Source of the DNA: an uncultured Spirochaetales bacterium
GTDB lineage: Bacteria; Spirochaetota; Spirochaetia; Sphaerochaetales; Sphaerochaetaceae
Reading direction: 5' to 3'
Length of the DNA stretch: 32,844 nucleotides
Assembly: GCA_949297785.1 (NCBI GenBank)
Contig: CASFTW010000019.1
Location: forward strand, 1 to 32,844
Shown here: piece by piece, positions 1 through 32,844 of the stretch
Layout: each line of letters starts with the position of its first letter
Numbering within the stretch: position 1 is the first letter of the stretch
Notes under the pieces: model-generated
Databases searched by the model: none
What the model was told of the DNA's origin: nothing
Seen by the model: the letters and a program-made list of their open reading frames with translations, nothing else
Translations under genes and position numbers: made by a program

Positions 1-99
1 GCGGTGGCCGCATATAAGAACAGTGAGACAGGAGAAAGGAAAATGAGCTCGATATGGAAAGAAGTGGAAGATGAAGGTATTGCGAAAGGAAAATCTGAA
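1..99 (+). repeat. 99-bp terminal repeat, left copy
   Basis: Bases 1-99 are identical to the reverse complement of 32746-32844; the first difference is at base 100, where this copy has an extra 12-bp stretch compared with the right copy. The repeat covers the middle of an Rpn-family C-terminal coding segment. Both window ends therefore lie inside the same dispersed sequence, pointing inward. Confidence 0.95.
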
Positions 100-225
100 A
101 GATCATCTGAAGTCGCAAGGAATCTGCTTGTGAAAAACAAAATGAGTGAAGCGGAAATAGCTGAAGTGACCGATCTCTCCCTTGAGGAAATCGGCAAAAT
201 AAAATCTCAGATGAAGATGTGCTGA
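1..225 (+). CDS. Rpn-family (PD-(D/E)XK nuclease/transposase) C-terminal tail, 5'-partial
   Basis: The reading frame is open to the window edge and stops at 225. The protein segment matches the C-terminal tail typical of Rpn recombination-promoting nucleases (PD-(D/E)XK transposase family): a short linker, an acidic helix with WKEVEDEGIAKG, then ARNLL and an 'aEIAevTdLSleEI' helix-turn pair. The nuclease domain is not present and would lie outside the window. An internal ATG at 43 is preceded by AGGAG at 30-34 (8-nt spacing), so a 60-residue small protein could be made independently. In E. coli RpnA such an in-gene small protein (RpnS) inhibits the long nuclease. Related copies lie at 425-613 and 32632-32844. 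Family call is by pattern recognition; whether this is the tail of a full gene or a solo cassette cannot be decided here. Confidence 0.7.
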   Translation, partial: AVAAYKNSETGERKMSSIWKEVEDEGIAKGKSERSSEVARNLLVKNKMSEAEIAEVTDLSLEEIGKIKSQMKMC

Positions 226-424
226 AAGAGATTGTTTCAGCAAAAGAGAAAAGTCACTTTATTCATTTATGAACACTTCAAACATGTGATTCATCTTTTA
301 TCATATGATGGTAAGCAAGTTGAAATTTTTCTCCTGCTTGCCATTATGGTTCCTTGCTATTGTTGTAATGAATTGAAAGAAGCAGTCGCTACATATTAGA
401 ACAGTAAGAAAGGAGAAATGAAAA

Positions 425-613
425 ATGAGTTCAATATGGAAAGAAGTGGAAGAGGAAGGTATTGCAAAAGGTATCGTACAAGGCAAACTTGAACGATCAT
501 CTGAAATTGCAAGGAATCTGCTTATTCAGAAGATACTGAGTACAGAAGAGATCGCTGAAGTCGCAGGGCTGTCACTTGATAACGTCAGGGAAATAGCAGA
601 CGGGCTTTGCTAG
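425..613 (+). CDS. Solo Rpn-type C-terminal small protein (RpnS-like) or gene remnant
   Basis: A 62-residue protein starts with the same MSSIWKEVE segment as the tails at 1-225 and 32632-32844 and ends with the same ARNLL and EIAEVAGLSL helices. Upstream bases 385-424 are homologous to the segment before the internal ATG of copy 1, but here they contain an in-frame stop (TAG after the CATAT equivalent) and a frame change, so no longer Rpn protein can be read through. A good ribosome binding site remains (AAAGGAG at about 410-416, 8-9 nt before the ATG at 425). It is either a decayed tandem copy of an Rpn 3' end or a functional stand-alone small protein. No nuclease domain is nearby. Confidence 0.55.
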   Translation: MSSIWKEVEEEGIAKGIVQGKLERSSEIARNLLIQKILSTEEIAEVAGLSLDNVREIADGLC

Positions 614-631
614 AAGATATCAGTCTGGAAT

Positions 632-680
632 ACGGACAGGGCAGGATATATCATGATCCTGTCCTGTCTGTCCGTTTTCA
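632..680 (+). terminator. Intrinsic terminator after the Rpn tail
   Basis: ACGGACAG (632-639) pairs with CTGTCCGT (668-675), with an inner AGGAT/ATCCT stem, and is followed by TTTTC. It lies just after the stop at 613. It also sits downstream of the minus-strand binding-protein gene ending at 737, but no T-tract faces that way. Confidence 0.6.
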
Positions 681-736
681 GATTAAACCTGCCGGTAGGG
701 GTATGTCTGAGAATGTAAAAGCTGGGAATCGGTTTT

Positions 737-1798
737 TCAGATTCCGTATTCCGCAAGTTCATCTTCACTGATGTCATACCCGTAGAAGAGAGAGTAGAAC
801 CGCTCAGCTTCAGCCCTGACATCTACACCGGTCTGACTGCCGTAGAAAACACCGGCTGCCCACCATATCCCGATAAGACGGTTGATTGAAGGAGGGGAGT
901 CGATCCAGTTGTTTATCACTGCAGGTACAAGATATACCCTGCCGTTCTTTACGGCATCAAGGCTCTGCCATGAAGAATCCTCTGCCGTGACTGTCCTGAA
1001 TGCATTCTCGTCTGACAGGATGATCACATCAGGATTCCAGAGGAAAAGCTGCTCAAGACTTATGGCATTGCCGCCGGATGAGAATGTAGAGGGGACCACA
1101 TTCACACCTCCCACAGCTTCAAGCACTTCACCGTGGAAGTTGCCGGAAGGAATCGCCTCGAGCCCGTCAACAGATGAAGAATAGTAGAACGTGACTGTAC
1201 CGCCGAGAGCTTTTTTTGTATCTTCAGCAAAGGCAACTGCCTCTTCGGCGTATGATGCCAGCTCATTTCCTCTCTCCTCATCACCCAGCAGTTCGCCCAG
1301 TCTTGTGTAAGTGTGGGCACTGTCAGCAAGATATGATTCAATGAACACCACCGGGATTCCTATCTGTTCCTGCAGGACATCAAGATCTGAGATCATCTCA
1401 TCGACTGATCCTTTTATCTCTCCGATATCGATGACAACGTCGGGATTGACGACGATCAGAGCTTCCTTGTTGAGGTTCGCCTTCTTTCCGTAGAAAGTCC
1501 CGAGGACTGGAATGTCTTCACGGAGATCAGGGTAGTAAGCTCTTTCCTCATCGCTCATCGCTGTTGTCAGTCCGCTGATCTTTGACTGGTCGAATGTAAG
1601 GAGTATGACCTGTGCCATCGAGCCGCTCGGTGTGACTGAGCTTATATCAGAAGGGACGTCCACAACACGACCAAGATCATCTGTGAAACTCACCATCTGC
1701 CTTTCGCTGGCAGCAGTGGTATTCTCGGTGTTTCCATGCGCACTGAGGTACATAAGGGAAGTGAATAGAATCAATAGCACTGTAAGTGTTTTTTTCAT
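737..1798 (-). CDS. ABC transporter substrate-binding protein (metal-chelate/corrinoid type)
   Basis: 353 residues. It is the periplasmic binding component of an iron-chelate/heme/cobalamin type ABC importer (periplasmic-binding family 2, helical-backbone fold). An N-terminal signal peptide is visible (KK, then a hydrophobic stretch to about residue 20, ending SAHG); there is no lipobox cysteine. After the signal the typical 'VSFTDDLGRVVDVP' opening strand is seen, followed by two lobes with 'NPDVVIDIG' and 'NPDVIILSD', both characteristic of this family. Its start codon overlaps the end of the methyltransferase gene by 4 nt, and it is the last gene of a four-gene operon reading 4273 to 737. 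The ligand cannot be told from sequence; no binding residues were recognised. Confidence 0.9.
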   Translation of the reverse strand: MKKTLTVLLILFTSLMYLSAHGNTENTTAASERQMVSFTDDLGRVVDVPSDISSVTPSGSMAQVILLTFDQSKISGLTTAMSDEERAYYPDLREDIPVLGTFYGKKANLNKEALIVVNPDVVIDIGEIKGSVDEMISDLDVLQEQIGIPVVFIESYLADSAHTYTRLGELLGDEERGNELASYAEEAVAFAEDTKKALGGTVTFYYSSSVDGLEAIPSGNFHGEVLEAVGGVNVVPSTFSSGGNAISLEQLFLWNPDVIILSDENAFRTVTAEDSSWQSLDAVKNGRVYLVPAVINNWIDSPPSINRLIGIWWAAGVFYGSQTGVDVRAEAERFYSLFYGYDISEDELAEYGI

Positions 1799-2460
1799 GT
1801 TTTTTCCTCCTTTTCTATCACGAACAGCCCGAAGGCCTTGTCGTTTATAACCTTTATGGGGTACTGCCCCGGGACTGTGACGACTTTCCTGCTGAATGGT
1901 CTTCCTCTTTTCGTGTAGTTTTCCTCTATGAATATCTGAAGTTCTTCCTCATCTTTCAGGTACTGGTCAAAATGCAGGTGCTCCTTCATGACAGTGAAAG
2001 ATGCTTTCTGGGAGTCCAGAAATGATGCAATCCCATCGGTTTCCCCATACGTTGTCTCTGCGTAATCCGCATGTTCACTGCTTACATATATCAGTCTTTT
2101 CCTGCAGGTGTTCATTAGCTTTTCATAGTTGTCTTCAATTGTTATGCGGCCGAAAAACACACACATCGCTGTATCTGCAACGCTGGACAGCTCATAGCAG
2201 TCCGCCTTGATGAAGACATCATAAGGATACAGCCGTGCTGCCGTCTCAAGTGCAGTACCGTCAATGTCATACCCCGTGATGTCAAAACCCCTTGATGAAA
2301 ACTCATGCGTCAGAGTACCAAGTCCGCATCCGAGTTCGGCAATGCTCATTTCCTTTTTAAGATAAGGCTGTATGAGCGATGCGAGAGATGAGTGAAAGCA
2401 GTTCATTGATGCGGCCCTGAGATACATACCGGCTTTTCTCTTATTCCACCATCCCATCAT
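1795..2460 (-). CDS. Class I SAM-dependent methyltransferase inside the ABC operon
   Basis: 221 residues. Motif I is AELGCGLGTLT (about residues 41-51), followed by the acidic loop GYDID ending strand 2 (about 63-67), so a Rossmann-fold SAM binder. The N terminus is Trp/Lys/Arg rich (MMGWWNKRKAG). The substrate is unknown. It overlaps the ATPase gene upstream by 4 nt and the binding-protein gene downstream by 4 nt, so it is translationally coupled and should be made in step with the transporter. This suggests it acts on the imported ligand (a metallophore, corrinoid or thio-ligand), or on a biosynthetic intermediate. That is inference from position only. Confidence 0.8.
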   Translation of the reverse strand: MMGWWNKRKAGMYLRAASMNCFHSSLASLIQPYLKKEMSIAELGCGLGTLTHEFSSRGFDITGYDIDGTALETAARLYPYDVFIKADCYELSSVADTAMCVFFGRITIEDNYEKLMNTCRKRLIYVSSEHADYAETTYGETDGIASFLDSQKASFTVMKEHLHFDQYLKDEEELQIFIEENYTKRGRPFSRKVVTVPGQYPIKVINDKAFGLFVIEKEEKT

Positions 2461-3230
2461 TCACTCTCCTTCGGGATGCAGATGTAATGTCCTTTGTATT
2501 CTTCAACCGATATGTCAATGTCATAGAAGGAAGAGAGAAGACAGGAGCTGGCAAGTTCAGCAGGGGATGCATCATAACAGAGCTTTCCGTCTTTTATAAG
2601 GATGATGCGGGAAGCGAAATTAAGCGCCTGCTCAAGATTGTGGGTCGACACGATTGCCGTATAGCCGTCCCTGGTCAGTGCCCTGATGTTTCCAAGTGTC
2701 TTGATCTGGTTCGCCCAGTCAAGATTTGAAGTCGGCTCGTCAAAGAGGAGGATGCCGGCTTCCTGAGCAACAGCCCGGGCACAGAGAACAAGCTGTCTCT
2801 CTCCTCCTGAGAGCGTGTCTGTCTTACGCCCGGCAAGGTCCGCTATATGGAATTTCTCAAGTGCCTCATATGCCTTCCTGATTTCCTTCTCCTTCGGGGA
2901 AGAAAGGCTTGAGATCATACTGGTCGTACCCATGAGAACGCTTGTGAGCACGCTGTAGGAAAAGGCAGGATTGCTTTCCTGTGGGATATATGCGATCTTT
3001 CTTGCCTTTTCCCTGACGCTCATGCCTGAGAAGGGAATACCGTCACATATCACTTCTCCTTTCTGCGGTTTCAGCAGGCCCAGCAGATTCTTGAAGAGGG
3101 TGGTCTTGCCGGCACCGTTGCGGCCGAGAACTATTGTGAACTCTCCGCTTTCAAACGAGGTTGAGATACCGTCGAGAACATTCTTTTTCCCGTCATAGCT
3201 GAATGTGAGATCCCTTATTTCAAGCTTCAT
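2457..3230 (-). CDS. ABC transporter ATP-binding protein (FecE/BtuD-like)
   Basis: 257 residues. All ATPase motifs are present: Walker A GRNGAGKTT (about 36-44), Q-loop Q84, signature LSGGERQLV (140-148), Walker B ILLFDEP (160-166), D-loop SNLD and H-loop histidine H197 in STHNLE. The sequence type matches the FecE/FepC/BtuD group that energises uptake of iron-siderophore, heme or cobalamin. The start codon overlaps the permease stop by 4 nt. About 30 residues follow the nucleotide-binding domain with no recognised motif. Confidence 0.93.
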   Translation of the reverse strand: MKLEIRDLTFSYDGKKNVLDGISTSFESGEFTIVLGRNGAGKTTLFKNLLGLLKPQKGEVICDGIPFSGMSVREKARKIAYIPQESNPAFSYSVLTSVLMGTTSMISSLSSPKEKEIRKAYEALEKFHIADLAGRKTDTLSGGERQLVLCARAVAQEAGILLFDEPTSNLDWANQIKTLGNIRALTRDGYTAIVSTHNLEQALNFASRIILIKDGKLCYDASPAELASSCLLSSFYDIDISVEEYKGHYICIPKESE

Positions 3231-4273
3231 GTTTTCTTTCCCTCCCTTATGATGAGATAGAGGAAGAAAGGCGCTCCTATGAAGCTTGTGAGTATTCCTA
3301 TCGGTATCTCGCTTGTGGTCAGGTTCCTTGAGACGGTATCGACAAGCATGAGGAACGATGATCCCATAAGAATCGTTGCGGGAATTGTCTTTCTGTAATC
3401 ACAGCCGATGCTCATGCGGACAAGATGAGGGATCACGAGACCTATCCATCCGATCATGCCGGCTGCTGCCGTTGATACGGCTGTCATGAGGGTCGCGCAT
3501 ACGACTGCTGTGAAACGTATGGCTTTAGTGTTCACGCCGAGGCTCACTGCCTCTTCCTCCTCGAGTGTCATCACGTTGAGGTTCCAGCGTATGAGGTACA
3601 GGACTATTGCCGGGACTGTTATGAGAAGAGCACATGCGGCAAGGTCGCTGTTTCTCGTCGAACTGAGTGAGCCTATGATGTAGTATGTTATCTGGGGCAG
3701 AACATCATCCGTATCCGCAACGAGCTTTATGAAGCTCAGAAGTGAATTGAAGAGGGACGAGATCATTATTCCTGAAAGGACAAGTCCGAGCACAGGCTGT
3801 CCCGGTACACGCCGTGCTATCATGAGGACAATGAGCACTGCTGTTATTCCTCCCAGGAAGCTCATTGCCGATATTGAGAAATAGCCCATGCCGGCCAGGA
3901 TGCCAAGCGCGCTGCCTGCAGCGGCGCCTGAGGTGCTGCCCAGCACGTCCGGCGATACCATCGGGTTCTGGAATATTCCCTGATACACAAGTCCGGAAAG
4001 CGACAGTCCCGCTCCTATGAATGCCCCTATGAGCACTCTCGGCAGCCTTATGTTGAATACGACTGTCTCTGCCTGGGCGGACCATGTCTCCTCCAGCGGA
4101 AGAATGCGTGAGAGAAGAATTTTCACGAGTGTGATTGGATCCACCGGGTAACGGCCCAGAGCGAAAGAGATGAAAAAGGTGAGGATGAAAACAAGCAGGA
4201 GAATGGGCAGGACATACGGCCTGTCCTTAACCCTGAATTTCACTCTGTCCTTTATTTCTCCGCCTTTCTGCAT
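3227..4273 (-). CDS. FecCD/BtuC-family ABC permease
   Basis: 348 residues, the usual length for the family, with about nine or ten hydrophobic segments. Family signatures include 'RLPRVLIGAFIGAGLSLSG', 'NPMVSPDVLGSTSGAAAG' and the C-terminal 'IGWIGLVIPHLVRM', which contacts the ATPase. It is first in the four-gene operon. No ribosome binding site precedes the ATG at 4273; instead a TTGAAT-N17-TATAGT promoter ends 6 nt before it, so the mRNA may be leaderless. The alternative is the GTG at 4243 (codon 11), which has AAAGGA 4 nt upstream and would shorten the protein by ten residues. Both starts keep all membrane segments. Confidence 0.92.
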   Translation of the reverse strand: MQKGGEIKDRVKFRVKDRPYVLPILLLVFILTFFISFALGRYPVDPITLVKILLSRILPLEETWSAQAETVVFNIRLPRVLIGAFIGAGLSLSGLVYQGIFQNPMVSPDVLGSTSGAAAGSALGILAGMGYFSISAMSFLGGITAVLIVLMIARRVPGQPVLGLVLSGIMISSLFNSLLSFIKLVADTDDVLPQITYYIIGSLSSTRNSDLAACALLITVPAIVLYLIRWNLNVMTLEEEEAVSLGVNTKAIRFTAVVCATLMTAVSTAAAGMIGWIGLVIPHLVRMSIGCDYRKTIPATILMGSSFLMLVDTVSRNLTTSEIPIGILTSFIGAPFFLYLIIREGKKT

Positions 4274-4279
4274 GCAAAC

Positions 4280-4308
4280 ACTATAGCATGAAAAGGGCCA
4301 ATATTCAA
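4280..4308 (-). promoter_or_regulatory. Promoter of the ABC uptake operon
   Basis: TTGAAT (4303-4308) and TATAGT (4280-4285) on the minus strand are separated by 17 bp; a TGC directly before the -10 gives an extended -10. The predicted transcript start falls at or next to the ATG at 4273. No cobalamin, thiamine or other riboswitch fits in the space. Confidence 0.7.
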
Positions 4309-4359
4309 ATGAAAATATAATGGAAGGTTAACCATTAAAGGATTTGATGAAAATGATGA

Positions 4360-5475
4360 TTAACCGTATTCCGGATCAATCGTGAATTCAAAGGAGTAAT
4401 CCGGATAGTACAGCTTCAGCGCCTTTGTCAGTTTGTTCTTGAGGTTGACTGAATTCTTGACGTTGAAATCCACAACCACATCAAAGTGGACCATATGGGT
4501 GTCGAAGTGTACGTGGAACGCATGCAGGGAAAGCACATGATGACTTGTGGTCTTCATGATCTCAAGTACTTTCTCCTTCATTTCCCTGACATCGGCACGG
4601 TAGTCATTGACCGCATACATTCCGAATGTCATATATATGCCGAGCTGGTCCATGATGTCTTTCGTTGTGTCGGTCATGGCATCGAATATGTCTTCGGCAT
4701 GGGTATCTATCGGAACTTCGACATTGCATGTACCCAGTGTCCTCTCCGGACCGTAATTGTGCAGCATTATGTCATAGCCGCCTTTGAGCGGCGGATGCTT
4801 TTCAATGATGGATCTTATTTTCTTCACTGTCTCCTCGCTCGGCCTTTCTCCCATTATTGATGAGACAGTTTCCTGCACGGATGAGAAACCGCTGTAGAGT
4901 ATGAAGAGGGAGACAATAATACCGGCAACACCGTCAACAGGGAAACTGGTGAGCGGGCTGAAAAGCGCCGACACAAGAGTCAGGGCGGTGACAAGCACAT
5001 CGCTGAGCGCATCCTTTCCGGTGGCGATGAGCGAGTCCGAATCGATTTTCTTTCCCTGTTTCGTATTGAGTATGCTGAGGAACACCTTTGCGGCGATGGA
5101 TGCCGCTATTATCACATAACCTGCAGCTGAAAGACTCACGGCTGAGGGATTGCGTATTGCATCAACTGATGAGGTGAGGCACTGGAAACCTGTGACGATC
5201 ACGAGGAAAGAGACAATGAGTGCTGACAGGTATTCCATCCGTCCGTAGCCGAGAGGATGTTTTCTTGTCGGACGTTTCTTGCCAAGCGAGTAGAAAGTCA
5301 TGGTCACTACACTGCTCACACAGTCGGCAGCGTTGTTCACGGCATCGTTGACGATTGACACAGAGCCTGATGCAAGGCCTGCTATCATCTTGAACACTAC
5401 AAGAATGAGGTTTGTGATTATTCCGAGTCCTGTGACTTTTGTGATGACGGACTGTCTTTCCTCTGCTTTTATCAT
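4360..5475 (-). CDS. Cation diffusion facilitator (CDF) metal exporter
   Basis: About 371 residues from the ATG at 5475; the frame also extends to a GTG at 5502 that lies inside the promoter. CDF features: hydrophobic helices to about residue 200, HPLGYGRMEY after helix 2-3, metal-site segments 'NDAVNNAAD' in helix 2 and 'KDALSD' in helix 5. The helix 2 site has Asn in the pair and helix 5 has two Asp, resembling manganese-type CDFs rather than the His/Asp zinc type (inference). The cytoplasmic part (about 205-371) is long enough for two ferredoxin-like domains; the second is His-rich (HVLSLHAFHVHFDTHMVHFD). It exports divalent metal from the cytoplasm by proton exchange. It lies downstream of, and abuts, the hydrolase gene. 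Confidence 0.9.
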   Translation of the reverse strand: MIKAEERQSVITKVTGLGIITNLILVVFKMIAGLASGSVSIVNDAVNNAADCVSSVVTMTFYSLGKKRPTRKHPLGYGRMEYLSALIVSFLVIVTGFQCLTSSVDAIRNPSAVSLSAAGYVIIAASIAAKVFLSILNTKQGKKIDSDSLIATGKDALSDVLVTALTLVSALFSPLTSFPVDGVAGIIVSLFILYSGFSSVQETVSSIMGERPSEETVKKIRSIIEKHPPLKGGYDIMLHNYGPERTLGTCNVEVPIDTHAEDIFDAMTDTTKDIMDQLGIYMTFGMYAVNDYRADVREMKEKVLEIMKTTSHHVLSLHAFHVHFDTHMVHFDVVVDFNVKNSVNLKNKLTKALKLYYPDYSFEFTIDPEYG

Positions 5476-5483
5476 ATTCGCGT

Positions 5484-5512
5484 ATGATAAGCCGCCAGTC
5501 ACGGCGCGTCAA
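5484..5512 (-). promoter_or_regulatory. Promoter of the CDF gene
   Basis: TTGACG (5507-5512) and TATCAT (5484-5489) on the minus strand are 17 bp apart. The ATG at 5475 is 8 nt after the -10, with no Shine-Dalgarno, which fits a leaderless mRNA. The -35 overlaps the last codons of the upstream hydrolase gene. Confidence 0.6.
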
Positions 5513-6453
5513 TTGAGAAACGACGAAATTTCGGAATAATATTTTACGAGGACAGCAGAAGGAGAAGACATGATTTCGTGTTTTGTTCCCTGCGTCCTGA
5601 CAAGAGTGCACATACTGTTGCCGGATGCGAAGCGTTCGATGCTCTGATTGTCCACCATACTGTCTTTCTCTGCTTCGAAAACAAGGGTTGGAATGCTGAT
5701 CCTGCCTGCGTTTTTCATTACATCCTTGCTCGCATCAAAGGCCGCCTTTGCCCAGGCATAGGTCGGGTTTGACATTTTCAGAAGCACATTGTTGTCCCTT
5801 ACAGAGGTGTAGTAAACCCATCTTTCCCTGCTTGTCGAACAGGAATTCTCGAATTTCTCCTTCTCTGTGAATATTTTCACAGGTTCTTCCCCCTTGCCGG
5901 CAGCGCACATCAGCCTTGCTGCGTTATGCGCCATGAGTCCTGCGATTCCTTTAATCCTGAGCGAAAGCATTGGGGATGAGAGTATCAGCTTTGAATACAG
6001 GCCCGGATGCTGCTCCTCGAAAAGAGCCGCTATGCAGCCTCCCATGCTGTGTCCGTAAAGATAGAGCGGAAGATCCCTGAAACGCGGAATGACAATTTCT
6101 TCAGTTATGGAAAGGAGATCATCAAGATATATGCTGAAATCATCGATGTGGATGCTGCTGTTCTCGTCTGTGACACGCACGCTCCTTCCGTGCCCGCGGT
6201 GTTCATAGATCACGCAGTTGTAGCCGAGGCGCACCATGTAATAAATGAATTCCCTGTATTTGTACATGCCTTCCGAGAAGCCGTGCACGATAACCAGTGT
6301 GCCCCTGGCTTCATCGCTGGTGTGGATTGAGTAATACAAGCCGCCTGTCGAATATCCTTTCTGCTGGCGCGAACTCAGATATGGCAGTACTTTTCTTGCG
6401 ATTCCTGCCTGAAATTCCCCGTCGTTGAATATAAGATCCTGAATGTCATCCAT
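5509..6453 (-). CDS. Alpha/beta hydrolase (monoacylglycerol lipase/serine S33-like)
   Basis: 314 residues from the ATG at 6453. A longer frame to 6540 is unlikely because it would start upstream of the promoter at 6467-6495. Motifs: oxyanion strand VIVHGFSEG (about 54-62), nucleophile elbow GHSMGG with Ser126, acid residue in EAEKDSMVD (Asp254 or Asp258) and His282 in GTKHE. Order and spacing match the monoglyceride lipase/lysophospholipase-type hydrolases (Hydrolase_4). There is no signal peptide, so it is probably cytoplasmic. Substrate is unknown; lipid ester or acyl-glycerol is the usual guess. It is followed directly by the CDF gene. Confidence 0.88.
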   Translation of the reverse strand: MDDIQDLIFNDGEFQAGIARKVLPYLSSRQQKGYSTGGLYYSIHTSDEARGTLVIVHGFSEGMYKYREFIYYMVRLGYNCVIYEHRGHGRSVRVTDENSSIHIDDFSIYLDDLLSITEEIVIPRFRDLPLYLYGHSMGGCIAALFEEQHPGLYSKLILSSPMLSLRIKGIAGLMAHNAARLMCAAGKGEEPVKIFTEKEKFENSCSTSRERWVYYTSVRDNNVLLKMSNPTYAWAKAAFDASKDVMKNAGRISIPTLVFEAEKDSMVDNQSIERFASGNSMCTLVRTQGTKHEIMSSPSAVLVKYYSEISSFLN

Positions 6454-6466
6454 AATTTTGTCTCTG

Positions 6467-6495
6467 ATTCTAGCAGAAAAGCGCACTGCGGACAA
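6467..6495 (-). promoter_or_regulatory. Promoter of the alpha/beta hydrolase gene
   Basis: TTGTCC (6490-6495) and TAGAAT (6467-6472) on the minus strand, 17 bp apart, with an extended -10 TGC. The expected leader is only about 6-7 nt. This decides the start at 6453 over 6540. Confidence 0.6.
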
Positions 6496-6567
6496 TGAAA
6501 TCAGCTTATCCGGTGGGGACTTTTGTCTTCCGATGTGCAATAATGGACATATTCAGGAGGAAGATAT

Positions 6568-7839
6568 ATGGATAAAGCATTGGAATACCATTGTATGAAC
6601 GGTGTGCCCGGCAAGGTGAGCGTGGTGCCTACCAAGCCCTGCATGAGCGCAGAAGACCTTTCTTATGCATACACACCCGGTGTGGCGAAACCTGTTCTGG
6701 AAATCGAGAAAGACAAGGCGAATGCCTACAGATATACTTCAAAGGGAAATCTTGTTGCCGTCATATCAAACGGAACGGCGATCCTCGGACTTGGGGACCG
6801 CGGTGCACTTGCAAGCAAGCCCGTGATGGAAGGAAAAGGAGTTCTTTTCAAGAGGTTTGCCGACATTGATGTGTTCGACATCGAGATAAATGAGAAGGAT
6901 CCCGATAAGCTGATAGAAATCATAAAGGCTATTTCACCTTCATTCGGAGGCATCAATCTTGAGGATATAAAGGGGCCTGAGTGTTTCCACATAGAGAGAG
7001 AACTCATAAAGCAGTGCGACATCCCGGTCTTCCATGACGACCAGCACGGCACTGCAATCATTGCGACTGCCGGACTCATGAATGCTCTTGATATCGTCGG
7101 CAAGGACATCTCAAAGGTGAAGGTCGTTGTCAACGGCGCCGGGGCTGCGGGAATCTCATGTTCCAGAATGTTCATCGCAGCAGGTGTGAGAAAGGAGAAT
7201 CTCACACTTTGCGACAGCCGGGGTGTGATTTACAGCGGAAGGGAAGGTCTTACACCTGAGAAGGCACAGTTCGCCCGTGACACGGCTGAGCGTACTCTTG
7301 AGGATGCAATGAAAGGCGCCGATGTGTTCATGGGGCTTTCCGTTGCAGACTGCGTCTCATCAGAGATGCTTCTTTCAATGGCATCTGATCCTGTGGTGTT
7401 CGCCATGGCGAACCCGAACCCGGAGATCACCTATGAGAAGGCAAAGGCCACCCGCAGTGATGTAATAATGGCCACAGGCAGAAGCGATTACCCCAACCAG
7501 ATAAACAATGTGCTCGGTTTTCCGTTCATATTCCGCGGTGCTCTTGACGTGCGTGCGTCAAAGATAACGGAGAACATGAAGATGGCGGCTGCCGTGGCAT
7601 TGAGGGACCTTGCGAGGAAGGAAGTTCCCGAAAGTGTCAGCAAGGCATACAATGGCCAGCATTTCTCATTCGGCCGCGACTACATCGTTCCCAAACCGTT
7701 TGATCCGAGGGTGATTGAGGAAGAGGCCGTTGCCGTGGCAAAGGCTGCAGTGGAAGACGGTGTGGCAATGTGTCCAATTGAGGACTGGGATGCCTACCGT
7801 GCCTCACTCAGGGAGAGAATGGCGAAATACTGGAAATGA
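6568..7839 (+). CDS. Malic enzyme, NAD(P)-dependent (short bacterial form)
   Basis: 423 residues. It converts L-malate to pyruvate and CO2 with reduction of NAD or NADP. Signatures in order: YTPGVAKPV (about 35-43), [17 protein letters not shown] (about 74-90), metal-site NLEDIKGP and DDQHGTAI, the nucleotide-binding [12 protein letters not shown], and MANPNPEI. The length matches the short form without the phosphotransacetylase-like C-terminal domain. The start is supported by AGGAGG 7 nt upstream. It stands alone between divergent and convergent neighbours and links malate to pyruvate, which fits with the acetate-forming AckA in this window. Confidence 0.95.
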
Positions 7840-7850
7840 AAGAATTCAGG

Positions 7851-7874
7851 CGGTGCCGGCAGTCAGCGGCACCG
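7851..7874 (+). terminator. Hairpin after malic enzyme (possible terminator)
   Basis: CGGTGCCG (7851-7858) and CGGCACCG (7867-7874) form an 8-bp GC-rich stem 12 nt after the stop codon. No T-tract follows on the plus strand, so termination is uncertain. Confidence 0.4.
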
Positions 7875-7879
7875 TCTCG

Positions 7880-7910
7880 AAAAAGAAAAAGCCGGAGAAA
7901 TTCTCCGGCT
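7880..7910 (-). terminator. Intrinsic terminator of tRNA-Arg
   Basis: AGCCGGAGAA and TTCTCCGGCT (7890-7899 and 7901-7910) are perfectly complementary and, on the minus strand, are followed by TTTTTCTTTTT. It begins only 3 nt after the tRNA. Confidence 0.85.
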
Positions 7911-7912
7911 CA

Positions 7913-7986
7913 TATGCCCTGTTGGATTCGAACCAACCACCTGCTGCTTAGAAGGCAGCTGCTCTATCCAGGTGAGCTAAGGGCAC
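7913..7986 (-). tRNA. tRNA-Arg (anticodon UCU)
   Basis: The minus strand folds into a complete cloverleaf. Acceptor GTGCCCT pairs with AGGGCAT (one G-U), the anticodon stem is GCTGC/GCAGC with loop CTTCTAA (anticodon TCT, reading AGA), and the T arm is GTTGG-TTCGAAT-CCAAC. Discriminator base is A; CCA is not encoded. A promoter lies about 30 nt upstream and a terminator directly follows. Confidence 0.95.
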
Positions 7987-8021
7987 ATTGTCATCATCAG
8001 TTTCCTGACGACACTTGCTGG

Positions 8022-8050
8022 ATATTACACGAAAGAAAAATATTGTTCAA
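8022..8050 (-). promoter_or_regulatory. Promoter of tRNA-Arg
   Basis: TTGAAC (8045-8050) and TAATAT (8022-8027) on the minus strand with a 17-bp spacer. It would give a 5' leader of about 29 nt before the mature tRNA. Confidence 0.7.
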
Positions 8051-8060
8051 GAGGGTTGTG

Positions 8061-8089
8061 AAAATTAGAGGCAGAGTCGGCTCTGCCTC
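8061..8089 (-). terminator. Terminator of the ferredoxin/rubredoxin operon
   Basis: GAGGCAGAG (8068-8076) pairs perfectly with CTCTGCCTC (8081-8089). On the minus strand it is followed by TAATTTTC, 19 nt after the stop at 8108. Confidence 0.7.
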
Positions 8090-8107
8090 ATGCTGTACTG
8101 TTTTTTT

Positions 8108-8602
8108 TCAGTCGTTTATTTCAATCATTTCAAGCAGCTTCCGTGCCGCCTCTGCGGGAAAACCCTGAGGAGGATCTGAGAGAATCTTCTCAAGCAGCTC
8201 ATGGGTGCAGCGCGACTGCGGGAGCATGAAGCCGGCTTCCCTCATTATATCTTCAGCGACAAGCCTTGAGGAAAGGGCAATTGCAGTAAGCAGTTTTTTC
8301 TCTCCCGGTCTGTCAGTTTTCCTTGCAAGCTGACGGGCAATCCTCTCACTTCTGCATCTGTTTTCAGCAAGAGATGTGAGAATGCCTTTCACATCATCAT
8401 TCTTCTGCTGCTGCGGAGGATAATGGGTGACTACCATGCTTATGGCCCCGCTTGGGCATGCTGCCGCACAGTCGCCGCAGCCTGTGCACTTGTCCGTATC
8501 GATTATGCTGTTCTCGGTGTCAGTCGCTCCGGTAGGGCAGACATACAGGCACAGGCAGTCCTTTGTGCAGAGCCTGAGATTCCTGACTGCGGTTTTCTTC
8601 AC
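8108..8602 (-). CDS. Two-cluster ferredoxin-domain protein
   Basis: 164 residues. The N-terminal 60 residues hold two [4Fe-4S] motifs: [15 protein letters not shown] and [15 protein letters not shown]. The first is atypical (C-x4-C-x-C-x3-CP rather than C-x2-C-x2-C-x3-CP). The remaining 100 residues are helical, basic in the middle, without a recognised domain. Cytoplasmic electron transfer is likely. The start is a GTG at 8602 overlapping the stop of the upstream rubredoxin gene, with AAGGAGGTG 6 nt before it. The pair probably works together in electron delivery, for example to an oxygen- or peroxide-detoxifying system; this is inference from neighbours. Confidence 0.85.
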
Positions 8603-9252
8603 AGCTCACCTCCTTCCACACTTGTGAATTTCCATGAAGGAACCTTGCAGACCGGGCAGAGCTCGGGAGGCTTCTTTCCGATATAGACAAACCCGCATAC
8701 CGTGCACAGCCACACTTCGCTTTCCCTGAGCAGTTCTTCTCCTCCCTTTCTGTACTGAGAGAGCAGTGAACGTGCGATTCTCGTCACTTTCTCACCCCAT
8801 GTGCAGATCCTCAGCGCCCCTCTGTCCCTGTTGTTCTCTGCTGTTTTCCTTGCTGCGGGGTAGGTGATGGAAATATCTTCTTCTGCAAGAGCTGTAAGAC
8901 TTTCAGGCGATGCGTCAGTATCGTCATCGTCTGAAAGTGAAGTGTAGAAAGCCGCGATCTTTGCAAACAGCTCTGCTTCCTCGGCTTTGTACTGTTTCTC
9001 GCAGCCTCTTGCCAGATTTGAGAAAACGGCGGCAAGCACACCTGATGAAAGCTTTGTCTCCCCCTGTCCCTGTTCAGGGCTTTCAATTCCGCTGCCGTCA
9101 TATCCCCGCTCCTTCTTCTCCTCAAGCGGGTCAAACATGGCTTTTTCTGCACCGCAGCGCGGGCATGTCCACTGTGGCGGAAGGGATGAGAAAGGAACTT
9201 TCTCCACTTCCTCGTCGTAGACGTAGCCGCATACCGTACATACGTATTTCAT
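8599..9252 (-). CDS. Double rubredoxin-domain protein (rubrerythrin-like arrangement)
   Basis: 217 residues. An N-terminal rubredoxin domain ([11 protein letters not shown], then CPRCGAEK, residues 5-33) and a C-terminal rubredoxin-like domain ([23 protein letters not shown], final 40 residues, stated here as separate CxxC motifs) flank a roughly 120-residue helical, acidic middle. The C-terminal domain resembles the one that ends rubrerythrins. The middle has Glu-rich helices ([12 protein letters not shown]) but I cannot see both complete diiron ExxH motifs of a working rubrerythrin, so the peroxidase centre may be missing or degenerate. GAGGAG lies before the ATG. It is the first gene of a two-gene operon with the ferredoxin. 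Confidence 0.85.
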
Positions 9253-9437
9253 CGACGCTCCTCTTTTTCCTCTAGCCTAGCATCAGTTGCCGGATTCAGA
9301 TAATTTTTTCTTTGTGACAATCCGACACTGAACGGGGAAAACATGCAGGTTGCAGGAAGTATCTGTTTTCAAATGAAAAATATAAACGGATATGAACGTA
9401 AAGCCGGGATTGAAATCTTTATTTCTGCCGGCGCCTG

Positions 9438-9485
9438 TTCTTATCTATTCTTAATCGTGAAAAGACGGTAAAATCGAAGTAAAAT
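9438..9485 (+). promoter_or_regulatory. Possible promoter/operator upstream of the phosphate transporter
   Basis: The 253-bp gap 9253-9505 contains no gene. It holds a weak promoter (GTGAAA at 9457-9462, N17, TAAAAT at 9480-9485) and a TTCTTA direct repeat at 9438 and 9448, spaced one helical turn. A phosphate regulator could bind there, but this is speculative. Confidence 0.3.
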
Positions 9486-9505
9486 AATCGTAACAAGTAG
9501 GTAAC

Positions 9506-10558
9506 ATGGACGTATCATTTTCGTATTTTGTTTCTGAAATCATGTCATCGCCGATACTTCTGGTGTCGGTTGTGCTCACGCTTTCAGTAATCTTCGTCAA
9601 CGGCTGGACCGATGCACCTAATGCTATTGCCACATGTATAACCACACGCTGTCTGTCAACGCGCAAGGCCATAATAATGAGCGCGGTGTTCAATTTCCTT
9701 GGCGTATTCATCATGACACATATAAACGCGAGTGTTGCATCAACCATTTCAAATATGGTCGACTTCGGGGGAGATACGGAAACGGCGCTGGTAGCGCTTT
9801 CCGCCTCCCTTTTTTCTATTGTGGTGTATTCGACCGGAGCATCATACCTCGGAATCCCGACGAGCGAGAGCCACAGTCTCATCGCCGGTCTGACGGGAGC
9901 TGCGATCGCGACTCACAACAGTCTTGAAGGTGTCAACTTCGCTGAATGGGTAAAGGTCATATACGGCCTTTTCGCATCGCTTTTCCTCGGTTTCGTGATC
10001 GGTTACGTGATCTGCAAGCTCATAGGATTCCTTTTCCGCTGGATGGACCGCAGGAAGGCCAACACATTCTTCACTTACACCCAGATCGGAGGCGCTGCGG
10101 CAATGAGCTTCATGCACGGAGCTCAGGACGGACAGAAGTTCATAGGCGTCCTTTTCCTTGCCGTCGCTTTTTCAAACGGACAGTCAAGTGTGGAGGGCAT
10201 GCTCATTCCTGCATGGCTTATGATGCTGTGCTCCGTGGTCATGGGTGTGGGCACCAGTGTCGGAGGCGAGAAGATCATCAAGAGCGTCGGCATGGACATG
10301 GTGAAGCTTGAGAAGTATCAGGGGACATGTGCCGACATAGCCGCATCGCTGTGTCTTCTGCTGTCTTCACTTTTCGGCATTCCGGTCTCAACGACACATA
10401 CAAAGACCAGCGCCATCATGGGGGTGGGGGCATCGAGAAGGCTTTCAGCCATAAACTTCTCTGTCGTTAAGGACATGGTGCTCACATGGATATTCACATT
10501 CCCCGGCTGCGGCCTCATAAGCTTCATAATGGCAAAGCTTTTCATGCTTATTTTCTAA
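9506..10558 (+). CDS. Inorganic phosphate transporter, PiT family
   Basis: 350 residues, nearly all hydrophobic helices. The two inverted PiT signature repeats are present: N-terminal 'VNGWTDAPNAIATC' (about 31-44) and the central 'MSFMHGAQDGQKFIG', each followed by the conserved GIPTSESHS and GIPVSTTHTK segments. It carries out cation-coupled low-affinity phosphate (or metal-phosphate) uptake across the inner membrane. The DUF47 gene follows after 13 nt with its own AAGGAGGA, the standard Pit/DUF47 operon. Upstream ribosome binding site is weak (TAGG). Confidence 0.93.
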   Translation: MDVSFSYFVSEIMSSPILLVSVVLTLSVIFVNGWTDAPNAIATCITTRCLSTRKAIIMSAVFNFLGVFIMTHINASVASTISNMVDFGGDTETALVALSASLFSIVVYSTGASYLGIPTSESHSLIAGLTGAAIATHNSLEGVNFAEWVKVIYGLFASLFLGFVIGYVICKLIGFLFRWMDRRKANTFFTYTQIGGAAAMSFMHGAQDGQKFIGVLFLAVAFSNGQSSVEGMLIPAWLMMLCSVVMGVGTSVGGEKIIKSVGMDMVKLEKYQGTCADIAASLCLLLSSLFGIPVSTTHTKTSAIMGVGASRRLSAINFSVVKDMVLTWIFTFPGCGLISFIMAKLFMLIF

Positions 10559-10571
10559 GGAGGACTCAATA

Positions 10572-11192
10572 ATGAAAAAACAGGATCAGTTCTATTTCGA
10601 TAATTTCGTTGAATGCACGGATTGTGCTCTCAGGGCCGCAAGACTTCTTCAGGACACAATGAAGAATTTCGATCCCGCAAAGATAAAGGAAGACATGGAC
10701 AAGATGCATGACATAGAGCATGAGGCCGATACGAAAAAGCATGAGATGCTTGCCGTGCTCATGAAAGCCTTCATGACTCCGATTGAAAGAGAGGACATCA
10801 TGCTGCTCTCTTCCTGTCTTGACGAGGTGACGGACAAGATCGAGGATGTAGTGCTGCGCATGTACTGCAACAACATCCATGACATCCTGCCTGCCGCAAT
10901 CGATATGGCAAGGATTGTCGTCGACAGCTGCGAGGAGATGGTCATCCTGCTTGAAGAGTTCAAGAACTTCAAGAAGAGCAAGTCAATCCATGAACACATC
11001 ATCAGGATAAACACACTCGAGGAAGATGCCGACCGCCTGTTCATCCAGGCAATGAGGGAACTGCATGAACATGAGGATGATCCCATCAGTATGATCAAGT
11101 GGAGAGAGATTTACTTCTATCTTGAAAAATGCACCGATGCCACAGAGCACGTGGCGGATGTTGTTGAAAGAGTCATAATGACCAACAGCTGA
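10572..11192 (+). CDS. DUF47/PhoU-like Pit accessory protein
   Basis: 206 residues, all helical, the normal size for the DUF47 family (TIGR00153-like, PhoU fold). It carries the acidic metal-binding helices of this fold: 'DMDKMHDIEHEADTKKHEM' and 'NTLEEDADRLF' with E/D-x3-D patterns in two repeats, plus 'HEADTKKHEMLAVLMKAF', typical of the family. It is cytoplasmic and thought to modulate the partner Pit transporter. It follows the transporter gene by 13 nt and is certainly co-transcribed. Confidence 0.92.
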   Translation: MKKQDQFYFDNFVECTDCALRAARLLQDTMKNFDPAKIKEDMDKMHDIEHEADTKKHEMLAVLMKAFMTPIEREDIMLLSSCLDEVTDKIEDVVLRMYCNNIHDILPAAIDMARIVVDSCEEMVILLEEFKNFKKSKSIHEHIIRINTLEEDADRLFIQAMRELHEHEDDPISMIKWREIYFYLEKCTDATEHVADVVERVIMTNS

Positions 11193-11210
11193 GAAAAGTC
11201 CTACTTGATA

Positions 11211-11240
11211 AAAAAACAGCGGCACCTTTTCAGGTGCCGT
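11211..11240 (-). terminator. Convergent terminator between DUF47 and the small hypothetical gene
   Basis: CGGCACCT (11220-11227) pairs with AGGTGCCG (11232-11239). On the minus strand it is followed by CTGTTTTTTT, so it ends the 11249-11527 gene; the plus-strand side (TCATTGTCTTC) is weaker but may also serve the Pit operon. Confidence 0.8.
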
Positions 11241-11248
11241 CATTGTCT

Positions 11249-11527
11249 TCAGTCAGTTGCCGTGGTTCCTTCCCAGGCAAGGTTGCCGTCCTTGTCGGTA
11301 TAGGTGTAGGCGATTGCATGGTAGACAACAGGATCCTTGTCCTTCCAGCTTCTGTAGGCGGCGCTTACACCGGAAGCCATTCCTCTGTTGTTATTGTAGT
11401 CCTTGCCTTTGTCGGCAAGAATCGTCCTCAGTGCACCTAGTGAGATCCTGATCTTCTTTGAGTAAAGCGCGATTGCCAGCTCACCTATGAAGTCATATAC
11501 ATCTTCGGTATTGCGAAAATCAGCCAT
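11249..11527 (-). CDS. Small hypothetical protein, 92 residues
   Basis: I do not recognise a family. The protein is soluble, with an acidic N-terminal helix ('MADFRNTEDVYDFIGELA'), a basic helix around 'SKKIRISLGALRTILADKG', then a Tyr/Trp-rich second half with 'AAYRSWKDKDPVVYHAIA'. The gene has an excellent ribosome binding site (AAGGAGG 7-8 nt before the ATG) and its own terminator, so expression is likely. A 12-nt A-rich and T-rich leader precedes it. It is monocistronic as far as can be seen. Confidence 0.75.
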   Translation of the reverse strand: MADFRNTEDVYDFIGELAIALYSKKIRISLGALRTILADKGKDYNNNRGMASGVSAAYRSWKDKDPVVYHAIAYTYTDKDGNLAWEGTTATD

Positions 11528-11596
11528 TTGTTTCCTCCTTTTTTCTCTTTTGCTAATTTAAAGATAGATTGCATCCTCTCTTTTTTCAAGGGAAAA

Positions 11597-12406
11597 TCAG
11601 GAGATGGGAGCATAATTCCCCGTTCCCGGTATGCTGGAAGTTATCTCATAGCGGTATACAGTCTCGACATTGCTGCTGCTGAAGGTTTTACCCAGCGAGA
11701 TGTAGCCCACGGCCGACAGCGGCTGTCTTGCATCTCCGCTTGCTATTATGTTCAGCCTTATGTCTGAAGTGGTATAGTCTTCCTTTCCGTCCCTGCTGTT
11801 GATCATGTAGTTGTAGCTCAGGACTTCGAATGTTGAATATATTCCGATGCGCACGGATGTATTGTTCTCCATGTTGAATTTCACGCCCATGTCGCAGTCA
11901 ACCGCCAGCTGCGTGCCGTAGCTTGTGCTTTTGTATGCGGAGGACGGATCATCAACAGTGATTATATGCTCCTCGATCTTGAATCCGATTCCAGCATAGG
12001 CGTCGAATGAGGGAGAGAATACATAGCGCGCGGCAGGACCGAGAATGAGGGTGAATCGGAATTCGTTTGAAAGACCTATGTCCTCATTGCCGGCTGTTAT
12101 CGTGACATCTTCTTCATCGGCAGGTTTTTGCTCTTCTTTGCCTATCTGCCAGATGTTTCCTATCGTGGTAAGCGGTGCCTGAAGTCCGATGCGCACGAAA
12201 AGACCGTTTGTGCGGCTGTTCCCGATAAACCCGAACCCTGTGTAGTCAAGACCGAATGTGGAACTGTCCATTATTGCAAGTGACTGCGAGACAGTATTGT
12301 AGAAGGTGAAATCATAGTTTGAGAAGACAGACTCGCTGAAAAGGCACCCTGTGCCCGTTGCGATGATCAGTATGGCTGACAGTGCGGCTTTCCTCAATCT
12401 TGACAT
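11597..12406 (-). CDS. Putative outer-membrane/periplasmic beta-rich protein
   Basis: 269 residues from the ATG at 12406; the frame runs further upstream to 12454 but that start lies ahead of the promoter. The signal peptide is clear (MSRLRKAALSAILIIATGTG, then CLFSES). The TGC-L region could be read as a lipobox but is not ideal. The rest alternates short strands with aromatic and Gly residues (for example FGLDYTGFGFIGNSRTNG, GPAARYVFSPSFDAYAGIGF), as in small outer-membrane barrels of spirochaetes. No specific family recognised. Its promoter TTGCCC-N17-TATAAT ends 6 nt before the ATG and there is no Shine-Dalgarno. Confidence 0.75.
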   Translation of the reverse strand: MSRLRKAALSAILIIATGTGCLFSESVFSNYDFTFYNTVSQSLAIMDSSTFGLDYTGFGFIGNSRTNGLFVRIGLQAPLTTIGNIWQIGKEEQKPADEEDVTITAGNEDIGLSNEFRFTLILGPAARYVFSPSFDAYAGIGFKIEEHIITVDDPSSAYKSTSYGTQLAVDCDMGVKFNMENNTSVRIGIYSTFEVLSYNYMINSRDGKEDYTTSDIRLNIIASGDARQPLSAVGYISLGKTFSSSNVETVYRYEITSSIPGTGNYAPIS

Positions 12407-12412
12407 ACAGAA

Positions 12413-12441
12413 ATTATAAAAAAGGGACACATGAAGGGCAA
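12413..12441 (-). promoter_or_regulatory. Promoter of the 11597-12406 gene
   Basis: TTGCCC (12436-12441) and a consensus TATAAT (12413-12418) on the minus strand, spacer 17 bp. The A of the ATG at 12406 coincides with the expected +1, predicting a leaderless mRNA. Confidence 0.7.
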
Positions 12442-12452
12442 GTGTGTATAAC

Positions 12453-12484
12453 AAAAAACAACTCCTTGAAAAACAAGGAGTTGT
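12453..12484 (-). terminator. Intrinsic terminator of tRNA-Pro
   Basis: ACAACTCCTTG (12458-12468) and CAAGGAGTTGT (12474-12484) form a perfect 11-bp stem with a 5-nt loop, followed on the minus strand by TTTTTTG. It ends 16 nt after the tRNA. Confidence 0.9.
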
Positions 12485-12499
12485 CCGTAAATTTCATGA

Positions 12500-12572
12500 T
12501 CGGGATGAATGGACTCGAACCATCGATATTCTGCTCCCAAAGCAGACGCCATAGCCGCTAGGCGACATCCCG
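12500..12572 (-). tRNA. tRNA-Pro (anticodon UGG)
   Basis: The minus strand forms a cloverleaf: acceptor CGGGATG/CATCCCG, anticodon stem TCTGC/GCAGA with loop TTTGGGA (anticodon TGG), T arm GATGG-TTCGAGT-CCATT with one mismatch-like end pair, discriminator A, no encoded CCA. A promoter lies directly upstream and a terminator downstream. Confidence 0.95.
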
Positions 12573-12593
12573 ATGCCTTTAAGCACAAGCGGT

Positions 12594-12622
12594 ATTGTTG
12601 CCCAAGATGTAAAAAGAGTCAA
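12594..12622 (-). promoter_or_regulatory. Promoter of tRNA-Pro
   Basis: TTGACT (12617-12622) and AACAAT (12594-12599) on the minus strand are separated by 17 bp and lie about 20 nt before the tRNA. Confidence 0.55.
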
Positions 12623-12647
12623 GAGAGATTACATAAATAATTCAAAA

Positions 12648-12680
12648 TTATCAGACCATTTATCAGACCATTATCAGACT
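12648..12680. repeat. Triple direct repeat TTATCAGACCAT
   Basis: Three head-to-tail copies: 12648-12659, 12660-12671 (both TTATCAGACCAT) and a shortened third at 12671-12680 (TTATCAGACT). They lie between the tRNA-Pro promoter and the 3' end of tnpB. They could be protein-binding iterons or part of the target of the mobile element; no function is known. Confidence 0.85.
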
Positions 12681-12850
12681 GCCTGCATATTATGATAGTG
12701 ACAGTACCCACTAAGCAAGCTTAGGGGCTTCCTGAGAGTATCTCAGGTCTTTTTCCTCGTTCACGGAAACCATGCTTCTTAGGCACATTGCTGTGCGGTC
12801 GTCCACAGAGGGTTTCTCCGGAGGCTTGACTTCGCCAGTGTCCCTGGCTA
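12681..12850 (-). ncRNA. Putative omega RNA (reRNA) region of TnpB
   Basis: In IS200/IS605 elements the guide scaffold is transcribed from the 3' end of tnpB and the right end. Here the last codons form a CTAAGC-TT-GCTTAG hairpin over the stop codon, preceded by several short stems in the coding end, and followed by GTGGGTACTGTCAC. The exact right end, and therefore the native guide, cannot be fixed from one copy. Boundaries given are approximate. Confidence 0.3.
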
Positions 12851-13952
12851 GGGCCTTCAGGCCAAAGGATCTCAGATTGAGAGCCGCATTGCGGTCTCTA
12901 TCATGCCGGGTATGACATACAGAGCACTCCCACTTTCTGTCACCAAGTGTGAGCCCATCGTTATGCCAGCCGCAGTTATTGCAAATGCGTGATGATGCAA
13001 AGAATCTGTCTGCAATTATCAGACTCTTTCCATACCACAGGCATTTGTATTCAAGCTGTCTTCTCACTTCATAAAAAGATGCATCCGTTATATGCTTGGC
13101 AAGCTTTCCGTTTTTCATCATTCCGGATACATTCAGATCCTCAATTACAATCACGTCTGTTTGGCTGTCACAGACTATCTGCTTTGTCATCTTATGTATC
13201 GCATCCTTCCTGATGTCTGTTATCTTTTCATGAAGAGCTGCTATCTCCTTCTTTATCTTCCTCCAGTTATTCGAACCTTTCTTCTTTTTGGAAAGAAGCC
13301 GCTGGAGATGTTTCAGCTTTTTCTCATATTGCTTCAGTGTTCTCGGGTTCTCATAATCATTTCCATCTGAGCAGACTGCCAGTCGCTCAAGGTTCAGGTC
13401 AACTCCAATCACCTTTGGATTATCAGGGACAACAGGAGAAGGAGCTTCATTTCCATTATCAAAAAGACAGGAAGCGTATACTGTTCCAGAAGGATTGACA
13501 GTGACAGTGATGTTCTTGAGTTTCCCGAAAGGCTTTCTGTGTATCACAGCATCAACCCAGCCGACACCTTGAACATAGATTCTGCTTCCTTCTACATCTA
13601 CTTTTCCTCTCTGAGGTATTCTGAAACTCTTCCTGGAACGGTGCTTTGATTTGTACTTCGGATAATCTGCATTCTTCCTGAAGAAAGCTTTGAATGCATT
13701 TGACAAATCTGCTGATACACACTGCAAAGACTGTGCAGGTGCATCAGAAAGCCATGGGTATGCTTTCTTGAGAGTATGGCATATGAAGTTATTCAAATCG
13801 AAGGATGTATGACTTTCACCTCTTCTCTTATAAGACTTTGAGCAATACTCCAGAAGGCGGTTATAAGTGAAGCGGCAACAGCCGATGATGCGGGTCATCA
13901 TCTGAGTTTGTTCTGCTGTTGGATAGAGCCTGTAACGGTACGCCTTCTGCAT
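12711..13952 (-). CDS. tnpB: TnpB RNA-guided endonuclease (IS200/IS605 family, solo)
   Basis: 413 residues, full length for TnpB. An N-terminal helix-turn-helix/WED-like part with 'YRYRLYPTAEQ' opens the protein. RuvC-I aspartate is Asp185 in IGVDLNLE; RuvC-II glutamate is Glu271 in VIVIEDLNV; the zinc ribbon uses Cys324, Cys327, Cys343 and Cys346; RuvC-III is DRDRNAALN (Asp351/Asp353). All catalytic residues are present, so nuclease activity is plausible. No TnpA transposase lies beside it (IS1341-like layout), so it cannot move itself without one in trans. No Shine-Dalgarno precedes the ATG; an extended -10 TGCTATAAT lies 6 nt upstream. The C terminus (SQEAPKLA) is typical of the family, where it overlaps the guide-RNA scaffold. 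Confidence 0.93.
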   Translation of the reverse strand: MQKAYRYRLYPTAEQTQMMTRIIGCCRFTYNRLLEYCSKSYKRRGESHTSFDLNNFICHTLKKAYPWLSDAPAQSLQCVSADLSNAFKAFFRKNADYPKYKSKHRSRKSFRIPQRGKVDVEGSRIYVQGVGWVDAVIHRKPFGKLKNITVTVNPSGTVYASCLFDNGNEAPSPVVPDNPKVIGVDLNLERLAVCSDGNDYENPRTLKQYEKKLKHLQRLLSKKKKGSNNWRKIKKEIAALHEKITDIRKDAIHKMTKQIVCDSQTDVIVIEDLNVSGMMKNGKLAKHITDASFYEVRRQLEYKCLWYGKSLIIADRFFASSRICNNCGWHNDGLTLGDRKWECSVCHTRHDRDRNAALNLRSFGLKALARDTGEVKPPEKPSVDDRTAMCLRSMVSVNEEKDLRYSQEAPKLA

Positions 13953-13958
13953 GCATTA

Positions 13959-13967
13959 ATTATAGCA
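13959..13967 (-). promoter_or_regulatory. Extended -10 promoter of tnpB
   Basis: TGCTATAAT on the minus strand is a perfect extended -10 and ends 6 nt before the tnpB ATG. The -35 is weak (TGAATG with a 17-bp spacer), as usual with an extended -10. Confidence 0.5.
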
Positions 13968-13997
13968 TAAGAGCTGAGATTCATTCAGCTAAGCTAT
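13962..13997. repeat. Imperfect palindrome at the left side of the tnpB element
   Basis: AGCTGA (13972-13977) pairs with TCAGCT (13985-13990), flanked by ATAGC (13962-13966) and GCTAT (13993-13997). Subterminal hairpins of this kind are recognised by TnpA in IS200/IS605 left ends. The element boundary is not determined, and the region to 14159 shows nothing else I can name. Confidence 0.4.
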
Positions 13998-14159
13998 ATG
14001 AAAAGTTTTAAAAAGATAAGATGAATTGCGCATTCAGATCCTTTGCAAGCATAGGGGTTATCTGCGCAGATTTCTATATCTCCTCTCTCGTCGGAGAATA
14101 GCTGGAATGCAATTCAGTCATGCCGGGCGGGTGAATCTTGTGAATGGTGTATGAATGCA

Positions 14160-14188
14160 TTGTTTCAAAAAAGTTTTCAGATTAGACT
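14160..14188 (+). promoter_or_regulatory. Promoter of nth
   Basis: TTGTTT (14160-14165) and TAGACT (14183-14188) with a 17-bp spacer. The ATG at 14196 is 7 nt after the -10, with no ribosome binding site, so a leaderless mRNA is predicted. It lies inside the longer frame that begins at 14151 and argues against that start. Confidence 0.5.
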
Positions 14189-14195
14189 GAACAGC

Positions 14196-14798
14196 ATGAA
14201 CAAAGATGCCTTTCACATACTGTCGGATATATATCCTGAAGATATAAATTTCCTTGATGAGAAGGATGACTTCCGCTTTCTCTCATCCGTCCTCCTTTCA
14301 GCACAGACAACAGATAAAAGAGTTAATGAAGTGACGCCTGTCCTGTTTGCAAAATACGATACGGTGAAAAAACTTGCCGGGGCCGATATCTCTCAACTGG
14401 AGGAAATCCTCCATCCGCTCGGCTTCTACCGTGCGAAGGCGAAGAACCTCAAGGCTCTTGCCGCGAAAATAGATGAGCTCGGGGCAATCCCCGATACGAT
14501 CGATGAGCTTGTGAAACTGCCGGGAGTGGGGCGGAAGACAGCCAACTGCTACATCGGCCATATACTCGGGCGCGGGGCCGTGATCGTGGACACACACTTT
14601 GTCCGTGTGGCAGGTCGTCTTGGCTACACAGCCAGTAGCGATCCTGTGAAAATCGAGGAAGACATAAGAAAAGAGTTTGATGAGGACGAGCTTTTCCGTC
14701 TTTCAATGGTTCTCAATCTTCATGGAAGGAAATACTGCCACGCCAGAAAGCCGGAATGTGAAATCTGTCCGGTAAGGGACTACTGCAGGAGACAATAG
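14196..14798 (+). CDS. nth: Endonuclease III (DNA glycosylase/AP lyase)
   Basis: 200 residues from the ATG at 14196 (215 from an alternative ATG at 14151). It removes oxidised pyrimidines and nicks abasic sites. The helix-hairpin-helix is LPGVGRKTA, with the catalytic Lys in GRKT, and the catalytic Asp is in IVDTHFVRVAGRLG. The C-terminal [4Fe-4S] motif C-x6-C-x2-C-x5-C is complete (CHARKPECEICPVRDYC). Length and motif order are standard. The 3' end overlaps the convergent gene 14780-15184 by 19 nt. Confidence 0.95.
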   Translation: MNKDAFHILSDIYPEDINFLDEKDDFRFLSSVLLSAQTTDKRVNEVTPVLFAKYDTVKKLAGADISQLEEILHPLGFYRAKAKNLKALAAKIDELGAIPDTIDELVKLPGVGRKTANCYIGHILGRGAVIVDTHFVRVAGRLGYTASSDPVKIEEDIRKEFDEDELFRLSMVLNLHGRKYCHARKPECEICPVRDYCRRQ

Positions 14799-15184
14799 CC
14801 GCAATCTGTCTTTTTCAGCAAGGCAAGGCGGAGCTTCTTTATCTTTATTTCAATATTGCCGGGAAGCGGAAGCTGCACTGCTGCGATATAAAGTCCCGAC
14901 GGCGTGACTTCAAGCCCCAGTTCCTCCTGTATTGCACTGACAGTCTCTTCCTCATGAAGGACAAAACCGAAACCGCTCATCAGCGCATCGGATGAAGTGA
15001 GCCTGATGTCCTTATGCCAGCTTTTCCTCTCAAAGCCGTTTCTTTCTGTCCTTGAAAGGATTATGACAGGTGGAAGGGCATAAAGCGATGCTTCGCCGCA
15101 CAGTGCGTAGATGGCCTTTCTTGCTTCTCTTGTTTTTCCTTCTGCCGGTTTGTCAGGCACGAGGACCAGTAAATTCTCGCTCAT
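14780..15184 (-). CDS. Hypothetical protein, 134 residues
   Basis: No family recognised. The N terminus (LLVLVPDKP) looks like a beta strand, the middle is basic with many Arg/Lys, and the C terminus 'IEIKIKKLRLALLKKTD' is another basic strand-like stretch. No signal peptide or membrane segment. It is convergent with nth and overlaps it by 19 nt. The assigned ATG has no well-spaced Shine-Dalgarno (AGGG touches it), so the true start is uncertain. A promoter in the opposite direction (15195-15224) lies immediately upstream. Confidence 0.6.
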   Translation of the reverse strand: MSENLLVLVPDKPAEGKTREARKAIYALCGEASLYALPPVIILSRTERNGFERKSWHKDIRLTSSDALMSGFGFVLHEEETVSAIQEELGLEVTPSGLYIAAVQLPLPGNIEIKIKKLRLALLKKTDCGYCLLQ

Positions 15185-15194
15185 CCCTAAAACA

Positions 15195-15224
15195 TTACAA
15201 TAATTGAAAGAATTGTGGTAGAAT
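15195..15224 (+). promoter_or_regulatory. Promoter of rpmB
   Basis: TTACAA (15195-15200) and TAGAAT (15219-15224) with an 18-bp spacer. The transcript would start near 15231 and leave a leader of about 140 nt before rpmB, in which I recognise no known riboswitch. Confidence 0.55.
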
Positions 15225-15371
15225 CCACTTTACAAACTTTCTCTTTTTTTGATAGAGTCTAATACGTTGCGGCGATTCGCTTCTCTGTTCATGCTCACGG
15301 ATTGTAACAGATTCGTACAGAAGAGCCTATAGCTGATATAAAATAATAAACTGACTAAGGTGGATATAATC

Positions 15372-15602
15372 ATGGCAAGAAGATGTGACATTTGCGGAAA
15401 AGGTACTGTTGCAGGACAGGTTGTTCCTCGTAAAGGTAAGCCTAAGAAGGAAGGTGGTGTCGGACAGCACATTGGCGTAACAAAGAAGAGAGAATTCAGA
15501 CCGAATCTTGTTACAATCAAGACAATCATTGACGGCACACCGAAGACAATAAAGGTATGCACACGCTGTCTCAGAAGCGGAAAGATCCAGAAGGTCGTAT
15601 AA
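15372..15602 (+). CDS. rpmB: 50S ribosomal protein L28
   Basis: 76 residues from the ATG at 15372, preceded by AAGGTGG; an in-frame GTG at 15360 lies within this ribosome binding site and is rejected. The protein opens MARRCDICGKGTVAGQVV, typical of L28, and keeps both Cys pairs (CDIC and CTRC), so it is the zinc-binding form. Conserved 'RKFRPNL'-type segment appears as KREFRPNLVTIK. It is a component of the large ribosomal subunit. It lies upstream of the thr genes behind a partial terminator. Confidence 0.96.
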   Translation: MARRCDICGKGTVAGQVVPRKGKPKKEGGVGQHIGVTKKREFRPNLVTIKTIIDGTPKTIKVCTRCLRSGKIQKVV

Positions 15603-15645
15603 CCTGCTGTAAATATTCATCATAAAATTTTTTCGTTTCTGAACA

Positions 15646-15671
15646 AGGGCCCCTTATGCGGGCTCTTTCTG
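15646..15671 (+). terminator. Terminator after rpmB
   Basis: AGGGCCC (15646-15652) pairs with GGGCTCT (15660-15666, one G-U) and is followed by TTCTGT. The short T-tract suggests incomplete termination, which may allow read-through into the thr genes, since no strong promoter is visible before 15709. Confidence 0.6.
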
Positions 15672-15708
15672 TATTCAGAGGATATGTGAAAAATAAAAAG
15701 AGGTGCGG

Positions 15709-18099
15709 ATGGAAACTGTAAGAGTACATGCAATAGAAGGGGGGATGATCTCGTCGCTGGGCGGGATCGAAAAACTGAGGTCGGTTCTTTCCCTTTATGA
15801 CAATCCCTGTCAGGTTGTTGTCATATCGCCGGTGAGAAGCGGGGAGCTTTCTTTCTCACATCTGCTTGCAAACGCCGCGATGAAGGACGAGAAGCTGTGG
15901 TCCCTGCTTGAGAAGAGCCAGAACAGCTGGGAAGATTTCCTTTCGAAAACGTCAAGCTCCGCTTTCGTGGATGACGAGCTCCGCCGTCATTTTGAGGATA
16001 TGGAGGATCTCCTGCGTTCCGTATGGCTGCTTGAGGATGTGTCAAAGAACACGGAGAATTATTTCTCTTCCCTCACAAGCACCTTCCTTGCCGCTGTTGC
16101 CTGCGATTATCTTGCCAGAAACGGAATCAGCTGCACCGCAATAGAGGCAAGAACCGCGCTCAGGGCAAAAAGCTTTACAAACGGCGTCACCCTTGTGTAC
16201 GGCACGCTCGAGCAGAGTCCGACAAGTTCATATGTCGGAGAAGGGGAAAGCGAATACACTGCGGCCCTCATTGCCGCACAGTGCAATGCCGGCATCACGT
16301 ACTGGAATACCCGCTCGCTTTTCTGTTCTGCGAGTTCACGCGAAATTCCTTCTGCGAAAGTCATAAAGCGTCTCACCTATGCCGAGGCGACCGAGCTCAG
16401 CTTCTTCGGTGCCCCGATTGTCCACCCCCATGCCTTCATACCGGCACAGAGTGCGAATCTCGAGATAGAGCTGCGCTACTGGTATGAGCCTGAAAACGAA
16501 GGAACGCTGATCACGAACAGCATGAATGCTAAGGACAGACGCTATCCCGTAAAAGCCTTCTCGGTCATGAGAAACATCTCGATAATAAACATCGAAGGTG
16601 CCGGCATGTCAGGTGTGCCGGGTATTTCATCAAGGCTTTTCAATTCGCTGCGTGAGGCTGGAATTTCGGTAATCCTCATTTCCCAGGCGTCAAGTGAGTA
16701 CTCGATATGTTTTGCAGTTCCTTCAAGTCAGGTCACTGCGGCTGCCGCAAAGACGAGGCATGAATTCGCATCCGAGCTCAACTCGCATCAGATCGCATCT
16801 ATTTCCGCTGTCAGCGGCATGGCGATCATTGCGGCGGTGGGCGAGATGATGAGCGGCCAGATCGGTGTGTCGGGCAAGTTCTTCTCCGCACTTGCCCGTG
16901 CCGGTGTCAACGTGAGCGCAATCGCACAGGGGTCATCCGAGAGAAACATTTCCGCCGTGATAAGCGAGAAGGATTCCCACAAGGCACTCAGTGCGCTTCA
17001 TTCCTCATTCTTCCTTTCCGCGCAGACTCTTTCCGTCGGACTTTTCGGTCCGGGAAACATAGGCGGCACGCTTCTTGATCAGCTTGCCCAGGAACAGGAC
17101 AGGCTGAAAAAGCAGTTCGATCTCGATATAAGGATACGCGGTATCGCAAACTCCGGAAGAATGCTTCTGGCTGAAGACGGTGTTGATCTTTCATCCTGGA
17201 GAGAACAGTTCCGTCTCTGCTCCGTTCCCCTTGACAGGGATGAGTTCCTCCGTCATGTAGGTGCCTCCTACTATCCTCATGCGGTTCTCATCGACTGCAC
17301 CACAAGTCAGGAACTTGCCATGCAGTATGCGTCATGGCTTGAGAATTTCCACATCATAACGCCGAACAAGAAAGCCTGCACCGCAAGCTATGAATACTAC
17401 AGACAAATGATGGAAGTGAGCCGCAAATCCGGCAAGAGATTCCTGTATGAAACCACAGTCGGTGCAGGGCTTCCCATCATCAATACTCTCAATGACCTCA
17501 TCCAGACAGGTGATGAAGTGAGAAAGATCGAAGGTATTGTCTCCGGAACCCTTGCATGGCTTTTCTGCAATTACGACGGCAGCACGCCTTTCAGCCAGCT
17601 TGTGCTGAAAGCCCGTGAAATGGGCTTCACCGAGCCTGATCCACGTGATGACCTTTCCGGCATGGATGTTGCCAGAAAGACTGTCATCCTTGCACGTGAG
17701 ATCGGCTCCCATGCCGAGCTTGGCGAACTTGAGGTCGAGTCCCTTGTTCCTTCTCCGCTCAAAGATGTCAGCAGGGATGAGTTCCTCGCACGGTTGGCTG
17801 AACTCGACGATGACATAAAGAAGCGGTATGAGAAGGCGAAGAGTGAAGGCAAGTGCCTGCGTTATATAGGCTGTGTGAATAACGGGAAGTGTTCCGTGTC
17901 CCTCACGGCGCTTCCTCTTTCCCATCCCTTCGCCCAGGCCGGCGGTACCGACAACATAATCGCATTCACAACAGCACGCTACAGCGAGGAGCAGCCGCTG
18001 GTGATCAAGGGGCCTGGAGCAGGCCCTGCGGTTACGGCAGGAGGTGTGTTCAGTGATCTCATCCGTCTGTCAGTGTATCTCGGGGCAGGACTTATCTGA
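15709..18099 (+). CDS. thrA: ThrA-like homoserine dehydrogenase with a degenerate aspartokinase domain
   Basis: 796 residues from the ATG at 15709 (GAGGTG 5 nt upstream); the architecture is that of E. coli ThrA: aspartokinase-like 1-290, two ACT-type regulatory segments about 295-440, homoserine dehydrogenase 445-796. The dehydrogenase half is intact: NAD motif FGPGNIGG, TPNKKA, TTVGAGLP, and catalytic DPRDDLSGMDVARK. The kinase half is not: the KFGGTS loop reads AIEGGMISS (Lys and Thr lost), the RGEK-MS segment reads LTSTF, GRNGSDY reads GEGESEY (177-183), and TDVDGV reads NTRSLF. Only the non-catalytic ELSFFGAPIVHP remains. So it likely makes homoserine but not aspartyl phosphate, with the first half kept as a regulatory scaffold; a separate aspartokinase would be needed. 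thrC follows after 17 nt. Confidence 0.9.
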   Translation: METVRVHAIEGGMISSLGGIEKLRSVLSLYDNPCQVVVISPVRSGELSFSHLLANAAMKDEKLWSLLEKSQNSWEDFLSKTSSSAFVDDELRRHFEDMEDLLRSVWLLEDVSKNTENYFSSLTSTFLAAVACDYLARNGISCTAIEARTALRAKSFTNGVTLVYGTLEQSPTSSYVGEGESEYTAALIAAQCNAGITYWNTRSLFCSASSREIPSAKVIKRLTYAEATELSFFGAPIVHPHAFIPAQSANLEIELRYWYEPENEGTLITNSMNAKDRRYPVKAFSVMRNISIINIEGAGMSGVPGISSRLFNSLREAGISVILISQASSEYSICFAVPSSQVTAAAAKTRHEFASELNSHQIASISAVSGMAIIAAVGEMMSGQIGVSGKFFSALARAGVNVSAIAQGSSERNISAVISEKDSHKALSALHSSFFLSAQTLSVGLFGPGNIGGTLLDQLAQEQDRLKKQFDLDIRIRGIANSGRMLLAEDGVDLSSWREQFRLCSVPLDRDEFLRHVGASYYPHAVLIDCTTSQELAMQYASWLENFHIITPNKKACTASYEYYRQMMEVSRKSGKRFLYETTVGAGLPIINTLNDLIQTGDEVRKIEGIVSGTLAWLFCNYDGSTPFSQLVLKAREMGFTEPDPRDDLSGMDVARKTVILAREIGSHAELGELEVESLVPSPLKDVSRDEFLARLAELDDDIKKRYEKAKSEGKCLRYIGCVNNGKCSVSLTALPLSHPFAQAGGTDNIIAFTTARYSEEQPLVIKGPGAGPAVTAGGVFSDLIRLSVYLGAGLI

Positions 18100-18116
18100 A
18101 AGGAGGTTTGACTCAT

Positions 18117-19382
18117 ATGTACTATTATTCAACACGTGATAAAAACAGAAATAATAAACTTACGGCAAGCGATGCGATACTGAAGGGACTTGCCCGGGAC
18201 GGCGGTCTTTTCGTGCCGGATCATCTGCCGTCTCTTGACTCCTCTCTTTCTGTTGACATGCCATACGGCAGATTTGCTGCCACTGTTCTCAGACCATTCT
18301 TCGAAGGTGATGAGCTTGAAGGCGATCTTGAGGAAATATGCAGTGCCGCTTTCGATTTCCCCATTCCATTGAATAAGCTTTCAAATTCAACTGTGCTTGA
18401 GCTTTTCCACGGTCCGACCTCCGCATTCAAGGATTTCGGGGCACGCTTTCTTGCATTCTCGATGGAAAAGCTTCTTGTCCGTCATGACAGGAAGCTCTGC
18501 ATCCTTGTCGCAACCAGCGGAGACACAGGCGGCGCCGTGGCCGCTGCCTTCCATAACAGAAAGAATCTTTCAGTGAAGGTGCTCTTCCCGAAGGGAAGGG
18601 TTGCAAAGCGGCAGAAGCGGCAGCTCACCTGCTGGGACGGGAACATCTCATCATACGAGGTGGAAGGGAGTTTCGATGACTGCCAGAAGATGGTGAAGGA
18701 TGCTTTTGTCGATCCTCACTACAGTGCCTCTCTTTCATCTGCGAACTCCATCAACCTCGGTCGGCTCCTGCCTCAGATGGTCTATTATGTATATGCATCG
18801 ATGGTTTATGAAAAGGAAAACGGAAAGAAGCCAGTCATCGTCATTCCTTCCGGCAATGTCGGCAACTCCACAGGTGCCTACTGGGCAATGAGCATGGGAG
18901 CTCCGATAGAGAGGATAGTTCTTGCCGTGAATGCCAACAGGACAATCCCCGATTACCTTGAAAGCGGGGAATACCGTCCCCGTCCGTCAGTGAAGACGCT
19001 TGCAAATGCAATGGATGTGGGTGCTCCTTCGAACATGGAGAGGCTGTTCAGCCTTTACCCGACATACGAAGAGGTGAAGGAACATCTCTCAGCCGCGTCG
19101 GTGAGCGACGACGAGATAAGAGAGACAATACGGAAAGTATACACACAAGACGGTTATATAATGTGTCCGCATACAGCCTGCGGCGAAAGGGTGAGGGAGC
19201 GTCTGCTGGATGGAAAGGACAATGTCCTTCTTGTCTCAACCGCGCATCCTGCGAAGTTCGAGACCATAGTCGAACCTCTCATCGGCACTGAAGTTCCGCT
19301 TCCGCCTGCCTTGAAGAGCCTTCTCGACAGGCCGGTCAGCTATAAGGAGATTCCGGCCGATTACCACAGACTGTTCGACTGA
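18117..19382 (+). CDS. thrC: Threonine synthase
   Basis: 421 residues from the ATG at 18117; AAAGGAGG lies 10 nt upstream, and the in-frame TTG at 18108 sits too close to it. A PLP enzyme that converts O-phosphohomoserine to threonine. The PLP lysine is Lys105 in TSAFKDFGAR; the phosphate-binding SGNVGNSTGA loop and ATSGDTGGA are both present. The N terminus (YYSTRD...LTASDAILKGLARDGGLFVP) is that of class I threonine synthases. It is the distal gene of the thrA-thrC pair; no homoserine kinase (thrB) is in the window. Its stop abuts the convergent MATE gene without any gap. Confidence 0.96.
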   Translation: MYYYSTRDKNRNNKLTASDAILKGLARDGGLFVPDHLPSLDSSLSVDMPYGRFAATVLRPFFEGDELEGDLEEICSAAFDFPIPLNKLSNSTVLELFHGPTSAFKDFGARFLAFSMEKLLVRHDRKLCILVATSGDTGGAVAAAFHNRKNLSVKVLFPKGRVAKRQKRQLTCWDGNISSYEVEGSFDDCQKMVKDAFVDPHYSASLSSANSINLGRLLPQMVYYVYASMVYEKENGKKPVIVIPSGNVGNSTGAYWAMSMGAPIERIVLAVNANRTIPDYLESGEYRPRPSVKTLANAMDVGAPSNMERLFSLYPTYEEVKEHLSAASVSDDEIRETIRKVYTQDGYIMCPHTACGERVRERLLDGKDNVLLVSTAHPAKFETIVEPLIGTEVPLPPALKSLLDRPVSYKEIPADYHRLFD

Positions 19383-20783
19383 TCAGTTTGCGTGGTGCTT
19401 CAATTTAAGCCACTTAAGCTTGAGCTCATGGTGTTTGTCTGAAAGCCATGAGCCTTTTTTATAGTAGATGAAGAACATGATGCTTGTGACTGTCCATGTG
19501 ATCGGGTATGCGGCACATACCGTCTGGATGAGAGGAAGTACGGGCACCGCGACTTCAAGCCAGATTATACGCAGAAGACATACACCCGTGATGGATATCA
19601 CAGTCGGGATCAGTGACTTGCCCGCGCCTCTTATCGCACCGGAAAGAATTTCAATTGCAATGTATGTGATGTATGTCGGCACGATGAAGAGAAGTATCTC
19701 CATGCCGATGTCGATGACGGCGGCATCTGTTGTGAAGAGCATGTATGCATAACGGCCGAAGAGACAGAAGAGGGCCGAGATGACAATTGTGGCACCTGAT
19801 GACATCAGCAGTGTCTGTCTCACGCCTTTCTTGACCCTGTCCAGCTTGCCCGCACCGTAGTTCTGTCCGACAAATGTCGTCATTGCGATGCCGAATGCAT
19901 TGACGATCATCCAGAAGGTCGCATCGATCTTGCCGTATGCCGACCAGGCGGCAGCGGTGTCGGTGCCGAATGAGTTGATGTTCGACTGGATGATGAGATT
20001 CGAGATCGTGTACATGATGGACTGGATTCCCGCAGGGAAGCCGATTTTTATCGTATCTGTGAGTTCTGCCTTCACGAAGCGTATCTTCCTCATGCTCAGA
20101 CGGTATGCCTTTGGAAGCTTTCGCAGCCAAATCAGGGAGAGAATCATGGAAATGAGCTGTGAGATCACGGTTGCGATGGCAGCACCTTCAACTCCCATGC
20201 CGAAGAAACCGACGAATGCCACGTCAAGCACGATGTTTATGCCACAGCCGCATATGAGGAAGTAGAGAGGGTGTCTTGAGTCACCCAGTGCACGGAAGAC
20301 ACCTGATGCCATGTTGTAGATGACAAGGGTGAGTGAGCCTGCGAAATATATTTTCATGTAAAGGGAAGCCAGAGGCATTACGTCTTCCGGTGTGCCGATT
20401 GCCTCAAGCGCCCAGTCGGTTGTGGCGTATCCTACGATTGTTATGATGATACCGCCTACGATTGAAAGTGCGATGGATGTGTGAATTGCATTCGAGACCC
20501 TGTCGTATTTGCCGGAGCCGAAACGCTGGCTGATCACGACCGACGCACCGGATGCAAGACCGGTGAAGAATCCGATCAGCAGGTTGATGATAGTCGAGGT
20601 GCCGCCTCCTACGGCGGCAAGTGCCTGCTTGCCGAGGAACTGTCCCACGACAACGGCATCGACAGTGTTGTATAGCTGCTGGAAGAAAGTTCCCAGCAGG
20701 ATCGGGAAGAAGAATGAGAGGATTCCCTTCCAGATTACGCCATCCAGAATCTTGTTTGTACCGGTATTAGTTGTTGTGCTCAC
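19383..20783 (-). CDS. MATE-family multidrug/cation efflux transporter
   Basis: 466 residues with about 12 hydrophobic helices in two repeats, the normal size. Recognised by the N-terminal 'PILLGTFFQQLYNTVDAVVVGQFLGKQALAAVG' region (read as PILLGTFFQQLYN and VDAVVVGQFLG), 'QRFGSGKYDRV', and the second-repeat counterpart 'FVGQNYGAGKLDRVKKG'. It exports organic cations or drugs with Na+ or H+. The start is a GTG with no Shine-Dalgarno; TAATAT lies 8 nt upstream with TGGTCA 17 bp further, so a leaderless mRNA is possible. The stop codon abuts the thrC stop tail to tail. Substrate cannot be inferred. Confidence 0.93.
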   Translation of the reverse strand: MSTTTNTGTNKILDGVIWKGILSFFFPILLGTFFQQLYNTVDAVVVGQFLGKQALAAVGGGTSTIINLLIGFFTGLASGASVVISQRFGSGKYDRVSNAIHTSIALSIVGGIIITIVGYATTDWALEAIGTPEDVMPLASLYMKIYFAGSLTLVIYNMASGVFRALGDSRHPLYFLICGCGINIVLDVAFVGFFGMGVEGAAIATVISQLISMILSLIWLRKLPKAYRLSMRKIRFVKAELTDTIKIGFPAGIQSIMYTISNLIIQSNINSFGTDTAAAWSAYGKIDATFWMIVNAFGIAMTTFVGQNYGAGKLDRVKKGVRQTLLMSSGATIVISALFCLFGRYAYMLFTTDAAVIDIGMEILLFIVPTYITYIAIEILSGAIRGAGKSLIPTVISITGVCLLRIIWLEVAVPVLPLIQTVCAAYPITWTVTSIMFFIYYKKGSWLSDKHHELKLKWLKLKHHAN

Positions 20784-20829
20784 AGCCCGCTATATTAGAT
20801 AAAATTAAAACTAATGACCAGTACGTCAT

Positions 20830-20858
20830 TTGAAAAAAACGGATATAAATATTAGATT
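20830..20858 (+). promoter_or_regulatory. Promoter of the FeoB-associated small gene
   Basis: TTGAAA (20830-20835) and TAGATT (20853-20858), spacer 17 bp. The leader is about 10 nt and includes CGGAG before the ATG at 20876. Confidence 0.6.
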
Positions 20859-20875
20859 TCAAACGGAGTTCACAA

Positions 20876-21028
20876 ATGTCCACCGTATTCGTTCTCGCAG
20901 TGATAGCATTGTGCGTCATTCTTGCCATCCGCAGCATCAGAAAAGGGAAGGGTTCCTGTTCCTCTTCCTGCAGCGGCTGTGCATTCTCTGCTGATTGTCA
21001 TAAAAAGAACAGAAAGGAGCATTCCTGA
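20876..21028 (+). CDS. FeoB-associated Cys-rich membrane protein
   Basis: 50 residues. One N-terminal membrane helix (STVFVLAVIALCVILAIRSI) is followed by a basic turn (RKGKG) and a Cys cluster CSSSCSGCAFSADC, exactly the layout of the small FeoB-associated Cys-rich membrane protein family (PF12669-type). In other genomes it sits next to feoA/feoB and is thought to help ferrous iron uptake. Here no feo genes are adjacent, so this is an orphan copy. CGGAG lies 8 nt before the ATG and a good promoter is present. It could be co-transcribed with the lipoprotein operon 96 nt downstream. Confidence 0.8.
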   Translation: MSTVFVLAVIALCVILAIRSIRKGKGSCSSSCSGCAFSADCHKKNRKEHS

Positions 21029-21069
21029 TCTTGCCTTAAACCCTCTTGCAGAGTATTGTTTAGGTGTTT

Positions 21070-21097
21070 TCGAACAAAAACAATCAAAAATGTTCGA
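21070..21097. promoter_or_regulatory. Inverted repeat upstream of the lipoprotein operon
   Basis: TCGAACA (21070-21076) and TGTTCGA (21091-21097) are perfect inverted repeats around a 14-nt A-rich spacer, followed by TAAAAT. It could be an operator over the promoter of 21124-24194. No regulator is assigned. Confidence 0.35.
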
Positions 21098-21123
21098 TAA
21101 AATCTGAATCCGGGGAGATTCCA

Positions 21124-22935
21124 ATGAAAAAAGCAATTCTAATACTGCTGACAGTTCTTCTGGCAGTATCGTGTTCACAGGTGGTTTATGATAATCTGCC
21201 GCCTGAGGATATTGAAGGACGCAAAACTACTTTAACTGTAGAACAGGTTGGAGATACAAGAAATCTGTTGTTAAAATTCAATCCTGTGCCATATGTGGAT
21301 GAATATGCATATTCTGTTAATGGTGAAACGGAAAAGGTCTTTGAGGCTGATGGTGTAGAAGGTGGAATGCTTACATACCGTATTCCAGATTCAGATATTC
21401 CTGTAAATAAAGGTTCAGTATCACTCTTTGGAAGAACAGATGAATCTAATTGGTCAAATCTTGCAACTGCAGATTTTGAAATAATCTTGGATGGAATAGC
21501 TCCGGATGTTTATCTGTATGCAAGATATAGTGATAAAGTGGAAATCAAAACGGAATCTACCGATTCATCTATTCTTTATATGGTTGTCATAAGAAATGAA
21601 GATAATCCTGATGATGAAAAAACAGCTTTGTTAAAAGCTGAAAATGGAATTATCACAATAAATGCTCTTAATCCTGAGAATAAGTATTCATTTAATGTAT
21701 ATCAGATGGTGGACGCCTCTGCAGATGTTCCAGAAGCTTATACAACAGTAAATGCTGATATTTTTGTCCAAGAAGTTAAAATGAAACTTTCAAAGACAGA
21801 AAAAGGGTTTGAGATAGCTTCAATTCCTTCTTCAGTCTCATCGATTAAACTAGTTAAAGATAATAGTTCTATTTCCGTTTCTCAGATCGTAAATGGAGAT
21901 ACTGCTGTAATAAGCTTTGAAGAATTTCCAAGTCTCGAGTATGGGATATTCCATGTAATTACTGATGACGAAACATGTGTAAGTAACAACCTAAGAACAG
22001 CTACACCTCTTACCCCGATTGAAAATGGACGTATAGTTAATTACAAGAGCGTAGATTATACGGTCAGACTTTCTTCAGAGGTAAAATTGGAAGAAGTTAC
22101 ACTTACATTACCAGGTACAATGGGATTGCAGATAACCAAAAAAGCAGGTAATGATGATAATACTGCTGTAATAACTATTTCCAATCTTGACAGTAATACA
22201 GAGTATAATGATTTATTGATTGGGGCTGCTGTTGGTGAAGATTTTGCTGTAACTACTCAGCTAGATTCATTTAAAACTCAAAGTTTTGCAGGTAAATTCT
22301 TTGAATGGAGAGGTACGTTTAATTCTGATTCAAAAAAACAACAGAATTTCATTATTTATGTTGATGATTCTCCGGAAGGTAGTGATTATCCATATTATGT
22401 ATACTTTGCAAAAAATGATAAAGCTATTGGTCAAAGTCAGAATTATGAAAAAAGCGACTATAGACTTATGCCTCTTATAGATAATTCTATTGATTTGGGA
22501 GAAAAAGCAGATCCAATAATAACTGGTTATATTAGCTGGAAAACTAATTTAGACTCAGCTGGTGTAGAATTTTATTCTCAGAATTTAGCTTATCAGTATA
22601 ATTCAAAAAAATGGAATACTTCCCCTATTTCTATAAACCCATCAGAGTGGAATATTGATAGACGTACAATTGATGGTGATAAAATTACAGTCATAACTAA
22701 TTCAACTACTCCTCTTGGAAGTGTTGTGACGAATACAGTATTTGAGTTCTGTGAGTCTGATTCAGGGAAACCATATGTTTCTTTCTATAATGCTGCACCT
22801 ACTGCTCCTGGTCTTGTTCAAAGGTTTATAGCACAAAGGGGAACTACTGAATTCCCTATATTTGAAGAAGATCCAAGTGATTTAAGTACATTCTGGCTTG
22901 GTTTAGTTGAAGATACAAAAGGAGATGCAGAATGA
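21124..22935 (+). CDS. Hypothetical lipoprotein with beta-sandwich-like repeats
   Basis: 603 residues from the ATG at 21124, with GGGGAG 6-7 nt upstream; the frame opens earlier but without a signal. The signal peptide has a lipobox (LLAVSC-S), so it is lipid-anchored after residue 17. The body shows FN3-like phrases ('NPENKYSFNVYQ', 'LDSNTEYNDLLIGA') and many short beta strands; I do not recognise a family. Codon usage is much more AT-rich than the flanking genes, which suggests recent acquisition or a fast-evolving surface protein. It overlaps the next gene by 4 nt (ATGA), so the two products are probably partners at the cell surface. Confidence 0.75.
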   Translation: MKKAILILLTVLLAVSCSQVVYDNLPPEDIEGRKTTLTVEQVGDTRNLLLKFNPVPYVDEYAYSVNGETEKVFEADGVEGGMLTYRIPDSDIPVNKGSVSLFGRTDESNWSNLATADFEIILDGIAPDVYLYARYSDKVEIKTESTDSSILYMVVIRNEDNPDDEKTALLKAENGIITINALNPENKYSFNVYQMVDASADVPEAYTTVNADIFVQEVKMKLSKTEKGFEIASIPSSVSSIKLVKDNSSISVSQIVNGDTAVISFEEFPSLEYGIFHVITDDETCVSNNLRTATPLTPIENGRIVNYKSVDYTVRLSSEVKLEEVTLTLPGTMGLQITKKAGNDDNTAVITISNLDSNTEYNDLLIGAAVGEDFAVTTQLDSFKTQSFAGKFFEWRGTFNSDSKKQQNFIIYVDDSPEGSDYPYYVYFAKNDKAIGQSQNYEKSDYRLMPLIDNSIDLGEKADPIITGYISWKTNLDSAGVEFYSQNLAYQYNSKKWNTSPISINPSEWNIDRRTIDGDKITVITNSTTPLGSVVTNTVFEFCESDSGKPYVSFYNAAPTAPGLVQRFIAQRGTTEFPIFEEDPSDLSTFWLGLVEDTKGDAE

Positions 22936-24194
22936 AAAAGTTTATAACAATAATATTTATATTGCTTTTCTCTGGCAGTGTAGTTTTTGCAATGACACCA
23001 TATTATGACCCATTTTATACTACTGATGATATCTTCACATCTCCTGCGAGATTTACAGAACAGCCTGAAATCTCTCCATTTGGTTTTGAGTTCAATACAT
23101 TTGGTGCGGTAGATTATCTTTCCTATCTTTCCAATCCAGTAAATAAGCTCAGTGAAGATGAATACGTAGATGCTCTTTATGACATCCTTTACAACGCTGA
23201 TCTGGATTTCTGGTCTAAGAACACGTCTTTGATCAGCTCGATTTTTGATTTTGATGGTCATACTTGGACAGCCCCTACAAATGAAGCACAGCTTGCCCAG
23301 TTGAGGGCTGATCTTGAGGATTCATTCAATAACCGTTTCAATTCAACACATAAGGCAGTTGCTGTATACAATGCAATTCAAAAAAATTTACTGGATGATG
23401 AGAAACTGTATGGCGATGTAAATCTCAGCCTCACTCTTCACGGTGGTGCATCATATTCAAACGGTTTTGCATGGAGACTTAAGGCTGATGCTGGATTCAT
23501 GACTCCTGAGAATATGTTTTCCAATCAGAAGAGTGTAATTGCTTTTGATGTCAGGGCAGATTTCGCTTATGCATTCAATATCTTGTCTGAGAAATTCAGT
23601 GTAGGTGTTGCACTTGATGTACTTGCAGGAGGACAAGCTTTGATCTCAAACAATGGTCTTCTTGCTGCAAGGTTTAAAGACAATATCCTTCTTGCTTTCA
23701 CTGATGATCCGAATTTCACGCTAGACATGGGGCTTGGATTCGGTCTTAATTTCGGAGGTATGTACCGTCAGAATGAGACTTTAGCATTCACACTTGATCT
23801 TACTAATGTGGCAAGCTTCAGAAAGTATTATTACCTAGATGTTAATGATCTGAGTGGAAGCTACGACGGTTTTGATGAGATGGATGTCTATTACCAGCCG
23901 ATGGATCTTGTGTTGAAGGCACTTTGGGATTACGGTCCGTATCATCTTGTGGTTGAGTTCAGCGATGTCATCAATCAGGTGATCTGGGACAGGGAAGTGA
24001 GCGGTTATGATTATAACTTCTTTGCAATTCCGAAGCTCGGTTTCACTTATGATATCAACGAGGATTTCAGCATTAATACTCATCTTGGATATTCAAAGCT
24101 GAGCTTCGGCATTGATTTCCATAATTTCACTGTGGAAGCATCGACAAGTCTCAACAAGCTCGGTTTCGGTCTTTCCGTCGGATATTCAATCTGA
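22932..24194 (+). CDS. Putative outer-membrane beta-barrel protein
   Basis: 420 residues. Signal peptide MKKFITIIFILLFSGSVVFA, cleaved before MTPYYDP. The second half is built of alternating amphipathic strands (for example 'GDVNLSLTLHGGASYSNGFAW', seen as VNLSLTLHGG, and 'FGLNFGGMYRQNETLAFTLDL') and ends in GFGLSVGYSI, a plausible barrel C-terminal strand. It resembles spirochaete outer-membrane proteins but no exact family is recognised. It is coupled to the upstream lipoprotein by a 4-nt overlap. Base composition changes inside the gene: the first 150-200 bases are AT-rich like the lipoprotein, the rest matches the chromosome. Confidence 0.75.
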   Translation: MKKFITIIFILLFSGSVVFAMTPYYDPFYTTDDIFTSPARFTEQPEISPFGFEFNTFGAVDYLSYLSNPVNKLSEDEYVDALYDILYNADLDFWSKNTSLISSIFDFDGHTWTAPTNEAQLAQLRADLEDSFNNRFNSTHKAVAVYNAIQKNLLDDEKLYGDVNLSLTLHGGASYSNGFAWRLKADAGFMTPENMFSNQKSVIAFDVRADFAYAFNILSEKFSVGVALDVLAGGQALISNNGLLAARFKDNILLAFTDDPNFTLDMGLGFGLNFGGMYRQNETLAFTLDLTNVASFRKYYYLDVNDLSGSYDGFDEMDVYYQPMDLVLKALWDYGPYHLVVEFSDVINQVIWDREVSGYDYNFFAIPKLGFTYDINEDFSINTHLGYSKLSFGIDFHNFTVEASTSLNKLGFGLSVGYSI

Positions 24195-24214
24195 TAATAT
24201 CCACTTCATAAACA

Positions 24215-24251
24215 GAAGCCTGATTCCTTGTCCGGAGTCAGGCTTCTTTCG
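24215..24251 (+). terminator. Terminator of the lipoprotein/outer-membrane operon
   Basis: GAAGCCTGA (24215-24223) pairs with TCAGGCTTC (24238-24246), followed by TTTCGTT, 20 nt after the stop codon. Confidence 0.8.
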
Positions 24252-24289
24252 TTACTGATTGGTCTTCAGTTGTTTTTCTGTTTTTTTTC

Positions 24290-25543
24290 TCAGACGAGTC
24301 TGCAGGTAGGCTTCTTTCTGATTGCAAGAACGGTTGCGGAACCCGGGCCGAAGATGCTGTCGATGAGTTCTATGTAGTCTTCAGTCAGATCCTTGGGCAC
24401 ATAAGCCTGGATTGTTCCGGCAAAGCCTCCGCCGTGGACACGGCACACACCTTCGCCATAGAGGAAATCCTCACTTACGGCAAGCGCAAGGGAAAGACCC
24501 TGTTCCTTCACGTTGATGGTGGGGTAGACGTTTTGAAGATACTTGAATGATGAATTGCCGCTTTCCTCAACGTAATAGAGGTAGCTGTCGAAATCATCTT
24601 CTTTGAGACAGTCGAGCATTGCCTTCACCCTGAGGTTCTCGTTGAAGTAGTGGAAGGCTCTGAGGATTGCCCTGTCATTCTTTATCTTCTCCCTGAGCAG
24701 GGGAAGGCTGTCGATGAATTCTTCATAATCGACTTCACGGAGAACAGATTTGCCGAAGAAAGCTGCAACTTCCTTCATTTCAACTGGAACTGCTGCATAT
24801 TCCCCTGTGAGATCAGCGTGGTTGCCTTTCGTGTCGACAATGACAAGATCATAACCGAACTTCTCGAAGTCGATTGCTATGGGAGTGAGGACAGGATTCT
24901 TGTTGTCCTTGAAATCAATACCGACAACACCGCCCTGGGCACAGCCGATCTGATCCATCAGGCCGCTGGGCTTTCCGAAGTACACGTTCTCGGCATACTG
25001 GCTGATCTTTGCAAGCTCGACAGGTTCCAACTTGTCATCATTGAAGAGGTTGTTGAAGATTTCCGCACAGAGAACTTCAATGGCGGCAGATGAGGAAAGG
25101 CCTGAACCTTTAAGCACTCTTGTTGTGGTATTTGCCTGCCAGCCTCCGATCTTTATTCCCCTGTCGGTGAAGGCCTTTGCAATACCGCGGAGCAGTGCAT
25201 GTGTTGTATTCTCTTCTTCCTTCTTTATTTCAAGATCAGTTATGTCGACAACGACTTCGGGGAAGCCTTCGCTGTTTACGATGACCTTGCTGTCATTTCT
25301 CAGTGATACTGCTGCGATGGTATCGAGGTTGATGGTGCCGGCAATGACCATGCCGAGGTTGTGGTCGGTGTGGTTTCCGGCAAGCTCGGTCCTTCCGGCA
25401 GTGGAGAAAAGGGCAACCTTGTCCTCACTTACACCGAAAAGCTCCTCATGCCTTCTGAGCAGAGACTCATAACGCTGATCCATATCATTCCTGTCATATT
25501 TATCGCCGTAAAGATCCTTATAAAGATGGCTGATATCCTTCAT
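24290..25543 (-). CDS. galK: Galactokinase
   Basis: 417 residues from the ATG at 25543, which has AGGAG 8 nt upstream; the frame extends to 25600 but without a ribosome binding site. A GHMP kinase that makes galactose-1-phosphate from galactose and ATP. The galactokinase signature reads GRTELAGNHTDHN (about 50-62), the ATP loop is LKGSGLSSSAAIEV, and motif 3 is RVHGGGFAGTIQAYV. The usual GEHTD glutamate is Asn here. Related GHMP sugar kinases cannot be fully excluded. No galT, galE or sugar transporter lies next to it. It starts inside the last 26 nt of recQ. Confidence 0.9.
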   Translation of the reverse strand: MKDISHLYKDLYGDKYDRNDMDQRYESLLRRHEELFGVSEDKVALFSTAGRTELAGNHTDHNLGMVIAGTINLDTIAAVSLRNDSKVIVNSEGFPEVVVDITDLEIKKEEENTTHALLRGIAKAFTDRGIKIGGWQANTTTRVLKGSGLSSSAAIEVLCAEIFNNLFNDDKLEPVELAKISQYAENVYFGKPSGLMDQIGCAQGGVVGIDFKDNKNPVLTPIAIDFEKFGYDLVIVDTKGNHADLTGEYAAVPVEMKEVAAFFGKSVLREVDYEEFIDSLPLLREKIKNDRAILRAFHYFNENLRVKAMLDCLKEDDFDSYLYYVEESGNSSFKYLQNVYPTINVKEQGLSLALAVSEDFLYGEGVCRVHGGGFAGTIQAYVPKDLTEDYIELIDSIFGPGSATVLAIRKKPTCRLV

Positions 25544-26954
25544 ATGTTTTCTCCTGCTTGATGTTTTTCTCCATTCTAACATATCCGGAGTCTTTGGCAA
25601 TTGGTTTACCTCGTCTGAGACGGTTAAATCTGGAGATTATCATATTGTATTTCAGCATGCGGCTTATGCCTTCCGCTATTTCTTTTTCAATCAGAATTGA
25701 GAAAGGCTCCTTATGCATGAGTTTTCTTATAAGAGTGTCCTTCTTGTAAAGATATGGAAACCAGAGCTGTCTGTATGTTTCCACAGCTCCCTGTGGAATA
25801 CACTCAGTGCGGTTGCAGACATCACATCCCGTGCACTCCTCATCCACAGCCTGTCCCATTGCTTTTATGAGGCTTTCGCGGATGCATTCATCCTTGCTGA
25901 AAAGCTCCTCAAGCTGACTTTCATGAAATGAGTTGCAAAGGAATGCATAGGCATGGCTTGTCTTACCATCCCGTCCCGCACGGCCGGACTCCTGAAGATA
26001 GTCTGCTGCATTCTGCGGAAGAGAGTAGTGTATGACAGTTCTGATGTCGGGTTTATCGACACCCATGCCGTAAGCACATGTTGAAACCATCACGGCTTCC
26101 CTGTCGCTGTAGAATGAATTCTCGATTTCATTCCGGGTGTCTTTATCAAGGCCGGCATGGTAGTGATACGTTCTGAAAAACGGAGAAAGTCTTGATGCCA
26201 GCTGCTGTGTAAGTTCCCTTGACTGGCAGAAAACAAGGGCAGGACGGGATGCCGGACTTGAGAGAATGTGAATGATGTCAAGCAGTGGTAAGATTGTTTT
26301 TACCCTGTGGTAGATTATATTGCTTCTGTTTGAGCCGCCGAAGATCACAAGCGCATCATTGCCAAGTACGGTTTCCTTGAGTTCTTCCGTGCATTTCCTG
26401 TCACTTGTGGCAGTGAATGCCACGATCCTGCCGGGGCGGAGTTCATCGCATACTTCCTTTATGCTTCTGTATGCAGGTCGGAAAGAATTTCCCCATGCTA
26501 TCACAGTGTGGGCTTCATCCAGCACCAGCAGCGATATTTTCATCCTTCTGAGATTGTTTCTTATTCTGTGCTGATTCAACATTTCGATATTCGTTATGAG
26601 TATCTTTGACTCTCTGCTGTACAGCTTTCTGAAAACTTCATTTCTTTCTTCCTGACTCTGTCCTCCTTTGAGAAGGGTGCATGGTATTGAAAGTTTTCTG
26701 AACCGCTTTTCCTGATCACTCATCAGGGAAAGCAGGGGATAGACAATTACTGTGATACCGTCAAGCATTACAGCCGGAAGCATGAAGCAGAGACTTTTCC
26801 CGCTTCCGGTTGGAAGTACTGCAAGCAGGTTCTGCCTGTTGTCCTCCTCAAGGAGTGCAGAGGTTATCAGGAGCTGGTATGGCCGTAAATAGTCTATTTT
26901 GAAAATCTCGCTGGCGTTTCTGTTTATTTGTTCTTCTGTTTCAAATTTGTTCAT
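25518..26954 (-). CDS. RecQ-family ATP-dependent DNA helicase (short form)
   Basis: 478 residues from the ATG at 26954 (or 480 from a GTG at 26960). Helicase motifs: Walker A PTGSGKS (50-56), DEAH (148-151), FTATS motif III, CAYGMGVDKPDIR motif V, ESGRAGRDG motif VI. The zinc site is complete with the exact RecQ spacing: Cys359, Cys376, Cys379, Cys382. The winged-helix part is reduced and there is no HRDC domain, so it is a short RecQ. Unwinds DNA 3' to 5' in repair. No Shine-Dalgarno is visible; TATAAG lies 5 nt before the ATG. The gene ends 26 nt into galK, so the two are probably co-transcribed. Confidence 0.93.
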   Translation of the reverse strand: MNKFETEEQINRNASEIFKIDYLRPYQLLITSALLEEDNRQNLLAVLPTGSGKSLCFMLPAVMLDGITVIVYPLLSLMSDQEKRFRKLSIPCTLLKGGQSQEERNEVFRKLYSRESKILITNIEMLNQHRIRNNLRRMKISLLVLDEAHTVIAWGNSFRPAYRSIKEVCDELRPGRIVAFTATSDRKCTEELKETVLGNDALVIFGGSNRSNIIYHRVKTILPLLDIIHILSSPASRPALVFCQSRELTQQLASRLSPFFRTYHYHAGLDKDTRNEIENSFYSDREAVMVSTCAYGMGVDKPDIRTVIHYSLPQNAADYLQESGRAGRDGKTSHAYAFLCNSFHESQLEELFSKDECIRESLIKAMGQAVDEECTGCDVCNRTECIPQGAVETYRQLWFPYLYKKDTLIRKLMHKEPFSILIEKEIAEGISRMLKYNMIISRFNRLRRGKPIAKDSGYVRMEKNIKQEKTYEGYQPSL

Positions 26955-27213
26955 ATTCACTTATACACGGAAAAACTGTAAACCGGCTCACATAAGAGTG
27001 AAAATTCTGACTTGCTTTTATCGTTTTATGAACCATTTTTATGAAATGTTTGAATTGACACCAGTGATTATCAATGAATTTTATTTATGCTGGTTAACTA
27101 TTTAATACTTAAATGGTTATTTGTAAATTAAATTCAGTTCTTCCTTAAACTTGAATTCTTTAATTTTTCAAAACATGAAACGAATACCGTATCAAGTTTC
27201 TATAAAATGAATA

Positions 27214-27242
27214 TTGATTTTTTGTTTTCCAGATCTTATTAT
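27214..27242 (+). promoter_or_regulatory. Promoter of antisense RNA, module 1
   Basis: TTGATT (27214-27219) and TATTAT (27237-27242), spacer 17 bp. The same elements recur at 27633-27662 in module 2. The upstream stretch 26961-27213 is AT-rich with no gene or structure that I can support. Confidence 0.7.
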
Positions 27243-27248
27243 TCAGAT

Positions 27249-27334
27249 AGAAAGAGTCGCCAGCAAGACGGTGACCTCAGTATAAGGATTATATCCCCGC
27301 TACTTTTGGGTTTGACGGCGGGGATGTTTTATAT
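27249..27334 (+). ncRNA. Putative antitoxin RNA, module 1
   Basis: A predicted transcript of about 85 nt starts near 27249 and ends at a terminator (ATCCCCGC 27293-27300, GCGGGGAT 27318-27325, then GTTTTATAT). Its 5' half forms a hairpin, GTCGCC-loop-GGTGAC, conserved in module 2 with an A to G change that preserves pairing. The RNA is complementary to the last dozen codons and stop of the peptide gene 27300-27407, and to the sequence after it. This is the layout of an antisense antitoxin. Function is inferred. Confidence 0.55.
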
Positions 27335-27407
27335 CCTTTATAAGGCCAAGAAGTTCACGAAGAATCCTTAGAAGTAGGAGAGCAAGCTCTAGTACTATTT
27401 TAAACAT
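27300..27407 (-). CDS. Small hydrophobic peptide, candidate type I toxin, module 1
   Basis: 35 residues, too short for most gene callers. A Lys-bearing start (MFKIVLELAL) leads into a Leu-rich amphipathic helix with LLLLRILRELL and GLIKDIK, then a basic tail HPRRQTQK. The start is the second of two ATGs; GGAGG (27416-27420) is 8 nt upstream of it and only 2 nt from the first (27413). The peptide at 27730-27834 is a paralogue. Over 27 aligned codons from VLE to PRR about nine differ synonymously and four change the residue, which indicates selection on protein. Small, helical, basic-ended peptides opposed by an antisense RNA are typical membrane-active type I toxins; the family itself I do not recognise. 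Confidence 0.7.
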   Translation of the reverse strand: MFKIVLELALLLLRILRELLGLIKDIKHPRRQTQK

Positions 27408-27415
27408 ATCCATCA

Positions 27416-27444
27416 CCTCCTTTTTCCCGCATGGGATTGGGAGG
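27416..27444 (-). promoter_or_regulatory. Leader structure hiding the ribosome binding site, module 1
   Basis: On the minus strand CCTCC (27440-27444) can pair with the Shine-Dalgarno GGAGG (27416-27420), with an inner TCCC-ATGC-GGGA stem. The block is nearly identical in module 2 (27843-27871). In module 1 an upstream GGGAGGAG can compete for the CCTCC, giving an alternative open form. Confidence 0.55.
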
Positions 27445-27499
27445 ACTCCTCCCGCGGGACGCAGGAGGCCACCGTCTCACATCTGCTGACGACCTGTGT

Positions 27500-27529
27500 A
27501 TCCTAGCAGATTAAGCGGTGAGTACGCAA
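27500..27529 (-). promoter_or_regulatory. Promoter of the module 1 peptide mRNA
   Basis: TTGCGT (27524-27529) and TAGGAT (27500-27505) on the minus strand, spacer 18 bp, giving an 86-nt leader. The first part of that leader repeats, in shortened similarity, the hairpin found at the start of the antisense RNA (GTCGTCAGCA and GACGGTGGCCTC). Confidence 0.6.
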
Positions 27530-27542
27530 GCTTATTTTTCCA

Positions 27543-27600
27543 TTAAATTACTGATTTTATGTGTTATAAGACGTATAGATTATGAAAATCAGTAATTTAA
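27543..27600. repeat. Perfect 16-bp inverted repeat between the two modules
   Basis: TTAAATTACTGATTTT (27543-27558) and its exact reverse complement (27585-27600) surround a 26-nt loop. It separates the two peptide/RNA modules. No T-tract makes it an ordinary terminator. Confidence 0.85.
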
Positions 27601-27632
27601 GTACGGTATATAAATAAATTTAGAGAAAGTTG

Positions 27633-27662
27633 TTGATTTATTTGTTCTTAGGATTCTATTAT
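27633..27662 (+). promoter_or_regulatory. Promoter of antisense RNA, module 2
   Basis: TTGATT (27633-27638) and TATTAT (27657-27662), spacer 18 bp, same hexamers as module 1. Confidence 0.7.
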
Positions 27663-27668
27663 TCAGAT

Positions 27669-27757
27669 ATAAAGAGTCGCCAGCAAGACGGTGGCCTCTG
27701 GTTAATTTGAGTTTCCTCGCTTTATCCCGTTAGGCTTTAGGACGGCGAGGATTTTTT
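27669..27757 (+). ncRNA. Putative antitoxin RNA, module 2
   Basis: About 88 nt. It begins with the same AAAGAGTCGCCAGCAAGACG block as module 1, folding as GTCGCC/GGTGGC, and ends at a clear terminator: CCTCG (27715-27719), inner CCGT/ACGG, CGAGG (27746-27750), then ATTTTTTAT. It overlaps and is complementary to the 3' end of the peptide gene 27730-27834. Confidence 0.6.
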
Positions 27758-27834
27758 ATATCCTTTATCAGGCCGAGAACCTCTCTGGAAATTCTCAGAA
27801 GCATCAGAGCAAGCTCCAATACTGTTTTTACCAT
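27730..27834 (-). CDS. Small hydrophobic peptide, candidate type I toxin, module 2
   Basis: 34 residues, paralogous to 27300-27407. It starts MVKTVLELALMLLRI, continues GLIKDIK and ends NPRRPKA. GGAGG (27843-27847) is 8 nt before this ATG; an earlier in-frame ATG at 27840 is only 2 nt from it. The leader block that can hide the ribosome binding site is conserved. The mRNA promoter is less clear than in module 1; a box pair of the same type (TTGCGT, N18, TACGAT) lies far upstream at 28089-28118. Toxic membrane action is inferred from size, amphipathic helix and the opposing RNA. Confidence 0.7.
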   Translation of the reverse strand: MVKTVLELALMLLRISREVLGLIKDIKNPRRPKA

Positions 27835-27842
27835 AATCATCA

Positions 27843-27871
27843 CCTCCTTTTTCCCGCATGGGATTGGGAGG
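27843..27871 (-). promoter_or_regulatory. Leader structure hiding the ribosome binding site, module 2
   Basis: CCTCC (minus strand of 27867-27871) can pair with the Shine-Dalgarno GGAGG (minus strand of 27843-27847) around the TCCC-ATGC-GGGA stem. The block is conserved with module 1 although the sequence further upstream is not. Confidence 0.55.
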
Positions 27872-27879
27872 TCTTTTTC

Positions 27880-28221
27880 ATTAGAGCTAGTTATTGTGGT
27901 GGTTTTTTTGTATATGAGATCCTGCTGTTGTCTGGTTAAGCCTTGACTTCCACAATGTCAACGGAAATATGATTCTTTACTGAATTTTCATAAAAGTTAC
28001 ATAATTTACAGCATGACAACAGTTTATTACTATTTCTTAAAAAGAAGGAATTATCGAGGTTTTCTGGAAATTCCCGTATTCCGTTGGAATCGTAGATTGT
28101 CTATTTAAGTGTACGCAAGCTCATGGCAGTAATTGAAATTATACCAGAACGAATGTAGAAGTCTGGCAAGGCCGTCATGTTAATGTTGAAAAAGTAATCT
28201 ATAATGTATTACTCTACAGAC
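27880..28221. other. Non-coding stretch between module 2 and the broken toxin
   Basis: About 340 bp, AT-rich, with no open frame I would support. It holds a minus-strand TTGCGT-N18-TACGAT pair (28089-28118) that shares GTACGCAAGCT on the plus strand with the module 1 promoter, and TATAAT at 28200-28205 before the pseudogene. It may be the decayed remnant of a further module. Confidence 0.5.
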
Positions 28222-28486
28222 ATGAAGTATGAAGTCAGGATGTCGGGAAAGTTTAATAAGATCATAGGCAGATGCCATCCAATGCACAAGAAACGCTTTA
28301 CAGCCTTATCGAGGACATTAAGACTTCTGGTCCTGTACAGACTGGATATCATAACTATAGCAAGCTTGGCGAGAATACTTATATTGCCATCTTGCATATC
28401 GATGGGTTGCCTGCTGGAGAAATGAGAAAGGAAAGCTGATTGTGGAGGTAGAGTATGTTGGTAGTCGTGAGAAGGCCCCGTACTGA
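28222..28486 (+). pseudogene. Frameshifted RelE/HigB-type toxin
   Basis: Three frames must be joined to read a complete toxin. Frame 1 gives MKYEVRMSGKFNKIIG from the ATG at 28222; frame 2 gives NAQETLYSLIEDIKTSGPVQ then TGYHNYSKLGE; frame 3 gives YCHLAYRWVACWRNEKGK then EVEYVGSREKAPY to the TGA at 28484. The final segments match the 'SKLG..YHCHL.YRWVACW...VEYVGSRE.APY' pattern of a RelE/HigB-like toxin family whose partner is an XRE antitoxin, and such an antitoxin follows directly. Two single-base shifts (near 28270 and 28370) inactivate it unless they are sequencing errors. Confidence 0.75.
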
Positions 28487-28814
28487 GTTCTCTCTGAATG
28501 GGGATGTGCCTGGGAAACTTATTCAGAGCCTTGTCTCTGAATATGGTCCTGATAATGTGAAGATTGAAGAAGACGATATGATGAATGTAGAGGATATGGA
28601 GTGGTATAAGGAGCAAGCTGCAAAGAATACTCCCGGCAGGACACTCCGGTTTTATCGCAAGCTGAAAGGGCTCACGCAGCCTGAGCTTGCTGAGATGCTT
28701 GGAACTTCGAAACAGTTCATATCCAATCTTGAGAATGACAGAAAGCCTGTCAGCAGGATGATGGCAAAAAAGCTCTCTGAAATCTTCAGTGTTCCTGCTT
28801 CAAGATTTATCTAG
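28455..28814 (+). CDS. XRE-family antitoxin (HigA-like) of the broken toxin
   Basis: 119 residues from the ATG at 28455. The C-terminal half is a clear helix-turn-helix XRE domain (LRFYRKLKGLTQPELAEMLG, TSKQFISNLENDRKPVSR); the N-terminal half (FSLNGDVPGKLIQSL, IEEDDMMNVEDMEWYKE) is the acidic dimer/toxin-binding part seen in antitoxins of this toxin family. GGAGG lies 6 nt before the ATG, yet this start is inside the ancestral toxin frame, and the conserved protein seems to begin about 10 residues later (RTEFSLNG), so GTG at 28467 is an alternative. It may still act as a repressor or protect against related toxins. Confidence 0.85.
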   Translation: MLVVVRRPRTEFSLNGDVPGKLIQSLVSEYGPDNVKIEEDDMMNVEDMEWYKEQAAKNTPGRTLRFYRKLKGLTQPELAEMLGTSKQFISNLENDRKPVSRMMAKKLSEIFSVPASRFI

Positions 28815-28830
28815 ACATATGTATTTAACC

Positions 28831-28866
28831 AGCATCATGACCTTATGTGATGATGCTTCCATTTAT
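28831..28866 (+). terminator. Terminator after the antitoxin gene
   Basis: AGCATCAT (28831-28838) and ATGATGCT (28850-28857) form a stem followed by TCCATTTATTC, 17 nt after the stop. Confidence 0.6.
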
Positions 28867-28878
28867 TCTTAAAACGGA

Positions 28879-28981
28879 ACTTATCTGTCTTTTTTCAAAA
28901 GATGTATTTTGAAAAACTATCTTATTTATTTCGCAGTAAACAGATAAGTCTCAATAGACGCTACTTGGATTGAATTGAGAC
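28879..28981. repeat. Chained inverted repeats
   Basis: ACTTATCTGT (28879-28888) and ACAGATAAGT (28940-28949) are perfect inverted repeats, and the second arm overlaps GTCTCAAT (28948-28955), which pairs with ATTGAGAC (28974-28981). Such chained arms could switch between two folds in an RNA. No gene is present in 28815-29095. Confidence 0.6.
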
Positions 28982-29029
28982 TTCCACCACGTCACTGTGG
29001 CACACTTTCATTGTTGTCAGGTGACCGTT

Positions 29030-29069
29030 TTTATGAAAAAGGCTTTCAGGAGCTTACCCGAAAGCCTTT
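29030..29069 (-). terminator. Terminator of ackA
   Basis: AAAGGCTTTC (29038-29047) and GAAAGCCTTT (29060-29069) form a 10-bp stem followed on the minus strand by TTCAT and an A-rich stretch; with the stem's own Ts this gives TTTTTC. It lies 27 nt after the stop of ackA. Confidence 0.8.
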
Positions 29070-29095
29070 GAAGATGATGTGTTTTCCGTCTTCTG

Positions 29096-30436
29096 TTATT
29101 TCACTGCAGGTCTTACGATGATTGACTTGAGTTCAGGCTTCTTCTTGAGGTTTTCGACAAGACCTCTTTCTCTTGCCTTGTTGACATATGACGGATCCTC
29201 GAATGTGTAGTGGAAGTTGGTGTGGACATCGTATGTGCCGTTCATGAGGGCATAGGCATCCTCTGTCATTACCAGCTCCTCATCTGTCGGGATGACGAAG
29301 ACTTTCACAGGGGAATCGTCAGTTGAGATGCAGGTCTCTGCATTGCGGCAGTGTGAGAGGTTGTTCTTGTCTTCATCCATCTTGATGCCGAGGCTTTCAA
29401 GACCGCGAAGTGAACCGCGGCGGATGTGTTCGCCCATTTCACCGACACCCGCTGTGAAGACAATTGCGTCAACACGGCCGAGAAGGGCGGCGTACGCACC
29501 GATGTACTTCTTGATTCTGTGGCATTCCATGTCGATTGCCAGCTGTGCCATCTTGTCACCGTTGTCGGCAGCTGTGTGGACGTCTCTTCTGTCTGACTTT
29601 CCGCAAAGACCGACAAGACCGGACTTCTTGTTGAGGATTGTGTCCATTTCCTCGACTGTGACACCGAGGTTCTTGCAGATGTAAGGCACGATTGCCGGGT
29701 CGATATCGCCGGAGCGGGTGCCCATCACGAGACCTTCAAGCGGGGTGAGACCCATTGAGGTTTCAACACAAACACCGTTCTTGACTGCACATGCGGAAGC
29801 ACCGTTTCCGATATGGAGGATGATCACGTTTGTATCCTCGTTCTTCTTTCCAAGGAGCACTGCGGCTCTCTTTGCACAGTACAGATGACTTGTTCCGTGG
29901 AAACCGTAGCGGCGTACGTTGAAGTCCTTATACCAGGAATATGGTACGGCATACATATAGGCTTCTTCCGGCATTGTCTGATGCCAGGCTGTATCCATGA
30001 TGATTGCCTGCGGCACATCCGGCATGAGCTTGCGGGCAACTTCAATGCCCATGATGTTGGCCGGCATGTGGAGCGGTCCCAGCGGAATGATGGTCTTGAG
30101 TTTCTCTATGACTTCATCCGTCACGAGTGTTGATTTCTTGAAATACTCACCGCCGTGGAGAACGCGGTGACCGACAGCTCCGATCTCACTGAGGGATTTG
30201 ATGCAGCCGTATTCGGGATCGACAAGCATCTTGAGGATGAGCTCGATGGCTTCCATGTGTGTCGGGCTTGAGAAACGGGCCTCGTACTCCGGCTTGCCGG
30301 TCACATTCTGTTCGATGGTCGAGTATTCAAGACCGATTCTCTCGACGACGCCTACTGCAAGGACGTCTTTGTTGTCCCAGTCATAGACCTGGTACTTTGC
30401 AGAGGAACTTCCGCAGTTCAGTGTAAGAATAACCAT
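29096..30436 (-). CDS. ackA: Acetate kinase
   Basis: 446 residues. It interconverts acetyl phosphate plus ADP with acetate plus ATP, the ATP-yielding step of acetate fermentation. Signatures: [14 protein letters not shown] at the N terminus, [24 protein letters not shown], the [11 protein letters not shown] loop, [10 protein letters not shown] and the catalytic Arg/Glu in [12 protein letters not shown]. It is about 45 residues longer than the common 400-residue enzyme owing to a C-terminal extension ([20 protein letters not shown] onwards), as in some spirochaete enzymes. AGGAG lies 8 nt before the ATG. No pta is adjacent. Confidence 0.96.
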
Positions 30437-30478
30437 AATATAAAACTCCTAAAGATTGTGTGAATATACAGACAATTT

Positions 30479-30507
30479 ATTTAACCACTAAAAAGACGAA
30501 TGTTCAA
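30479..30507 (-). promoter_or_regulatory. Promoter of ackA
   Basis: TTGAAC (30502-30507) and TTAAAT (30479-30484) on the minus strand, spacer 17 bp, giving a leader of about 35 nt with AGGAG. Confidence 0.55.
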
Positions 30508-30561
30508 CTTTTCATCTTTTCCTTTTTGCACAAATACTCCTGTTTTTTTGTATATAGGAAT

Positions 30562-31578
30562 ATGAGGAAGTTTGCTTGTGTGTGTCTGTTCCTGAATCTT
30601 GCGCTGCTTATGCCGGCCTCCGTGCTCTCCTTCAGCAGCAGTGAATATTCCTTGTCATTTTCAAGTGATCATGTATCGTTCAATACTGCAAGCGGGTATG
30701 TGAGGCTGGATGCCGGACCCGTACGGATAGGAAGCCAGGGAAGAAACACCCTGATGTATTCGCTTCTTGATTCCCGTTCAGCTTCGTTTGAAGGACTGGA
30801 AGGACGCGGGGTGAAAACGGTGAAGGGTATAAGCCTCACTCTTGACGGTGCAAGCTTCTTCGCTCTTACATCCCCCCGTTTCATAACCGGTTTTTCCCTT
30901 GATATCTGCGGCTTCCTGCTCGGCTATGCCCATGCAGGGGCCGACATCATTGATGATGAATATTTCCTCTCATACAGTGAGCGGTACGGTTATGAGTCAG
31001 ATGTGATGCATGCCGGCTATAGGGATAAACACTTTCTTTTCAAGCTGAAGCTTTCACATTCCCCTGTCTCCACCGATCTTCAGGTTTCCGCGGGACTTTC
31101 CTTCAGGGGACTGTCTTTTGTATACACAAGAGGAGGGGAGGCTGTTCTGCTCGGCGGCCGTGCGGTGAAGGAATCATATCTTCTTTCACTGGAGAGTGAG
31201 CATCTTGACTTCACTCTTTCAGTGAGCTTCCTGAATGACCCGGTGAGGGCCGGAACATTCAGAGAAATCGAGTGCGTGGTTAAGTCGGCTTTTTCCTGCC
31301 GGTTTTTCCGCCTGTCCTCGGAACAGGAGGCTTTCTTTACGCAAAAGGGCATATGGGAAAACAGCATCAGGTTTTCGCTTGCCTCAGGGCCATTATCGGC
31401 ATCATGGTCTTCAGATACGGGCGTAAGCCTTTCATATACGGCAGGGCGCGTCACATTCTTCATAAATGATGAAGCTTTCGGCGTGAAGTATGCAGTGCGG
31501 TACAGGAATGCCGAAATGTCATTCACGGCTGAAAGCAGCGGCAGGATAGATACGCTTGTATCACTGGAATTTCCCTAA
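30562..31578 (+). CDS. Hypothetical secreted/outer-membrane-like protein
   Basis: 338 residues from the ATG at 30562. The frame opens at 30460, but the signal peptide starts here: MRKFACVCLFLNLALLMPAS then VLSFSS. The mature part is rich in Ser, Phe and Gly with alternating strands (SLSFSSDHVSFNTASGYVRL, DLQVSAGLSFRGLSFVY), a pattern of beta-barrel or beta-helix surface proteins. No family recognised. Only a weak AGGA lies close to the ATG; TATATA lies 5 nt upstream. It is divergent from ackA and its last 18 nt overlap the convergent murB. Confidence 0.7.
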   Translation: MRKFACVCLFLNLALLMPASVLSFSSSEYSLSFSSDHVSFNTASGYVRLDAGPVRIGSQGRNTLMYSLLDSRSASFEGLEGRGVKTVKGISLTLDGASFFALTSPRFITGFSLDICGFLLGYAHAGADIIDDEYFLSYSERYGYESDVMHAGYRDKHFLFKLKLSHSPVSTDLQVSAGLSFRGLSFVYTRGGEAVLLGGRAVKESYLLSLESEHLDFTLSVSFLNDPVRAGTFREIECVVKSAFSCRFFRLSSEQEAFFTQKGIWENSIRFSLASGPLSASWSSDTGVSLSYTAGRVTFFINDEAFGVKYAVRYRNAEMSFTAESSGRIDTLVSLEFP

Positions 31579-32460
31579 AAGGCTTACTTCCCTTTCAAGT
31601 GTTATGCCGAATTTCTTCTCGACGGCGTTTGCCACGAGTTCTGACAGTTCGTAAATGTCCTTTGAGGTTGCGTTTCCCGTATTGATGATGAAATTCGCAT
31701 GCCTGTCGCTTACCATCGCACCTCCGTGCGAAAAGCCTTTGAGTCCGGCCTGTTCAATCAGGCTGCCGGCGCTTACTGCGGGAGGATTACGGAAGAAACA
31801 GCCTGCGCTTAGCGCATCATACTGACCTTTGCGCTTTCTTTCCCTCTTGTAGTATTCCTTCTTTTCCCTTGCCTCTGCGGTATTTCTGTCCGCCTTGAGA
31901 CGGAATGCGGTTGAAAGTATGATGTCTCCCTTCTGAAAAGGAGATTTTCTGTAAGAGAAGGCATCGCAGTAGGATGGCATCCTTTTGAGCTTGCCGTCCG
32001 GGGTTATGTAGTCTGCATAGAAGAAAAATGTGGATATGGACACACCGTTGGCTCCGGCATTGCCCCATGTCGCACCGCCTGTGGTGCCCGGAATTCCGCC
32101 CAGTTCCTCAAGACCTGTCAGATGATGTTCTATCGATTTGTTGATCACATTTTCAAGACTTTCTCCTGCATATGCGATGAAAAGACCGCCTTTCATGACG
32201 AGTCCCTTTATGTGCCTTGTGCACAGCACCAGTCCCCTGATGCCGTCATCCGAAACGAGACAGTTTGTAAGACCTCCTGCAACAGTGATGGGGATGCCCT
32301 TGTCATTGCAGAGGGCGAGAATGGCGGCAAGCTGGTTTATGTGTTCGGGAAAGGCTATGTAGTCAGCATATCCTCCTGTCCTGAAGCTTGTTATTTTACT
32401 CATTTCAAAATCTTTTTCGATTCTGATTCCGCTGCTGATCAGTTCACTGAAAACTTCCAC
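31561..32460 (-). CDS. murB: UDP-N-acetylenolpyruvoylglucosamine reductase
   Basis: 299 residues from a GTG at 32460. FAD/NADPH enzyme that makes UDP-N-acetylmuramate for peptidoglycan. Motifs: TSFRTGG near the N terminus, VAGGLTNCLVSD, GIPGTTGGATWGNAGANG (FAD), YRKSPF with the catalytic Arg, and the C-terminal EREVSLLG glutamate. The proton-donor position normally Ser in GSFFKNP-type loops is Cys here (SAGCFFRNP). Type II-like because the extra E. coli loop is absent. No Shine-Dalgarno; TATACT lies 7 nt before the GTG. An ATG at 32462 is out of frame. Confidence 0.95.
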   Translation of the reverse strand: MEVFSELISSGIRIEKDFEMSKITSFRTGGYADYIAFPEHINQLAAILALCNDKGIPITVAGGLTNCLVSDDGIRGLVLCTRHIKGLVMKGGLFIAYAGESLENVINKSIEHHLTGLEELGGIPGTTGGATWGNAGANGVSISTFFFYADYITPDGKLKRMPSYCDAFSYRKSPFQKGDIILSTAFRLKADRNTAEAREKKEYYKRERKRKGQYDALSAGCFFRNPPAVSAGSLIEQAGLKGFSHGGAMVSDRHANFIINTGNATSKDIYELSELVANAVEKKFGITLEREVSLLGKFQ

Positions 32461-32467
32461 ATGTGTG

Positions 32468-32496
32468 AGTATAAGGAAAATGTCCGGTCATTTCCA
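32468..32496 (-). promoter_or_regulatory. Promoter of murB
   Basis: TGGAAA (32491-32496) and TATACT (32468-32473) on the minus strand, spacer 17 bp. The GTG start of murB is 7 nt after the -10, predicting a leaderless mRNA. Confidence 0.5.
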
Positions 32497-32523
32497 TTGC
32501 CTGAGTGAAATGAGAAGTAAACA

Positions 32524-32552
32524 TTTCATGAGCCGGTTGACGGCTCATGAAA
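32524..32552 (-). terminator. Hairpin downstream of the right-end Rpn tail
   Basis: TTTCATGAGCCG (32524-32535) and CGGCTCATGAAA (32541-32552) form a perfect 12-bp stem with a 5-nt loop. On the minus strand it is followed by TGTTTACTTC. It probably ends the Rpn transcript coming from the window edge. Confidence 0.6.
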
Positions 32553-32631
32553 CATACTCTGGAAGCATATGAAAAAGCTACAGTTTGCCCCCATAGGCAC
32601 AACTCCGCAGCCTGAAAAGAATCATGCGGAC

Positions 32632-32844
32632 TCAGTTTGCAGTAAACTCTGCCTTGATCTTCATCACATCTTCAAGCGGAAGCTTTGTCACCTGCGCGAT
32701 TTTCTCATCACTCAGCAACTTTTCCGCAAGCAGGTTCCTTGCAACTTCAGATTTTCCTTTCGCAATACCTTCATCTTCCACTTCTTTCCATATCGAGCTC
32801 ATTTTCCTTTCTCCTGTCTCACTGTTCTTATATGCGGCCACCGC
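32632..32844 (-). CDS. Rpn-family C-terminal tail, 5'-partial (right end)
   Basis: The frame enters from the window edge and ends at 32632. The first 33 codons are identical at DNA level to the left-end copy; the rest (SEVARNLLAEKLLSDEKIAQ, then LPLEDVMKIKAEFTAN) is a diverged version of the same tail. An internal ATG at 32802 follows AGGAG by 8 nt, allowing a 56-residue small protein. As with the left copy, the nuclease domain would lie outside the window. Confidence 0.7.
   Translation of the reverse strand, partial: AVAAYKNSETGERKMSSIWKEVEDEGIAKGKSEVARNLLAEKLLSDEKIAQVTKLPLEDVMKIKAEFTAN
32746..32844 (-). repeat. 99-bp terminal repeat, right copy
   Basis: The reverse complement is identical to bases 1-99. 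See the left copy; identity ends exactly where the two Rpn tails diverge by a 12-bp indel. Confidence 0.95.

Follow-up and report, generated by a model that had tools for sequence, protein, structure and literature searches.

Rpn tails and contig ends

We analysed a window of 32,844 nt that spans all of contig C19 in a draft genome assigned to the Spirochaetales (G000; 2.22 Mb in 50 contigs), with the sister genome G001 as the reference for synteny and orthologue comparisons. Three stretches of the window encode the C-terminal tail of Rpn proteins: copy 1 at the contig start, copy 2 shortly downstream, and copy 3 at the contig end (Table 1). In all three, AGGAG precedes the in-frame ATG of the same MSSIW start by 8–9 nt, confirming the positions given in the initial annotation and its reading of these sequences as C-terminal Rpn tails that contain an internal start.

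Table 1. Coordinates of rpn tails and other features; positions refer to the window unless a contig is named
Feature	Position	Strand	Remarks
Contig-end overlap	1–99	+	exact reverse complement of 32746–32844
Copy 1, rpn 3' end cut by contig start	1–225	+	AGGAG 30–34; internal ATG 43; stop at 225
Conserved leader of copy 2	334–424	+	non-coding here; compared with G001
TAG closing the upstream frame of copy 2	397–399	+	AAG in the G001 orthologue
Putative ribosome-binding site of copy 2	411–415	+	AGGAG, 9 nt before ATG 425
Copy 2, solo rpnS-type gene	425–613	+	62 aa, MSSIWKEVEEEG...; sole true solo tail in the window
Neighbouring 353-aa ORF, synteny anchor	737–1798	-	same length at the G001 locus; dN 0.033, dS 0.30
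Small ORFs in tandem element	27300–27416 and 27730–27843	-	AGGAGG-led, ~35 aa, M..VLELAL.LLRI.RE.LGLIKDIK.PRR
Copy 3, rpn 3' end cut by contig end	32632–32844	-	AGGAG 32815–32811; ATG 32802
rpn 5' ends elsewhere in G000	C8:70884–70961, C9:4–54, C15:4–54		found by body search; C8 ends at 70961

The longest stretch common to both ends of the contig is exactly 99 nt and starts from the outermost base of each, suggesting that a short-read assembler entered a repeat from both sides. Since the ends are exact inverted copies over this length, neither copy 1 nor copy 3 counts as a solo gene; judged from sequence, they are in all likelihood the truncated 3' termini of two full-length rpn genes. The G001 locus syntenic with copy 1 (L041/L104) has a complete 290-aa rpn gene, and the gene is likewise complete at the locus syntenic with copy 3 (L044/L105), the 5' side of which lies at the end of contig C8. 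The PD-(D/E)XK bodies expected for copies 1 and 3 are absent from the G000 assembly and complete at these syntenic loci. Hence, of the three stand-alone tail genes described in the initial annotation, only copy 2 stands, the other two being excluded by the contig-end overlap and by the synteny of bodies and tails.

The G000 assembly contains five rpn tail matches, four of which lie at contig ends (the starts of C18 and C28 and both ends of C19); the sole internal match is copy 2. The initial annotation had suggested looking across the genome for full-length Rpn genes. A profile search of the assembly found no full-length Rpn above the TIGR01784 cut-off, formally the outcome that the initial annotation had named as refuting its proposal. 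With the rpn body of a relative as the query, we found three rpn 5' ends in G000, every one of them at a contig end. By synteny, C8 and the end of C19 flank G001 locus L044, C15 and C28 flank L040, the start of C19 follows L041, and C18 follows L042; for the 5' end on C9, no G001 locus could be assigned, there being no match over 300 nt. L040, L041, L042 and L044 all hold complete rpn genes of about 280–295 aa. The full-length G001 genes resemble known Rpn nucleases, with three of three scanned against NCBIfam passing the TIGR01784 cut-off and two of two scanned against Pfam passing that of PF12784 (PDDEXK_2). Taken together, the positions of these 5' ends and the completeness of the orthologues indicate that the absence of full-length Rpn from G000 is an assembly gap.

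Taken literally, the assembly would describe a genome that lacks full-length Rpn and in which all three tails are true solo genes, and the empty result above the TIGR01784 cut-off agrees with such a description. We consider it extremely improbable: the inverted contig ends overlap exactly, rpn 5' ends lie at other contig ends, and intact genes occupy the syntenic G001 loci, which together contradict three solo genes. Correcting this assembly artefact matters, as copies 1 and 3 could otherwise be read as free-standing antitoxin genes.

Within G001, the rpn genes of L042 and L044 share the same sequence for at least 700 nt from the 5' end and have different tails. Going by this pair, homogenisation seems to affect rpn bodies and to spare the variable tails, which would explain the assembly break: the assembler would have halted within rpn body sequence that hardly differs from one locus to another.

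Copy 2 and its conserved leader

Copy 2 starts 199 nt beyond the stop codon of copy 1 on the same strand. The claim that it can make the small protein only was upheld: the frame upstream of its start is closed by an in-frame TAG, and a 1-nt insertion near position 421 also shifts that frame relative to the G001 orthologue, in which it is open. At the place of copies 1 and 2, G001 (L041) has a complete rpn gene and an intact solo tail, which differs in length from copy 2 by an in-frame 12 nt that leaves the small frame intact. Copy 2 is homologous to the tail of a full-length rpn gene, lies directly downstream on the same strand, and has its own ribosome-binding site, start and open frame, all of which also characterise the E. 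coli gene ypaA. By sequence comparison, it is a real, separate downstream solo tail. Searched with the tails alone, TIGR01784 (NCBIfam) gave matches that were all under the curated cut-off, including that of copy 2 (E 3.1e-7), and Pfam gave no family, with a single weak match below its cut-off.

Against its G001 counterpart, the leader of copy 2 shows a single substitution over 90 aligned nt plus a 1-nt gap, and the start region of copy 2 differs at 2 of 47 positions. By contrast, the flanks differ by ~19% each (20/106 in the preceding spacer and 24/130 in the rest of the tail). A leader-like sequence, 94% identical, also precedes the solo tail of another G001 locus. The leader may contain a promoter, although a promoter consensus scan of positions 1–760 of the window found two sites versus 1.6 expected and lends this no support. 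Between copy 2 and its G001 orthologue, dN is 0.129 and dS is 0.279, with 16 of the 25 differences being non-synonymous, as compared with 0.033 and 0.30 for the neighbouring 353-aa ORF; the resulting dN/dS is only moderately low and not clearly distinct from neutral, and constraint on the protein is therefore weak.

An AlphaFold2 model of copy 2 (mean pLDDT 79, with low confidence over the first 20 residues) predicts a long helix at residues 4–35 and shorter helices at 40–47 and 51–61. In a second look by structure search, the E. coli small protein RpnA-S (PDB 7TH0) ranked third, with 46 of 46 residues aligned at an rmsd of 1.3 Å and a Z score of 6.6, tied with the Trp repressor; a match of this score between helical bundles may reflect a common arrangement only. 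RpnA-S was absent from the 50 Foldseek matches listed and from the list returned by a PDB sequence search with the tail profile, and a poor model of the full-length L041 protein (mean pLDDT 43) was left unused. The predicted fold of copy 2 fits an RpnS protein without proving that it is one. As with in-frame RpnS proteins such as RpnA-S, the tail encoded by copy 2 begins at an ATG preceded by a ribosome-binding site, contains four-residue repeats in helix 1, and is predicted to form three helices; unlike them, copy 2 lies outside any rpn gene and differs from its neighbour in repeat number.

We scored tail ORFs across the genus for the internal start, excluding L053, whose tail match was too weak, and found a ribosome-binding site and ATG in 61 of 69, related sequences being counted separately here as in the recurrence counts below. 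Removal of 16 ORFs with short windows left 53 with a nearly complete 52-codon window, and the site was present in 48 of these, as compared with 127 of 1105 windows of other long ORFs and 6 of 76 in rpn bodies. Synonymous recoding led to an expectation of 40.5 sites among 64, against 59 of 64 observed, indicating that much, but not all, of the start-site signal is dictated by the amino acids.

Recurrence of solo tails and their repeat numbers

Zhong et al. (2023; PMC10327210) described separately encoded RpnS genes downstream of rpn in E. coli (ypaA/rpnES and rpnCS), and among the papers listed by searches of open-licence PMC articles no other dealt with solo Rpn tails. That study reported that the downstream protein of rpnE-ypaA is produced and that RpnS blocks RpnL in E. 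coli, and according to its Figure 1 legend E. coli rpn genes contain a promoter and a start within the gene. For RpnC, adding one four-residue repeat abolished inhibition unless toxin and antitoxin both carried it (text and legend to Figure 4D), a matching-length rule demonstrated for a single E. coli Rpn; the main text leaves open the purpose of the solo RpnS genes (PMC10327210). Copy 2 is a further case of these already described downstream genes. Like YpaA/RpnES and downstream RpnCS, it is a small same-strand gene behind rpn, with a copy of the C-terminal tail and its own ribosome-binding site, and as at the E. coli rpnE-ypaA loci compared here its repeat number also differs from that of its neighbour. 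Unlike YpaA, where the copied stretch begins at the ribosome-binding site just past the stop codon, copy 2 has the 199 nt between stop and start; moreover, in this genus the copied stretch starts about 20 codons before the solo start, and two loci of genome G015 bear two solo tails.

Across the 16 genomes of the genus, we found 21 tandem tail pairs and analysed 17 of them; these came from 15 loci and 10 genomes (G000–G003, G006–G009, G011 and G015). Left out were L054, in which a long duplication extends into the body, the second pair of L060, which contains a decayed tail, L071, whose upstream tail is a 28-aa stub, and L084, which has no complete parent. Contig ends truncate the upstream gene at 6 of the 15 loci (L065, L069, L073, L082, L096 and the window). 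An in-frame stop lies within 35 codons upstream of the start in 11 of the 17 solos; their intact frames are partly selected for, since the survey found solos through open tail ORFs. These counts show that downstream rpnS genes like those published for E. coli also occur in a genus of the Spirochaetales.

The two-solo loci of G015, L094 and L095, each consist of rpn followed by two solo tails, and the bundle of the second solo is unlike the adjoining full-length tail. The third tail of L060 is a decayed solo, and the G000 locus on C18 that is syntenic with G001 L042 lacks the solo tail present there; by comparison of these sequences, solo tails come and go. At L040, the tail class of G001 differs from that of G000 (C28), and the helix stretch of copy 2 is closer to that of the full-length gene at its own syntenic G001 locus (L041) than to that of the solo tail there, suggesting that tails are exchanged among themselves.

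Four-residue repeats lie soon after the start of the tails and vary in number, such that alignment gaps come in steps of four residues. Copy 2 has one repeat (GIVQ) more than copy 1, making its helix four residues longer, and its bundle residues also differ from those of copy 1. The orthologous G001 pair is mismatched in the opposite direction, the solo being one repeat shorter than its neighbour. None of the 17 genus pairs analysed had the same helix length in solo and neighbour, and no equal lengths occurred in a hand-entered list of 14 either.

We made the same comparison in E. coli, for which we fetched 18 rpnE loci (K-12 and 17 from a spread of 40 of 5371 matching genomes). Seventeen were measured; the eighteenth has an incomplete rpn beside an insertion element. 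Lengths differed in 15 of 15 loci having both genes, representing eight distinct combinations, with no further combination contributed by the last four such loci added; in K-12, YpaA is one repeat (GKLE) longer than RpnE. When solos were shuffled among the eight combinations, zero matches arose half the time (P 0.50), and the absence of matches is thus not evidence of selection for mismatch. Length matching is not maintained, but the zero matches do not imply that matching is avoided. The two remaining measured loci, L117 and L118, lack a solo gene and fall outside the 15 counted; there RpnE ends in a YpaA-like sequence (SEADLAANNH), as if two tails had collapsed into one. Such rpnE/ypaA fusions are mentioned by Zhong et al. 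(PMC10327210).

Candidate roles of the solo tail gene

We favour, with a probability of roughly 0.7, an explanation in which copies 1 and 3 are cut ends of rpn genes and copy 2 is a separate RpnS-type gene encoding a non-cognate length variant. Copy 2 would be a duplicated rpn 3' end equipped with a leader and ribosome-binding site of its own, and its 62-aa product would fold into a long helix plus a small bundle of helices, dimerising as RpnA-S does. By analogy with E. coli, it would be part of an Rpn toxin-antitoxin locus in which the neighbouring rpn supplies its own matching RpnS from the internal start. Given the extra four-residue repeat in its helix, the copy 2 protein most likely does not block the neighbour. 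It would instead persist as a length variant, either as an antitoxin directed at other Rpn alleles or as a reservoir of tail sequence for recombination into rpn genes.

The initial annotation had raised the idea of a spare antitoxin. Applied to the neighbour, this would be an extra RpnS acting on the nuclease of its own locus by binding and blocking it. The arrangement is that of E. coli rpnE-ypaA, whose downstream protein is made, and RpnS does block RpnL there (PMC10327210). However, a cognate antitoxin of the adjacent RpnL would be expected to have the same repeat number, and copy 2 does not: the extra GIVQ and the altered bundle residues, taken with the published matching rule, drawn from the loss of inhibition after a one-repeat change in RpnC (PMC10327210), weaken the idea. 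The G001 pair is mismatched as well, in the opposite direction, and so is every genus pair and every two-gene E. coli locus that we compared. We therefore regard a spare antitoxin for the neighbour as improbable. A functionless leftover of duplication or tail replacement, decaying and with a frame open by chance or through recent origin, is somewhat less improbable, though still unlikely; random decay of solo tails is not the reading we favour. It would account for the weak protein constraint, the decayed solo tail at L060 and the G001 solo tail that is lacking in G000. It accords poorly with the leader and start being the best conserved sequences around copy 2, with the frame being broken before the start and open after it, and with the recurrence of the arrangement in most genomes of the genus and in E. 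coli.

Extending the preferred reading, a non-cognate length variant, from copy 2 to solo RpnS genes of the genus and E. coli as a set is a speculative step, which we consider less likely than not to hold. These genes might be kept with repeat lengths unlike that of the neighbouring RpnL, as antitoxins for other alleles, modulators that pair with the local RpnS, or donors for tail switching. If so, solo RpnS genes would not be second copies of the local antitoxin, and donor sequence could switch a tail together with its partner specificity. The consistent mismatch offers an inexpensive way of probing the function of solo RpnS genes.

Elsewhere in the window, two tandem copies of a separate element, 82% identical, occupy positions 27218–27874 in a stretch without long genes. 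Each contains one of the small ORFs listed in Table 1, for which Pfam gave no match, and each ORF adjoins a common block, AAGAGTCGCCAGCAAGACGGTG. These ORFs look like a small type I toxin-like gene pair.

Follow-up and report, generated by a model that had tools for sequence, protein, structure and literature searches.

A clade-wide pseudo-aspartokinase domain predicted in ThrA-like fusion proteins of Spirochaetia

In E. coli ThrA (AKI-HDI), an aspartokinase (AK) domain, two ACT domains with threonine-site motifs and a homoserine dehydrogenase (HSD) are joined in a single chain, encoded in a cluster with thrC. The authors of work on Salmonella ThrA, in which the substitution G403D renders the HSD insensitive to threonine, place the main threonine control at the HSD step (PMC3416771). 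The second E. coli fusion, MetL (AKII-HDII), shares this architecture but contains a degenerated module: its kinase is kept whereas its ACT threonine motifs are lost, and feedback inhibition has not been reported for it (PMC1885841). The threonine-sensitive aspartokinase of M. jannaschii (3c1m, 3c1n), solved with an MgATP analogue and aspartate, has no HSD domain. N-acetylglutamate synthase (NAGS, ArgA), of another family, retains an amino-acid-kinase domain through which the end product exerts feedback on the catalytic domain fused to it, and a study has reportedly dealt with bringing back the ancestral kinase activity of ArgA from P. aeruginosa. In NAGS, the arginine site for feedback control lies on the amino-acid-kinase domain itself (PMC5146650).

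The window analysed here is a stretch of 32,844 nucleotides (contig CASFTW010000019.1) from the 2.2-Mb genome of an uncultured Spirochaetales bacterium, referred to as G000. It encodes a ThrA-like protein, whose residues are numbered below from the GTG at 15703, with the following features:

15703-18099, + strand: thrA-like gene; open reading frame of 798 codons from GTG, likely start ATG 15709 (796 aa)
15709-16527, + strand: predicted pseudo-aspartokinase domain, residues 3-275; AlphaFold2 fold, catalytic residues lost
15730-15747, + strand: AIEGGM (residues 10-15) in place of the KFGGTS phosphate loop, by MAFFT and HHalign
16075-16083, + strand: T125-S126-T127 in place of G-E-L/K (LysC Glu119), by MAFFT and HHalign
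16237-16257, + strand: G179-E-G-E-S-E184-Y185 (GEGESE) in place of G-R-(N/G)-G-S-D, by alignment
16303-16320, + strand: W201-N-T-R-S-L206 in place of W-T-D-V-D-G (NTRSL for TDVDG), by alignment
16543-17013, + strand: tandem ACT domains, residues 281-437; threonine-site motifs QASSEYS and IAQGSSE kept
17023-18096, + strand: HSD, residues 441-798; E644, D655 and K659 present
18108-19382, + strand: threonine synthase gene thrC (Pfam Thr_synth_N + PALP), 8 bp downstream of the thrA-like gene

Because the GTG at 15703 falls inside the Shine-Dalgarno stretch aaaGAGGTGcggATG, where GAGGTG precedes ATG 15709, the latter, already given as the start in the original prediction, is most likely the true one. 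Pfam and NCBIfam find the order AK-ACT-ACT-HSD in a single chain, with Pfam scores of 48.5 bits for AA_kinase, 136 for ACT_9, 65 for NAD_binding_3 and 168 for Homoserine_dh. The NCBIfam equivalog PRK09436 (bifunctional aspartate kinase/homoserine dehydrogenase I) is matched at 801.9 bits against a cut-off of 726, so that an annotation pipeline would name the protein a kinase. The thrA-thrC pair recurs in most relatives with flanking sequence to compare. A hairpin with a T-run at about 15645-15672 (MARRCDICGKGTVAGQ...), 35-60 nt upstream of the thrA-like gene and similarly placed in most relatives within the genus, was considered as a thr attenuator and rejected: it follows an open reading frame for an L28-like ribosomal protein and reads as the terminator of that frame. 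Neither a Thr/Ile-rich leader peptide nor an Rfam riboswitch was found upstream of the gene.

In the amino-acid-kinase fold, the phosphate-loop glycines, a lysine and acidic residues are required. The window protein was aligned with E. coli LysC, ThrA and MetL by MAFFT and, independently, by profile-profile comparison with HHalign (E = 4.6e-30, 247 columns), and the motif pairing was identical. The catalytic residues of a ThrA-type AK that were looked for (Lys8, Glu119, Arg198, Asp202 and the TD pair, in LysC numbering) are absent, their places being taken by Ala10, Ser126, Glu180, Glu184 and Asn202-Thr203 (for Thr221-Asp222); in the phosphate loop, Gly10 has become Glu12 and Thr12 has become Gly14. 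In LysC, Glu119 holds the amino group of aspartate, Arg198 holds its carboxylate, and Ala40, Thr45, Phe184 and Ser201 touch it (PMC5481828); the last four correspond to Pro43, Glu48, Thr168 and Ser183 in the window protein. Compared with ThrA, about 23 residues are also missing before the VYG strand (166-167), a deletion found in the window's family (f1), while the ELSFFGA segment (231-237) is intact. The original prediction, which had described the KFGGTS, RGEK, GRNGSD and TDVDG residues as replaced and the ELSFFGA scaffold, ACT segments and HSD motifs as preserved, is thus borne out by both alignments and, for the losses, by the relatives.

Comparison of a predicted structure with known aspartokinases, which the original prediction had proposed as a check, points to a retained fold. 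AlphaFold2, run on residues 1-275 with seven input sequences, returned a complete AK fold (pLDDT 83.1, pTM 0.84), in which the main low-confidence stretch is the loop 208-218 just past the former TDVDG motif; a full-length prediction, with seven sequences as well, reached a pTM of 0.32, and residues 1-275 alone modelled well. The nearest solved structure to the 1-275 model is the M. jannaschii enzyme 3c1m (Z 24.5; 3.1 Å over 266 residues, 25% identity), followed by 2j0x (Z 23.5) and 2j0w (Z 21.6). The next fold relatives score lower, with UMP kinase at Z 16.8 against at least 21.6 for the aspartokinases. The model thus shows a complete AK domain that lacks its catalytic residues.

A search among relatives, in a survey centred on Spirochaetota, showed the catalytic losses to be common to 53-54 of them, in separate assemblies and across six Spirochaetia families; identical losses in dozens of genomes, including the single-contig genomes G017 and G036 (f1) and G060 (f25), led us to reject a sequencing or assembly artefact of a metagenome-assembled genome. 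The dead fusions, as we call them, comprise all aligned full-length members of f1 and the aligned members of f3, f4, f17, f22 and f25, whereas fusions aligned from f5, f24, f42 and f44 proved intact. The replacement of Asp202 by Glu occurs in 54 of 54 dead fusions against none of 22 intact ones, and is the sole change common to every dead sequence, truncated ones included. Glu119 is lost in all dead fusions, and Lys8 in all except six from f22, a family that has lost GG, Glu119 and Asp202; the decay of the other kinase motifs varies in degree across the clade. A tree built on the ACT and HSD columns, with kinase columns excluded, places the dead fusions on one side of a branch, and one state change suffices, the support being 88/80, which is below the starred level. 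This tree leaves out MetL and the truncated fusions L094 and L095, whose long branches had distorted an earlier version. The simplest reading of the sequences is a single ancestral loss followed by further decay, not fully secured given that level of support and the long branches of the intact fusions. In G004, a genome of the window's genus, two ThrA-like copies occur (C17:4876-7275 and C28:29800-32202), each about 65% identical to the window protein; the aligned copy is dead.

The dead domain is constrained, yet less so than an active kinase domain. Omega is 0.03-0.17 for the AK part, 0.006-0.074 for the ACT domains, which are the most constrained part of the dead fusions, and 0.02-0.08 for the HSD, several pairs having saturated synonymous sites; close pairs give 0.046 (L007-L008), 0.053 (L098-L102) and 0.078 (L034-L090) for the pseudo-kinase. 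These values, well below 1, and the open frames led us to reject a recent pseudogene. For pairs at an HSD distance of 0.25-0.35, the AK N-lobes lie 0.65 apart in dead fusions against 0.47 in intact ones and the AK C-parts 0.43 against 0.23, with ACT distances unchanged. Judged from its sequence, the AK domain of the window protein combines the marks of a pseudoenzyme, namely a kept fold, catalytic residues lost across a clade and purifying selection; the pseudo-kinase of the original prediction is supported on these grounds.

The sensor and dehydrogenase parts have been preserved. The ThrA threonine-site residues Q351, S353-E355, S357, I430-G433 and S435-E436 (E. coli numbering) do not vary among all 54 dead proteins, while the alignment shows the same residues mostly lost in MetL. 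The HSD motifs TPNKK (553), TEPDPRDDLSGMDVARK (643-659) and GPGAG (770) are intact, and the invariant E644, D655 and K659 align with E208, D219 and K223 of yeast HSD, the catalytic residues of that enzyme. The suggestion that the kinase half is kept for assembly or threonine sensing gains indirect support from the invariant ACT residues and the strong constraint on these domains.

As the original prediction had anticipated, G000 encodes a separate LysC (G000:C14:17175-18464) with KFGGSS, RGE, SRGGSD and WTDVSG all intact, on a different contig from the thrA-like gene and not next to it. A separate AK is present in 51 of the 54 genomes carrying a dead fusion; none was found in G005 and G075 (each 85% complete) or in G155 (95%), nor was a second AK found in G152 and G040, which have intact fusions. 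Two proteins of G000 have a Semialdhyde_dhC domain, and since one lies next to argB in an arginine cluster, the other is a candidate aspartate-semialdehyde dehydrogenase. HSD and threonine synthase are present, while no ThrB scores above the TIGR00191 cut-off in G000 (best 21.5 bits); this genome may use another type of homoserine kinase. In G009, a genome of the same genus (98% complete), LysC is present and neither an HSD domain nor a fusion was found, apparently through loss of the threonine branch or an assembly gap.

We interpret the window protein as most likely a threonine-regulated HSD in which a pseudo-aspartokinase serves as scaffold and allosteric relay, aspartate being phosphorylated by LysC. 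We envision an ancestor in which LysC took over the first step, after which the fused kinase would have lost its chemistry and stayed. LysC would now phosphorylate aspartate, while threonine would bind the ACT pair and inhibit the HSD through a ThrA-type assembly. The pseudo-kinase would be retained as the part that keeps the ACT sensors and the HSD subunits in place within a ThrA-like quaternary structure and transmits threonine binding to the dehydrogenase, a role that may be likened to that of the amino-acid-kinase domain in NAGS. The original prediction had also raised the possibility of different feedback control, which holds in part: the sensor looks like that of ThrA, but threonine is predicted to control the dehydrogenase alone, the kinase step being governed by LysC's own regulation.

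The kinase half could instead be a passenger, dead and with nothing specific left, which is eroding and retained by its in-frame fusion before the ACT domains. The faster evolution of its N-lobe, the deletion of about 23 residues in f1 and two truncated members of the window's family speak in this direction: L094 (G027, a 720-aa frame) has lost the pseudo-kinase in part and L095 (G028, 653 aa) for the most part, which, with the N-lobe drift, indicates that the domain is dispensable in some lineages. Against this stand a domain of full or almost full length in nearly every relative, its low omega (0.03-0.17) and the well-folded model; moreover, the dead clade has fixed, or all but fixed, E63, W66, E70, W108, E184 and P216, which for the most part are not fixed in intact fusions, so that part of the constraint is new. 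L094 also lacks the second ACT threonine motif (TTASPLDKS where IAQGSSERN is expected), and its truncation may coincide with a loss of sensing; this suggests that retention of the AK domain goes with sensing, two cases being too few for proof. We regard the passenger explanation as rather unlikely.

The residues fixed anew invite another explanation, which we consider unlikely too: that the pseudo-aspartokinase gained a regulatory role in its own right, such as binding a different metabolite near Glu184 in the emptied site, or docking LysC and so linking lysine and threonine control through a catalytically dead paralogue. Less probable still is a new job for the AK-fold pocket, either binding another effector or joining with LysC, or a different partner, to couple lysine and threonine control. 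An invariant Glu184 at the position of the old catalytic Asp and the W66/E70/R105/W108 group in a helical insert would suit such a role, but the fixed residues may only repack an emptied core, and LysC lies on another contig. It is very improbable that the domain still works as a kinase, whether by means of catalytic groups at other positions or on a different substrate. The fold is whole, basic residues occupy positions 105 (Lys/Arg in 98% of the dead clade) and 258 (92%), and f22 retains Lys8; yet the glycines, lysine and acidic residues that the fold requires are lost or altered, as are the aspartate anchors Glu119 and Arg198 (PMC5481828). No conserved Lys column of the dead clade replaces Lys8: only columns 24, 105 and 258 are rich in Lys or Arg, and across the dead domain no single Lys or Arg is conserved at 90% or more.

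As a probable threonine-regulated HSD with a pseudo-aspartokinase, the window protein differs from ThrA in its destroyed AK site, an AK part about 20 residues shorter and the need for a separate aspartokinase, and it is the mirror image of MetL, its ACT motifs being kept and its kinase lost. It differs from NAGS in that its likely sensor is the ACT pair and not the kinase-fold domain. A literature search covering few subscription papers found no published description of a dead-kinase ThrA variant, and a clade-wide pseudo-aspartokinase in a ThrA homologue is apparently undescribed. Database labels that name the dead fusions aspartate kinase (in NCBIfam, bifunctional AK/HSD) are probably wrong, and such systematic misannotation matters for metabolic models, where the kinase step would rest on LysC alone. 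This group of spirochaetes appears to control HSD by threonine through an aspartokinase devoid of chemistry, a natural separation of function in which the contribution of the AK half to ThrA regulation and assembly becomes testable free of kinase activity.

Elsewhere in the window, two adjoining open reading frames of 623 and 420 aa (21064-24194, + strand) are without a Pfam match at 1e-5, and 12711-13952 (- strand) encodes an IS605 OrfB/TnpB-type protein with a Cas12f1-like TNB domain.
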